Below the pieces are notes generated by a model. It saw nothing but the letters and a program-made list of their open reading frames with translations, made no database searches and was not told the DNA's origin. Below, in pieces: positions 1 to 57,630 of a stretch of DNA of 57,630 bases (the stretch's first letter is position 1; each line of letters begins with the position of its first letter). The translations under genes were made by a program, and so were the position numbers. The DNA is from Methylococcaceae bacterium (GTDB lineage: Bacteria; Pseudomonadota; Gammaproteobacteria; Methylococcales; Methylomonadaceae), in assembly GCA_014191975.1 (NCBI GenBank), contig BJHG01000005.1, positions 1 to 57,630 of the forward strand, given 5' to 3'.

Positions 1-3
1 TAT

Positions 4-33
4 TAGTTATCTAATGTGAAGGAATTATGAGTA
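4..33 (+). repeat. 30-bp dispersed repeat, copy 1 (RBS-ATG segment)
   Basis: This 30-base segment recurs with one mismatch on the opposite strand at 24659-24688. Both copies end in an ATGAGT start-like sequence preceded by GAAGGA or GAAGAA. At 24665 it opens a 71-codon frame; here the frame opened by the ATG at 27 closes after 11 codons. It may be the 5' end of a truncated relative of that small gene, or the end of a small mobile repeat. The rest of 34-185 shows no gene that can be supported. Confidence 0.55.
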
Positions 34-185
34 TAAATAGCATTTATTTTAATCACAGATAATAGACATTGGTTCATGCGCCAAAGCCCAAAAACGAGCG
101 GCGTTCTGGTATGCGTACACAGAGCATAATTTTCTAATTCTACTATGACCCAGAAATCAATTGCTATCTGCGCTTTAATCAATCA

Positions 186-933
186 TTTCTAAGCTGCCTG
201 TGCGGCAGTGAACGATTTGTTGCTTATGCTAACTTAGCGTTAAGCTTTCTAAGCTGCCTGTGCGGCAGTGAACGCGGGCAACTTGTACCAACGGGCGGGT
301 TCAATTTTCTAAGCTGCCTGTGCGGCAGTGAACATCTGCAAAGCACAAGGTCGCCTTGAAGTGGTTTTCTAAGCTGCCTGTGCGGCAGTGAACGTGCAGC
401 AATGCTGGCATTTATGCTTGCAATCTTTCTAAGCTGCCTGTGCGGCAGTGAACTATTTCTAGGGTTTCGTGCGTTTGATTATACTTTTCTAAGCTGCCTG
501 TGCGGCAGTGAACCTATGCTTGCGTTGTCTGTTTTGTTGTCGCAATTTCTAAGCTGCCTGTGCGGCAGTGAACTCCAACTGGGGTAGATGAGCTGATGCA
601 GTTATTTTCTAAGCTGCCTGTGCGGCAGTGAACCAACTACTTCGCAAAGCTACAGACTATATGGTTTTCTAAGCTGCCTGTGCGGCAGTGAACGTAACGC
701 TGTGGGTGGAATTGCTACAGGAATTTTTCTAAGCTGCCTGTGCGGCAGTGAACTAATTTCAGCGCGTGCATATAAATGATTGCTTTTTCTAAGCTGCCTG
801 TGCGGCAGTGAACGATTTACCACTTCCCATAATGGGTGCATCAATTTTCTAAGCTGCCTGTGCGGCAGTGAACGATCAATTCATAAGGGGGGTTAAGCAC
901 GGGCGTTTCTAAGCTGCCTGTGCGGCAGTGAAC
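186..933 (-). repeat. Leader-distal CRISPR block, 13 canonical I-F repeats
   Basis: Repeats starting at 186 through 906 are identical to each other. In crRNA orientation they begin GTTCACTGCC and end GGCAGCTTAGAAA, which matches the common I-F repeat. The 5' handle left after Cas6f cutting would be CTTAGAAA. These are the oldest units of the array, because new spacers enter at the leader end. Confidence 0.95.
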
Positions 934-965
934 GTTCGCTGTGTGTTCGTGCGTTATTGACGTAT

Positions 966-2073
966 TTTCAAAGCTGCCTGTGCGGCAGCAAACTTAATCA
1001 CGGCATTGGGTTGATGAACACTGTATTTCAAAGCTGCCTGTGCGGCAGCAAACACGCCACTGCCAAACTTCCAGTCTAATATAATTTTCAAAGCTGCCTG
1101 TGCGGCAGCAAACCTTCATCGGCAAACGATGACGACGGCTTAGGTTTTCAAAGCTGCCTGTGCGGCAGCAAACAATTAACTTGCTGATATGCCGTTCCGA
1201 CCACATTTCAAAGCTGCCTGTGCGGCAGCAAACAAAGTGCAAGTGAATCATTGCTTGTTTCTTATTTTCAAAGCTGCCTGTGCGGCAGCAAACCACCCGA
1301 ACAGCTAAGAGCAGCAATTGCACAATTTCAAAGCTGCCTGTGCGGCAGCAAACTCATCGATTGGTGGTTTACTTGGATCGTTGATTTTCAAAGCTGCCTG
1401 TGCGGCAGCAAACTTACTGTTGCTTTCATGGGCATTGCTCGTCGTTTTCAAAGCTGCCTGTGCGGCAGCAAACCATAATGCTTGCTGTGAATTGCACCAA
1501 CTATTTTTCAAAGCTGCCTGTGCGGCAGCAAACTTCTTTACACCGGTCACATTCGCGGTATCCAATTTCAAAGCTGCCTGTGCGGCAGCAAACCTACGCC
1601 CGCCAATCGAGCCGACGTGGATAATTTTCAAAGCTGCCTGTGCGGCAGCAAACAATGGAATGTCGGCTGTCGAGTCATCACTGCTTTTCAAAGCTGCCTG
1701 TGCGGCAGCAAACTGAAGTAAGTGTTTCACTGCCGTTTACACATTTTTCAAAGCTGCCTGTGCGGCAGCAAACGGTAAAGTTGCGATTTTGTCGTGCGGC
1801 TATATTTTCAAAGCTGCCTGTGCGGCAGCAAACTATCCGTAGCCGCTGTTTCGTTATTAACTACATTTCAAAGCTGCCTGTGCGGCAGCAAACCCATACC
1901 AACCTCGAATTATCTTTTAATTATGTTTCAAAGCTGCCTGTTCGGCAGCAAACACCCGCTAAACGTCCCTTTCGTAAACTGATTATTTCAAAGCTGCCTG
2001 TGCGGCAGCAAACTAAATCATGCTAATACCGCAAAAAGCAATGAATTTCAAAGCTGCCTGTGCGGCAGCAAAC
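966..2073 (-). repeat. Leader-proximal CRISPR block, 19 variant repeats
   Basis: Repeats starting at 966 through 2046 begin GTTTGCTGCC and end GGCAGCTTTGAAA in crRNA orientation. They differ from the distal block at positions 4, 5 and 24, all three changing together with no intermediate repeat. G5 can now pair with C21, so the 5-bp stem may become 6 bp across the Cas6f cleavage point, and the handle becomes CTTTGAAA. One unit, 1926-1953, has an extra loop substitution. Confidence 0.95.
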
Positions 2074-2204
2074 TGATTTTAAAATACTGCGAAAGTAGTT
2101 GTACAGCTATTTATGAATGTATTGACTTAATTTAACCATCCAAAAAACAACAAGATACAACTACCTGTTTTATATTATATTTTTAAAAAGCAAAAAAACT
2201 TGGG
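2074..2204 (-). promoter_or_regulatory. CRISPR leader with candidate promoter and IHF-like site
   Basis: This 131-bp AT-rich stretch lies between the cas6f stop and the first repeat. On the minus strand it holds a TATAAT box (plus-strand 2174-2179) that could serve as a -10 element for pre-crRNA. Around 2117-2129 the plus strand resembles the IHF consensus YAANNNNTTGATW at 11 of 13 positions; IHF bends the leader during I-F spacer capture. Both sites are pattern matches only. Confidence 0.55.
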
Positions 2205-2852
2205 TCAAAATTCAGGAACCGTTGAATTAGTACTCAAACCGTAACTACTAAAATGTGTTCCCGAAGATACTAAAACATCTGTTTTCTTAATCCACAAACA
2301 AAATAAGTTCTGATTACTCAAACTCTTTAAACGAATAAAAGGCGTTGAAACGGTTTTATCCAATAAATCACAATAACGAAACGCCATTTTATAAGTCGCT
2401 TCAAAGGGTGCTTTATCTTCCAATAATTGCATAGTACTAGTAAAAGCAGTTTCAAAATCCATAGCATGCCGCCTTGCATAACGTCTCGCTAATCGCGCTT
2501 GATTCGTTTTTGGTTGCAAACGCTGATAGATTGCATAACCGCTTAATTTTTTAGGAATGGGGCGAATGCTAGTGCAATGAACATAATCCTTGAGATTTTC
2601 AAGGCATCGTTGTGCATCAAAACGCATCAATGTAGCTTCATCGTGTGCAAATAAACGGCATTTCCCTCCTAATACACTGTATTTTTTACCAGCCACATAT
2701 TCAGGAAAAGAAATGCCAATCGGTACACGTCCTTGGTCATCTTGAATTTCAACAAGACCAAGATGGATTTTCTCAAAGAGTGACGACCAAAGTGTAAACA
2801 GATTGAAATCTGAATTGGGCAATAACGTCATTTCTAAGTAATATTTCATCAT
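2205..2852 (-). CDS. cas6f: Cas6f (Csy4) pre-crRNA endoribonuclease
   Basis: Cas6f binds the repeat hairpin, cuts pre-crRNA at the 3' base of the stem and stays on the crRNA 3' end. The 215-residue protein keeps the family landmarks: the N-terminal KYYLEMTLLP strand, the general-base His near residue 30 in LFEKIHLGLV, an arginine-rich helix near residues 117-129 (QARLARRYARR) that grips the RNA stem, and the C-terminal FSSYGLS motif. About eight extra residues follow that motif. It is longer than Pseudomonas Csy4 (187 aa). It is last in the cas operon, 6 bp after cas5fv, and next to the leader. Either of two adjacent ATG codons may be the start. Confidence 0.94.
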   Translation of the reverse strand: MMKYYLEMTLLPNSDFNLFTLWSSLFEKIHLGLVEIQDDQGRVPIGISFPEYVAGKKYSVLGGKCRLFAHDEATLMRFDAQRCLENLKDYVHCTSIRPIPKKLSGYAIYQRLQPKTNQARLARRYARRHAMDFETAFTSTMQLLEDKAPFEATYKMAFRYCDLLDKTVSTPFIRLKSLSNQNLFCLWIKKTDVLVSSGTHFSSYGLSTNSTVPEF

Positions 2853-2858
2853 AAGTGC

Positions 2859-3896
2859 CTATATTCGCAAATTATCAACATACGCCAACCCTTTTTTACC
2901 GAGATAAAAACTAGACACGCCAGCCGCTTCTATCATATTTTTTAGCTGAGTCGCTTTTTCTGAGTCAATGTCTAAATGAATGTCGAGTGTACCGCTCGCT
3001 TTAGTAAGCATAGAAACCACTTCGCCCTCCCCCTTACGTTTTTCTTTCAACAAATACGGATTGCCCCAAATTGGTTTTTTACTGCCCGTCGTAAATCGAT
3101 CCATAAAATCTTTAGGCGTAAATCTGCGCTTTGAAATGCCGCTAATGCCTCCCGATTTTGTCAATGCATTAGACAAATCAAAATGTTGATTTAATCGTGA
3201 AATTTGCAAATACAAGGCAGAGCAATAAAACATAATTGGTTTAACCATGCCTTTGGCATCAAGATATTCTGAATCGGAAAAATGAGATTTTAATTCACTC
3301 AATGCTGTTTTAATATCGCCAGAAACTTCTACCGATTTTAATTTGTTTAGCTGGCCTAATTGTTCAAGAACGTTTAGCGGATCAAATGTTCTTGTATTTT
3401 CAACAACAAAATCCGAATGTATAATAAATTGACATAATGTATAAAAATCTAACGTCAAAACACCCCAAAACGCATCAGAATAATCTGAACTGAAGATAGG
3501 GTCATTGCCTTTAATCATACCGGTAAAAGCATTTTGATCGGTACTGCCGCTCATATTTCGAATATAAACAATCTCTTTACTAATAGGATTTAGGCGATCA
3601 TGTGGATGATCTTCAAACGTAATGTTTTCTTCTGCTTCTGCAAAAAAGTAATTCGGACATTGTTTAGATTGATACAGTTTTCGTTGATCACCAATTAACC
3701 GATTCAAAACACCCATGACTGTGTTATGAGTAATGTCGCGTTGAATAAAATTGGGATATTGCCCATCACTATTGCGTTTACCTAAATTGGTCATAGAACC
3801 AATAAAACCTCGTTTTTCTTTAGGAATTGGCTCGTTGTTTGAACCATCCAGAAACGAATTTCGCCAAGATGCTTCATATTTAATGGTAATGCGCAT
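2859..3896 (-). CDS. cas5fv: Cas5fv, type I-F2 Cascade subunit (large-subunit substitute)
   Basis: This 345-residue protein begins MRITIKYEASWRNSFLDGSN, the N-terminus I associate with the Cas5fv protein of Shewanella putrefaciens I-Fv systems. In that system Cas5fv caps the crRNA 5' handle, and an inserted helical domain recognises the PAM, replacing the missing Cas8f. Here the Cas5-like N-terminal part is followed by a long, mostly helical middle (roughly 90-260) and then a region containing RRFTPKDFMDRF and KKPIWGNPYL. It lies 8 bp after cas7fv and 6 bp before cas6f. The assignment rests on order and family resemblance; domain borders are estimates. Confidence 0.88.
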   Translation of the reverse strand: MRITIKYEASWRNSFLDGSNNEPIPKEKRGFIGSMTNLGKRNSDGQYPNFIQRDITHNTVMGVLNRLIGDQRKLYQSKQCPNYFFAEAEENITFEDHPHDRLNPISKEIVYIRNMSGSTDQNAFTGMIKGNDPIFSSDYSDAFWGVLTLDFYTLCQFIIHSDFVVENTRTFDPLNVLEQLGQLNKLKSVEVSGDIKTALSELKSHFSDSEYLDAKGMVKPIMFYCSALYLQISRLNQHFDLSNALTKSGGISGISKRRFTPKDFMDRFTTGSKKPIWGNPYLLKEKRKGEGEVVSMLTKASGTLDIHLDIDSEKATQLKNMIEAAGVSSFYLGKKGLAYVDNLRI

Positions 3897-3904
3897 AAAA
3901 ACCT

Positions 3905-4885
3905 CTATTTTGAATAAAAATAAACGGCATATTCGGATTCAGGTGTTTGTGAAATATCATTTTCAGCGCGTTTAATTCGCATCATTTTATGACTGTCGTT
4001 ATAGTCAACTAATACGTCCTCTACATACATATAACCTTTAGCCTGACGAATACTCAATTCGCTAATTAGTTGAATAGTTTCATTAACCAAAATATCAATT
4101 GCTTCATTATCGAGCAAAATGCCCACTTCACCTTCCTCAAAAATTGTCCCACCGCGCACGTAATTTTTATGAAAAACTGCTTTAGGATTGCGTTCAGGGG
4201 CAATATTTTTAATGAATTTTTCGATAGCTTGAGCTATTTGTTCACCTTCGCCTTCTTTGATAATCATAGAGGCGCGATCAAATTTTTTATCTAACGAAAT
4301 GAATTGCAGCTGCTCAATGCTGATTGAACCATAGGCCAAATATTCAGTTTCACCAAACGTGGTTTTTGAAAAAAAAGAATTACTAGCAACATCGTTGCCT
4401 TTATCATCAGTTCCTTTTTCTTTAGAGCCAGAGCGTCCCATTTGCTCAAAATTACCATTACCTAATTGATCAATAAAATCTTCCAGTAATAATGGACTGG
4501 TGCGTTTGCATTGACTTGATGGCACAACATAACCACGAATTAAACCCGTAATGGAAGTAAGAACATCTTGCAAACTCTTATCTTTGGCATAATGTAAATC
4601 AAATGCTTGATCTCTAAATAAATGATGGCGGATACAATTTTGACTGATATACATAGGGGTTTCTTTGAAATTGATATCCGAGGCTTGTTTTTTATATTTA
4701 TAACCTGTCTCCTCTTTCACTTTTCCCGTTAAATTGCTGTAGCCACGAAGTTTGGGGAGTGTGTGGTTATCCACTGTTTTACCATCATCTCCAGCCAATG
4801 TTGTTGGTCCATTCCAATTCACTACCCCATGCCCTAGTGCAATGATTTTGAAATCTACACTTTTAATGCCTGTTATTTTGTTCAT
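3905..4885 (-). CDS. cas7fv: Cas7fv, type I-F2 Cascade backbone subunit
   Basis: Multiple copies of this protein form the backbone that coats the crRNA spacer. The sequence [20 protein letters not shown] and later [14 protein letters not shown] and [20 protein letters not shown] closely match what I recall of Shewanella Cas7fv rather than the Csy3 of I-F1. The start at 4885 is preferred: GAGGA lies just upstream and the family N-terminus begins there; an upstream ATG at 4900 would add five residues and overlap the cas2-3 end by 11 bp. The product is 326 residues. The C-terminal part ([20 protein letters not shown]) is well conserved. It is cotranscribed with cas5fv, 8 bp downstream. Confidence 0.92.
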
Positions 4886-4889
4886 AGAA

Positions 4890-7805
4890 TTAATCCTCAT
4901 CTCGTGACGTTAAATGTTTAATTGAAATTGCGCCTATTGGCTGTTTGTCGCAAACGGCATAATAAATTGCGTAACTATGTCGTGCACTTTCCCCACCTAC
5001 CTCGTGTAAATCATTGGGGGTGTAACTTAGGTAAATTGGGAACTCGGAGTTTCTTGCTTCATTAAGCAAGATAAAATCTTTGAAGGCTTTGGTGCCGCCC
5101 ATAATGTTGTGATGTTTATTTTTCATATACGCCAGCAAATTTTTATCGCTGTCGCCATACCCTTCAATTTCGTCTTTTGAAGCGGTAAGATTATCAACAT
5201 CATCGCGTTCATTGATCGGGAAGTGATAAGCGTATTCATTTATAAATTGAATATTCTTTGGATCATTCACATCACAGACCGCCATCTGAACAAACCGATT
5301 ATCACCGCGTAGCGAATGCTTGCTGATTTTGACTTTGCCTTTTTCTTGTATTTTTTTCGATGAAATCGTAATGGGGTCAACCACTTTGAGATTGATTAAA
5401 TTAACACTGGCTTTCAGGGAGGCTATCAAGTCCGATTCGATAAATTTGCGCGCGTTATCTAACTCGTGATAACGCTTATAAAGCATATAAATCTGCGGTA
5501 ATGTAAATTCCTTCTCATTCAATTCTGACTTTAAGAACTGATACCACGCTTTTGTTGATCCAAAGGTGTGAAGGCGCGATAAAAATCGCGCAGCTGAACC
5601 GGTTCCTTTACCTAGATCAATCGTTTCGGGCACAGCAATACAATAAATATTCGTTTCTTTATTTAAACCAAACCGATCCAATCGTCCTAAACGCTGTAAA
5701 CAATCTTCCGCATTTGTCAGTTCAGTCACCATAAAATCACAGCTAATATTTAATGAAGCCTGCACAATTGGACCGCTTCGCAAAACCGTGAATTTATCTG
5801 TGCCATCTTTGTTAAATGACTCGTAAACTTCTTCAAACCATTTTTGTTTATCGCTTTTTTTGAATTTTGAATGCAGTAAAACAGCGTTTTCTTGTTGTTG
5901 GTTTTGAATAAAACTTTTTTGAGCCGTTAGCGCGGTATTATTTATCACAAAGGTTTTTGAATCATACCTCTGATATAAAGGATTACTTTCATCTTGCAGA
6001 GTTTCATCAAACACCTTAAATTTGATTTTATAAGTGCTTGAGTTGAAAGAAGTCATTAAAATAATATCTTTAGGATCAATATTTAAAACGTGTTGCAAGT
6101 AAAAATAATGGGGAGTTGCCGACACTAATAAGGTATTGGCGAGATTTTCTTGATTTTGCTTACACGCGATCAATTCAGCAAACAGCAAATTAAAGGCCGG
6201 CATATTGATGTATTCATGAAACTCATCAAAGACGATATGCGAACGAAGATAATCAATTAACGAGTTAGCTTTGGTATGCGTAATAATCCCACCAAAAATT
6301 TGATCTATGGTTGTAATGACAATATCACCAGAAAAATAATCACCTTCTAATGTTGGCTGACTCCATTGATTTATGTATTTAAATTCGCCGGTGTTAATTT
6401 CTATTTTTGCATCAGGCAAATATTGTTCAGACGTTAATTCATCAAATAAGCCTTGGCAAACTTGCACCCTTGGGCAAATCCAAATGATTTGCTGTGCATT
6501 TTTCAACTTAGCCCATTCGAGTGCAATTTTAGTTTTACCACAACCCGCAGGCCCAGCCAAAACTGCAACATTTTGCGTTTTGGTTAGTTGAACCGCAACT
6601 TCAGTTTGTTTACTGCTGCGCTCGCCTGCTGGGAAATGCGTTAAACAATTTTGAATGTGTGAACAAAGAGTGGATTCAATCTTTTCAGGAACCAACTTGT
6701 CTAACGTGTAATTTTTAATATGTACTTTTAATTCAAATGGTTGCAAAGCAGACACCCAGCGATCAGCAGAAATGACACATGCTCGCATAATATTATTGTC
6801 AGCATTGTGTTGAATTTGCATTCGATATAGATTTACATTTTCTTCATGCGTATATTTTTTATAATAAGGTAAAGGCATTTCGCCTTGTTGTTTGATAACA
6901 TCTAAATCACAATCATCACTAAAGATACTTGAGATGATTGACAGCGCTGTATTTCGATATTTTGCATCAATAGCACCTAAGGTATTGAGCAATTTAATTG
7001 ATTTTTCTATTAATTCGCTAAAGCTCATTGCTTTTAAATTACTACTTAACTTTTTATGAATATCGCCATAATTTACAAAATCCTTTTCTTTACGAAATGG
7101 CTTGGCGTGATGCCAATAAATCACGTGTTTAATTGACTGTTTATTACTAGCGTTAATTTTCTTTAACGAAAGATTATCAAGTAGTTGATAAAGTAATACT
7201 GAGATTTCATTATGTCGTGGGTGTTTATCAAAATTAAACTTAGTGTCATCAATATGCTGCCCATCTTCAGCCAAAAAATCTTTTTTCTTTGGGTTTCTTA
7301 CCCAATCTTGAAAGCAAGGATCAATTTTGCCTAAATCATGTAAACAACCTGCTACAAAGATAGCCATTGATTGTTTTTCTTGGCAGGGCATCAAATTTCT
7401 ATGCAGTTGCTCTGCTACATATCCGACAGCAAATAAATGCTCGGCTAAAGGTTGAAATTGGGTGTTTGCATACGATATATTTGGATTAGGTTTATCGCTT
7501 GGAATATCCATAATTAGCTCTTTTGAAGTTGTGTTAACGGGCACAATACCCTGTAAATTGAAACAATCTCGACTGCCCACAATCCAAACCAACTCACTAC
7601 GACTTCTTGACCGTATCCAGTGACAAGAAACGGCGGTATTTTTGGTGGCTGTTTTACGAAGTAATGTTTTGACGGCAATCAAACCATCTTCAGTAATAAT
7701 GGTCTGCCATGTGTTGTCGCCGATTCGATTGGCAAAAGTATCCAGTACGCGTCGAGTGCGGTTAAGGGCTTTTTTTTCACATTGACTAACAAAAGTGACC
7801 ATCAT
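4890..7805 (-). CDS. cas2-3: Cas2-Cas3 fusion: nuclease-helicase plus adaptation subunit
   Basis: In I-F systems Cas2 is fused to Cas3, linking spacer capture by Cas1 to target shredding. Residues 1-95 are the Cas2-like part ([20 protein letters not shown]). The HD nuclease follows, with His near 125 (AEHLFAVG), the HD pair near 158-159 (CLHDLGK) and a His pair near 234. The SF2 helicase has Walker A GPAGCGKT near 420-427, a DEFH box (IVFDEFHEY), SATPHY and the [10 protein letters not shown] motif VI. The box reads DEFH where many Cas3 proteins have DEVH. The length, 971 aa, is shorter than typical I-F1 Cas2-3 (about 1,075-1,100). The start at 7805 overlaps the cas1 stop by 4 bases, suggesting translational coupling. 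Confidence 0.96.
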
Positions 7806-8749
7806 GACCAATCACCGCGTAAAGACTGTTCTTTGACTTGATCAAACATGAAGTCGAGCGCTTTATGCTCTGTGAATTTTTGAAGTATTTGTTGCCTGAA
7901 TTCTTGCTCATTCATTTTTTCTTTAGCGCAGATAAACGCCCAAGGCAAAACAATGGCATCTTTGATAAGGTCTGCGACATCAAACACTAAAGCGCCGCGT
8001 CGCGTTTTACCATGCATGACAGCGAAACCGTGTGGAATACCTAAAACCCAAAGTGTGGTAGCCGCAAGACCATAAGCTAGGTAGTTGCCATGATTTAAAA
8101 AGTCATTAGCGATATCGGTTGATTGATGATCGCGCGTGAAATCAGCTTGTTGTGTTAATTTTGCCGCGTAGCGATAAAGATGCTTTGTCATTAAGGCTTC
8201 ACGTTGCAGTAAATCACCAGACTTTTCTGCACTGTCAATACCGCAACTATAATTGCTCAACGCATTGGCAATAAGCGCATCATCAATGAAAAAGCTTTCC
8301 GCTTTTAAATCACGATCTTTATTCCATGTTTTTTGGATAAAGGCGAGGCGAGCGTGTTGAAAAGTTTTAGCGACAGCAAGACGTTTGCTGTCATCAAACC
8401 AGAAACTGAGCCAGCCCTGAACATACTCGGTTGGGCGATACTCGTTCTGAGGATTGAGCCATTCAATTTCGCTACCCGAAAACAACGGCGTGCCACCGCC
8501 GCCGCAAAATCCGACTAATACGCCAGCACTTGCCAGCATACGCACGGCGGCTTGCGTAATGGAAGTTCCTGTACCCAGTAAAATTACTGTGGTATTGGCT
8601 ATTGGAATATTCCAATAATAATTTTGGTCTTTGGCTTCAGTTAAGTAGAGAACGCGCCCGTCTTTTTGCATGACTCGGCATTTTTCTAAATAGAAAATAT
8701 TGGCGCGTTTAGAATGAAGGATAGCTTTTAAATCTGTTAATTGCTCCAT
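7802..8749 (-). CDS. cas1: Cas1 integrase, subtype I-F
   Basis: Cas1 inserts new spacers at the leader end of the array together with the Cas2 part of Cas2-3. The 315-residue protein has the I-F Cas1 form: an N-terminal beta domain with [20 protein letters not shown] near 58-76, and a helical catalytic lobe with probable metal ligands Glu184 ([14 protein letters not shown]), His246 ([14 protein letters not shown]) and Asp257/Asp260. All ligands appear present, so adaptation may be active. It is the first gene of the cas operon, starting 555 bp from the divergent SSB-like gene. Confidence 0.97.
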
Positions 8750-9304
8750 TACCAGTTCCTGATTTAAATACCATTCTTGCAGATTGTATTGTATGGAATA
8801 TTATTTGGAATATACCTTGCAATTCTAAAAACTAAAAATCGTTTGAACAGATTACACGCAAATCAAATTGGGCTAACCCCAAATAATATTCAGGAGCAAA
8901 GAGATGGAGGTAAATCTATATAGCTGATACGCAAAGCATATGAATCTAACTCTATAAAAAGCAATTAGCCATATCTAATCAAAATTAATAATTGAAAGTG
9001 TATTAATTACCGGCATTAATTGTGGGTTTTATAGTTTTTTCAATCCGAAGCCAATCACAAATATATTATAAAATTTTATAAAAATTTTTCACACGGCCTT
9101 TATAAAACACAGGGGGCTTGTTTGAAAAAAGCACTATTCGTTTGTGCTCATTAGTATGTAGATCGAAATGGCGGAGTCCCAAATAGTATTTAGGGGGTAT
9201 GGGGGGACTGGGGGGTGTACTTAGCAAAGAATTCATGGGATATTGAATCAAAATCGTCTATTAGTTGATCTTCAATGTACTTCCTAAGTTAAAAGCCAAA
9301 TCGC
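8750..9304. other. Intergenic region between cas1 and SSB gene, AT-rich with G-tracts
   Basis: No convincing protein gene is seen in this 555-bp gap. It must carry the cas promoter on the minus strand and probably the promoter of the SSB-like gene on the plus strand; no clean -35/-10 pair stands out. It contains two similar dyad motifs, CCCAAATAATATTCAGG near 8878 and CCCAAATAGTATTTAGGG near 9178, and long G runs at 9112-9116 and 9193-9215. Confidence 0.5.
9193..9215 (+). other. G-run cluster with quadruplex potential
   Basis: Three G runs of 5, 6 and 6 bases (9193-9197, 9201-9206, 9210-9215) are separated by TAT and ACT. A fourth run could come from GGCGG near 9170 or GGGGG at 9112-9116. 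The cluster stands out sharply from the AT-rich surroundings. It abuts the second CCCAAATA dyad. No function is assigned. Confidence 0.6.
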
Positions 9305-9721
9305 ATGAGCAATATTATTAGTTTTATAGGCGTAATTGAGAGTGCTGCCAAAGTTAGTCAATCAGCAGATGATCGAGCAGTATTAGATTTATTGGTTTCT
9401 AATGCCGTAGGCTTAGGTAATAAGCAGCAAACAATCTGGTTTCATGTGCTACTGAGGGGCAAACGAGCAAAGAGTGATTTAAAGGACTATATCACTAAAG
9501 GGCAGCAAGTGTTTGTCTCAGGCGAAATGTCACAAAGCGAATATCAAGACAGCGACGTTAAGACCATGTATGAAATCAACGCGAATATCGTTGATATAGT
9601 GGGCAATCCAAGCGGTGGTAAGCAACTTAAACAGCAAGCACCTAGGCAACCCTATCAAACGCCTCGTAAAGCTTATGAAGAACTTGAAAGAATGAAGACT
9701 GCAAGACTAGAGATCACTTAG
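9305..9721 (+). CDS. Single-stranded DNA-binding protein, plasmid-type
   Basis: The 138-residue product has the OB-fold layout of bacterial SSB: MSNIISFIGVIESAAKV, then TIWFHVLLRGKRAKSDLKDY and ITKGQQVFVSGEMSQSEY, ending about residue 102. The C-terminal tail is basic and lacks the acidic DDDIPF-like tip of the housekeeping SSB. That fits accessory SSBs of plasmids and integrative elements. The fold would bind single-stranded DNA as an oligomer. It is divergent from the cas operon and lies 212 bp from the tRNA cluster, with no cotranscribed partner; 9722-9933 shows only a short AT-rich tandem repeat near 9827-9855. It may belong to a mobile island that includes the CRISPR locus, but this is inference. 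Confidence 0.75.
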   Translation: MSNIISFIGVIESAAKVSQSADDRAVLDLLVSNAVGLGNKQQTIWFHVLLRGKRAKSDLKDYITKGQQVFVSGEMSQSEYQDSDVKTMYEINANIVDIVGNPSGGKQLKQQAPRQPYQTPRKAYEELERMKTARLEIT

Positions 9722-9933
9722 ATTCCAGAGATAACATTTCATTACTGCCGTTACAAGCTACAAATCATAACTTTTGGTACTCGAGTAAATTTGAGATCTG
9801 AATAGTTCTATGTATGATCCAAGAAAAATTAATCAAGAAAAATTAATTAAATGAAATGAAATCTGATGGTGACTTATTGGTTACTCATTATAAAACTAAT
9901 CAAGCATCAATAACTTTAACTCATTGATTTAAC

Positions 9934-10009
<76 letters not shown>

Positions 10010-10014
10010 AAATA

Positions 10015-10088
10015 TGGAGGCTGCGAGCGGAGTCGAACCGCTCTAGATGGCTTTGCAGGCCACTGCATAACCGATTTGCTACGCAGCC
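10015..10088 (-). tRNA. tRNA-Cys (anticodon GCA)
   Basis: Acceptor GGCTGCG pairs with CGCAGCC, the anticodon loop is CTGCAAA within GTGGC/GCCAT, and CCA is encoded. It sits between a strong hairpin (10102-10130) and tRNA-Thr on the minus strand. Confidence 0.96.
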
Positions 10089-10101
10089 AAAATAGGTAAA
10101 T

Positions 10102-10130
10102 AAAAAAGCCGCGAATTTCGCGGCTTTTTT
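10102..10130. terminator. Symmetric GC-rich hairpin between tRNA-Gly and tRNA-Cys
   Basis: An AAAAAAGCCGCG arm pairs with CGCGGCTTTTTT around an AATTT loop, giving a terminator shape in both directions. It begins only 8 bp past the tRNA-Gly CCA end, so it could end or attenuate tRNA-Gly transcription before tRNA-Cys, or mark a processing point within a Gly-Cys-Thr transcript. Confidence 0.7.
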
Positions 10131-10137
10131 AAAAATT

Positions 10138-10212
10138 TGGAGCGGGAAACGAGATTCGAACTCGCGACCCCAACCTTGGCAAGGTTGTGCTCTACCACTG
10201 AGCTATTCCCGC
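10138..10212 (-). tRNA. tRNA-Gly (anticodon GCC)
   Basis: Acceptor GCGGGAA pairs with TTCCCGC, the anticodon GCC lies in the CTTGCCAAG arm, and the T loop holds GTTCGAA; CCA is encoded. It is the first of three minus-strand tRNAs, downstream of the SH3-like protein gene. Confidence 0.96.
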
Positions 10213-10283
10213 GTTTCAGTATCAGAAACTATCTGACTATCATAAAAAAAAATCGCTAGTTCGTCAACCTTTTTAATGAGTTT

Positions 10284-10871
10284 TTATAGATTAACAGCTA
10301 AAACCCAACCAATCGTCCCATTACAGGCCTCTTCGTCAATTTGGACTTTAGCATATACAATACTACTGGTTTTTTGTTGATCTAACACAGTAACATGAGT
10401 ACCTTCTGGGAATTTACGACATTCTTCTGTTTTGTTATCATCGTCATCAAACGCCGTAATCGCACCTGGTGTTGTAACCAATCGAATAATTGTTTGCTCG
10501 CCATCTTCTGCCGTCGCATTTGGACTTTGAAGTGTATATTTTTGTCCTGCCGCTAAATTTTTTGGCGTTGCACTCGGTAATACTTTTTCGTCACCACCTA
10601 ACATGGCTAACATCAAAACTAAACCTGCTGCACCAGCTATAATTCCATAAAATACTTTTGGATTATTTTCTTTCATTTCCATCACTGAATCCAATGCACC
10701 TGCTGCTGGTTGTGCTTTGGCAGTTTCAATTTCCACAGCCTCAGGAGCAGGTGATTCAGTTTTCGCAGCTTCAACAGATTCAACTTCAACAGATTCAACT
10801 TTAATAGCTTCAGGAGCTGGCGTTTCAGTTACGGGTACTTCAATTACTTCATTTAAGTTTTCTTCACTCAT
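10284..10871 (-). CDS. Membrane-anchored protein with acidic N-terminus and SH3-like domain
   Basis: The 195-residue protein has three parts. Residues 1-60 are rich in Glu, Pro, Ala and Val with repeated VESVE and PAPEA blocks, probably disordered. One membrane helix follows near 72-92 (VFYGIIAGAAGLVLMLAMLG). The C-terminal 90 residues hold KYTLQSPNATAEDGEQTIIR, two cysteines (EECRKFPEG and EEACNGTIGW) and end GTIGWVLAVNL, which looks like a bacterial SH3-type fold exposed to the periplasm. It is monocistronic and upstream of the tRNAs. Function is unknown; a cell-envelope binding role is a guess from the domain form. Confidence 0.7.
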   Translation of the reverse strand: MSEENLNEVIEVPVTETPAPEAIKVESVEVESVEAAKTESPAPEAVEIETAKAQPAAGALDSVMEMKENNPKVFYGIIAGAAGLVLMLAMLGGDEKVLPSATPKNLAAGQKYTLQSPNATAEDGEQTIIRLVTTPGAITAFDDDDNKTEECRKFPEGTHVTVLDQQKTSSIVYAKVQIDEEACNGTIGWVLAVNL

Positions 10872-10945
10872 CGTATTCTCACTTTTTATTTTTGATTTGT
10901 TATTATTGAGTTGCTCATTCTGAGAGCGAATGCATTTTACCTGCT

Positions 10946-11737
10946 TTATCCCTTGCGCGTCATCATTCCTTTTGAAGGATTGTAGCCAACAATAGCCGCC
11001 GCCATAAACATGACAAATGCTACGGTCGTATAAATAAATGCAAACGAGTTAAATTGACCATACAGCGCAAATCGAATCAACTCAACCGCTTGTGAAAATG
11101 GATTATATTGCGCCAATAAATATAAAAATTCGCTCGACTCTTTCATTTTCCAGAGCGGATATAACGCTGTTGACATAAAAAATAGTGGAAAAATGACAAA
11201 ATTCATCACGCCAGCAAAATTTTCGAGTTGTTTAATAAACGATGACAGTAACAAACCTAACGCGCCCAGCATCAAACCCGATATAATTAACGGAAAAATC
11301 ACCCACGCATAACCCTCCAGCGGCGCACGAATATCGTAACCCCATGCAATCGCAAGAAAAATATATACCTGCAAAATCGACACGCCAGTTCCTGCCAACA
11401 ATTTACTTAGCAACAAAAACCAGCGTGGCAATGGACTCACCAATAAAATTCGCATACTGCCCATTTCGCGATCGTACACCATCGACAACGAACTTTGCAT
11501 TCCATTAAACAGCTGAATCATGCCAATCAAACCTGGTGTGATATACACTTCGTATAAAATATACGTTTCATAAGGCGGAGTAATTGCCAGTCCCAATGCG
11601 GCTCGAAATCCTGCCGCAAATACAAATAACCAAATTAACGGACGCACCAACGCCGAAATAAACCGCTCTCGTTGCGTGAAAAAACGACTCAATTCACGCC
11701 CAACAATGCCCATCATCGCTCGCCAATAATGAATCAT
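10946..11737 (-). CDS. ABC-2 type permease, PedC-like (alcohol-oxidation associated)
   Basis: The 263-residue protein is an ABC-2 family permease with six predicted membrane segments. RPLIWLFVFAAGFRAALG, PPYETYILYEVYITPGL and MVYDREMGSMRILLVSPLPR match the permease family found beside PQQ-dependent alcohol dehydrogenases (PedC of pseudomonads; also common in methylotrophs). Its substrate is unknown. The ATPase that normally sits directly upstream is missing here: the upstream 200 bp has no gene and the next gene is on the other strand. The permease may pair with an ATPase elsewhere or be a leftover. Confidence 0.82.
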   Translation of the reverse strand: MIHYWRAMMGIVGRELSRFFTQRERFISALVRPLIWLFVFAAGFRAALGLAITPPYETYILYEVYITPGLIGMIQLFNGMQSSLSMVYDREMGSMRILLVSPLPRWFLLLSKLLAGTGVSILQVYIFLAIAWGYDIRAPLEGYAWVIFPLIISGLMLGALGLLLSSFIKQLENFAGVMNFVIFPLFFMSTALYPLWKMKESSEFLYLLAQYNPFSQAVELIRFALYGQFNSFAFIYTTVAFVMFMAAAIVGYNPSKGMMTRKG

Positions 11738-11939
11738 GAGAAACCTACAAATTGAATTTTTTTGTGAGATACTATTTTTTGAAAATATATCTTGTTCATT
11801 GCCTACTCCAAAATAAGCTGGATAATGAGTGAGAAGAAATTAGGGTTTTGTTTGACTACACTATGATTTACCAATTATTAAAATCCCGCTACACTTGCTA
11901 CTCTAACCTGAAATGAGAACATTGCGAGGGCGTTTTATT

Positions 11940-12083
11940 ATGTCGAATCAAGAAAATAAAGATGATGGTGAATCATCAACGAATTTCAAATCACTGCTGG
12001 TATTTATCGGCTGTGTCGCTCTATTTGTGCTTGTCTGGGTAATAATTCAATCGGTTATTGCTGTGCCAATGAAGATGACTTAG
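11940..12083 (+). CDS. 47-residue single-span membrane protein
   Basis: A good ribosome site (GAGGG, about ten bases before the ATG) starts a 47-codon frame: a polar MSNQENKDDGESS N-terminus, a hydrophobic span near 18-40 (LLVFIGCVALFVLVWVIIQS) and a short tail. It is followed by a terminator hairpin at 12118-12161, which supports a real monocistronic transcript. No function is recognised. Confidence 0.55.
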   Translation: MSNQENKDDGESSTNFKSLLVFIGCVALFVLVWVIIQSVIAVPMKMT

Positions 12084-12117
12084 TGCATTTCAAAGCCCAA
12101 AAATTGAATTAACGCAT

Positions 12118-12161
12118 TGAATCCGAGTATTCTTAAATTGCTCAGGAATGTTCGGATTTTT
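12118..12161. terminator. Terminator between convergent 47-aa gene and hsp70
   Basis: AATCCGAGTATTC pairs, with two mismatches, with GAATGTTCGGATT; a T-rich tail TTTTTGTTTTT follows on the plus strand. It lies between convergent genes and probably ends the small plus-strand gene. Confidence 0.6.
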
Positions 12162-12169
12162 GTTTTTAA

Positions 12170-14917
12170 CTATTTATTGCCAACCGAAACCAATTTCAAG
12201 CCCGACGGCAACGCTTCGCCGAAAATTTGTTTTTCTTCTTTTTCGCTGAGTTCTTTGACGCTTTCGACCATTTCCAACCAAGACGCAGGAGCTTTGGAGA
12301 GTTTTAATTTTTCTAAAACACGCACTCGCATTTTGTCGCCAATATCTCGCGCTCGGTCGCCGCTCATTCTTGCCATTAGGGTCGCCGCGAAACTGATTTG
12401 TGGCGTTTTTTTCCAATCTTCATCGAGCAATTGTAACAACCACATTTCAACCGATTCAGCGGAAACCACGTTGTGCGAGCTACTATGAAACGGAATGCGT
12501 GCGCCGATTCGTCCAACTGCCCACCATGTTTGATTGGATTCACCGGTTTTTTCTAACCGTTTTAATAACCAATCGCCAAGTTGAACTTTTTTCTGCACGG
12601 GCAACCGTTCTAAAACCGCTGTCAATCGCACAATATCGTCGTAACTGCGTGTTTTTAACTGTTTTTCAATGCCCACCTGTCGTGCTGCTGATGGATCAAT
12701 ATATTTGGCGATGTCGGTAAAAATGGTTTCTTGTGCTGTCACAGATAAACCGCCCGCAATACGTCGCCACAACGTCCACCATTCCGCCCAATTCTGTGTT
12801 TCATTCACGAATTGAATGCTGTGTGGGTACGTTTTCCAGACTTGTTCGACACGCCAATCATCCAACGGATAACCAAAACCTGGGCGTAAACAAAAGCCAA
12901 TCAAACTCAGCCACACTTTTTCGTGCGCTTCACTGCGGCGACGATATTTTTCACCTTCCAGCAACGTATTAAACAGCGTCCGCAACAACGGCGAATTCCA
13001 GTCACTTCTATCCATGCCGGTCATTTTTTCTAAATTCGCACGCAGATTTTTGACGGCTTTCGGGTCAATGTGTTTGGATTTTGTGCCGAAAATATCGCTA
13101 ATTTTTTCGCAAAGTGCGTCCAGATTTTTCGGTAAATCGCTCGACGAATTCGCCACCGTCGCGCCACGCCGAACAGAAAATTCCACATCCCAGCGTTTTT
13201 GAGCATTTTCAATCGACACACATTGAATTTTTAACGTGCCGACTTCAGTTTGCATTACAGCAAGTTGAACCAAAACTTCACTGCTCGAATCACTTTCAAA
13301 CGCCACGGCAAGCGGCGGCAACGAATGAAAATCGTCTGTGATTTCAACTAAATCGCCCGATTTATAAACGCTATCGCCCGTCGTAGAAGCCAAATGAAAA
13401 CGCACGGGCGTTCCCAATCGCAACGCGAAACGGTGATTTTTCAAAATGATTTCTTCGCCTTCTTCACTGCCACGCGGCAAGATGCAAATGCCTTTTTGTG
13501 GCTCGTTTTCAGTGGTGTCGATTAACAGAAAATAACTGCGTGCCGCGCCACCACCAATTTTCAATTTTTCCTCACGACGCGCCAACGCATAACTGACCGC
13601 GCCAAATGCCACCGCTAATTCGGGATGCTGATTTTCTAACAAAATTGGTGGTTTTTCGCGCCACGAACTGAGCAAATCAATGGCGCGTTGCGTAATCGGT
13701 TGGCTACGAAACACACCGCCATTCAATAACAACGCATCGGGAACAAAAGAATTGATTTGCAAAGCATCTCGTGCGGCATGTTCGTGCAATTTCAAAAATC
13801 CCGCAATATGCTTACTTACAGCGGGTTCAGCGGCATACGGCAACCCGAATTCCATCACGCCGCTACGTTTTTTATCGGGCAATTCGTCCAATTTCGACAA
13901 CGGAAAAAATCCGTCTAATGCAATTACTTTTACTTCGTCGCGCGACAATGTGGCGGCGCGTGTTGCACCAAATAATTTTGAGCCACTCCCCAGCAACGTC
14001 ACTTTGACGGATTCGGGCGCATCTTCGGCTAATAATTTTTCTTTCGCTTGGCGGCATTGTTCGAGTAATTGCGATAATTCGGCGGCGGATAACCGTTTTT
14101 CATTATTCGTTAAACGTGATTCCAGCGTGTGCGCCAACGCTAAATCTAAGTTATCGCCGCCCAACATCAAATGATCGCCAACTCCGATTCGCGTCAATTT
14201 CGGTTCGTTTTCGCCGGCTTCCACTTTGATTAACGTTAAATCTGTCGTGCCGCCGCCCACGTCGCACACCAATAATAAATGCACGTCCGCGAGTTTTTCT
14301 TTCAATTGCCCCGCGTTGCACCGTAACCAATCGTAACAAACGGCTTGCGGTTCTTCGAGCAACCGAACATTTTGCAAACCAGCGATTTTTGCGGCTTCCA
14401 ATGTCAGCGAACGTGCGCCTTCATCGAACGATGCGGGAACGGTAATTACCACATCTTGGTTTTCGAGTGGCGCGTTGGGGAATTGATGCAACCAAACCGT
14501 GCGAACGTGGGCGAGATAACTTCCGCTGGCTTCGATCGGCGACACTTTTTGCACGTCGTCACTCGCGCCCCACGGTAAAATCGCGGCACTCGGATCAACC
14601 GACGGATGCGACAGCCAACTTTTCGCGCTGGTCACAAAACGCCCTTTGGTTTTCGCCCCTAAAACGCGAGCCGCTTCGCCTAAAATCGCATTATCGTTTG
14701 CGGTAAAAGCAAGATTATCAGCCGCAATTTCAACTTCAGCAGGATGATAACGCACCGACGGTAAAAGTGGACGTGCGGCAACTTGTCCGACATCAACCAA
14801 TTGTTCGATGGGAAATAATTGAATATTTTGTGTCGTCGTAACATGCGCGTAAGCCACAACCGTGTGGGTTGTGCCTAAGTCGATGCCGACTAAGTATTGA
14901 GTTTTTTTTGTTTTCAC
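12170..14917 (-). CDS. Hsp70-family (DnaK-like) ATPase with long C-terminal extension
   Basis: The 915-residue protein begins with an Hsp70 nucleotide-binding domain: phosphate-1 loop [16 protein letters not shown] near 8-23, phosphate-2 [15 protein letters not shown] near 215-229 and an adenosine-type motif [10 protein letters not shown] near 400. It lacks the usual DnaK substrate domain; instead about 350 residues of helical sequence ([20 protein letters not shown]) form the C-terminus, as in the large Hsp70-like proteins with a DUF3731 region. Client and partner are unknown, and no DnaJ or GrpE gene is nearby. It is last in the feo-ugd-rfbB operon, overlapping rfbB by 4 bases. Confidence 0.85.
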
Positions 14918-15939
14918 GATTTATTTCTTATTACATTAGCCACCCAAACTTGATTCGCCAAATACCACTTAACCGTTTTACGAATCCCAGTTTCAAAGGT
15001 TTCAGCAGGTTTCCAACCCAATTCACGTTCAATTTTCCGTGCATTAATTGCGTAGCGGCGATCATGTCCAAGGCGATCCGTCACATAAGTAATTAAACGG
15101 GAATAACCGCCTTGTGAATCAGGTTTTAGTTCATCTAAAATTTTTAGAATAATGTTTACAATATCAATATTCGCTTTTTCGTTCCAGCCACCGACATTGT
15201 AAACTTCACCTATTTTTCCTACTTCTAAAATCTGCCGAATCGCACAGCAATGGTCGGTCACATACAACCAATCTCGTATTTGCTGACCATCGCCATAAAT
15301 TGGGAGTGATTTACCTGCGAGAGCATTAGTAATAATCAGCGGAATGAGTTTTTCGGGAAAATGATAGGAACCATAATTATTAGAGCAATTACTGGTTGTC
15401 ACTGGTAAGCCATAAGTGTGATACCACGCACGAACCAAATGATCACTTGCGGCTTTGCTTGCCGAATAAGGACTATTTGGTTGATACAAATTGGTTTCGG
15501 TAAAAGGCAGATCAGTGGGTTCTAGTGAGCCATAAACTTCGTCTGTGCTGACGTGGTGGAAACGAAACGCCTGTTTTCTATCCTCGTCCAATGTAATCCA
15601 GTATTTACGTGCTGATTCCAATAACGTAAATGTGCCATTCACGTTAGTTTGCATAAATTCACTTGAATCCAAAATACTGCGATCGACATGACTTTCGGCG
15701 GCAAAATGAATAATTGCACGGGGCTGATATTTTTTTAACAAATCGGAAACTAATTCAAAATCACAAATGTCACCTTGCACAAAAATATGCCGTGAATCGT
15801 TTTGCAATGAAATGAGATTTTCGAGATTTCCCGCATACGTCAATTTATCCAAATTGATAACGGGTTCATCAGATTGTGCGAGCCAATCCAAGACGAAATT
15901 ACTGCCAATAAATCCCGCGCCACCGGTGACTAAAATCAT
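14914..15939 (-). CDS. rfbB: dTDP-glucose 4,6-dehydratase
   Basis: This short-chain dehydrogenase converts dTDP-glucose to dTDP-4-keto-6-deoxyglucose, the second step toward rhamnose and other deoxysugars of the envelope. The 341-residue sequence shows the NAD site [20 protein letters not shown], the [11 protein letters not shown] motif, the catalytic Thr-Asp-Glu ([10 protein letters not shown]) and YSASK with its Tyr and Lys. RfbA, RfbC and RfbD are not adjacent. It overlaps ugd by 4 bases upstream and hsp70 by 4 downstream. Confidence 0.95.
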
Positions 15940-17261
15940 ACAGTCCGTCCAATTGAAAAATATTCAAAACCTTTCGCTTTCACTCTGGTCGGGTCGTACA
16001 TATTTCGCCCGTCGAAAATCACGGGATTTTTTAAGCTATTTTTGATTTGCATAAAGTCGGGCGCGCGAAATTCTTTCCATTCCGTAACGATAATTAACGC
16101 ATCGGAATTTTTCAGTGTATTCATTGGGCTTTCAGCATAAATTAACCGTGAATCATCACCAAAAATTCGTTTCGATTCTGGCATCGCAACAGGATCATAC
16201 GCGACAACAATTGCGCCCATCTCCCACAACCCCTCAATAATCACACGGCTTGAAGCGGCTCGCATATCGTTAGTATTCGGTTTAAATGCCAAACCCCATA
16301 ATGCAAATTGTTTACCTGTTAAATCATCGCCAAATCGTATTTTAATTTTTTCTAATAAAACCCGTTTTTGCATTTCATTCGCTTCTTCGACAGCATTTAA
16401 AACATGAAGCGGTTGTCCAATTTCATTTGCGGTGCGAATTAACGCTTGGACATCTTTTGGAAAGCATGAACCGCCATAACCACAACCAGAATAAAGAAAA
16501 TCATAACCAATGCGCGGGTCTGAACCGATTCCTAATCGAACTTGCTCGATGTTCGCACCTAACTTTTCAGCTAAGTTAGCAAGTTCATTCATAAACGAAA
16601 TGCGCGTTGCCAGCATACAATTCGCGGCATATTTTGTCAGTTCTGCACTGCGAATATCCATGACAACCAATCGTTCATGATTTCGCGTAAATGACGCATA
16701 AATCTCACGCATCAATGCAATGGCTTTTTCATCCTCTGCGCCGATTACAATACGGTCTGGACGCATAAAATCTTCGACTGCCGCGCCTTCTTTTAAAAAT
16801 TCTGGATTCGATACAATTGCAAAAGGAATTTCTGTGTTACGCCGTGTTAATTCTTTGCAAAGTGCATCTTTGACTTTATCCGCTGTTCCGACAGGAACAG
16901 TGCTTTTGTCTACGATAACTTTGTATTCGGTCATATATTTACCGATATTTCGTGCGGCTGCCGTCACATATTGTAAATCTGCCGAGCCGTCTTCATCAGG
17001 GGGTGTTCCGACAGCAATAAATTGAACTTTTCCAAATGCAACACTTTCTTCAATTGATGTTGTGAAATGCAAGCGTCCCGCTTCTACGTTACGGTGAACC
17101 ATTTCTAAAAGTCCAGGTTCATGAATCGGAATGCCACCATTTTTTAAAATTTCTATTTTTGACTGGTCTAGATCAAGACAAAGTACCTCGTTACCGACTT
17201 CCGCTAGGCACGCCCCCGTCACTAAACCGACGTAACCTGTGCCAACAACTGTTATTCTCAT
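15936..17261 (-). CDS. ugd: UDP-glucose 6-dehydrogenase
   Basis: Ugd oxidises UDP-glucose twice to UDP-glucuronate, a precursor of acidic envelope polysaccharides. The 441-residue protein begins [20 protein letters not shown] (NAD site), has [13 protein letters not shown] and [14 protein letters not shown], and the catalytic cysteine in [18 protein letters not shown]. The C-terminal UDP-binding domain begins around 315 with [16 protein letters not shown]. It is coupled by ATGA overlaps to feoC and rfbB, an unusual partner for iron-uptake genes. Confidence 0.96.
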
Positions 17262-17515
17262 GCAATACTTTCCTTCTGTTTTTTCAATTCAGTTGGGGAA
17301 TTATATTCATAAATCTCTGTCAATGTGCTGTCGCATTTGCAACAACTTGTACCACATGCTTCTTTTGCGGAAGCTTTTTGGACGTAATTTTTGGCAATTA
17401 AAACCTGTAACATTCCGCGCAACGCATCTGCATCTGTATCGAAATGTAATATTAAATCTCGCAACGCGACGCTTTTTCGATCTTTTAAGTAAGTTCGCAA
17501 TTCAGACAAAATCAT
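17258..17515 (-). CDS. feoC: FeoC, small winged-helix accessory of ferrous iron uptake
   Basis: The 85-residue protein starts with a winged-helix segment ([20 protein letters not shown]) and carries a cysteine cluster, [10 protein letters not shown], near 59-68, as in FeoC proteins where the cysteines bind iron or an Fe-S cluster. FeoC steadies or regulates FeoB. It overlaps feoB and ugd by 4 bases each. Confidence 0.88.
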
Positions 17516-19821
17516 GCTGGTTTTACCTCATTTCGACCTTGTAACCAAAAATTAAAAATCACGAAAATTAACAAACTATTTAAACCAAAAATCCACATCA
17601 ACGAACTTTCTGGATGTTGTGAAAAAGTAGCTGTTTGATAAAAAAGTGTTGCGGTTATGTAAGCAATTCCAGTTGTCCATACCACAGTAAATGCCGCCCA
17701 ACCTGCTGACGTTTCACGATAAATTGCCGCCGTTGCCGCGACACATGGCGCATACAGTAAAATAAATAACAAATATGCAAATGCCCCCGCTTGACCATTA
17801 AAACTGTGTTGCATCGCGGTAAATGTTGCCATTTTTACATTTTGTGCATTTGCCGCTTCTTCGGTATTTTCTAAATTACCCACATTCAGTCCCAGCGGAT
17901 CGAGCAAACGATTAGCCACTTCTGACAAATTTTTAGGCACTGTTAAAATTGCTTCTTTCAATGAATTTTGTAAATTAAATTCAGATTTTTCGGTGCTCAT
18001 AGTTTGATTTTCAAGTTGTCCATAAAGCGCATCGAGTGTTCCAACAACGGCTTCTTTGGCTAAAACGCCTGTAAAAATACCCACTGTCGCCACCCAATTA
18101 TCTTCGTGAATACCCATTGGCTCAAAGGCAAATGTGAGTTTTCGTCCAATTTCACTTAATACAGATTGATTCGTGTTTTCACGTCCAAAACTACCGTCCG
18201 TTCCGAGTGCGTTTAAAAAATTCAGTACCAAAACCATCGGCACAATAATTTTTCCTGCGTTCAAAATAAATGATTTCAAACGGTCGCCAGTTCGAATTAA
18301 AACACCTTGAAACGTTGGTAAATGATATGCCGGTAATTCCATAATAAATGGTGATGTTTCGCCTTTGAAAAGCGTGTGCCGCATAATTAACCCCGTCAAA
18401 ACCGCAACGGCAATACCAATTAAATACAAACTAAACACGATATTTTGTCCATTTATCGGAAAAAAGGCGGCTGCAAAAAGTGCATAAACAGGCAAGCGTG
18501 CGCCACATGACATAAATGGATTCATTAAATTGGTAAGGATTCTATCGCGTGGATTTTCCAGTGTTCGTGTTGCCATAATCGCGGGTACATTGCAGCCAAA
18601 TCCCACAATCATCGGCACAAATGCCTTGCCTGGCAAACCCAAAAAACGCATAAATCGATCCATAACAAACGCGGCGCGTGCCATGTATCCAGAGTCTTCG
18701 AGCATTGACAAAAACAAAAATAAAAAACCGACGATTGGAATAAACGTTGCGACAACTTGAACGCCACCGCCGATACCTTGAGTGAGCAAAACGTTTAGCC
18801 AATCGGGACAATGATAAAATTTTAAAATTTCGTTCAAACCATCAATTAAAAATGCACCTACAAATTGCTCACACAAATCTACGAATGCCCTACCGATATT
18901 GATGGTAAATAAAAACATCGTGTACATCACGAATAAAAAAAATGGAATACCTAAAAATCTATTTAACACAATTCTATCTATGTTTTCGCTGGTGTGACGG
19001 TTGACTTCGCTCAATTTACAAATGGCTTTTTTTGTTAATTGATTTACTAATTCATAACGTGCGTCGGCGGCTAAAATATCGATTTCGTCGTTGGTTTCAG
19101 CTTCAATTTTTTGCTGTAAATCTGTGGCAACGGTGAATAAAATTGTGCCGGCAATTGTTTGTGCCAGCGTGTCATTTTCAAGCAAACGCATAGCTAGCCA
19201 CCGCGGATCACACGGGTGATTTTTCGCGATGTGGTTTAATTTTGGCGTAAGTTCAGAAATCGCATGTTCAATTTCAGTACAATAAGTGATTTGTGTATTT
19301 GGGATTGGTTGTGAAACGACTGCTTTATTTATTGCCGTTTTTAATGCTGGAATACCGTTTTTTGTCGCGGCTGAAATAGCAATCACGGGACAGCCAAATT
19401 GTTGTGCAAGCAGACCAATGTCAATTTTGATACCCCGGCGTTTCACCGCATCCATCATATTTAAAACAACCAGCATCGGCACACGCATTTCTATGAGTTG
19501 CGCGGTTAAATACAAATTACGCTCAATGTTCGACGCATCGACGATGTTAATAATTAAATCGGCTTCGCGGGAAGCAACATAATCTCGGGCGATTTTTTCA
19601 TCCAGTGACACGTTGTCATCAGACGATTCAAGTGAGTAGGTTCCAGGTAAATCAACGCACTCAATACGTTTAGTATTGAAAGTGTATTCGCCTGTTTTTT
19701 TTTCGACCGTTACGCCAGCCCAATTACCAACGTATTGTTTTGAACCTGTTAAAATATTAAATAACGTGGTTTTTCCACAATTTGGATTACCAACAATACC
19801 CACGACAAAATCGTTTTTCAT
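17512..19821 (-). CDS. feoB: FeoB ferrous iron transporter
   Basis: FeoB imports Fe(II) across the inner membrane. The 769-residue protein has the N-terminal G domain with GNPNCGKTTLFN (G1), DLPGTYSL (G3) and NMMDAV (G4), a GDI-like helical linker to about residue 275, then a polytopic membrane region with two inverted gate repeats (GFGCNVPAIMATR and ILYAPCVAATAAI, each with a gate cysteine). It lies between feoA and feoC with 4-base overlaps, the standard feoABC unit, here with sugar-nucleotide and chaperone genes following. Confidence 0.97.
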   Translation of the reverse strand: MKNDFVVGIVGNPNCGKTTLFNILTGSKQYVGNWAGVTVEKKTGEYTFNTKRIECVDLPGTYSLESSDDNVSLDEKIARDYVASREADLIINIVDASNIERNLYLTAQLIEMRVPMLVVLNMMDAVKRRGIKIDIGLLAQQFGCPVIAISAATKNGIPALKTAINKAVVSQPIPNTQITYCTEIEHAISELTPKLNHIAKNHPCDPRWLAMRLLENDTLAQTIAGTILFTVATDLQQKIEAETNDEIDILAADARYELVNQLTKKAICKLSEVNRHTSENIDRIVLNRFLGIPFFLFVMYTMFLFTINIGRAFVDLCEQFVGAFLIDGLNEILKFYHCPDWLNVLLTQGIGGGVQVVATFIPIVGFLFLFLSMLEDSGYMARAAFVMDRFMRFLGLPGKAFVPMIVGFGCNVPAIMATRTLENPRDRILTNLMNPFMSCGARLPVYALFAAAFFPINGQNIVFSLYLIGIAVAVLTGLIMRHTLFKGETSPFIMELPAYHLPTFQGVLIRTGDRLKSFILNAGKIIVPMVLVLNFLNALGTDGSFGRENTNQSVLSEIGRKLTFAFEPMGIHEDNWVATVGIFTGVLAKEAVVGTLDALYGQLENQTMSTEKSEFNLQNSLKEAILTVPKNLSEVANRLLDPLGLNVGNLENTEEAANAQNVKMATFTAMQHSFNGQAGAFAYLLFILLYAPCVAATAAIYRETSAGWAAFTVVWTTGIAYITATLFYQTATFSQHPESSLMWIFGLNSLLIFVIFNFWLQGRNEVKPA

Positions 19822-20054
19822 GCGACGAGTTCCGCAAAAATTACTGAGGCTTCTTCTTTTCGTAATGTGAGTGAAAAGCCGCGTAATTTAATTTCAATTG
19901 GATCGCCAAGTGGTGCGAAACGGGTTATTTTAAATTCTGTACCGCGTGTTAAACCCATGGCAAGTAATCGTTTCCGGTAGGCTTTGCCAGCAATATCGAA
20001 ACCTGTGATTTTGCCTTTGTCACCGACTGAAAAGGTATTCAGGCTGTATTTCAT
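19818..20054 (-). CDS. feoA: FeoA, SH3-like cytosolic partner of FeoB
   Basis: The 78-residue protein has the FeoA core: GDKGKITGFDI, YRKRLLAMGLTRGTEFKI and GDPIEIKLRGFSLTLRKEEA. It is needed for full FeoB activity. It is first in a six-gene operon; a Fur-like site lies about 40 bp upstream. Confidence 0.95.
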   Translation of the reverse strand: MKYSLNTFSVGDKGKITGFDIAGKAYRKRLLAMGLTRGTEFKITRFAPLGDPIEIKLRGFSLTLRKEEASVIFAELVA

Positions 20055-20094
20055 AAAATCTCACCTCAATGTGAAAACAAAAAATATCGGTTAT

Positions 20095-20109
20095 CAATAA
20101 CCATTCTCA
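20095..20109 (-). promoter_or_regulatory. Candidate Fur box before feoA
   Basis: On the minus strand the 15-mer TGAGAATGGTTATTG resembles the 7-1-7 Fur consensus TGATAATGATTATCA at 11 of 15 positions. A second TGAGAATTAT lies close by at 20132-20141 on the plus strand. Fur control of feo genes is standard in gammaproteobacteria; this site is a pattern match. Confidence 0.45.
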
Positions 20110-20284
20110 ATTGTATTGAATATAGCATACTGAGAATTATGTCTCTAACAATTTATTTTCCCTGAAAGCTTGTGATCACTTTTGTTCATTGCTTAATTTT
20201 TGGCGACGTTTACTAGGCAAGCTTCAAACCTATAAGTTTGTTACAATTGAATCATTAATTTACTACTTTTAGAAACAGAAAATC

Positions 20285-22906
20285 ATGTCAAACTTCGCTA
20301 AAGAAATTATTCCCGTTAATCTCGAAGACGAGATGAAGCAATCCTATTTAGATTACGCGATGAGTGTCATTGTCGGTCGAGCATTACCTGATGTGCGTGA
20401 CGGTTTAAAACCCGTGCATCGGCGTGTACTTTTTGCGATGAGTGAATTGGGTAATGATTTTAATAAAGCCTATAAAAAATCGGCACGTGTGGTCGGCGAC
20501 GTAATTGGTAAATATCACCCACATGGTGACACTGCTGTTTATGACACGATGGTCAGAATGGCGCAGCCGTTTTCGATGCGTCATATGTTAATTGACGGTC
20601 AGGGAAACTTTGGTAGCGTTGATGGTGATTCGCCAGCCGCAATGCGTTATACCGAAGTTCGGATGGCAAAAATTGCCCATGAAATGTTAACGGATTTAGA
20701 CAAAGAAACCGTTGATTTCACGCCAAACTATGACGAATCCGAATCGGAACCTTCAGTATTACCGACGCGTATTCCAACATTGTTAATTAACGGTTCATCG
20801 GGCATTGCCGTTGGGATGGCCACGAATATTCCACCGCATAATTTAAGCGAAGTCGTCAGTGCGTGTTTGGCATTAATTGATGAACCTAATTCGACGATTA
20901 GCGATTTAATGGAATACATCAAAGGTCCTGATTTTCCAACGGCTGCATTTATAAATGGCGCGGCGGGAATTCGTCATGCTTACGAAACAGGTCGTGGCAA
21001 GATTTACCTTCGTGCTAAATCACATTTTGAAAATATCGGTGACAGTTCACGTCAAGCGATTATTACCACCGAATTACCTTACCAAGTTAACAAAGCACGA
21101 TTACTCGAAAAAATTGCTGAATTAGTTAAAGACGGCAAGCTCGAAGGTATTTCTGGTTTACGTGATGAATCAGATAAAGACGGAATGCGAATGGTAGTGG
21201 AATTGAAGCGCGGCGAAGTTGCCGAAGTTGTTTTGAACAATCTTTACAAGCAAACTCAATTTCAAACCGTGTTTGGTATGAATATGGTTGCGATTCTCGA
21301 TGGTCGCCCATTCTGTTTGAATTTGCTTGAAATCCTCAATGCGTTCATCAATCATCGCCGTGAAATTGTGACGCGTCGCACGGTTTATTTGTTACGCAAA
21401 GCGCGTGAGCGTGCTCATATTTTAGAAGGTTTAGCGATTGCATTGGCGAACATCAACGCCATGATTGATATGATTAAGGCCGCGAAAAATCCTGCTGAAG
21501 CTAAAGAGCAATTACTCGCAACACAATGGCCGGCGGGTTTGGTTTTATCATTGATTGAGCGCACTAATTCTGGTAATTCACGTCCGGATAATTTACCAAC
21601 GATTTACGGTTTATCAGGCGATGTTTATCGGCTTTCTGAAACACAAGCGCAAGCGATTTTAGAATTACGTTTGCACCGTTTAACCGGTTTAGAACAAGAC
21701 AAAATCGTTGGTGAATACACGCAACTACTAGAACAAATCGCATTTTATTTGCATATTTTGGGTGACGATTTGCGTTTAATGGAAGTGATTCGTGAAGAAT
21801 TAGTCGCAATTAAAGAACAATACAGTGATCCACGCCGCACCATAATTATGGAAAATCGTGCTGATTTGAGCGACGAAGATTTAATTACCGAAGAAGATAT
21901 GGTGGTCACTGTCTCACACGAAGGTTATGTGAAAGCGCAACCGTTAAGCGATTACCAAGCGCAACATCGTGGCGGACGCGGTAAATCTGCAACACAAACC
22001 AAAGAAGAAGATTTCGTTGATCAATTGATTATAGCCAACACACACGACACTATCCTATGTTTCTCATCAAAAGGTAAAGTTTACGCGCTGAAAGTGTATC
22101 AATTGCCAATAGGTAGTCGTGCAGCTCGTGGTAAACCATTTGTCAATTTGTTGCCGTTGGAAGATGGTGAAAAAATTAATGCCTTTTTACCGACCCGAGA
22201 TTATGACGAAAACAAATTTGTCTTCATGGCAACGTCAGCGGGAACGGTAAAGAAAACACCCCTAAGTGAATTTGCTTATCAACGAACAAGCGGAAAAATT
22301 GCCATTGATTTGCGTGAAGATGACACATTGATTGGCGTAGCGATTACCGATGGACAACAAAATGTAATGTTATTTAGCAGCAACGGCAAAGCAATTCGAT
22401 TTAATGAAGCTGATGTCCGTTCGATGGGGCGCGGCGCGGCAGGTGTTCGAGGTTTGCGTTTAACGGAAGGTGAAAACGTTATTTCACTAATCATCGCATC
22501 TGAAGGTGAAGTATTGACCATCTCCGAAAACGGTTATGGGAAGCGAACCTTTGTCGAAAAATTCCGTCATCAAGGGCGTGGTGGAAGCGGCACTATTGCG
22601 ATGCAAACATCAGAACGAAATGGCAATGTCATTGGCGCATTACTCGTAAATGATGCCGATGAATTAATGATTATCACAGATGGAGGTACATTGGTTAGAA
22701 CCCGTGTCGCAGAAATCTCAGTTGTCGGTCGTGTTGCACAAGGCGTTCGCGTCATTCGTTTGGATGTTGGAGAAAAGGTCGTTGGGGTGGATAGAATTGC
22801 TGGCTTGGAAGTTGAAGAAACGGAAGAATTAGAAAATGATGAAATAATCGAAACAACCAATAATGAAGTTGTTGAAACTCCAATTAACGATGTAATTGAA
22901 GAATAA
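20285..22906 (+). CDS. gyrA: DNA gyrase subunit A
   Basis: GyrA cuts and rejoins DNA in the GyrA2B2 enzyme that introduces negative supercoils. The 873-residue protein aligns at its N-terminus with E. coli GyrA without gaps ([16 protein letters not shown]); the active-site Tyr is in [10 protein letters not shown] near residue 122. In the quinolone-determining region [14 protein letters not shown] has Thr at the position of E. coli Ser83 and Asp at 87; Thr83 is natural in several gammaproteobacteria. The C-terminal beta-pinwheel contains the GyrA box region near [10 protein letters not shown], and the tail is acidic. Confidence 0.98.
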
Positions 22907-22911
22907 AAACG

Positions 22912-23337
22912 ATGGAAAATTTCACACCTTATTCTGCCTTTTTAGGCGGTAGTTTAATTGGTTTGTCTGCTGCATTATTGATGTATTTCAATGGACGCGT
23001 TGCAGGAATTTCAGGAATGATCGCGGGTTCGTTTGATTATAAAAACAGCGAAAATCACTGGCGATTATTTTTCTTAGGTGGTTTGATTTTAGCAGCTATG
23101 TTTTTTAATTTATTCGTGCCACACGCGGCAGTGACTTATTCACGCTCAACGTTGTTGCTGATAATTTCAGGCGTTTTAGTGGGTTTTGGCACGCGTTTAG
23201 GTAATGGTTGCACGAGTGGTCACGCGGTTTGTGGCATGGCGCGACTTTCAATTCGTTCAATTGCGGCAACGGTTGCATTTATGGCTGTCGCCATTTTAAC
23301 CGTGTTCATCACGCGCCATTTGTTGGGAATTTTATAA
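22912..23337 (+). CDS. YeeE/YedE-family half-transporter A (sulfur transport)
   Basis: The 141-residue membrane protein is the N-terminal half of a YeeE/YedE (DUF395) transporter, a family that imports thiosulfate or related sulfur species. Four hydrophobic spans and the signature GFGTRLGNGCTSGHAVCGM, with its cysteine for substrate contact, are visible. It starts 5 bp after gyrA and its stop overlaps the start of half B by one base. Two-gene versions (PmpA/PmpB type) are common in sulfur-handling proteobacteria. Confidence 0.9.
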   Translation: MENFTPYSAFLGGSLIGLSAALLMYFNGRVAGISGMIAGSFDYKNSENHWRLFFLGGLILAAMFFNLFVPHAAVTYSRSTLLLIISGVLVGFGTRLGNGCTSGHAVCGMARLSIRSIAATVAFMAVAILTVFITRHLLGIL

Positions 23338-23786
23338 TGACAAAAAATAAAGCGGCGTTACTTTGCGGGATTCTATTTGGCTTAGGTTTGACTATTTCTC
23401 AAATGAGTAATCCCGATAAAGTGTTGGCATTTTTAGATGTTACTGGTAATTGGGATCCGAGCTTGGCTTTTGTGATGGGGGGAGCGTTGATTACGTTGGC
23501 AACGCTGCAACATTTTATTTTGAAGAGTCCACAACCGATTTGTGACACAAAATTTCATCTTCCAAAAACAAATGATATAATAGATAAGCGATTGATTTTT
23601 CGTGCAATTATTTTCGGTATTGGCTGGGGATTAGTCGGTTTTTGTCCTGGTGCCGTTCTTGCGGCATTTGGTGACGGGAAATTCGAACCATTTTCATTTA
23701 TGCTAGCATGTGTCGGGGGTATGGTGCTGTTTAATATATTTCACGAGAAAAACAATCAATCCCGTTTTAAGGACGTGCCACCATGA
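23337..23786 (+). CDS. YeeE/YedE-family half-transporter B
   Basis: The 149-residue partner of the preceding half-transporter. It has the second family signature GIGWGLVGFCPGAVLAAFGD and four membrane spans. The ATG at 23337 overlaps the previous stop (TAATG), a coupled start. Its final 195 bp belong to a segment duplicated at 24710-24946, where the same frame is degraded (GFCPG became GFYPG and a frame break follows FHEKN). This copy is the intact one. Confidence 0.9.
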   Translation: MTKNKAALLCGILFGLGLTISQMSNPDKVLAFLDVTGNWDPSLAFVMGGALITLATLQHFILKSPQPICDTKFHLPKTNDIIDKRLIFRAIIFGIGWGLVGFCPGAVLAAFGDGKFEPFSFMLACVGGMVLFNIFHEKNNQSRFKDVPP

Positions 23787-23823
23787 AAAATATTTTTTAC
23801 ACATCTTGTTATACTTACATTAA
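23591..23823 (+). repeat. Duplicated yedE-ftsH junction, copy A
   Basis: About 233 bp covering the end of half-transporter B and the first 41 bases of ftsH are repeated at 24710-24946 with roughly 90% identity. In this copy the transporter end is intact and the ftsH beginning is ruined by single-base indels and then cut at 23823 by an insertion-sequence remnant. Confidence 0.9.
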
Positions 23824-23839
23824 CCTCAGTTCGACGTAA
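23783..23839 (+). pseudogene. Truncated ftsH start (duplicate)
   Basis: From the ATG at 23783 the bases follow the intact ftsH start at 24904 for about 40 positions, but a missing base shifts the frame and the sequence leaves ftsH at 23823, ending in TAA at 23839. It is a decayed duplicate of the ftsH N-terminus. Confidence 0.8.
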
Positions 23840-24106
23840 GAATTAAGCGATGATGGTTATAACTGATTGTGGCAAATGTTTAAGGAAGCTTTCTTTTCTT
23901 GGTAGGATTAAGCGACCAAACAAGTGATCATATTGACGGCAAAGTTTGTAAAAGAGCCGTGGCGACGATGTTCAAGATTGAAAATATTTTCAATGATGCT
24001 GCGTTTTCTCAAAATCAACTTATCTAAAGTCTCTAATATTCAGGCTTTCATGTTCTTATTAATCGCCGTAATCATCTCTAAATCTTGTTGGGTAGCGGTA
24101 GTGCTA
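23824..24106 (-). pseudogene. IS982-family transposase remnant
   Basis: On the minus strand the translation LEMITAINKNMKA, a stop, then LDKLILRKRSIIEN and IFNLEHRRHGSFTNFAVNM matches the C-terminal part of IS982 transposases (typically LRKRSIIETVNDQLKN..IEHSRHRS). A short internal deletion removes residues between IIE and the EHRRH motif, and there are in-frame stops. The segment begins exactly where copy A of the duplication ends (CCTCAGTTCGACG at 23824), consistent with an insertion-sequence terminus there. Confidence 0.8.
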
Positions 24107-24440
24107 AACAAGTAATGCTGCCTTGGATAAGTTATAGTGGAAAAGGAAGTATTTGATAGCAGCGATATGATTTTCAAATTTCTTCGAAAAAAACAAGGAA
24201 GATCGCACAAGCCTTTAAACGCGCTGACAAACAGTCAAATTAAAATGTTCAATATGATTTCTCAGTCCTGTATGTTTGCCGAGCGCAACATGTTTATCTT
24301 CAGGAAAAACATGCTTTCTCACGATAGATTTTAGGAATTTGCAGCCAACGTTTTTCAGCATCTTCGCGTTAAGCTGACTGACAAAATTCGACTGATTCCT
24401 CGCAGAGAATTTCGCTCTAGTAACGCTTTATTCATCAAAT
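24107..24440 (-). pseudogene. IS1-family transposase remnant
   Basis: Minus-strand reading gives ALLERNSLRGISRILSVSL (IS1 InsA helix-turn-helix region), then VALGKHTGLRNHIEHFNLTV, QRV, stop, RLVRSSLFFSKKFENHIAAI and FLFHYN, the C-terminal motif series of IS1 InsB (RQRVSRLVRKTLSFSK). The middle of the protein is missing and stops interrupt the frame, so it is inactive. It abuts the IS982 remnant. Confidence 0.8.
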
Positions 24441-24449
24441 CTTTATTTA

Positions 24450-24665
24450 TCAAATTTTTTTTGAATCCTCTATGTCTTTGAACTCGTAGTCCATCACAAA
24501 CTGTCTGCCACATTCTTTAACAACGATAGTTTTGTTTTCCGCTGTGAATATGATCGTTCTTTTTGTATTTTTCACTACCACAGTAGAGTAACTAAATTTT
24601 AATGATGTTTTTTTAGACTTGTGTAACACTACTGAACAATTTATGTAGCAAATATGTCTACTCAT
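24450..24665 (-). CDS. Hypothetical 71-residue protein
   Basis: A 71-codon frame with a GAAGAA ribosome-site-like sequence eight bases before the ATG. The product is basic and Lys/Thr/Val-rich (TVVVKNTKRTIIFTAENKTI) with four cysteines and no recognised domain. Its upstream and start region is a dispersed repeat (also at 4-33). It lies among IS remnants and may be a gene fragment carried with them. Confidence 0.35.
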   Translation of the reverse strand: MSRHICYINCSVVLHKSKKTSLKFSYSTVVVKNTKRTIIFTAENKTIVVKECGRQFVMDYEFKDIEDSKKI

Positions 24666-24688
24666 AATTTCTTCACATTAGATAACTA
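24659..24688 (-). repeat. 30-bp dispersed repeat, copy 2
   Basis: Reverse-strand copy of the segment at 4-33 with one mismatch. Here it supplies the ribosome site and first codons of the 71-codon frame. Confidence 0.6.
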
Positions 24689-24709
24689 CAATATAATCGC
24701 ATAGATGTA

Positions 24710-24946
24710 ATTGATTTTTGGTGCAATTATTTTCAGTATTGGCTGGGAATTAGTCGGTTTTTATCCTGGTGCCGTTCTTGCTGCATTTAGCGACGGTAAA
24801 TTCGAACCATTTTCATTTACGCTAGCCTCTGTCGGGGGTATGATGCTGTCTAATATATTTCACGAGAAAAACTAATCAATCCCGTTTTTAAGGACGTGCC
24901 GCCATGCAGAAATATTTTTTACACATCTTTGTTATACTTACATTAA
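24710..24946 (+). repeat. Duplicated yedE-ftsH junction, copy B
   Basis: Second copy of the 23591-23823 segment. Here the transporter end has decayed (GFYPG for GFCPG, then a frame break after FHEKN), while the ftsH beginning is intact and leads into the full gene. The 886 bp between copies hold only IS remnants and one small frame. Confidence 0.9.
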
Positions 24947-26796
24947 GTTTCGCAAGTTTCTTTATCTTTGACCGTGTTAACACTGAGCCACCAGTTGATA
25001 ATTCATTGGCATATTCTGATTTTATTGATCGCGTTAAAAACAAGCAAGTCGATAAAGTCGAAATTTCCGGACAAGCTATTAAATTAAGAGCAGCTGATGG
25101 CGAAACTTATGAAACATTTAACCCTGGTGATGGGCATTTAATTGATGACTTGCTTGCTGCCGACGTACAAATTCGTACTAAAGTACCTCAAAAACAGTCG
25201 ATGTTTATGCAAGTTTTCATCGCTTGGTTTCCGATGTTGCTGATGATTACGGTATGGATTATTTATATGCGTCGTAATCAAGGTATGGGCGGCAACAGCT
25301 TCGGCAAAAGCAAAGCGCGTATGCTCGAAGAGGATAAACTAACCGTAAAATTCGCGGACGTCGCGGGTTGTGAAGAAGCGAAAGAAGAGGTTTCCGAGTT
25401 AGTTGATTTTCTCGCAGACCCACAAAAATTCCAAAAATTGGGTGGACAAATTCCACGCGGAATTTTAATGGTTGGACCTCCAGGAACGGGTAAAACGTTA
25501 ATCGCAAAAGCCATTGCAGGCGAAGCAGGTGTAAAATTCTTCAGCATTTCTGGTTCGGATTTTGTGGAAATGTATGTTGGTGTTGGTGCGTCACGAGTTC
25601 GTGATATGTTCGCGCAAGCTAAAGAGCATTCACCTTGCATCATTTTTATTGACGAAATCGACGCTGTTGGACGGCAACGTGGCGGTGCTGGAATGGGTGG
25701 TGGTAATGACGAACGCGAACAAACCTTAAACCAGCTTTTAGTCGAAATGGACGGTTTTAACGGCAACGAAGGTGTCATTATTATTGCCGCAACAAACAGA
25801 GCCGACGTACTCGACAAAGCGTTATTGCGTCCAGGACGTTTCGACAGACAAGTCAACGTAGGATTGCCAGATGTACGGGGTCGTGAACAGATTTTAAAAG
25901 TACACATCAAAAAAGTCCCTGCTGCTGAAGATGTTATTTTATACGATTTAGCACGTGGCACACCTGGCTTTTCAGGTGCAGATTTGGCGAATATTGTAAA
26001 CGAGGCGGCATTACTTGCAGCGCGTTCTAATAAAAAAGAAGTCAGCATGAGTGACCTCGAAAAATCTAAAGACAAAATCCTAATGGGCGCAGAAAAACGC
26101 ACAATGGTAATGTCAGAAGAAGATAAATTATTGACGGCTTATCATGAAGCGGGACATTGTATCGTGGGTGAATTATCACCAGAGCATGATTCAGTTTATA
26201 AAGTTAGCATAATGCCACGTGGTCGTGCTTTGGGAATTACGATGTTTTTACCTGATCAAGATCAATACAGCGCAAGCAAGCGTAAATTAGAAAGCCAAAT
26301 CGCTAGTTTATTTGGTGGACGAATCGCGGAATTGATTATTTACGGTGGTGACCGTGTAACAACCGGCGCATCAAATGATATTGAACGCGCCACAGAATTG
26401 GCACGTAACATGGTGACACGTTGGGGATTTTCAGAAAAATTAGGCACGATGGTTTATGGAGAAGAAGGTGGGCAGCCATTTATGGGTTATGCGGCCAAAG
26501 GCAGTAAAAATTCTGAATTAGTTGCGCAACAAATCGATGAAGAAATTCGTGTTATTATTGATGCCAATTATCAACGTGCTGAAAAACTTTTACAAGAGAA
26601 TATAAGCGTTTTACATAATATGGCGAAAGCATTAATGAAATGGGAAACGATTGATAAAACCCAAATTGATGCGTTGATGTTTGGCAAAGAACCACTGCCA
26701 CATCCTGAATTCCCAACGCCTAATCTTGAAAAAATTGAATTGGCAAAAAATAGTGGCGGTGTAGGTGATTTTGTATCACAACCCACAATGCAGTAA
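24904..26796 (+). CDS. ftsH: FtsH, membrane-bound ATP-dependent zinc metalloprotease
   Basis: FtsH is a hexameric inner-membrane protease that degrades sigma-32, LpxC and damaged membrane proteins. The 630-residue protein has two membrane spans (5-22 and about 101-121), Walker A GPPGTGKT near 195, Walker [13 protein letters not shown], the second region of homology ([20 protein letters not shown]) and the zinc site HEAGH near 417. The ribosome site AAGGA precedes the ATG. The start lies in a duplicated segment next to IS remnants, so its promoter may be new. Its last 32 bases overlap the following gene in another frame. Confidence 0.97.
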
Positions 26797-27100
26797 ATCG
26801 AGGCAATTATTAACATTATTACAAGAAAACGGTGTTAATGTTTCAATTGTCGAATATTTGAAAGCGCCGTTAACGGTTGAAGAATTAGAAACTATGGCAC
26901 AAAAGTTAAATTTAGAACCACGTCAATTTATGCGTCAAGGCGAATCAGAATATGAAAACTTTGTTGCCGAAAATCTAACTCGCCAAGAATTATTCGAGGC
27001 CATTGTCAAATATCCACGTTTGTTAGAGCGTCCGATTGCTGTTACGGAAACGAAAGCAGTAATTGGTCGGCCCCCTGAGAATGTGTTGGCGTTATTGTGA
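26765..27100 (+). CDS. ArsC/Spx-family thiol reductase, GTG start inside ftsH
   Basis: The 111-residue protein has the ArsC-family form: [20 protein letters not shown] with the catalytic Cys at residue 9, and the C-terminal block [20 protein letters not shown]. Family members reduce arsenate with glutathione/glutaredoxin (YfgD type). The only sensible start is GTG at 26765, because the motif begins at once and stops lie upstream. That puts 32 bp inside ftsH in a different frame. The next gene starts within its stop codon (GTGA). Confidence 0.88.
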
Positions 27101-27444
27101 AAGCACAGTATTTTTATTGGCTCGCGCTCAGTGCATTTTTAGAGTTATTCGGTTTGCTAATGCTTTGGCAAACCATTTTAGCTCCTTCTACAAAATTCCC
27201 CGTTGGGCTTCTTTTATTACTTAATATCATCCCATTATTGATTCCAATGCGTGGTTTTTTAAATGGTGATAAAAAAAGTTGCTCGTGGATGGCATATATC
27301 AGTTTGTTTTATTTAATACACGGTGCAGTTGAATGTTATGCCAATGTGGATGAGCGTTGGCTCGCTGGTTGGGAAGCATTTTTAAGTCTACAGCTCTTTT
27401 TCGGTGCGGCATTTTACGTTCGCTTCATCGGTCCTCATGCCTGA
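27097..27444 (+). CDS. DUF2069 membrane protein
   Basis: The 115-residue protein has four hydrophobic spans and the family features (LLLLLNIIPLLIPMRGFLNG and YISLFYLIHGAVECYA). DUF2069 proteins are conserved in gammaproteobacteria next to hda/arsC genes, function unknown. The GTG start overlaps the previous stop by four bases, and its end overlaps the hda start by 8 bp. Confidence 0.85.
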   Translation: MKAQYFYWLALSAFLELFGLLMLWQTILAPSTKFPVGLLLLLNIIPLLIPMRGFLNGDKKSCSWMAYISLFYLIHGAVECYANVDERWLAGWEAFLSLQLFFGAAFYVRFIGPHA

Positions 27445-28132
27445 GCAATATCCACTTCATTTTGAATTCCGTGCGAATCAAACCTTTGATGATTTTTTTG
27501 CTGGTGCAAACGAACTCGTTATTAACGATTTAAAACAATGTATTTTAGGTGACGGCGAACAGCAAATTTTTTTGTGGGCAAAATCAGGTCAGGGTAAAAG
27601 TCATTTGCTCCAATCCTGTTGTCATTTCGCATAAGCGCATGAAAACTCGTCATTTTATTTTGATTTGTCACTGTATCAATTGCACAACCCAGCAATTTTT
27701 TTAGGGCTAGACGATTATGCAGTGGTTTGTGTTGACAATGTTGATGCGATTATAGGACTAGTAAAATGGGAAGATGCGTTGTCCGCTTTTATGCAGCGGC
27801 ATTATGCGCGTGGACACCAGTTGATTTTGTCAGCAACAAACTTACCAAATCACATGAGGCTTAAAAATTCGAATGTAAAAGTAAATTTAGGTTGGGGCTT
27901 AATGGTTCAGCTAAAAACCTTAGTGAATACAAGTAGTGTAGATGCGTTGATTTTTAGAGCAGACGCAATGGGGCTTGAAATTTCTCCGCAAGTAGGGCGA
28001 TTTCTAATGATTCAACATCAAGAAGAATTAGATAGTTTATGGTATTTGTTAGAAAGGCTGGATCGTGCATCATTGTCAGCGAAGCGGCGATTAACGATTC
28101 CATTTTTAAAGCAGCTTTTGAAAAGTACCTAA
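27437..28132 (+). pseudogene. hda: hda (regulatory inactivation of DnaA), interrupted by in-frame stop
   Basis: Hda is the DnaA-related AAA+ protein that, with the sliding clamp, drives ATP hydrolysis on DnaA after initiation. The frame from ATG 27437 begins MPEQYPLHFEFR, has a Walker A-like GQGKSHLLQ, then TAA at 27632-27634 after CCHFA. Reading continues in the same frame with AHENSSFYFDLSLYQLHN and ends after RLTIPFLKQLL at 28132, giving 231 codons, the normal Hda length. The stop differs by one base from CAA (Gln). In addition, the box VII segment, usually LPDL.SRL with the arginine finger, reads NSNVKVNL, so the Arg is absent. Two separate defects suggest real loss rather than a sequencing error. 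Confidence 0.85.
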
Positions 28133-28144
28133 AAATAAAAAATA

Positions 28145-28176
28145 AACCTCGTTGAAAATACATTCAACGAGGTTTT
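28145..28176. terminator. Bidirectional terminator between hda and edd
   Basis: AACCTCGTTGAA pairs with TTCAACGAGGTT around a short loop, with T residues following on the plus strand and A residues preceding, between convergent genes. Confidence 0.8.
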
Positions 28177-28193
28177 CCTCATTCTGGGGTTAA

Positions 28194-30014
28194 CTAATCA
28201 ACAATAAATAAATTTGACGCACCAGTTTCAGCTGACGATGCGCCCAAACGGAAATGCCCAAACATTTCACGCCCCATGCCCATGTGATGATTGTGTGCCG
28301 AATTCGGTGCAGGAATTCGAGCATTAAATTCTGCGTCATCCATCAAAACGTTAATATCGCCCGTTTGCAAATTCAACGAAATAATATCGCCGTTTTGTAC
28401 TTTCGCTAACGGCCCGCCTACTTCACATTCAGGGCACAAATGAATGACGGAAGGCACTTTGCCTGACGCGCCCGACATTCTGCCGTCGGTGACCAATGCA
28501 ACTTTGAAACCTTTGTCTTGTAACACGCCCATTGGCGGCGTGAGTTTGTGTAATTCTGGCATTCCATTGGCGCGTGGTCCTTGAAAACGAACAACCGCGA
28601 CAAAATCTTTTTCCAATTCACCGCGTCGAAATGCCGCTAAGAAATCTTCTTGATCATCAAAAACAACTGCTGGAGCTTGGACGATTTGGTGTTCTGGGGA
28701 AAGCGCAGAAAGTTTCGTTACGCCGCGACCTAAATTGCCTTTCATAACGTGCAAACCGCCACTCGCTGCGAAAGGTTTAGCGACGGTACTTAATACTTCC
28801 AAATCTAACGATACTTTTGGCACAGCTTCCCACACCAATTTGTTGTCAATTAAACGTGGTTCTTGGCAGTAATTCGCCATTCCGCGTTTATTCGCAATTG
28901 CAATCGTGTCTTCATGCAATAAATGATTATTCAATAATTCTTGAATCAAAAAGCCCATGCCCCCTGCAGCGTGAAAATGATTCACATCCGCAGCACCATT
29001 TGGATACACTTTTGCCAACAACGGAATAACTTTTGACAATTTATCAAAATCATCCCAATTTAACGAAATACCTGCGGCTCGTGCTATTGCAACTAAGTGC
29101 ATCGTATGATTAGTCGAACCGCCCGTTGCTAACAAACCAATCACGGCATTCACAATCGCTTTTTCATCGATAACGTGTGCGACAGGACGATAATCATCAC
29201 CCAATGCGGTGAATTTCAACACTTGACGTGCTGCTTCTTTGGTCAATTCGTCACGCAAAAGCGTGTTAGGATTCACAAATGAACTGCCAGGTAAATGCAG
29301 CCCCATTATTTCCATCATCATTTGATTGGTATTCGCGGTACCGTAAAACGTACACGTTCCCGCACTGTGATACGACGCGGCTTCGGCAGCGAGTAATTCT
29401 TCACGACCAATTTCACCAATTGCATATTTTTGACGCGCTTGCGCTTTTTCTTTATTGGAAATTCCACTGGGCATGGGGCCTGCAGGAACGAAAATCGCGG
29501 GTAAATGCCCAAAACTCAACGCACCAATCAATAAACCGGGAACAATTTTGTCGCACACACCCAAAAATAATACGCCATCAAACATGTCGTGGCTCAAACC
29601 AATCGCCGTCGTCATCGCAATTAAATCACGGCTAAACAACGATAATTCCATACCCGGTTGACCTTGCGTAATCCCGTCACACATTGCTGGAACGCCCGCC
29701 GCGACTTGCGCCACGCCACCTGCTTCACGGATTGCCGCTTTAATTAAATCTGGCGTATCTTTATATGGCTGATGCGCTGAAAGCATGTCGTTATACGCCG
29801 TGATAATGGCGATATTAGCTTTTTTCTCAGCGGTTAAATCGGCTTTTTCTTCTGGTGTATTCGCTGCAAAACCGTGTGCTAAATTCGCACAACCCATGCC
29901 GACACGTTGTGGCAATTTTTTGGCATAAGTATCTATGTGTTTTAAATAGGCAGAACGAGTGACGTGACTACGTTCAATAATTTCGTTGGTAACACTTTGA
30001 ATAATCGGATTCAT
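28194..30014 (-). CDS. edd: Phosphogluconate dehydratase (Entner-Doudoroff)
   Basis: Edd dehydrates 6-phosphogluconate to 2-keto-3-deoxy-6-phosphogluconate with a [4Fe-4S] cluster. The 606-residue protein belongs to the IlvD/Edd family: [20 protein letters not shown]-like segment near 70-88, cluster cysteines in [31 protein letters not shown] and [18 protein letters not shown], and the C-terminal [16 protein letters not shown]. No eda, zwf or pgl gene is adjacent. The start is preceded by AAAAGGAAA; that region is part of a 21-bp tandem repeat (30008-30080). Confidence 0.96.
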
Positions 30015-30080
30015 GTTTATTTCCTTTTGATTATAATTATTTCTTTTTTTGATTATAGTTATTTCTTTCCTGATTATATT
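30008..30080 (-). repeat. 21-bp tandem repeat spanning the edd start site
   Basis: Units begin at 30008, 30029, 30050 and, partly, 30071 with a GATT(A)-leading 21-base pattern. On the minus strand each unit resembles the edd ribosome site and start (AAAAGAAATAATTATAATC versus AAAAGGAAATAAACATGAATC), with ATA in place of ATG in the upstream units. Confidence 0.7.
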
Positions 30081-30179
30081 ACAAAGAAAGCTAAAATCGT
30101 TTAGAAACTTAGCTCGTGCCTAAAATTAGAAACTTAGGTAAAATCCACCGCTTTAATTCTTTCCTAAATTTAATCATCA

Positions 30180-31556
30180 ATGAAAATAGTCATTTTAGGT
30201 GCAGGCGTTACAGGTGCTTCGGTTGCTGAAGCGTTGGCAAGCGAAGAAAACGATATTGTTGTCGTAGATTTTCGAGCAGATTTACTTGAAGCACTCAAAG
30301 AACGTTTTGACATTGCTACGGTAACAGGTAATGCGGCGCATCCCAGTGTTTTAGAGCAAGCAGGCATTGGCAATACAGATATGGTCATTGCCGTTACGGA
30401 CAGAGACGAAACGAATATGCTCGCGTGCTTAATCATTAACACGCTTTATAGCAAACCGAAAACAATTGCACGAGTTCGTGCGATGGATTATCTCAAAAAT
30501 CCTCGCTTATTTGGTCCAAATGGTATTCCAGTTGATGTCGTGATTAGTCCTGAACAAATTGTGATGAACTCAATTCGCAATCTCATCGAATTCCCAGGTG
30601 CGTTACAAGTGTCAGAATTCGCAAATGGTTTAGTTCGATTATTTTCAGTCAAAATAGTTGCAAATGGTATTTTGACAGGCAAAAAAATTAAAACGCTCAA
30701 AGAGCGATTGGTTAGCGGTAAAACACGCGTAGTCGCTATTTTTCGATACGGAAAACCACTTTATGTTAATGGTGACGCAACGATTGAAACAGGGGATGAA
30801 GTTTTTTTTGTTGCGCCACGTGAAGAAGTGCACCGTGTTTTAAAAGAATTGGGTAAATTAGAAGCCCCCATAAAACGGATTATTATCGCGGGTGGCGGTC
30901 ATGTTGGAAAACGTTTGGCGTTAGCATTAGAAAATAAGCATCAAGTTAAAATCATCGAACGCGATTCCAAGCGTGCTAAAAAAATTGCTAATGATTTAGA
31001 TAATACCGTTGTGTTACTTGGCGATTGTGCCGATGAAAAACTTTTACTTGATGAATCCATTGAAGATACGGATTTATTTTGTGCGATTACCAATAACGAT
31101 GGTGCGAATATTATTGCAGCCTCGTTGGCGAAACGTTTAGGCGCACGAAAAACGATTTGCTTATTGAATCACATCTCTTACACAAAATTGTTGCCAGGCA
31201 CAGGCATTGATGCCGTCGTATTACCCAATCAAGAAACCTTAGGCAGTATTTTGAAGCACGTCCGAAAAGGCGATGTTGCAGAAGTAAGTTCACTTTGTGG
31301 TGGAACAGCAGAAGCAATTGAAGCAATTGCACATCATAATGACGAAGAGGGTTCAGTTGTTGGCAAGCGTGTCGATTCGATTCGATTCCCGGATGGCATT
31401 GTGATGGGGGCATTGATTCGTGAAAATGTCGTTATTTCAATTCATCACGACACAGTTTTTAAAGAAGATGATCATGTAATTATGTTTGCGATGGATAAAA
31501 AATTGATTCCGCACATTGAAAAATCTTTTCAGCCCATTAAAAACAAGGTGATCTGA
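30180..31556 (+). CDS. trkA: TrkA, NAD-binding regulator of potassium uptake
   Basis: TrkA is the cytosolic gating subunit of the Trk potassium transporter. The 458-residue protein has two RCK units, each with a Rossmann site: MKIVILGAGVTGASVAEAL at the start and IIIAGGGHVGKRLALALE near 234. Each Rossmann part is followed by a TrkA-C domain. It directly precedes trkH; the trkH ATG starts one base before the trkA stop ends (TGATG). Confidence 0.96.
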   Translation: MKIVILGAGVTGASVAEALASEENDIVVVDFRADLLEALKERFDIATVTGNAAHPSVLEQAGIGNTDMVIAVTDRDETNMLACLIINTLYSKPKTIARVRAMDYLKNPRLFGPNGIPVDVVISPEQIVMNSIRNLIEFPGALQVSEFANGLVRLFSVKIVANGILTGKKIKTLKERLVSGKTRVVAIFRYGKPLYVNGDATIETGDEVFFVAPREEVHRVLKELGKLEAPIKRIIIAGGGHVGKRLALALENKHQVKIIERDSKRAKKIANDLDNTVVLLGDCADEKLLLDESIEDTDLFCAITNNDGANIIAASLAKRLGARKTICLLNHISYTKLLPGTGIDAVVLPNQETLGSILKHVRKGDVAEVSSLCGGTAEAIEAIAHHNDEEGSVVGKRVDSIRFPDGIVMGALIRENVVISIHHDTVFKEDDHVIMFAMDKKLIPHIEKSFQPIKNKVI

Positions 31557-33013
31557 TGCGTTCAATTTTTACACTAATTCATGTTCTTGGTTTGGTCACT
31601 ATGGGATTTAGTGGATTAATGATGACGTGTTTTCTCACGTCTTATTTTAATAATGACGGGGTGACACAAGCCTTTTCGGATGCGATGTTAATTTCTTTTG
31701 GCATCGGGGCATTAATGTTTTTATCTACGTTAAAAAGTCCTAAAAAATTATCACGCCAAGCAGGTTTCTTGCTAGTTGCAATGACGTGGTCACTCAGTCC
31801 AATGATTTGTACATTACCTTTATTGTTAGCCTTGCCGAATTTGACATTTGTTGATGCTTATTTTGAAACAATGTCTGGTTTGACCACAACGGGAGCAACA
31901 ATTCTGAGTGGTTTAGATACACTTCCTATGTCACTCAATTTGTGGCGACACGAATTAAATTGGATTGCAGGGATGGGGATTATTATTTTTGCGATTGCAA
32001 TTTTGCCAATGCTGGGAATTGGTGGAATGCAACTTTATAAAGCGGAAGCACCTGGCTCTGTGAAAGAATCTGATTTACCACCGCGAATTGCTCAAACTGC
32101 AAAAGCACTTTGGATTGTGTACGCAGGAATTTCGTTGGCATGTATTTTATCGTTAAAATTGGCAGGAATGAATTGGTTTGATGCGATTTGCCATGCGTTT
32201 TCAGCGATGAGTTTGGGCGGAATGTCTACGCACGATAACAGTGTTGGTTTTTTTAATTCAGTCCCAATTGAGGTGGTGTTAACGATTTTTCAATTACTCG
32301 CTGCGATTAATTTTGCGACACATTTTGTCGCCTTACGAAAATTTTCATTAAGACCTTATAGTGTCGATATGGAAGCACGATATTTCTTATTGTTGGTGTT
32401 GAGTAGCTGTCTTTTAGCCGCAGGCGTTTTGCAATACGAAGGTACTTATCCTGATTTTTTGACGGCATTGCGTCATGCGTCGTTTAACCTTGTCACGATT
32501 GCGACAGACTGCGGTTTTGCAAGCCAAGATTTTAATCAGTGGCCAGTTTTTGTCCCCGTTTGGATGTTGTTTTTAAGTTGCTTATCCGCTTCTTCTGGTT
32601 CGACAGGCGGTGGGATTCGAATGATTCGAACAATTATTTTGATTAAACAAGCCCGATTGGAAATGTTTAAATTTATTCATCCCTTTGCGATTCGCCCGAT
32701 GAAAATTGGTGATGCGATAATTAGTAACAACATTATTACGTCGGTCATGGGATTTATTTTTCTATATTTCATTTGTATCGTAATTTTGATTTTTTCGTTA
32801 TTGTTGTCTGGATTGGATTTTATGTCTTCATTTTCAGCCATTATTGCGTGTTTCAACAACGCAGGCCCTGGTTTAAACTTAGTCGGGCCGGCTACTAATT
32901 ACAGCGTTTTGAACGATTTTCAAACTGGTATTTGTACTTTTGCGATGTTGCTTGGACGGGTTCAAATTTTCTCCATTATTATTTTGTTTGTGCCTGAGTT
33001 TTGGCGTAAATAA
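31556..33013 (+). CDS. trkH: TrkH, potassium channel subunit
   Basis: TrkH forms the membrane pathway for K+ uptake. The 485-residue protein has about ten spans and four selectivity-filter-like P loops, including FETMSGLTTTGAT near 102-114, HAFSAMSLGGMSTHD, IATDCGFAS and FNNAGPGLNLVG. SSGSTGGGIRMIRTI is the intramembrane loop typical of the family. It is cotranscribed with trkA. A second stretch of 51 bp separates it from cca. Confidence 0.96.
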   Translation: MRSIFTLIHVLGLVTMGFSGLMMTCFLTSYFNNDGVTQAFSDAMLISFGIGALMFLSTLKSPKKLSRQAGFLLVAMTWSLSPMICTLPLLLALPNLTFVDAYFETMSGLTTTGATILSGLDTLPMSLNLWRHELNWIAGMGIIIFAIAILPMLGIGGMQLYKAEAPGSVKESDLPPRIAQTAKALWIVYAGISLACILSLKLAGMNWFDAICHAFSAMSLGGMSTHDNSVGFFNSVPIEVVLTIFQLLAAINFATHFVALRKFSLRPYSVDMEARYFLLLVLSSCLLAAGVLQYEGTYPDFLTALRHASFNLVTIATDCGFASQDFNQWPVFVPVWMLFLSCLSASSGSTGGGIRMIRTIILIKQARLEMFKFIHPFAIRPMKIGDAIISNNIITSVMGFIFLYFICIVILIFSLLLSGLDFMSSFSAIIACFNNAGPGLNLVGPATNYSVLNDFQTGICTFAMLLGRVQIFSIIILFVPEFWRK

Positions 33014-33064
33014 TAGCTGTTTTACTACAATGTTTCATTCGAAAACCTGACAATTTGAAATTTT

Positions 33065-34300
33065 ATGAAAACATATCTTGTTGGCGGCGCAGTCCGCGAT
33101 ACACTATTAAATCGTCCCGTCACCGAACGTGATTGGGTCGTTTTGGGCGAAACACCTGAATCTATGTTGAAGCATGGATTTCGGGCAGTGGGCAAAGATT
33201 TTCCTGTTTTTTTACATCCAACAACCAACGAAGAATATGCGTTAGCTCGAATAGAGCGTAAAACAGCAAAAGGCTACAAAGGTTTTAGTGTTGATGCATC
33301 ACCTGATGTGACACTAGAGCAAGATTTATTACGGCGTGATTTAACTATTAACGCAATTGCCATGACGGAACAAGGTGAATTAATTGATCCTTATGGTGGA
33401 CAGCGTGATTTAGAAAAGCGTTTGTTTCGCCATGTTTCACCCGCCTTTTCAGAAGATCCTGTTCGTATTTTACGACTGGCTCGCTTTGCCGCTCGTTATG
33501 CGTCACTTGGTTTTACCATCGCAGATGAAACACATATTTTAATGCGTGAAATGGTTGAGGCAGGTGAAGTTGATGCACTTGTTCCTGAGCGAATTTGGGC
33601 AGAAACCGTTAAGTCTTTGGGCGAAACAAGACCATCTGCTTTTTTTTATACATTGAAAGACTGTGGTGCGTTAGCAAAGATGTTCCCTGAGCTTGACGCA
33701 CTTTTTGGTCTATCACAGCCTGAAAGTTATAATCCTGAAATTGATTGGGGTGTGCATAGTTTAATGGCGTTAGATCAGGCTGCTTTATTATCATCAAAAT
33801 TAGAAGTACGATTTGCGACATTGGTTCATGATTTAGGCAATGTAGCTTCATCAAAAGATAATTTGTCACATCATTATGGTCACGAATTAAAAGGCGTGCT
33901 GATTGTTGAAAAAATGTGTCAGCGTTTGCGGATTCCAAATGACTTTAAAAAACTCGCTTTGCACGTCACCCAATATCATACACATTGTCATAAAGTAAGA
34001 GAATTGCGTGCGACGACATTAGTCGACTTATTACAAGTATTAGGTGCATTTAAGCCCAAACATAATTTACAAGATTTTCTTTTTGCCTGCGAAGCGGATA
34101 CGAGAGGGCGATTAGGTTTTGAAAATACCGATTATTCACAATCATTTTTTCTTAAAAAAGTGGCTAAATACGGGACTAATATCGACTCACAAGAAGTTTT
34201 AAATCTTGGTTTGAAAGGTAAAAAAATTGGTGACGCGATTCGGCGATTGCGTGTTACGGCAGTGAATGAACTTTTAAGTTCGCACCAAAATCAGCTCTAA
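33065..34300 (+). CDS. cca: CCA-adding tRNA nucleotidyltransferase with HD domain
   Basis: This enzyme repairs or adds the CCA end of tRNAs. The 411-residue class II protein begins [20 protein letters not shown], with RDWVVLG supplying the catalytic acids, [12 protein letters not shown], and DLVHDLGN/HYGHE marking the C-terminal HD phosphohydrolase domain. The window's tRNA genes already encode CCA, so a repair role is likely. Its 3' end overlaps the convergent ypjD gene by 27 bp. Confidence 0.96.
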
Positions 34301-35068
34301 AACAAATTTGCTACCAAAATAGCTTAATAATAAAAATAAAAATCCCACTAAAATCCAATTCACCGCAACACGTCCCCGCCAACCATAACGCTGCCGTCCG
34401 ATTAAAATTGCACAAAATATCACCCATGCTAAAAGTGATAAAACGGTTTTATGTACCAAATGTTGGGCAAATAAATCATGCAAAAATAAAAAACCCGTTC
34501 CTAACGATAAAGATAAGACAAAAACACCCGAAGCAATCATTTGAAATAATAACGTTTCCATTGATTGTAATGATGGCAATAATAAAATAAATTTTGTAGG
34601 AGGGTGTTGCTTCAGCTGCTTATTTTGTATTTTTAATAAAATCGCTTGAATAGCCGCAATCGTCAATAAGCTAAACGCTAAAATGGAGGTTGAAATATGA
34701 ATCCCCATAGCACCTGTATGAACTGGAAGTAAATGCGGCAACGGATTTATTATCACATCTAAGCCTAAAATAATGGCAGCCATTGGAAACACAATGATCC
34801 CCAGTTTTTCGACTGGTTTCGTCAACGCGGTAAGTAATAAAACCAGTGCCACACCTAATATATTTAAAGATGCCACGCTCAAAATACTAAAACTAAAACC
34901 ATTTTGTTGTTGGCAAAGCAAGCCGATATAAAGCGTCTGCAAAGCAACGGCTAGCCACGCAAATAAAAGAGACGTGTTTTTCTTATCAATGGTTCGTAAT
35001 TGCCACACCAAATACCCCGTGTTGATGCCGTAAGCCAACATCGAACTGATTGCAATAAATTTCATCAT
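34274..35068 (-). CDS. ypjD: YpjD/CcsA-like heme-handling membrane protein
   Basis: The 264-residue protein has seven or eight membrane spans and the CcsA-type pattern, with conserved His in [20 protein letters not shown] and [16 protein letters not shown] that could hold heme at the membrane face. The YpjD branch is found next to ffh in many gammaproteobacteria, as here (divergent). Its exact role is not established. It overlaps the cca 3' end. Confidence 0.88.
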
Positions 35069-35201
35069 AACTAAACCTCACTAACGTTAATGCGTTGCGC
35101 CTTTTGCCTGTTTAAGCGATATGTTACTATAACATTTGAACGTCAAGCCGACAGTGTGTTGGTTTGTTTTTTTATCTGCGTTATTCATTTTGAGTCACAC
35201 C

Positions 35202-36557
35202 ATGTTTGATAATTTAACCCAACGCCTAAGTGGAACCCTTAAAAAGCTTAAAGGCGAATCACGTTTTACTGAAAGCAATATAAAAGACACGTTACAAGAA
35301 GTGCGCGCCGCTTTATTGGAAGCGGATGTCGCTTTACCTGTCGTTACCGATTTTCTCGAAAATTTAAAAACGGGCGCGTTGGGTAAAGATGTTCAAAACA
35401 GCTTAACACCTGGTCAAGCCATGATTAAATTAGTTCACGCTGAACTAATCAAAGTTATGGGCGAAAAAAACGAAAGTTTAAATCTCAATGCCCAGCCGCC
35501 AGCCGTTATTTTAATGGCTGGTTTGCAAGGGGCGGGTAAAACTACAACCGTTGCGAAATTAGGTCGCTGGTTACAAGAAAATAATAAGAAAAAAGTTGGT
35601 GTAGTCAGTGCTGACGTTTACCGCCCAGCGGCAATTAAGCAGTTACAAATGCTTGCAGCTGAAGTGGATTTAGTCTTTTTTGACAGTGACATTACCCAAA
35701 AACCAATTGATATTGCAACAAATGCGATTGACGCGGCAAAACGTAAATTTTTAGATGTTATTATTATCGATACTGCGGGACGCTTGCATATTGATGATGA
35801 AATGATGGGCGAAATTAAAGCGTTGCACGCGGCTATTAACCCAATTGAAACTTTGTTCATTGTCGATAGTATGACAGGACAAGACGCTGCAAATACCGCG
35901 AAAGCTTTTAATGTTGCTTTGCCTTTAACAGGAATTATTTTAACGAAAGCTGATGGTGATGCACGCGGCGGGGCGGCGTTATCCATTCGTCAAATTACGG
36001 GTAAGCCGATTAAATTTATCGGGATGGGTGAAAAAACGAACGCGTTAGAGCCGTTCTATCCGGATCGATTAGCGTCACGTATTTTAGATATGGGCGATAT
36101 GCTCAGTTTAATTGAGCAAATTGAACAAAATGTTGATAAAGAAAAAGCACAAAAACTTGTTGATAAGCTTAAAAAAGGCAAAAGTTTTGACCTCGAAGAT
36201 TTTCGTGAACAACTGGTTGAAATGCAAAAAATGGGTGGCATTGGTTCAATGATGGACAAATTGCCGGGCATGAAAGCGATGCCGTTGGAAGTAAAAGAAA
36301 AAATGAATGATAAATTATTGGCGCGGCAAATTGGTGTTATCAATTCGATGACGATGAAAGAGCGTCGATTTCCAGATTTGATTAAAGGCAACCGTAAAAA
36401 ACGGATTGCAGACGGTTGTGCTCAAGAATTGAGCGACGTAAATCGGATGCTGAAGCAGTTTATGATGATGCAGAAAATGATGAAAAAGCTTAAATCTGGC
36501 AATATGGCAAACATGGTGCGTGGCGTAAAGAGTCAAATGCGTGGAATGACACGTTAG
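35202..36557 (+). CDS. ffh: Signal recognition particle protein Ffh
   Basis: Ffh with 4.5S RNA brings ribosomes making membrane proteins to FtsY. From ATG 35202 (MFDNLTQRLSGTLKKLKGES) it is 451 residues: N domain, GTPase with GLQGAGKTTTVAKLGRW (G1), DTAGRLHID (G3) and TKADGDARGG (G4), then the Met-rich M domain with KLPGMKAMPLEVKEKM and the RNA-binding stretch near 370-430. An earlier in-frame ATG would add a hydrophobic leader not found in the family, so 35202 is preferred. Confidence 0.97.
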   Translation: MFDNLTQRLSGTLKKLKGESRFTESNIKDTLQEVRAALLEADVALPVVTDFLENLKTGALGKDVQNSLTPGQAMIKLVHAELIKVMGEKNESLNLNAQPPAVILMAGLQGAGKTTTVAKLGRWLQENNKKKVGVVSADVYRPAAIKQLQMLAAEVDLVFFDSDITQKPIDIATNAIDAAKRKFLDVIIIDTAGRLHIDDEMMGEIKALHAAINPIETLFIVDSMTGQDAANTAKAFNVALPLTGIILTKADGDARGGAALSIRQITGKPIKFIGMGEKTNALEPFYPDRLASRILDMGDMLSLIEQIEQNVDKEKAQKLVDKLKKGKSFDLEDFREQLVEMQKMGGIGSMMDKLPGMKAMPLEVKEKMNDKLLARQIGVINSMTMKERRFPDLIKGNRKKRIADGCAQELSDVNRMLKQFMMMQKMMKKLKSGNMANMVRGVKSQMRGMTR

Positions 36558-36574
36558 GTTTTTAGCGTTTTATG

Positions 36575-36602
36575 TTGTTTTATCAGTGAAAATGCGTAAA
36601 AT
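36575..36602 (+). promoter_or_regulatory. Sigma-70-type promoter before rpsP
   Basis: TTGTTT (36575-36580), a 16-bp spacer and TAAAAT (36597-36602) lie about 40 bp before the rpsP start. This is the likely promoter of rpsP-rimM-trmD-rplS. Confidence 0.5.
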
Positions 36603-36641
36603 GACACGATTTATTCTAATTAATTATTTAGAGGTTATGAG

Positions 36642-36893
36642 ATGGTAACTATTCGTTTATCAAGAGGCGGTTCTAAAAATCGTCCGTTTTATCAAATTGT
36701 TGTAACAGACAGCCGTAACAGCCGTGATGGTCGTTACATTGAACGTGTTGGCTTTTTCAATCCATTAGCACGTGGTCAAGAAGAACGTTTACGTTTAGAC
36801 AACGCGCGTGTTGATCATTGGAAAGCAAACGGTGCACAGCCTTCTGAACGTGTTGCAAAATTGATTAAAGATTCGTTGAAAGTTACTGCGTAA
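36642..36893 (+). CDS. rpsP: 30S ribosomal protein S16
   Basis: An 83-residue S16 with the family start [20 protein letters not shown] and [14 protein letters not shown]. It opens the conserved rpsP-rimM-trmD-rplS operon. The ribosome site GAGG precedes the ATG. Confidence 0.98.
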
Positions 36894-36899
36894 TTACTT

Positions 36900-37409
36900 T
36901 TGATCGAGCAAAAATTGTTACACGTTGGGAAAGTTTCTGGCGTTTTCGGTATTAAGGGCTGGGTAAAAGTTTTTTCTTTTACGGGCTACCGCGAAGATAT
37001 TTTGCGCTATTCTCCTTGGTTATTGAAAAAAAATGGCACGACAAAAACTGTTGAGGTTATGACAGGACAATTGCAAAACCAGTTAGTGGTTGCACAAATA
37101 AAAGGCGTTGACGATAGAAATGCTGCCGAAGCTCTAATGGGTTGGGAAATTTTCATTGATTCTAATCAATTACCTAGTGCGAAACAAGGCGAGTATTACT
37201 GGTCAGATTTAATTGGTTTACAGGTTGAAAATACCGAAGGCGTGGTTTTGGGTTTTATTGAAGGTTTGCTAGAAACAGGCGCAAATGATGTCATTATTGT
37301 GCAAGGCAATGAACGTCAACATGCAATCCCATTTATCCAGCCAAAAGTTGTGTTAAAAATTGACTTAATTGTTCGGAAAATGTGGGTTGATTGGGATGCA
37401 GATTTTTAA
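36900..37409 (+). CDS. rimM: Ribosome maturation factor RimM
   Basis: RimM assists 30S head assembly through S19. The 169-residue protein has the N-terminal beta barrel (VGKVSGVFGIKGWVKVFSFT) and a PRC-barrel C-terminal half (YYWSDLIGLQVENTEGVVLG). The start appears to be TTG at 36900, since no ATG or GTG lies between the rpsP stop and the conserved region. The trmD ATG follows its stop codon at once. Confidence 0.96.
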   Translation: MIEQKLLHVGKVSGVFGIKGWVKVFSFTGYREDILRYSPWLLKKNGTTKTVEVMTGQLQNQLVVAQIKGVDDRNAAEALMGWEIFIDSNQLPSAKQGEYYWSDLIGLQVENTEGVVLGFIEGLLETGANDVIIVQGNERQHAIPFIQPKVVLKIDLIVRKMWVDWDADF

Positions 37410-38144
37410 ATGCGTTTTGATGTCATAACGCTCTTTCCTGAAATGGTGCTGCAAGCGGCACAAGTCGGTGTAACCGGAAAAGCCATTGAAAATGCGATTG
37501 TGGCGTTGAATGTTTGGAATCCGCGAGATTATACGCACGACAAACATAAAACTGTTGATGATAGACCATTTGGTGGTGGGCAAGGTATGGTGATGAAATA
37601 TCAGCCTTTGCATGATGCAGTGATGGCTTTGAAAGTTGATGCCAAGCCTGATTGCAAAGTTGTATATTTGAGTCCGCAAGGCAAACCATTAACTCAAGCA
37701 TTACTTCATGAAGCTAGTGAATTATCGCAACTGATTTTAGTCGCTGGACGTTACGAAGGACTAGACGAAAGATTTCTTCAACGCGATTGCGATGAAGAAT
37801 GGTCACTCGGCGATTATGTAATTAGTGGTGGTGAACTTGCTGCGTTGATTGTAATTGACGGTATTACTCGATTATTACCGAATGTGCTGGGTAATAAAAA
37901 ATCGGCTCTACAAGATTCTCATAGTGATGGTTTACTTGATTATCCTCAATATACACGACCCGAAGTAATTGATAGTCAGGCTGTTCCAGATGTGTTGCTC
38001 AGTGGAAATCATTCTGAAATTGCACGCTGGCGAATGAAACAAGCGTTAGGGCGAACGTGGCAAAAACGTCCCGATTTATTAAACAAAAAAACATTAAGTG
38101 CCGAGCAAGAAAGCTTGTTGGTGCAATTTAAAGAAGTGGACTAG
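37410..38144 (+). CDS. trmD: tRNA (guanine-N1)-methyltransferase TrmD
   Basis: TrmD methylates G37 of tRNAs to prevent frameshifting. The 244-residue protein shows the trefoil-knot SAM site (LVAGRYEGLDERF and WSLGDYVISGGELAAL) and the start MRFDVITLFPEMV. It lies between rimM (0 bp gap) and rplS (9 bp gap). Confidence 0.98.
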   Translation: MRFDVITLFPEMVLQAAQVGVTGKAIENAIVALNVWNPRDYTHDKHKTVDDRPFGGGQGMVMKYQPLHDAVMALKVDAKPDCKVVYLSPQGKPLTQALLHEASELSQLILVAGRYEGLDERFLQRDCDEEWSLGDYVISGGELAALIVIDGITRLLPNVLGNKKSALQDSHSDGLLDYPQYTRPEVIDSQAVPDVLLSGNHSEIARWRMKQALGRTWQKRPDLLNKKTLSAEQESLLVQFKEVD

Positions 38145-38153
38145 GGTGTAAAA

Positions 38154-38507
38154 ATGAACATTATTGACGAATTAGAAAAAGCACAAATGAAACAAATTCC
38201 TGATTTCAAATCAGGCGATACCGTTATAGTTCAAGTTCGTATTAAAGAAGGTGAACGTGAACGTATTCAAGCATTTGAAGGTGTTGTGATTGCGATGCGT
38301 AATCGCGGATTAAATTCTGCATTCACTGTGCGTAAAATTTCACATGGCACAGGTGTTGAGCGTGTTTTCCAAACACACAGCAACATTATCAGTGAAATTA
38401 TTGTGAAGCGTCGTGGTGCGGTTCGTCGTGCTAAATTGTATTACTTGCGCGACTTGACGGGTAGAAAAGCACGTATCAAAGAAAAATTAGCTGTTAAAGC
38501 AGCATAA
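38154..38507 (+). CDS. rplS: 50S ribosomal protein L19
   Basis: A 117-residue L19 with [40 protein letters not shown] and [20 protein letters not shown]. Last gene of the operon; a strong terminator follows at 38530. Confidence 0.98.
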
Positions 38508-38529
38508 TTTTATAATTTGTTACTCTATA

Positions 38530-38557
38530 AAAAGGCAGCTTCCAGCTGCCTTTTTTG
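38530..38557. terminator. Terminator after rplS, shared with convergent ubiD
   Basis: AAAAGGCAGCT pairs with AGCTGCCTTTT around a TCC loop, followed by T residues; the A-rich 5' side makes it work on both strands. Confidence 0.9.
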
Positions 38558-38564
38558 TTTCTAG

Positions 38565-40022
38565 CTATAACTGTGACCAGATATCATTCACACGCTGAAT
38601 AATATCTGGTGACATCGTAATTGTTTTACCCCATTCCCTGTTCGTTTCCCCCACCCATTTATTCGTCGCATCGAAACCAACTTTTGAGCCCAAGCCAGAA
38701 ATCGGTGACGCAAAATCTAAATAATCAATTGGTGTATTTTCTAAAATCGTCAAATCACGCACAGGGTCCATTCGCGTGGTAATTGCCCAAATCACGTCTT
38801 GCCAATCGCGCACGTTAATATCGTCATCGACCACAATTACAAATTTCGTGTACATAAATTGCCGCAAATACGACCACGTTCCGAACATTACACGCTTGGC
38901 GTGACCGGCATATTGTTTTTTCATGCTGATAACGGCTATGCGATACGAACAGCCTTCGGGCGGCAAATAAAAATCCACAATTTCGGGGAATTGTTTTTGC
39001 AAAATGGGAATGAAAACCTCATTTAAAGCCACGCCTAAAATTGCTGGTTCATCGGGCGGACGACCGGTGTAAGTGCTGTGATAAATCGGATTATTTCGCT
39101 CAGTAATCGTTTCAATCGTGAAAACAGGAAATTCGCTAACTTCGTTGTAATAACCTGTGTGATCACCAAAAGGACCTTCAGGAGCCATTTCATTCGGATA
39201 AATAAAACCTTCCAAAACGATTTCCGCACTGGCGGGAACTTGTAAATTATTACTCAAACAATTCGTCAATTCGGTTTTGCTGCCGCGCAAAAGTCCTGCG
39301 AAGGCAAATTCTGAAAGCGAATCGGGAATTGGCGTTACCGCCGCCAAAATTGTGGCAGGATCGGCACCTAAAACCACTGTCACGGGAAACGGTTCATTCG
39401 GGTGCACAGTTTGCCATTCTTTAAAATCCAACGCGCCTCCACGATGAGCGAGCCAACGCATAATCGTTTTATTTTTTCCTAAAACTTGTTGACGATAAAC
39501 GCCCATATTTTGCCGTTCTTTATTCGGACCTTTCGTAATCACCAACGCCCAAGTAATAAGAGGTGCAATATCGTCAGGCCAGCAATGTTGAATCGGATAA
39601 CGCCCCAAATCTATTTCGTCACCACGTAATACATTTTCTTGGCACGCGGGATTTTTAATCATTTTTGGAGCCATATTCAATACTTGCTTCAACACAGGAA
39701 GTTTGTCCAAGGCGTCGCGGAATCCTTTTGGCGGTTCGGGTTCTTTCAAATACGCGAGCAATTTGCCAATTTCACGCAATTCTGTAATAGAATCTGCGCC
39801 CATTCCCATCGCGACGCGGTGGGGTGTGCCAAATAAATTTCCCAGCAACGGCACGTTATAGCCTTTCGGGCGTTCAAAAAGTAAAGCTTGTCCTTGTGCT
39901 TTTAGTGTACGGTCACAAATTTCAGTAATTTCTAAATGCGGATCCGCTTGATAAAGTGTACGTTTAAGTTCACCTTGTTTTTCGAGTTGAGCAATAAAGT
40001 CTCGTAGGTCGTGATATTTCAT
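38565..40022 (-). CDS. ubiD: UbiD, 4-hydroxy-3-polyprenylbenzoate decarboxylase
   Basis: UbiD removes the carboxyl group of the ubiquinone precursor using prenylated FMN supplied by UbiX. The 485-residue protein has the family motifs: [40 protein letters not shown], and the active-site region [20 protein letters not shown] near 285-304 with its conserved acids. UbiX is not in the window. It seems monocistronic. Confidence 0.96.
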
Positions 40023-40140
40023 AATGTAATTTTAAAAATAATAATGAAAAGATAAACATATTGTAGCGTGGTTTTTTGTTTAAATTGGATTATCCAATCT
40101 ATGGCTAAAATCAATGCGTGAACGACAAATCCGCTTAATT

Positions 40141-40166
40141 TTTTGTCCTGATTACTGTTGATGGAT
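40141..40166 (+). repeat. 26-bp direct repeat, copy 1
   Basis: A 26-base segment recurs at 41344-41369 in the same orientation with three mismatches. This copy meets the 3' end of the SulP stump. The two copies bracket the carbonic anhydrase gene and part of its flanks. No matching insertion-sequence end is recognised. Confidence 0.6.
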
Positions 40167-40318
40167 CATATTGGCAATTCTGAGGTGGGGGCTAGCAACG
40201 CATAAGAAATTCCTTGCGTCACAGGCAAAACCGCCGTGATGATTCCAACGAATAAATCCCTGTGGAAATCAGCACGGCGGTAGGTTTTAAACCAAGTAAA
40301 AATTGGGAAGAAGATCAA
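40166..40318 (-). pseudogene. SulP-family anion transporter, N-terminal stump
   Basis: Starting just after the carbonic anhydrase stop, a 50-codon minus-strand frame reads PIFTWFKTYRRADFHRDLFV, then ITAVLPVTQGISYALLA. This is the start of SulP permeases (typically W...YRR.DL..DL.AG..VA....PQ..AYALLAG). It then stops at TGA 40166. SulP proteins have about 500 residues or more, so over 90% is missing. SulP genes beside beta-carbonic anhydrases usually encode bicarbonate or sulfate transporters, so this was probably a coupled pair. Confidence 0.75.
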
Positions 40319-40327
40319 AAGATGGTG

Positions 40328-40906
40328 TTAATGTGCTGCACCTATTCTTGTTGCTTCTGGCACTTCAATTAAATTACCTGTTTTGACATCGTAAATGTAA
40401 CCATAAACAGGAATGTCAGAAGGGACAAGTGGGTGATTTTTAATGCGAGTGATATCTTCAACAACACTTTGTGCCAAATCACTAATGGTCAGCCATGTAA
40501 TATTTTTTGCTTCATGCGAACCACCTCCTTCACAGCAATCATGCCAACCATTTTCATCAACAGAGGCTGTTTTTAAACTGGTTGCGAGTAAACCACGCAT
40601 AATTTCATCCGTGAACGTTTCCATTCCACAATTGGTATGATGAATAACAAACCACTCTTTCGTGCCAAGTAATTTATAAGAAATAACCAAAGAACGAATC
40701 GCATCATCGCTTGCGCGTCCACCTGCATTACGAATAACATGGGCATCGCCTTCACTTAATCCAGCATATTTTGCAGGGTCTAATCGTGCATCCATACAGG
40801 TTAGAATCGCAAATTGCCGCGCAGGCGGCATTACTAAATCGCCTTTATCAAAACCTGCTACATAGCCACGATTAGCAAGTAAAACCTCATTAAGAATTTT
40901 TGACAT
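40328..40906 (-). CDS. Beta-class carbonic anhydrase
   Basis: This zinc enzyme interconverts CO2 and bicarbonate. The 192-residue protein (ATG 40906, preceded by AGGTG) has the zinc and catalytic residues of beta enzymes: Cys-Asp-Arg in [18 protein letters not shown] near 38-50, and His-X2-Cys in [10 protein letters not shown] near 95-100. [17 protein letters not shown] is also conserved. The form is the short clade with an insert ([13 protein letters not shown]). The gene is followed directly by the SulP stump. Confidence 0.94.
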
Positions 40907-41343
40907 AAAACACCTCATTGTTATTTTAAATTAAAAAAAATTTATAGTTCAAACCTGAGCAATTATTCGACGAATTTTTCGAGTAACTGGCTTTATGTGG
41001 AATATTGAACCGATTCCCTTTTAACATTAAATCCCAATACAACCAAGGGAAACCCAATTGTTGTAATTATTTTATTATTTATTTCAATCTTAAAAATCAC
41101 CTGCAAACGATAAAAAATTGATATAACTGAACGTTCACAAGGTTTATGTCGCTAACTTAGGATGTCTAACGGTGCGTCAATAAATTAGCACAAATTTAGT
41201 TCTCTCATTGGTAAAATTGACTCGAAACACAAAATATTACAACAACAAAACAGGCGTTTGTTTATAAATAAAAGCATTCTAAAATAAAATGGCTCATAGA
41301 TCAGCTTCACTAACGTCAATGAAATATATAGAGTTCTCTTGGA

Positions 41344-41369
41344 TTTTGTCTTGATTACTATTGACGGAT
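41344..41369 (+). repeat. 26-bp direct repeat, copy 2
   Basis: Matches 40141-40166 at 23 of 26 bases. It lies 48 bp before the predicted sigma-54 promoter of the flagellar operon. Confidence 0.6.
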
Positions 41370-41416
41370 ACAGTTTGTATAATGAGAATTACCAATATCA
41401 TGTCATTTTTAATTTC

Positions 41417-41432
41417 TGGCATAATTACTGCT
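41417..41432 (+). promoter_or_regulatory. Sigma-54 promoter for the flagellar operon
   Basis: TGGCATAATTACTGCT fits the RpoN consensus TGGCAC-N5-TTGCW with GG at -24 and GC at -12 in exact spacing. It lies about 115 bp before fliL. RpoN with FleQ/FlrC-type activators drives these genes in Pseudomonas and Vibrio, so the position is as expected. Confidence 0.7.
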
Positions 41433-41547
41433 TTTTAAAGCGTAACAACAATAACGTTACAAATCGTTATTAGTTTATTTTAGGTATAATTGCCAGTATA
41501 TTTTCTGGTGTTTCAATTTAGTTAAACAAAACATATAGGTTCTCGAT

Positions 41548-42045
41548 ATGGCTCAAATGGATGATTATGATGAAGATGAAAAACCATCTAAAAAACCCTT
41601 AATTATTTTAATACTTTCTATCGTTCTTTCGTTGTCTGCTGGTTCTGGTGGTATGTTCTTTTTCATGAAGCAACAAGCTGCTCATGCAGCTGAAATAGAG
41701 TGTGCGCCACCACCACCGCCTGTAATTACTACGGTTTATATGGAATTAGCAAAACCGTTGATTGTGAATTTCCCACAAGGATCGTCAGTCAAATTGGTTA
41801 AAATTACATTAGCCTTTTCTGCTGACGAGGAAGCCGTAATGGATTTATTGAAAAAGAATGAGCCTATGATATTAAGTAACTTACTAATGCTTATCAGCGC
41901 ACAAAGTCCTGAAGCTCTGAAAACGCATGAAGGAAAAGTTGCTTTACGAAATGCAGTTTTTGATGATGTAGCCGATATGCTTGAAAAAACAGCACCCGGT
42001 TCTGAAATCAAAGAAGTCTTTTTCACTTCTCTTATTATGCAATAA
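41548..42045 (+). CDS. fliL: FliL, flagellar basal body-associated protein
   Basis: FliL surrounds or strengthens the stator. The 165-residue protein has an acidic N-terminus (MAQMDDYDEDEKPSKK), one membrane span near 18-40, a Pro-rich linker (APPPPPV) and the periplasmic domain MELAKPLIVNFPQG with a C-terminal EVFFTSLIMQ. First gene of the operon behind the sigma-54 site; the fliM ATG follows 4 bp after its stop. Confidence 0.93.
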   Translation: MAQMDDYDEDEKPSKKPLIILILSIVLSLSAGSGGMFFFMKQQAAHAAEIECAPPPPPVITTVYMELAKPLIVNFPQGSSVKLVKITLAFSADEEAVMDLLKKNEPMILSNLLMLISAQSPEALKTHEGKVALRNAVFDDVADMLEKTAPGSEIKEVFFTSLIMQ

Positions 42046-42049
42046 CATT

Positions 42050-43060
42050 ATGAGTGACTTACTTTCACAAGCGGAAATTGATGCCTTACTAAATGGCATG
42101 GATGGTGGTGACGATTTTAGTAGCGATGATGACACTGAAAATTCAAGTGTCTATTCCGAAGAAAACGTCGAAGAACTAGAAGAGCGAGGTGTTGTTAAAG
42201 GGTATAATTTAGCGCATCAAGAACGGATTGTTCGTGGTCGAATGCCAACGCTAGAAATGATTAGTGAGCGTTTTGCACGATTATTTCGGGTATCTTTATT
42301 TAAATTTCTTCGTCGTTCGGCTGAAATTTATATTTCAGGCATTCAAATTAAAAAGTTTTCTGAATTTACACAGGGTTTACTAGTTCCAACTAGCTTAAAT
42401 GTTGTTCGTGTCAATCCATTGCGTGGTAAAGCATTGGTTGTTATAGAACCTAGTTTGATTTTTACGACGGTAGATAATTTTTTTGGTGGAAATGGCGCTT
42501 TTGAAAATATGCCAGCAGAAGGGAAGGAATTTACATTAGCAGAAATGCGAATTGTCCTTTTAATTGTCGAATTAATTTTCAAAGATCAAAAAGAAGCCTG
42601 GAAACCTGTGATGGATTTGGATTTTGAATATTTGAGTTCAGAAATCAATCCGCGTTTTGCTAACATTATTGAACCATCAGAATTAGTTGTTGTGTCAACA
42701 ATTCACGTTGATTTAGAAGGCGGCGGCGGTGATGTACACATTGCATTACCTTACGCAATGCTTGAGCCAATTCGTGACTTACTTGATGTGGTTAACAACA
42801 GTAACGAAGAAGTAGATGAAAATTGGTATGACTCACTTTACCGTGAAGTGATGCGTGTTGAAGTACCTGTAGATAGTTTTTTAATTGAGAAAAACATGTC
42901 GATTCGCAATGTTTTACAATTGAAAAAAGGGGATGTCATACCATTTGATATGCCCGATTTCGTAACGTTAAATGCCGCTAGTGTTCCTATTTTTAATGGG
43001 AAAGTGGGTATTTCTGACGGGAATTATGCGGTTCAACTTACAGACCGCCTTATTAACTAA
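42050..43060 (+). CDS. fliM: FliM, flagellar switch protein
   Basis: FliM forms the middle C ring and binds CheY-P. The 336-residue protein begins MSDLLSQAEIDALLNGMDGG, the conserved CheY-binding peptide, which fixes the start at 42050 rather than an upstream in-frame ATG inside fliL. The CheC-like middle has FSEFTQGLLVPTSLNVVRVN and the C-terminal SpoA domain starts near 255. It is followed by fliN. Confidence 0.96.
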   Translation: MSDLLSQAEIDALLNGMDGGDDFSSDDDTENSSVYSEENVEELEERGVVKGYNLAHQERIVRGRMPTLEMISERFARLFRVSLFKFLRRSAEIYISGIQIKKFSEFTQGLLVPTSLNVVRVNPLRGKALVVIEPSLIFTTVDNFFGGNGAFENMPAEGKEFTLAEMRIVLLIVELIFKDQKEAWKPVMDLDFEYLSSEINPRFANIIEPSELVVVSTIHVDLEGGGGDVHIALPYAMLEPIRDLLDVVNNSNEEVDENWYDSLYREVMRVEVPVDSFLIEKNMSIRNVLQLKKGDVIPFDMPDFVTLNAASVPIFNGKVGISDGNYAVQLTDRLIN

Positions 43061-43084
43061 AATTGACATTAAGTGAGAAAATCG

Positions 43085-43423
43085 ATGAGCGATGATATAG
43101 AAACCGTAGCATTTAAAGAATTTGAAGATTACGATGGTGCACAAGAAGATGGGACTAAAGAAGAGGTTAATTTAGACGTTATTTTAGATGTTCCAGTAGT
43201 CATTTCAATGGAAATTGGACGCACCAACATCAGTATTCGTAACCTTTTGCAGTTAAACCAAGGTTCTGTGGTTGAAATGGAGCGTTTTGTTGGCGAAGCA
43301 TTAGACGTTTTGGTAAATGGAATGTTGATTGCCCACGGTGAGGTTGTCGTTATTAACGATAAATTCGGCATTCGACTAACCGACGTGATTAGTCCGTCAG
43401 AACGCGTCAAGCGTTTGGCATAA
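43085..43423 (+). CDS. fliN: FliN, flagellar switch protein
   Basis: FliN forms the bottom of the C ring. From ATG 43085 it has 112 residues: an acidic variable N-terminus and a SpoA domain with LDVPVVISMEIGRTNISIRN-like features and GEVVVINDKFGIRLTDV. A GTG 12 bp earlier is possible; AAGTGAG is better spaced for 43085. The fliO ATG overlaps its last base (TAATG). Confidence 0.94.
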   Translation: MSDDIETVAFKEFEDYDGAQEDGTKEEVNLDVILDVPVVISMEIGRTNISIRNLLQLNQGSVVEMERFVGEALDVLVNGMLIAHGEVVVINDKFGIRLTDVISPSERVKRLA

Positions 43424-43779
43424 TGCGACAAAATGAAATTATTTCTAGCTCCGATTTTGCCAGCTGGGCCATTGGGTTGCTGGTTGTTTTAGTAATTTTC
43501 GCGATTTGCGTTTGGGCAATTAAACAACTTCAATCCGCTACTCAAATTGGCGCCAATCGCTTACAAATTGTGGGCGGTTTGTCACTTGGAATGCGGGAAA
43601 AACTGGTGTTAGTTCAGGCGGGTGAAAAGCAGTTAATACTCGGTGTAACACCAAATCGTATTGAAATGTTACACGTGTTGGAAGGTGAAGATTGTTTGAA
43701 TAAAGTTGTATTTGAACCCACCGAAAATAGCTTCGCTTACAAATTAAAACAAGTCATGAAAGGAAAAGTTGATGCGTAA
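43423..43779 (+). CDS. fliO: FliO, flagellar export assembly protein
   Basis: The 118-residue protein has one membrane span near 14-33 and a cytosolic domain with [21 protein letters not shown] and KQLILGVTP, the FliO signature. FliO helps FliP form its ring. It overlaps fliP by eight bases. Confidence 0.9.
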
Positions 43780-44539
43780 GCGCAGCGTAATTTTAATTTT
43801 ACTCACACTTTCAGCCGTATTTTTAAGCGGTGTAGCATGTGCATTGCCCTCAGGTATTGAAGCATTAACTGTCAGTTCTAATCCAAAAGGTGGACAAACC
43901 TACAGTGTGACACTACAGATTTTGGCTTTGATGACAATGATGACATTATTGCCAGCGATGTTGCTGACAATGACTTCGTTTACCCGAATTATGATTGTGT
44001 TCAGTTTATTACGCCAAGCACTTGGCACCGGGCAAGTGCCAAGTAATCAGGTTTTGCTCGGGCTTTCATTGTTTTTAACGATTTTTATCATGATGCCAGT
44101 TTTTGATAAAGTTAACGTTGAAGCCGTGCAACCGTATATGACTGAAAAAATTGATGCAATGCAAGCTGTTGAAAAAGCATCTATTCCCTTTCGCCAATTT
44201 ATGCTTAAGCAAACACGAGAAAGTGATTTGGAATTATTTGTGCGCATTTCAGGCAAAGCTGAATTAGAAAATGCAAATGCTGAAGAGATTCCATTTTCGC
44301 TACTGTTGCCGGCTTATGTGACGAGCGAAATTAAAACAGCATTTCAAATTGGCTTTTTAATTTTCTTACCTTTTTTAATTATTGATTTAGTTGTTGCTAG
44401 CGTTCTAATGTCGATGGGTATGATGATGATGTCGCCCATGGTTATCTCACTGCCTTTTAAAATTATGTTGTTTGTTTTAGCAGATGGTTGGTCGCTGATT
44501 ATGGAAATGCTCGCGGCAAGTTTTTTTGTTGGCACTTAA
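43772..44539 (+). CDS. fliP: FliP, flagellar export gate protein
   Basis: FliP makes the core of the export gate with FliQ and FliR. The 255-residue protein has a signal peptide ([20 protein letters not shown]), then [40 protein letters not shown] and the C-terminal [20 protein letters not shown] 43772 overlaps the fliO end. Confidence 0.97.
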
Positions 44540-44554
44540 CGGAGCCTCAAACGC

Positions 44555-44824
44555 ATGACACCCGAAATTATTTATACCGTCGGTCAAGACGCGATGATAA
44601 TGGCTGTAAAACTAACTGTTCCGCTACTTTTACCTACGCTCGTCGTCGGGTTAATCATCGCTATGTTTCAAGCAGCAACACAAATTAATGAAGCTACACT
44701 CACATTTGTGCCAAAAGTAATCGTGATAGCAGGTGTTTTACTGCTGGCTGGACACGCAATGCTGCAGATGTTTCTCGATTATTTTAAAGATTTAATTCGA
44801 GACATTCCCACTTTAATCGGTTGA
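44555..44824 (+). CDS. fliQ: FliQ, flagellar export gate protein
   Basis: The 89-residue protein has two membrane spans and the family sequence MTPEIIYTVGQDAMIMAVKL and FQAATQINEATLTFVPKV. The frame ends at 44824, with fliR immediately following. Confidence 0.96.
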   Translation: MTPEIIYTVGQDAMIMAVKLTVPLLLPTLVVGLIIAMFQAATQINEATLTFVPKVIVIAGVLLLAGHAMLQMFLDYFKDLIRDIPTLIG

Positions 44825-44829
44825 TTCAG

Positions 44830-45603
44830 ATGAACTTCACCGAAGTACAATTGCTCAACTCGATGGCAATGTTTGTATTTCCATTGATGCGAATTAGCAC
44901 GATGTTCGTGTCGATGCCCGTGTTCAGTACACATACTATTCCCGCTCAAATCCGTGTGATTCTTTCTGGCGCACTTGCATTCATAGTCATGCCTTTATTG
45001 CCACAGTTACCACAAGTCGAAATAATGAGTTACGAAGGCATTATGATTGGCATTCAGCAAGTCGCCATTGGTTTAACGACGGGATTTATTTTACAAATGG
45101 TTTTTGCGGCTGTGATTTTCGCTGGACAAGGTATCGCGTACGGTATGGGATTAGGTTTTGCGTCAATGGTCGATCCGCAAAATGGGCAGCAAGTTCCTGT
45201 TGTGGCTCAAATTTACATGATGCTCACGACGTTATTATTTTTAAGTTTGGATGGGCATTTGCTGTTGATTAAATTATTGATTGATAGCTTTACCTCTTTG
45301 CCAATAGGTCAGATTTTTGACTTAAATGACGTGTGGGCAATTATTACATGGGGTGGACGAATTTTTTCAGATGGTTTGTTGCTGTCTATGCCCGTGATTA
45401 TTAGCTTATTATTGGTGAACGTGGTGTTTGGTGTCGCATCGAAATCGGCACCACAATTACAAATTTTTTCCGTTGGTTTCCCGATTACGTTGATGTTAGG
45501 TATTTTACTTATGTGGATAACAATTCCTGATTTTTTGGAATTATTACCTGATATTTTCGATGGTGGTTACACTCTAATCAAACAATTACTGCGACTGGCT
45601 TAA
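44830..45603 (+). CDS. fliR: FliR, flagellar export gate protein
   Basis: The 257-residue protein has about six spans, with FPLMRISTMFVSMPVFSTHT-like start region and GLGFASMVDPQNGQQVPVVA near 115. The ATG at 44830 begins MNFTEVQLLNSM; a TTG at 44821 overlapping fliQ is an alternative. flhB starts 4 bp after the stop. Confidence 0.95.
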   Translation: MNFTEVQLLNSMAMFVFPLMRISTMFVSMPVFSTHTIPAQIRVILSGALAFIVMPLLPQLPQVEIMSYEGIMIGIQQVAIGLTTGFILQMVFAAVIFAGQGIAYGMGLGFASMVDPQNGQQVPVVAQIYMMLTTLLFLSLDGHLLLIKLLIDSFTSLPIGQIFDLNDVWAIITWGGRIFSDGLLLSMPVIISLLLVNVVFGVASKSAPQLQIFSVGFPITLMLGILLMWITIPDFLELLPDIFDGGYTLIKQLLRLA

Positions 45604-45607
45604 GAAA

Positions 45608-46738
45608 ATGGCTGAAGATTCCGGGCAAGAAAAAAACGAAGAACCCACCCAGAAACGCTTAGACGAGGCAAAAAAGAAAGGTCAAATTGCTCGCTCACGC
45701 GAACTCAATACATTTATCATGCTGATTGTCAGTGCGTGGTTGTTGATGTCACAAGGCGGACGTGTCGGTTCTGGATTGATTAGTATGATGCAAAGTAATT
45801 TCCATATTTCACGTGAAGTTATTTTTGAGCCGCAAGCGACTATTGTCTTTTTCAAACAAGCCATGCACGATGGTTTATTCCTTGTTGCACCATTGTTAGT
45901 AATTTTAACGATTGCCGCAATTGTTGCCCCCATTTCTTTAGGCGGTTGGATTTTTAGTATGGACGCAATATCACCTAAATTCGATAAGCTAGATCCGATT
46001 AAAGGCTTGCCTAAATTATTCTCCGTCAACGGCTTTGTCGAAATGCTCAAAGCGTTATTCAAAATAACGCTTGTGGGTCTAGTTGGCTGGTTTTTATTTA
46101 ATTCAATTTTTGCTGAATTATTAGGTTTAAGTTCTGAGCCGATGGAACAGGGGATTATTCACGCATTAAAACTTATTGCACACAGTTTTTTAATTTTAAG
46201 TGGTGCATTGATTTTAATTGCCGCGATTGATGTGCCGTATCAATTAAGCAAACACAGCAAGGACTTAAAAATGTCGATGCAAGAAATCAAAGATGAACAT
46301 AAAGAAGCTGAAGGTAGTCCTGAAATCAAAGGGCGAATTCGTCGTACCCAAATGGAAATGGCACAAAACCGCATGATGAAAGAAGTCCCAAATGCGGATG
46401 TCATTATCACCAACCCCAGCCATTACGCGATTGCATTGAAATATGACGAGGCGTCTGGTTCTGCACCGATTATGGTGGCAAAAGGCGTGGATTTAATCGC
46501 TGCTCATATTCGTAATTTAGCCATTGAAGCGAATGTTCCGCTGGTTGCTGCACCGCCACTAGCACGTGCGTTGTATTATTCCACCGAAATAGATAACGAG
46601 ATTCCACAAGGCTTATATTCAGCAGTGGCGCAAGTTTTGGCGTACATTTTTCAGCTTAAAGAAGCCGTTAAAACACACGGCACGAAACCTGCTGTACCCA
46701 AAGATATTAAAGTGCCACCCGAATTTAAACAGGAATAA
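45608..46738 (+). CDS. flhB: FlhB, export substrate-specificity switch
   Basis: FlhB switches export from rod/hook to filament proteins after self-cleavage. The 376-residue protein begins MAEDSGQEKNEEPTQKRLDE, has four spans, and carries the cleavage site NPSHYAIAL (cut between Asn and Pro; the usual NPTH reads NPSH here) near residue 270. The tail VPKDIKVPPEFKQE is long. Confidence 0.96.
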   Translation: MAEDSGQEKNEEPTQKRLDEAKKKGQIARSRELNTFIMLIVSAWLLMSQGGRVGSGLISMMQSNFHISREVIFEPQATIVFFKQAMHDGLFLVAPLLVILTIAAIVAPISLGGWIFSMDAISPKFDKLDPIKGLPKLFSVNGFVEMLKALFKITLVGLVGWFLFNSIFAELLGLSSEPMEQGIIHALKLIAHSFLILSGALILIAAIDVPYQLSKHSKDLKMSMQEIKDEHKEAEGSPEIKGRIRRTQMEMAQNRMMKEVPNADVIITNPSHYAIALKYDEASGSAPIMVAKGVDLIAAHIRNLAIEANVPLVAAPPLARALYYSTEIDNEIPQGLYSAVAQVLAYIFQLKEAVKTHGTKPAVPKDIKVPPEFKQE

Positions 46739-46744
46739 TGTGTC

Positions 46745-48838
46745 ATGGATCTAACTAAAATTAAAAGCGTTTTGACGATGCTGGGCAAAGCCGAACTTGG
46801 TGCGCCGTTTGTCATCATAATGATTCTATCGATGATTATGTTGCCTTTGCCTGCATTTTTACTCGATATTTTCTTCACGTTTAACATCGCTTTTTCACTG
46901 ATTATTTTATTAGTCGTTGTTTACACGCTCAAACCACTCGATTTTGCGTCATTTCCAACCGTCATTTTATTGGCAACTTTATTGCGATTAGCGTTAAACG
47001 TCGCATCAACTCGAGTTGTTTTATTGAATGGTCACACCGGCCCAGATGCCGCAGGAAAAGTGATTGAGGCCTTTGGCGAATTCGTTATTGGTGGCAACTT
47101 CGCGGTCGGTTTAGTTGTGTTCACGATTTTGATTATCATCAATTTCATGGTGGTAACAAAAGGCGCAGGGCGTGTGGCGGAAGTTGGCGCACGTTTCACT
47201 TTAGACGCAATGCCTGGTAAGCAAATGGCGGTCGACGCGGATTTAAACGCAGGTTTAATCACGCAAGATGAAGCGAGAATACGTCGTGCCGAAGTTGCAA
47301 TGGAAGCTGATTTTTATGGTTCGATGGATGGTGCGAGTAAATTCGTTAGGGGCGATGCGATTGCGGGGATTATCATTTTATTTGTCAACATGATTGGTGG
47401 TTTAGTCATTGGGATGTTGCAACACGATTTGAGTTTTGCCGATGCGGGCGAGCGTTATGTTTTGCTAACCATCGGTGATGGTTTGGTGGCACAAATTCCG
47501 TCATTGTTACTTTCAACAGCTTCGGCGTTGGTTGTCACAAAAGTAGGCGCAACCAGTCAAAATATTGGTCAACAAGTTAGTCAACAATTATTTGAAAATC
47601 CTAAAGCCTTAATGATTACGGGCGGTGTAATTGGGGCATTGGGATTGATTCCTGGCATGCCAAATTTTGTATTTTTATTGCTATCGACAGTGTTAGGCGG
47701 TTCAGGATGGATGATTGATAAAAAACGTAAAAAATTGGCTATTGATGCATTATCGGTTAAAAAATCCGAAGTTTCCGCCCCAATAGAGCATCGTGATTTG
47801 AGCTGGGAAGATGTCATGCCCGTCGATATTATTGGTCTGGAAGTTGGCTATCGTTTGATTCCACTCGTTGATAAAAATCAAGGTGGTCAATTGATGGTAC
47901 GTATTAAAGGCGTGCGTAAAAAAATGTCGCAAGAGTTGGGTTTCTTAATTCCGACTGTTCATATTCGAGATAACTTAGATTTAAGTCCGACAGCGTATCG
48001 TATTTCTTTAATGGGGGTAACGGTTGGTGAGGCAGAGATTATTCCCGAAATGGAAATGGCAATTAATCCTGGTCGTGTATTTGGTGAGTTAGTGGGTAAA
48101 CCATGTCGAGATCCAGCCTTTGGTTTGGAAGCATTTTGGATTGAGTCGAACCAAAAAGATTACGCACAAACAATGGGCTATACCGTTGTAGATGCAGGAA
48201 CTGTTGTCGCGACACATTTAAGTCATGTATTGCAATCACACGCGCACGAATTATTGGGTTACGAAGAAACGCAACGAATGCTCGATAATTTGGCAAAGAC
48301 TGCTCCAAAGTTAGTAGAAGATTTAGTGCCAAAAACGTTGTCATTGGGTGTCGTAGCGAAAGTGTTGCAAAACTTACTCATCGAACAAGTTCCCATTCGT
48401 GATATGCGTACCATTGCCGAAACTTTGGCGGAATATGGCATAAAAAGTCAAGATACTGACATTTTAACCTCTGCAGTGCGTACCGCTTTGGGACGTTTAA
48501 TTATCCATGAAATTGCAGGAACAGTAGATGAACTCTCTGTTATTACGTTAGATAGCGAGTTGGAACAGATATTGCAAAAGTCTTTACAAACGGCGAGTGA
48601 AAGCGGTACAGGCGTTGAACCAGGTCTTGCAGATCAAATGCATGATTCATTGCAAGAACAAACAGAACAAATGGAAATGGACGGACAATTGCCCATTTTG
48701 ATTGTTTCTTCTTACATTAGACCTTGGTTAGCCCGATTTGTTCGCCATTCGATTCCCAATCTACACGTTTTAGCCTATAACGAAATTCCTGCCGATAAGC
48801 AGGTAAAAGTAATTGCAAATGTTGGACAACGTGTGTAA
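46745..48838 (+). CDS. flhA: FlhA, flagellar export gate and docking ring
   Basis: FlhA forms the nonameric ring that receives export substrates and chaperones. The 697-residue protein has about eight spans in the first 320 residues, the FHIPEP loop region AGRVAEVGARFTLDAMPGKQ and AVDADLNAGLITQDEARIRR, and a large cytosolic domain with GVVAKVLQNLLIEQVPIRDM. The gene begins 6 bp after flhB. Confidence 0.97.
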   Translation: MDLTKIKSVLTMLGKAELGAPFVIIMILSMIMLPLPAFLLDIFFTFNIAFSLIILLVVVYTLKPLDFASFPTVILLATLLRLALNVASTRVVLLNGHTGPDAAGKVIEAFGEFVIGGNFAVGLVVFTILIIINFMVVTKGAGRVAEVGARFTLDAMPGKQMAVDADLNAGLITQDEARIRRAEVAMEADFYGSMDGASKFVRGDAIAGIIILFVNMIGGLVIGMLQHDLSFADAGERYVLLTIGDGLVAQIPSLLLSTASALVVTKVGATSQNIGQQVSQQLFENPKALMITGGVIGALGLIPGMPNFVFLLLSTVLGGSGWMIDKKRKKLAIDALSVKKSEVSAPIEHRDLSWEDVMPVDIIGLEVGYRLIPLVDKNQGGQLMVRIKGVRKKMSQELGFLIPTVHIRDNLDLSPTAYRISLMGVTVGEAEIIPEMEMAINPGRVFGELVGKPCRDPAFGLEAFWIESNQKDYAQTMGYTVVDAGTVVATHLSHVLQSHAHELLGYEETQRMLDNLAKTAPKLVEDLVPKTLSLGVVAKVLQNLLIEQVPIRDMRTIAETLAEYGIKSQDTDILTSAVRTALGRLIIHEIAGTVDELSVITLDSELEQILQKSLQTASESGTGVEPGLADQMHDSLQEQTEQMEMDGQLPILIVSSYIRPWLARFVRHSIPNLHVLAYNEIPADKQVKVIANVGQRV

Positions 48839-48867
48839 CTAGACTTTAAAGAAACTGAGGACTGTTG

Positions 48868-50661
48868 ATGAAAATTAAACGCTATTTTGCTGAAAATATA
48901 CGACAAGCAATGCAACTGGTTCGTGATGAATTAGGCGCTGATGCTGTGATTATGTCGAATCGAAACGTTGAAGGTGGTGTTGAGATTGTTGCCGCGCGTG
49001 ATTTTGATGAACAAGTTATTCGGGCAAATGCAACAACGCAAGGACGTGAAGTTGAATCCGACTTTTTCAAACAATCAAAACCGGAAAGACATTCTAAAAG
49101 TGTCGATTTGCCAGACTTTCAAGCAGAAAGAAAAAATTTACACGTCATTAGCAGCCCTCGTAAAAAAGAAGAGCCTGTTTTTAGTTCGAGTAGTGCGAAA
49201 CGTGGTATTGATCAATATACCGGTTATGCGGAAAAAGTTCAGTTGCGCGGAAATCCAGATGCAGTGAAACACAGTTTTACGACTGAGGCGGCACCAAAAC
49301 GTGCCCCGTCTACTCCACCATCAGTAATGATTAAAGTTCCACAAAAATCGGCAGCGAAACCACAGCCACAATACAGTCAACAAATGCCGCAACGCGAATC
49401 AATGTATCGTGAGGATTATCATCGCGAACCACCAGAACCACGTTATCAACAACCAATATACCGTGAACCACAGCGTGAAACTGCACCGCAACGTGCCGCA
49501 ATTATGCCGAAAATTCGTGACACGCATACTGAAGTGAATAACGAGGCACACGAGTTACGTCAAAATTTTAGTACTCCTACTTATACAGATGAGTTTGATG
49601 AATTTTTAAATGAGGCAGCGCAAGAAACTTACGTTGAGCCAACGTATAAATTAACACAAGCCGAGTCGGCGGCTGTTGCGATAGCCGAAATTCCTAAGCC
49701 TGTTGTGGTTGAAGAAGAAAGTGTGTCAGAAAAATTGTTGTTGCAGGTGACAAAAGATTTGAAGTCGTTACGCAACACAATGGACAGTAAATTCTCGAGC
49801 ATCAATTTCGCGAATCATTCCCAAAATCCAAATACAACACCTGTTCGTAGTGAATTATTGCAAAAATTGGCACGAATGAGTGTTTCAAAAAAATTAAGTA
49901 TCAAAGTTGCGAACCGTTTTGTGAATCACACTAATTTTGATTTTGTCTTCACTCAAGCACAAGAATTATTGGCAAAAGTATTACCAATTACTACAGATAA
50001 TTTACTTGAAACAGGGGGTATTGTGGCATTAGTTGGACCCACTGGTGTGGGTAAAACAACAAGTGTTGCCAAAATTGCCGCGCAATTCACGCTCAAACAT
50101 GGGGCAAATCAAGTCGCGTTAATCACGACAGATAATTACCGAATTGCGGCACATGAACAGTTAAATACTTATGGAAGAATTCTAGGAATTCCAGTACGAA
50201 TTGCATCGAGTTCAGCAGAATTGCGACAGCTAATTTTAAGTTTTTCAGATAAAAAACTCATTTTGATTGATACCGCTGGTATGAGCCAACGTGATATGAA
50301 ATTAATTGAGCAAATCAGTACGCTTAAAGATAATAACTTAGCAATTAAATCTTATCTTGTAATGTCTGCTGCGACTGAGTACAAAGCAATGAACGAGATT
50401 ATTGATGCGTTTCATATTTTCAAACCGCAAGCTGTCATTCTGACAAAACTGGATGAGGCCGCAACAATTGGTTCGGCGTTATCGTCGTTAATTGAGCATA
50501 ATTTACCATTATCTTTTGTGACTAACGGTCAGCAAGTTCCTGAAGATATGTGTCATCCAGATGCAAGAGACTTAGTCAGTCAATGCGTAATGGAATTAGA
50601 TAATGAATCTGATGATTACGAAGAAAATAATGAAGCGTGGGTGGCTCAAGGTTATGCTTAA
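48868..50661 (+). CDS. flhF: FlhF, SRP-type GTPase for flagellar placement
   Basis: FlhF sets the number and polar place of flagella. The 597-residue protein has the B domain (MKIKRYFAENIRQAMQLVRD), a long Pro/Gln/Arg-rich linker near 90-230 (YREDYHREPPEPRYQQPIYR), then NG domains with GPTGVGKTTSVAKIAAQF, DTAGMSQRD and TKLDEAATIGSAL. The linker is long and low-complexity. Its end overlaps flhG by eight bases. Confidence 0.96.
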   Translation: MKIKRYFAENIRQAMQLVRDELGADAVIMSNRNVEGGVEIVAARDFDEQVIRANATTQGREVESDFFKQSKPERHSKSVDLPDFQAERKNLHVISSPRKKEEPVFSSSSAKRGIDQYTGYAEKVQLRGNPDAVKHSFTTEAAPKRAPSTPPSVMIKVPQKSAAKPQPQYSQQMPQRESMYREDYHREPPEPRYQQPIYREPQRETAPQRAAIMPKIRDTHTEVNNEAHELRQNFSTPTYTDEFDEFLNEAAQETYVEPTYKLTQAESAAVAIAEIPKPVVVEEESVSEKLLLQVTKDLKSLRNTMDSKFSSINFANHSQNPNTTPVRSELLQKLARMSVSKKLSIKVANRFVNHTNFDFVFTQAQELLAKVLPITTDNLLETGGIVALVGPTGVGKTTSVAKIAAQFTLKHGANQVALITTDNYRIAAHEQLNTYGRILGIPVRIASSSAELRQLILSFSDKKLILIDTAGMSQRDMKLIEQISTLKDNNLAIKSYLVMSAATEYKAMNEIIDAFHIFKPQAVILTKLDEAATIGSALSSLIEHNLPLSFVTNGQQVPEDMCHPDARDLVSQCVMELDNESDDYEENNEAWVAQGYA

Positions 50662-51523
50662 ACAACAGGATCAGGCCGATGGCATTCGTCGCATGAGTAA
50701 AAGTAAACCTGTGCGTGTTATTGCTGTGGCGAGCGGAAAAGGTGGTGTCGGTAAAACTAATGTTTCTGTGAATGTTGGGATTTCATTGGTGCAAATGGGA
50801 CAGCGTGTTGTTTTAATGGACGCAGATATGGGATTAGCAAATGTTGATATTTTACTTGGTGTTTATCCGAAATATAATTTGTCACACGTTTTAGCGGGGG
50901 AAAAAACCTTAGATGAAATTATGGTGACAGCTCCGTCAGGTTTAAAACTGATTCCTGGTGCATCCGGCATTCAAAAAATGACTGAGCTTTCGACTATCGA
51001 ACAAGCCGCTGTTATTCGTGCTTTCAGTGAAATTGACCAGCAAATTGATGTATTAATTGTCGATACGGCGGCAGGAATTTCAGCCAGTGTTGTCAATTTT
51101 TCACGGGCGTGCCAAGAAATTATTATTGTTATTTGTGACGAACCAACCTCATTGACAGATGCGTATGCCTTTATTAAATTGTTAAATCGAGATTACGCTT
51201 GCAACAACTTTCATATTATTGCGAATATGGTGCAAACGGTTCAGCAGGGTAGGGCGTTATTTCAAAAACTGAATAAAGTAACTGACAATTATTTGGATGT
51301 CACGTTGCAATTTGCAGGCGCAATTCCTTATGATGAATATTTGCGCGAATCTGTAAAAAAACAAACGCCTGTTGTGATTGGCTTTCCACGCAGTAAGTCC
51401 GCGCAGGCGATGAAATCGATTGCCACAAAGATTGGGAATTGGCCATTAAAAACTCAAGCAGGTGGATATATTGAATTTTTCATTGAGCGAATGGTGAAAT
51501 ATTCTCAGAAGGATATTGCATGA
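50654..51523 (+). CDS. flhG: FlhG (FleN), MinD-like flagellar number regulator
   Basis: FlhG limits flagellar number by acting on FlhF and on FleQ-type activators. From ATG 50654 it has 289 residues, with the deviant Walker A VASGKGGVGKTNVSVNVG, DADMGLANVDILLG and VDTAAGIS. The C-terminal amphipathic end contains FFIERMVKYS. The start overlaps flhF by eight bases. Upstream in-frame codons are less likely. Confidence 0.95.
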   Translation: MLKQQDQADGIRRMSKSKPVRVIAVASGKGGVGKTNVSVNVGISLVQMGQRVVLMDADMGLANVDILLGVYPKYNLSHVLAGEKTLDEIMVTAPSGLKLIPGASGIQKMTELSTIEQAAVIRAFSEIDQQIDVLIVDTAAGISASVVNFSRACQEIIIVICDEPTSLTDAYAFIKLLNRDYACNNFHIIANMVQTVQQGRALFQKLNKVTDNYLDVTLQFAGAIPYDEYLRESVKKQTPVVIGFPRSKSAQAMKSIATKIGNWPLKTQAGGYIEFFIERMVKYSQKDIA

Positions 51524-51557
51524 ATTCTGTCTTTCTTAATTTTAAACAGGGGGTTGC

Positions 51558-52280
51558 ATGAGTGCAGCTGCAATGTACAATTTTGTTCAAGTCGGTGGCA
51601 TCAACGCGCAAATCATGCAGCATGCGTCGCTGGTTAAACGTATCGCCTACCATTTATTGAGTAAATTGCCTGATTCAGTTCAAGTAGATGATTTAATTCA
51701 AGCGGGGATGCTGGGTTTGTTGGAGTCTATAAAAAACTACGATTCCAGCAAAGGCGCGAGTTTTGATACTTATGCTGGAATTCGGATTCGTGGTTCAATG
51801 CTCGATGAAGTTCGCCGTTGCGATTGGGTTCCTCGTTCAGTTTATAAAAAATCGAGATTTATTAGTGATGCCATTCGCATCATCGAAAATCAAACAGGAA
51901 CGGCAGCGAAAGACTGTGATGTTGCCGAATATCTTGGTATTAGTTTAGATGAATACAACCATATTTTACAAGATTCAAGTAATTGCCGTATTTTCAGTGT
52001 TGAAGAATTAGCGCAAACTGGTGATAATTACCTAGAAGAGGCTTCTGGCATTTCTGAAGCGCCATTAGAAAGTATAACTCGTGACGGTTTTCAGCAGGCG
52101 TTAAGTATGGCAATTGGTAGTTTGCCAGAACGTGAGAAATTGATTATTTCGCTGTATTACAACGAAGAATTGAATCTCCGTGAAATTGGGCAAATCTTAA
52201 ATCTTACAGAATCACGGGTTAGTCAAATCAGTTCTCAAGCTGTGATAAGACTACGCTCACGATTAAGTGATTGGCTATAA
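51558..52280 (+). CDS. fliA: FliA, flagellar sigma factor 28
   Basis: FliA transcribes late flagellar genes. The 240-residue protein has region 2 (VDDLIQAGMLGLLESIKNYD and GIRIRGSMLDEVRRCDWVPR), region 3 and region 4 with LNLREIGQILNLTESRVSQI. GGGGG provides the ribosome site. The gene is last in the cluster; a terminator follows, and cheY/cheZ/cheA, often next in gammaproteobacteria, are absent. Confidence 0.97.
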   Translation: MSAAAMYNFVQVGGINAQIMQHASLVKRIAYHLLSKLPDSVQVDDLIQAGMLGLLESIKNYDSSKGASFDTYAGIRIRGSMLDEVRRCDWVPRSVYKKSRFISDAIRIIENQTGTAAKDCDVAEYLGISLDEYNHILQDSSNCRIFSVEELAQTGDNYLEEASGISEAPLESITRDGFQQALSMAIGSLPEREKLIISLYYNEELNLREIGQILNLTESRVSQISSQAVIRLRSRLSDWL

Positions 52281-52338
52281 GCCAAGACTGAATCGTGGTT
52301 ACAGGGAAAACCAATGCTGAATTATCGTGAATGATATT

Positions 52339-52385
52339 AAAGGCGGGGATGTTATCTTATGGGGTTAGCATAACCGCCTTTTGTT
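52339..52385 (+). terminator. Terminator after fliA
   Basis: AAAGGCGG pairs with CCGCCTTT, with an inner GTTAT/ATAAC helix, followed by TTGTTATTTT. It ends the flagellar operon. Confidence 0.75.
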
Positions 52386-52490
52386 ATTTTACAAAGACGG
52401 CACGGTGGGTATAACTTTATTAAAATTACTATTTAGATACGATAAAAATTCTCAAAAAATGTTACCGTAAATGAAAATCGGAGTTTAATC

Positions 52491-52664
52491 ATGTTAGAAA
52501 TTCAAGCCGTTACCCCCTCTTATCGTGTTTTTAAGGTAAAAAAAATACACCAAGATGAATACCGTACGCCTAACAAATCCCCTCGAAATAATTTAAAATC
52601 AGAAGAGAAAGAAGATGAGCGGAATGAATCAACTCCTAGATTACACATCGATGAACTTGTCTGA
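52491..52664 (+). CDS. Small flagellum-cluster protein, 57 residues
   Basis: The frame from ATG 52491 (GGAG upstream) reads MLEIQAVTPSYRVFKVKKIH at its start and ends RLHIDELV. Small proteins with an IQA..P.Y.V.KV start and a HID..V end occur beside flagellar genes in other gammaproteobacteria as far as I recall; no function is known. It overlaps the DUF2802 gene by 50 bp in another frame, so the two are translationally linked or the downstream start is later (52651). Confidence 0.55.
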   Translation: MLEIQAVTPSYRVFKVKKIHQDEYRTPNKSPRNNLKSEEKEDERNESTPRLHIDELV

Positions 52665-53073
52665 AGACTTGTTATTAATAGGGCTTATCTTTATCGCACT
52701 TATTTTTGTTGCAATACTTTTTGCAGTATTTTTATTAAGCCGTTTAGTTTTAAAATTGAAGCGCGAATGTGCGAATTTGACAATAATTGTGAACGACAAT
52801 AAGAATGATATTTATGGATTATGTTCATCAGCATTGACGGTAAACGAAAAAACCGCGACTTCATATGAACAATTGCATAATTTAAAGCAACTTTTGGCGA
52901 GTGTCGTTGAAAAAATGACTGAATTACAGCAGGGGAATTTTGAAAATAATCCATATAACTTGGATATTCGTAAAGTTCGTGGTGGCGCAAACGTCGAAGA
53001 ATTGATGAAGCAATCTAATTTAAGTTATGACGAAGCGGCATTATTAGTTCGTCTACATGGCAACAAAGCCTGA
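52615..53073 (+). CDS. DUF2802 membrane protein linked to flagellar genes
   Basis: The 152-residue protein has one membrane span near 20-45 ([20 protein letters not shown]), a helical, probably coiled-coil middle, and the DUF2802 end [26 protein letters not shown] pattern. DUF2802 genes lie near flagellar or chemotaxis genes in Pseudomonas and relatives; role unknown. A good AGAGAAAGAAG site supports 52615; ATG 52651 is an alternative. Confidence 0.8.
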
Positions 53074-53104
53074 TTTAAAAATTTCGAAATTTAAGAGAAA
53101 AATT

Positions 53105-54148
53105 GTGAATGAAGAAAACAAAAGTGGTTTAAATTACAAAGATGCGGGCGTAGACATTGCGGCGGGAAATGCACTGGTCGAACGTATCAAGCCAATTGCC
53201 GCAAGAACCCGTATTCCAGGTGTAATGGCGGGATTAGGTGGCTTTGGTTCATTATTTGAATTGCCACTTGACCGTTATAAAAATCCTGTTTTAGTTTCAG
53301 GCACAGACGGAGTTGGTACAAAATTGAGATTAGCGATTGATTCGGGTATTCACAACACGGTCGGCATCGATTTAGTTGCTATGTGTGTCAACGATATTAT
53401 TGTACAAGGAGCAGAACCTCTGTTCTTTTTAGATTATTTTGCAACGGGAAAATTAGATGTAAATACCGCTGCTGCGGTCATTGAAGGAATTGGCAAGGGT
53501 TGTGAATTGGCGGGTGCAGCATTAGTGGGTGGTGAAACCGCTGAAATGCCAAATATGTACGCTGACGGTGACTATGATTTAGCGGGTTTTTGTGTGGGCA
53601 TCGTTGAAAAATCTGAAATGCTTGACGGTAGCAAAGTCAGTGTGGGTGATAAATTGATTGGTTTGGCTTCTTCGGGCGCACATTCCAATGGTTATTCGTT
53701 GATTCGTAAAATTATCGAACGTAATCAGGTGTCATTAGACGAACCATTTGATAGCAAAACGCTGGGCGAAACATTACTTGCACCGACGAGAATTTACGTT
53801 AAATCGTTATTGTCATTAATTAAGAAAGTTCCTGTCCATGCTTTGGCACATATTACAGGTGGTGGTTTGACTGAAAATCTACCACGTGTGATTCCCGATA
53901 ATTTGAACGCGCAAATTGATTTGAAAGCGTGGCAGTTTCCCGCCATTTTTGATTGGTTGCAAAGCAACGGCAATGTGTCACAGGCGGATATGTTAATTAC
54001 GTTTAATTGTGGCGTTGGAATGGTAATTTGTGTTGCGGCAGAAGATGAAACTGCGACGTTAAACTTGCTTGCAGAATTAGGTGAAACCGCGTTTGTGATG
54101 GGTGAAATTGTCACAGGTGAAGGTAAAGCAGAAGTGCGCTACAACTAA
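53105..54148 (+). CDS. purM: Phosphoribosylformylglycinamidine cyclo-ligase PurM
   Basis: PurM closes the imidazole ring to give AIR in purine synthesis. From GTG 53105 (site AAGAGAA) the protein has 347 residues: [60 protein letters not shown] and [10 protein letters not shown]. An ATG at 53057 in the same frame overlaps the DUF2802 gene and would add 16 residues with no family match. purN is not adjacent. Confidence 0.95.
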
Positions 54149-54155
54149 AAAATTG

Positions 54156-54187
54156 TAAAAAGGGCAGATTCAAAATCTGCCCTTTTT
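54156..54187. terminator. Bidirectional terminator between purM and rsfS
   Basis: AAAAAGGGCAGAT pairs with ATCTGCCCTTTTT; symmetric A and T tracts serve both convergent genes. Confidence 0.9.
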
Positions 54188-54191
54188 ACGT

Positions 54192-54536
54192 TTAAGCTTC
54201 TTCGACAATTGGGTCGCCGACTGTCCACAATCTTTCCAGCTGATAAAAATCTCGGGTTTGTTGTGTCATCGCGTGAACAATCACATCACCTAAATCGAGT
54301 AAGACCCAATCTGAAGTCATATCGCCTTCCATCCCAAGTGGCATTACGCCATTCGCTTTGACTGTCATTTCAACGTAATCACATAAAGCTTTTAAATGTC
54401 GGTTTGATGTACCTGTGACAACAATCATGTAATCGGTAAAACTGGTTTTACCACGCACGTCTAAAACTGTCATGTTAATAGCTTTGCGTTCGTTTAATTC
54501 GCCTTCAACTAAGGCTAAAAGTGCTTCTGTTTGCAT
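54192..54536 (-). CDS. rsfS: Ribosomal silencing factor RsfS
   Basis: RsfS binds L14 and keeps 50S from joining 30S in starvation. The 114-residue protein has DVRGKTSFTDYMIVVTGTSN, RHLKALCDYVEM and the WVLLDLGDVIVHAMTQQTRD block. It is 7 bp after nadD, its usual neighbour. Confidence 0.95.
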   Translation of the reverse strand: MQTEALLALVEGELNERKAINMTVLDVRGKTSFTDYMIVVTGTSNRHLKALCDYVEMTVKANGVMPLGMEGDMTSDWVLLDLGDVIVHAMTQQTRDFYQLERLWTVGDPIVEEA

Positions 54537-54543
54537 TGTGTTC

Positions 54544-55161
54544 CTAAAAATAAAGCTGATGTTGATAAATATAATCGATGACCGCGTCGGGTAATAAAAA
54601 GCACGGATTTTTTCGTGTTGTAATCATACCGCGAATTGCCGTCGCAGAAATTTCTAATTGCGTGATTTGTTGAAAAAATAAAAGTCCCGCAACTTCTTGT
54701 TTTAAAATTTTTTTGTCATTTGTTAAGTGAGTTTTGAAAAATTCGTTTAGGGGATTTAACGTCGCATTCGGGCGAGTAATCACCACAACATGCGCCAAAT
54801 CAAACAATTCTTTCCAACGAAACCACGTCGTAAAGTCATTAAATGCATCACTTCCGATAAATAAAAGTAGTGGCACTTTCCGATAATTGGAGCGCAATGC
54901 AGTCAATGTATCGAACGTGTATGAACCGCCAGCGCGTTGTAATTCTTGAGTGTCAACAATGAAATCGGTTTGATTTTTCACGGCGAGTTGCAGCATTTCT
55001 AATCGTTGCGTGGCGGTTGCTGTTGGCGAATCGCGGTGAACAGGTTGGGCGCACGGAATGAGTCGAACGTGGTCGAGTTCAAATAATTCCTTCAGTTCCA
55101 ACGCCGAGCGTAAATGTCCGTAATGAATTGGATCGAATGTACCGCCAAGTATGCCAATCAT
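54544..55161 (-). CDS. nadD: Nicotinate-nucleotide adenylyltransferase NadD
   Basis: NadD makes deamido-NAD from nicotinate mononucleotide and ATP. The 205-residue protein has MIGILGGTFDPIHYGHLRSA (GXFDPXHXGH nucleotidyltransferase motif), LLFIGSDAFNDFTTWFRW and the ISATAIRG motif. It follows proA with no gap and precedes rsfS. Confidence 0.96.
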   Translation of the reverse strand: MIGILGGTFDPIHYGHLRSALELKELFELDHVRLIPCAQPVHRDSPTATATQRLEMLQLAVKNQTDFIVDTQELQRAGGSYTFDTLTALRSNYRKVPLLLFIGSDAFNDFTTWFRWKELFDLAHVVVITRPNATLNPLNEFFKTHLTNDKKILKQEVAGLLFFQQITQLEISATAIRGMITTRKNPCFLLPDAVIDYIYQHQLYF

Positions 55162-56418
55162 TTACGTTCGAATATGTCCGTCGCCTAATACGATATATTT
55201 TAGCGACGTTAACCCTTTCAAACCAACGGGACCTCTCGCGTGTAATTTGTCAGTGCTAATTCCAATTTCTGCGCCCAAACCGTATTCAAAACCATCAGCA
55301 AAGCGGGTTGACGCATTCACCATCACCGAACTGGAATCGATTTCGCGCAAAAACCGTCGCGCCAACGTGTAATCTTCCGTGACAATGGATTCGGTGTGTT
55401 GCGAGCTGTATTGATGAATGTGATTCATAGCTTCATCGATGCCGCTGACGATTTTTATCGACAAAATCGGCGCAAGATATTCGGTTTGCCAATCTTCTTC
55501 GGTGGCACGAATACAGTTTTTTAGTAATGAACAGGTTTTCGCACAACCGCGTAATTCCACGCCTTTCGAGTAAAATTGTTCGGCGAGCAACGGCAAAATT
55601 TGCGCTGCGATATTTTCAGCAATTAACAGCGTTTCCATCGCGTTGCACACGCCGTAACGGTGGGTTTTAGAATTCACCGCCACGCGAATCGCTTTGTTGA
55701 AATCGGCTTTGTCGTCGATGTAAACATGGCAAATCCCGTCCAAATGTTTGATGACGGGAATCGTCGCTTCTTTGCTGATGCGCTCAATCAAACTTTTGCC
55801 GCCGCGTGGCACAATCACATCGACAAATTCGTTCATCGTAATCAATTCGCCCACCGCCGTGCGGTCGGTGGTTTCGACAATTTGCACCGCCGTCGGTGGC
55901 AATTCGGCTTCAATCAAACCTTGCGTGACACACGCCGCAATAGCCCGATTAGAATGAATTGCCTCCGAACCACCGCGTAAAATACAGGCATTACCCGATT
56001 TCAAGCACAACGCCGCCGCGTCAATCGTCACATTCGGGCGTGATTCGTAAATAATCCCAATTACGCCCAACGGCACGCGCATTTGTCCGACTTGAATGCC
56101 GCTCGGACGATAACTTAAATCGGTGATTTCACCAATCGGGTCGGGCAACGAAGCAACTTGAATTAGCCCGTCAATCATGGCTTGAATGCCTTTTGGCGAG
56201 AGCGTCAATCTGTCCAACGCCGCGTCGTCCAAACTATTTTCTTTGCCCGCGACCAAATCTTTTTGGTTTTCGGTCATCAAATCAGCTTTGCTTTCTTGGA
56301 GCGCGTTCGCAATCGCAATCAACGCACGGTTTTTTAAATTTGTGTCGACGTGACTTAGGATTCGTGCCGCCGTTTTGGCTTGTTGTCCTAACGTTTGCAT
56401 ATAGTTTTGAATGTTCAT
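55162..56418 (-). CDS. proA: Gamma-glutamyl phosphate reductase ProA
   Basis: ProA reduces glutamyl-5-phosphate in proline synthesis. From ATG 56418 it has 418 residues, starting [20 protein letters not shown], with [20 protein letters not shown], the catalytic Cys in [14 protein letters not shown] and a C-terminal [20 protein letters not shown]. An in-frame ATG at 56469 lies inside vapC and is not used by the family. The ATG overlaps the vapC stop (ATGA), so proA translation is probably coupled to the toxin gene. proB is not nearby. Confidence 0.95.
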
Positions 56419-56843
56419 TTTGTTAATTCCTGTTCCAACAAATTGGTAAAAGGTTGATGATTCTTCCACCGGTAAGTATGAAAATCGCGTCTGTCAGTAG
56501 ATAAAATGCGTCCGTGCCCCAATTCTTCCGCTAATAACACCAGCGAAGCATCCGCCAAATCCATTGGTAAATCGGCGTATTGGGTCATGAATTTTGCTAT
56601 GCGTGGCAAATGCGATTCGCTGATGGTAAATAAACTGAATAAACCCGCCCGTTGCCCATTTAAAAAAGAAACAGATTTAAGTGGATGACAGCGTTTTTGC
56701 AATAAATAACAAACTTCCGTTACAACAGGCAACGTGGTGATTAAGGGTTCGTTAATCGTCAGTGCATAAGCGCGAACTTTTTGATGATGCGTATCTCGTG
56801 GATTAAATAACGCCACCCAAAAACCCGTATCAGCAATAATCAT
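56415..56843 (-). CDS. VapC-like PIN-domain toxin
   Basis: The 142-residue protein has the PIN ribonuclease acids: Asp5 ([14 protein letters not shown]), Glu near 43 ([10 protein letters not shown]), and Asp near 94-98 ([15 protein letters not shown]) and 116-119 (STDRRDF). PIN toxins of VapBC systems cut tRNA or rRNA. It overlaps the antitoxin stop and the proA start by 4 bases each. All acids appear present, so it may be active. Confidence 0.88.
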
Positions 56844-57106
56844 TCATTGCCCCACAAATGCTCTTTATAATTTTCTGATAAATTTTCATCACCACCTTCC
56901 ATGCAACCTAAAAGCCCAACGCTTTCTACAATCGCCAAAATTCTCTCCCCTTCAGTTTGTTGAGTTGCTTGATTTTCTAAAAAACGTTTAGCTTGCCGAT
57001 GTGCGGATTTGGCTTTTAAAAATTCAATAAAATCAAAAACCTCTTGTTGCTCTTGTTCTGGCAACGTAAAAAGCTCGGCGGTGATTTCTTGGGCGGATAA
57101 ATTCAT
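56840..57106 (-). CDS. VapB-like antitoxin (DUF2281 type)
   Basis: From ATG 57106 the protein has 88 residues: LSAQEITAELFTLPEQEQQE, then VFDFIEFLKAKSAHRQAKRF and a tail with YKEHLWGNE. The EVxDFIEFLK form is typical of small antitoxins paired with PIN toxins. An in-frame ATG at 57148 gives 14 more residues, but these derive from a vapC remnant, so 57106 is preferred. It overlaps vapC by four bases. Confidence 0.8.
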   Translation of the reverse strand: MNLSAQEITAELFTLPEQEQQEVFDFIEFLKAKSAHRQAKRFLENQATQQTEGERILAIVESVGLLGCMEGGDENLSENYKEHLWGNE

Positions 57107-57167
57107 TTTATTAATTCCTGCTCTAGCAAATTGGTAAAAGTTTAGCAATTATTCCAGCGATAAGTAT
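57104..57167 (-). pseudogene. Remnant of a second vapC 3' end
   Basis: Minus-strand reading gives NTYRWNNC, a stop, then [12 protein letters not shown] and TGA, closely matching the intact vapC end ([21 protein letters not shown] region). The TGA overlaps the antitoxin ATG just as the intact vapC stop overlaps proA. It appears to be the tail of a deleted upstream toxin gene. Confidence 0.8.
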
Positions 57168-57313
57168 TGGAGCATTATAATTTATCGTGGGATTGAAAGA
57201 TAAATAATCACAAGCATTGAAATTATTCTTAAAACTTATGGTTTTAGGTGTAGTATTCATGTGTAATATTCTTTACAAAAAAACAAACACTTAATTTATC
57301 TTGGGACAATTTT

Positions 57314-57541
57314 ATGGCTGTAGAAAAAGTAGAAGCAAATATTTCTGTTCAGTTTTCTTATGTGAATGGACTAACAACAAGTTTCAGTGGAATCATTGAA
57401 AATTTATCCACATTAGAATGGAATTCGCCACTTTATGACGATACAAAACCTTCGTACGACTTGAGTTTCAAAGCGGCAAAAACATCTGATACGCCAGCAG
57501 GAGTAAAGTGGACCCCATTGTCCAGACAAATAATGTCTTAA
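57314..57541 (+). pseudogene. Small ORF probably cut by an insertion-sequence end
   Basis: The 75-codon frame begins MAVEKVEANISVQFSYVNGL with an upstream GGGA site. It has no recognised domain. From about 57511 its codons run into a sequence that looks like an IS terminal repeat (TGGACCCC...TCCAGACA), so the true C-terminus is likely lost and the last ten residues are IS-derived. Confidence 0.45.
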
Positions 57542-57630
57542 TTTAAGATAGAGTCTGTTTACACTCCAGCTGAATGGCGCTGTCCCATTTTTTTAAACCA
57601 GAACTGATGTTTCTGTTGTTGCGTATTTAT
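57511..57630 (-). mobile_element. Possible IS3-family element end, running off the window
   Basis: The end TGGACCCCATTGTCCAGACA resembles the terminal repeats of IS2-type IS3 elements (TGG.CCCC...TCCAGACAA). Going inward on the minus strand, a frame from the window edge to TAA at 57559 reads INTQQQKHQFWFKKMGQRHS, similar to tails of IS3-family OrfB (WI..QQ.K). The rest lies outside the window. Evidence is modest. Confidence 0.4.

Follow-up and report, generated by a model that had tools for sequence, protein, structure and literature searches.

The CRISPR-Cas locus

The stretch of DNA analysed here, called the window, comprises 57,630 nucleotides from a Methylococcaceae bacterium (contig BJHG01000005.1, positions 1 to 57,630), and it carries near its left end a CRISPR array, a leader and five cas genes:

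186-933, minus strand: leader-distal block of the array, 13 identical repeats (GTTCACTGCCGCACAGGCAGCTTAGAAA) and 12 spacers (nos. 20-31 from the leader)
934-965, minus strand: junction spacer, no. 19 from the leader, 32 nt, separating the last old-type from the first new-type repeat
966-2073, minus strand: leader-proximal block of the array, 19 repeats with T4, G5 and T24 (GTTTGCTGCCGCACAGGCAGCTTTGAAA) and 18 spacers
2074-2204, minus strand: leader, 131 nt from the first repeat to cas6f; best leader match in a related locus, L043 (67%)
2205-2852, minus strand: cas6f (Csy4), crRNA endoribonuclease; TIGR02563, 114 bits (cut-off 36.25)
2859-3896, minus strand: cas5fv; phmmer match to PDB chain 5o6u_F (Cas5fv), E 2.8e-120, residues 1-344; no NCBIfam match
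3905-4900, minus strand: cas7fv; NF040577, 493.8 bits (cut-off 200)
4890-7811, minus strand: cas3 of the I-F kind; N-terminal part corresponding to TIGR02562 positions 1-97, with HD and helicase regions
7802-8749, minus strand: cas1f; TIGR03637, 482.9 bits (cut-off 150)

The Cas3 scores 137.6 bits against TIGR02562, below the cut-off of 565.95, and 64.8 bits against TIGR01596, above the cut-off of 43.45, and no large-subunit (Cas8f) gene was found in the operon, which has five genes of at least 90 aa on its strand at 2205-8749. By its predicted gene content the system is type I-F2 (I-Fv); a sequence-only reading had taken the repeat for that of a standard I-F system, an assignment that the matches to Cas7fv and Cas5fv correct. 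In Cas7fv and Cas5fv trees, which were quick searches with no bootstrap, the window groups with the related loci L041-L047 (SH-aLRT 94 and 88), and its placement in the Cas3 and Cas6f trees is open.

An array in two blocks

The array (186-2073) has a strict 60-nt period, with 32 repeats and 31 spacers, and its crRNA strand is the minus strand, on which the cas genes at 2205-8749 also lie. Repeats start at 186, 246 and so on to 906 in the distal block (n=13) and at 966 and so on to 2046 in the proximal block (n=19), and every spacer (31/31) is 32 nt long. Read in crRNA orientation, the distal repeats have the form GTTCAC...CTTAGAAA and the proximal ones the form GTTTGC...CTTTGAAA, so that three changes, C4T, A5G and A24T, separate old from new, and the crRNA 5' tag occurs in the array in two variants, CUUAGAAA and CUUUGAAA. 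The combination T4, G5 and T24 is present in 19/19 proximal and 0/13 distal repeats, and the variant repeats form one unbroken block at the leader end. These observations confirm the earlier counts of 13 distal and 19 proximal repeats with a switch at 966, and also the claim that the proximal repeats share three changes reached without an intermediate, with the qualification that C12A is also present in one proximal repeat (1926-1953).

At the junction, the repeat at 906-933 is wholly old-type, that at 966-993 is wholly new-type, and the 60-nt register is intact; no hybrid or intermediate repeat and no break in register was found there or elsewhere in the 32-repeat array. The longest identical run between the two repeat types is 18 consecutive bases. 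In the whole assembly (2.13 Mb, 131 contigs) the repeat core, with at most one mismatch, occurs 32 times, always within this array.

Repeat variation among relatives

The rarity of such a switch was assessed in a survey of 70 arrays and 2879 repeats, the window included, from same-family genomes with a Cas7fv or Cas6f match; nearly all come from one family, two arrays (L166 and L167) being from another family of the order. The survey holds some redundancy (L055 and L165 are the same array, and L052, L060 and L119 each contribute two pieces), and the genome collections compared contain one genome per species. At least two blocks of at least three copies each are found in 3/70 arrays, namely the window, L048 and L053, and the switch involves three changes in the window, one in L048, and in L053 one change that is later reversed: in this last array (G145:C29), 17 normal repeats are followed by 10 with C12A, after which 5 are normal again. 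L048 (G183:C1) also contains three consecutive spacers twice (zero-based 55-57 and 82-84), a segmental duplication.

When interior repeats were counted in the arrays of 8 or more repeats (63, of which 62 come from relatives), the last three at the distal end being omitted, 2624/2653 equalled the local majority, and the remainder differed from it at one position (24 repeats), two positions (1), three (3) or seven (1). The seven-change repeat (L048, no. 90 of 93) and the other two three-change repeats (L062, no. 18 of 22; L167, no. 48 of 51) are single and near the distal end, and the window's is the only one of the 3/2653 three-change repeats to have founded a lasting block. If mutations were independent, the expected number of repeats with three or more changes would be 0.0004 (26 changes counted) to 0.0014 (39 counted), and the chance that drift during a pause in acquisition puts three changes all in the leader-side copy among 14 equal targets would be 0.0004; this calculation assumes equal, independent mutation and the case was picked for its oddness, so these probabilities serve as a guide and not as a test. 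Within those limits they uphold the main point of the sequence-only reading: the three changes stand together in a copied repeat with no intermediate, and independent stepwise mutation accounts for this poorly.

Part of the switch is ordinary, as relatives commonly differ from one another at positions 4 and 5: both vary among the 2847 repeats outside the window, 874 of which have G5. Position 24 is nearly invariant in the same set (A 2840, T 4, G 3), so the switch in the window alters the crRNA 5' tag at a position held by A in 2840/2847 repeats elsewhere. According to the parts of the literature drawn on here, this tag, within which T24 falls, is bound by Cas5fv (PMC6546366), and in the type I-F system of A. 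baumannii its last two bases matter for interference and priming, position 24 being left untreated in the corresponding parts of that paper (PMC9602844). Such a switch is rare among the array's relatives; as a kind of event it is ordinary, in keeping with usual array growth from a replaced first repeat, and this array is an unusual example.

Searches for a donor of the new repeat found none. Allowing any bases at positions 4 and 5, an otherwise exact T24 repeat occurs in one stretch of an 84,980-species collection, which may omit records of the window's own genome, and there it is the single last repeat of an otherwise normal array; it is absent from IMG/VR, as is the exact repeat changed at positions 4 and 5 only, and the old repeat is carried by 16 IMG/VR stretches. 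A looser pattern of the new repeat, applied to 369 genomes drawn from the class, recovered the window's own 19 copies alone. Among papers judged by title or the start of the abstract, a scope outside which subscription papers mostly fall, no treatment of an array with such a repeat-type switch was found. By its title, a 2025 survey by Mitrofanov and others (doi 10.1101/2025.04.02.646798) reportedly deals with CRISPR repeat mutations and their link to spacer dynamics.

Leader, cas genes and locus history

The leader end of the array had been identified correctly: 131 nt lie between the first repeat and cas6f, and an alignment covered the stretch preceding the first repeat here and in 26 related loci. 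The window's leader is 57-67% identical to those of most close relatives and 49-50% identical to those of L041 and L047, and the relatives' leaders are mostly 66-86% identical to one another. The best match of both the leader (67%) and Cas5fv (82%) is L043, whose array consists of 58 old-type repeats and one variant. Divergence was scaled as the ratio of window-to-clade to within-clade divergence, with L042, L043, L045 and L046 as the clade, which gave 1.70 (1.36-2.20) for Cas6f, 1.76 (1.35-2.31) for the leader, 2.12 (1.64-2.93; the partial L043 left out) for Cas1, 2.14 (1.71-2.76) for Cas5fv, 2.40 (1.75-3.72) for Cas7fv and 1.28 (1.15-1.41) for Cas3, or 1.55 without L042. On this scale Cas6f and the leader appear not out of line with Cas1, Cas5fv and Cas7fv, and the apparent outlier is Cas3, not the leader end.

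The window's tip is the longest of 36 in the Cas6f tree (0.47; median 0.12), which suggested co-evolution of Cas proteins with the new repeat, an idea that was dropped as the scaled divergence is ordinary. Substitutions at otherwise invariant columns (20 rows for each of these four proteins) number 3 in Cas6f (Q28K, V99I and E119A), 1 in Cas5fv (G28K), 0 in Cas7fv and 2 in Cas3, and the Cas6f of L053 likewise has 3; Cas1 has 5, the most of 12 rows (the next has 3). The Cas1 changes and Cas5fv G28K would be leads only, and the alignments give no clear signal of co-evolution. Another long Cas6f tip (0.37) belongs to L044 (G172:C3), an I-F2 cas operon in which the ~340 bases from cas6f to the contig end contain no repeat. 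The I-F2 operons L056, L060, L062, L063, L068-L070, L072 and L074-L076 each have either of two Cas6f kinds, ~23-27% or 54-68% identical to the window's, and the presence of two such different kinds in the family suggests that cas6f may have been exchanged between operons.

Congeners share DNA with the window only from ~9911-9924 onward (three short matches, in G005, G007 and G016, are listed at 8760-9910), and thus the cas locus lies in a segment that they lack at this place. A gene of the SSB family lies at 9305-9721, between cas1 and the congener-shared DNA, with weak short congener matches listed. The left end of the locus falls outside the window, as the contig starts at position 1. Just beyond the leader-distal end of the array, positions 1-178 recur at 99% identity at a contig end elsewhere in the assembly (G000:C40:18641-18818, L222), where the copy runs into a 274-aa ORF with no Pfam match. 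Four congeners (G005, G013, G003 and G014; loci L001, L003, L005 and L007) have single I-F-like repeats with 2-3 mismatches and no Cas6f match; these could be array remnants or solitary repeat units.

Spacer targets

Searches of phage and plasmid collections with the 31 spacers gave no match, and IMG/VR contained no exact match to pieces of spacers 18, 19, 20, 22 and 23. For 237 family genomes, the listing at E up to 0.02 gives 11 matches outside the array, of which three with E above 0.01 (spacer 9 in G210, spacer 30 in G026 and spacer 1 in G221) may be due to chance, E being given per genome with 237 searched. In two congeners, one contig each (G007:C122 and G008:C316) is matched by both distal spacer 21 and distal spacer 30. 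Proximal spacers 2 and 3 match G158:C103, and spacers 1 and 4 match two contigs of G042, the contigs matched by spacers 1-4 being from two other genera. An integrase gene is found on a contig matched by the distal pair (L180) and a PriCT_2 primase gene on one matched by the proximal pair (L173); a 920-aa protein of L181 has no Pfam match.

A 5'-CC PAM is present at 8 of the 10 matches read (5/5 proximal, 3/5 distal; the G221 match is gapped and was left unread), and both exceptions concern spacer 30, with CT in G007 and GG in the weak G026 match. A common PAM agrees with one adaptation machinery for both blocks, and it would not separate two I-F systems. Of the comparison proposed earlier for the two spacer sets, the PAM part thus yields the same motif, mostly CC, on both sides, and the matches are too few to claim that the blocks have different targets.

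How the repeat type may have changed

We consider it somewhat probable that this is one continuous I-F2 array whose first repeat was exchanged as a whole after spacer 19 had been acquired and before spacer 18, the new version being copied from then on. In a resident I-F2 array, the replacement would have affected the leader-proximal repeat, which every acquisition duplicates, and each later acquisition would have copied the new version, 18 times in all, leaving 19 new-type before 13 old-type repeats; the block structure would follow, since any change in the first repeat passes to every repeat made after it. The premise that acquisition copies this repeat is taken by analogy from type I-E, in which, in the part of that work drawn on here, the first repeat is cut in a staggered manner at both ends and both strands are thought to serve as templates for the daughter repeats (PMC4081107). 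The three changes would have come about at once, or at least in the interval between two acquisitions; the likeliest mechanisms would be local gene conversion, template switching or a repair error spanning several bases in a nicked, gapped first repeat. Recombination with a related copy and a local multi-base event are both possible routes. Against replacement from a template stands the failure to find a donor repeat in the 84,980-species collection, IMG/VR or the 369 class genomes, and such replacement is accordingly only proposed.

The alternative that survives best, a tentative one that we hold to be possible, is that the first repeat was substituted stepwise, either under selection or while acquisition paused, and that between one step and the next either no spacer was acquired or none was retained. 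Single-base switches do exist in relatives (L048 and L053), A24T occurs alone in L133 (no. 50 of 62), and L062, with 16 TTTCAC repeats followed by one CTTCAC and then five assorted GTT repeats, possibly records a one-base switch with a kept intermediate. A nicked and refilled first repeat may also mutate faster than others, and selection could carry several changes quickly. Against this succession of steps stand the low number of three-change repeats expected under independence and the lack of an intermediate; drift during a pause is unlikely because none of the 13 old repeats shows any change, and if intermediates had been lost by deletion between unlike repeats, a hybrid would usually remain. 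For these last two reasons, one-step replacement of the first repeat is preferred as the simplest remaining reading.

A broader proposal, that acquisition itself rewrites the repeat, the first repeat being cut exactly at both ends and, while gapped, occasionally refilled from a related repeat or from its own folded strand, is doubtful in our judgment. If it were true, a 28-nt template that includes the crRNA 5' tag could be swapped in one step, and the repeat type of all later memories reset. Correction templated by the repeat's own palindrome was considered and fits A5G alone, which adds one pair (-12.1 vs -8.6 kcal/mol), not C4T or A24T. Escape from repeat-mimicking RNA anti-CRISPRs, which according to the portion of that study used here act through the Cas6f-bound stem (C6/G20; PMC10651486), was dropped because that stem is unchanged here.

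We regard it as very unlikely that two arrays were fused, an origin suggested by the sequence-only reading, or that arrays recombined through the core that the repeats share. The two clean blocks would suit such an origin, and recombination between loci of the family occurs: L073 and L077 are 74 and 78% identical to the window in Cas3 and 56 and 57% in Cas7fv, a contrast that points to such recombination and allows for a longer segment having been imported. On the other hand, crossing over within the 18-nt core should yield a hybrid that is new at positions 4-5 and old at position 24, or old at the former and new at the latter, and none is present; the register and the 32-nt junction spacer are normal, the assembly holds no second array with the core, and the new repeat turned up in no other array of the collections searched. 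Together with the same PAM in most matches of both blocks, these points disfavour fusion.

Similarly improbable is replacement of the leader and cas genes, or of cas6f, leader and first repeat, beside an older array by those of an unsampled I-F locus. The long Cas6f tip, a leader less like those of relatives than most of these are to one another, and the lack of a Cas7fv match in all 17 congeners could be read in its favour. It is not indicated, because the scaled divergence of the leader and Cas6f is not out of line and most targets of both blocks have a CC PAM. Cas7fv and Cas5fv lie beside the I-F2 group L041-L047 in their trees, L043, which provides the best match of both leader and Cas5fv, has an old-type array, and a distal crossover inside a repeat would have left a hybrid; these points too disfavour the suggestion that cas genes were replaced. 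Of the earlier proposal that recombination brought in a new leader and first repeat, the first-repeat part survives as possible, with no donor found, and the new leader is not indicated.

Finally, an assembly artefact joining the arrays of two strains is extremely improbable: the metagenome assembly has 131 contigs, the window begins at a contig start adjoining the array and its first 178 bases recur at the end of C40, but a chimera at the junction is unlikely because the longest identical stretch common to the two repeat types is just 18 bases, and the spacer at the junction has a normal length and occurs once.

Comparison with known systems

Close relatives differ in their repeats, but since their arrays mostly have a single form throughout, the point at which the repeat changed can usually no longer be seen; the window preserves both sides of a change and provides a concrete case for asking whether repeats change type through single errors or because the whole template repeat is replaced. 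The closest parallels in the survey, L048 and L053, resemble the window in that a repeat variant fills a whole block of one array; they differ from it in that one base is changed instead of three, and in L053 the block lies mid-array and the array reverts to its first form. With the type I-F2 system of Shewanella putrefaciens (PDB 5o6u) the window has in common Cas7fv, Cas5fv, Cas6f, an I-F Cas3 and Cas1, the lack of a large-subunit gene between cas1 and the array, and a CC PAM at most matches, and it differs from that system in that its proximal repeats alter one base of the crRNA 5' tag, from CTTAGAAA to CTTTGAAA.
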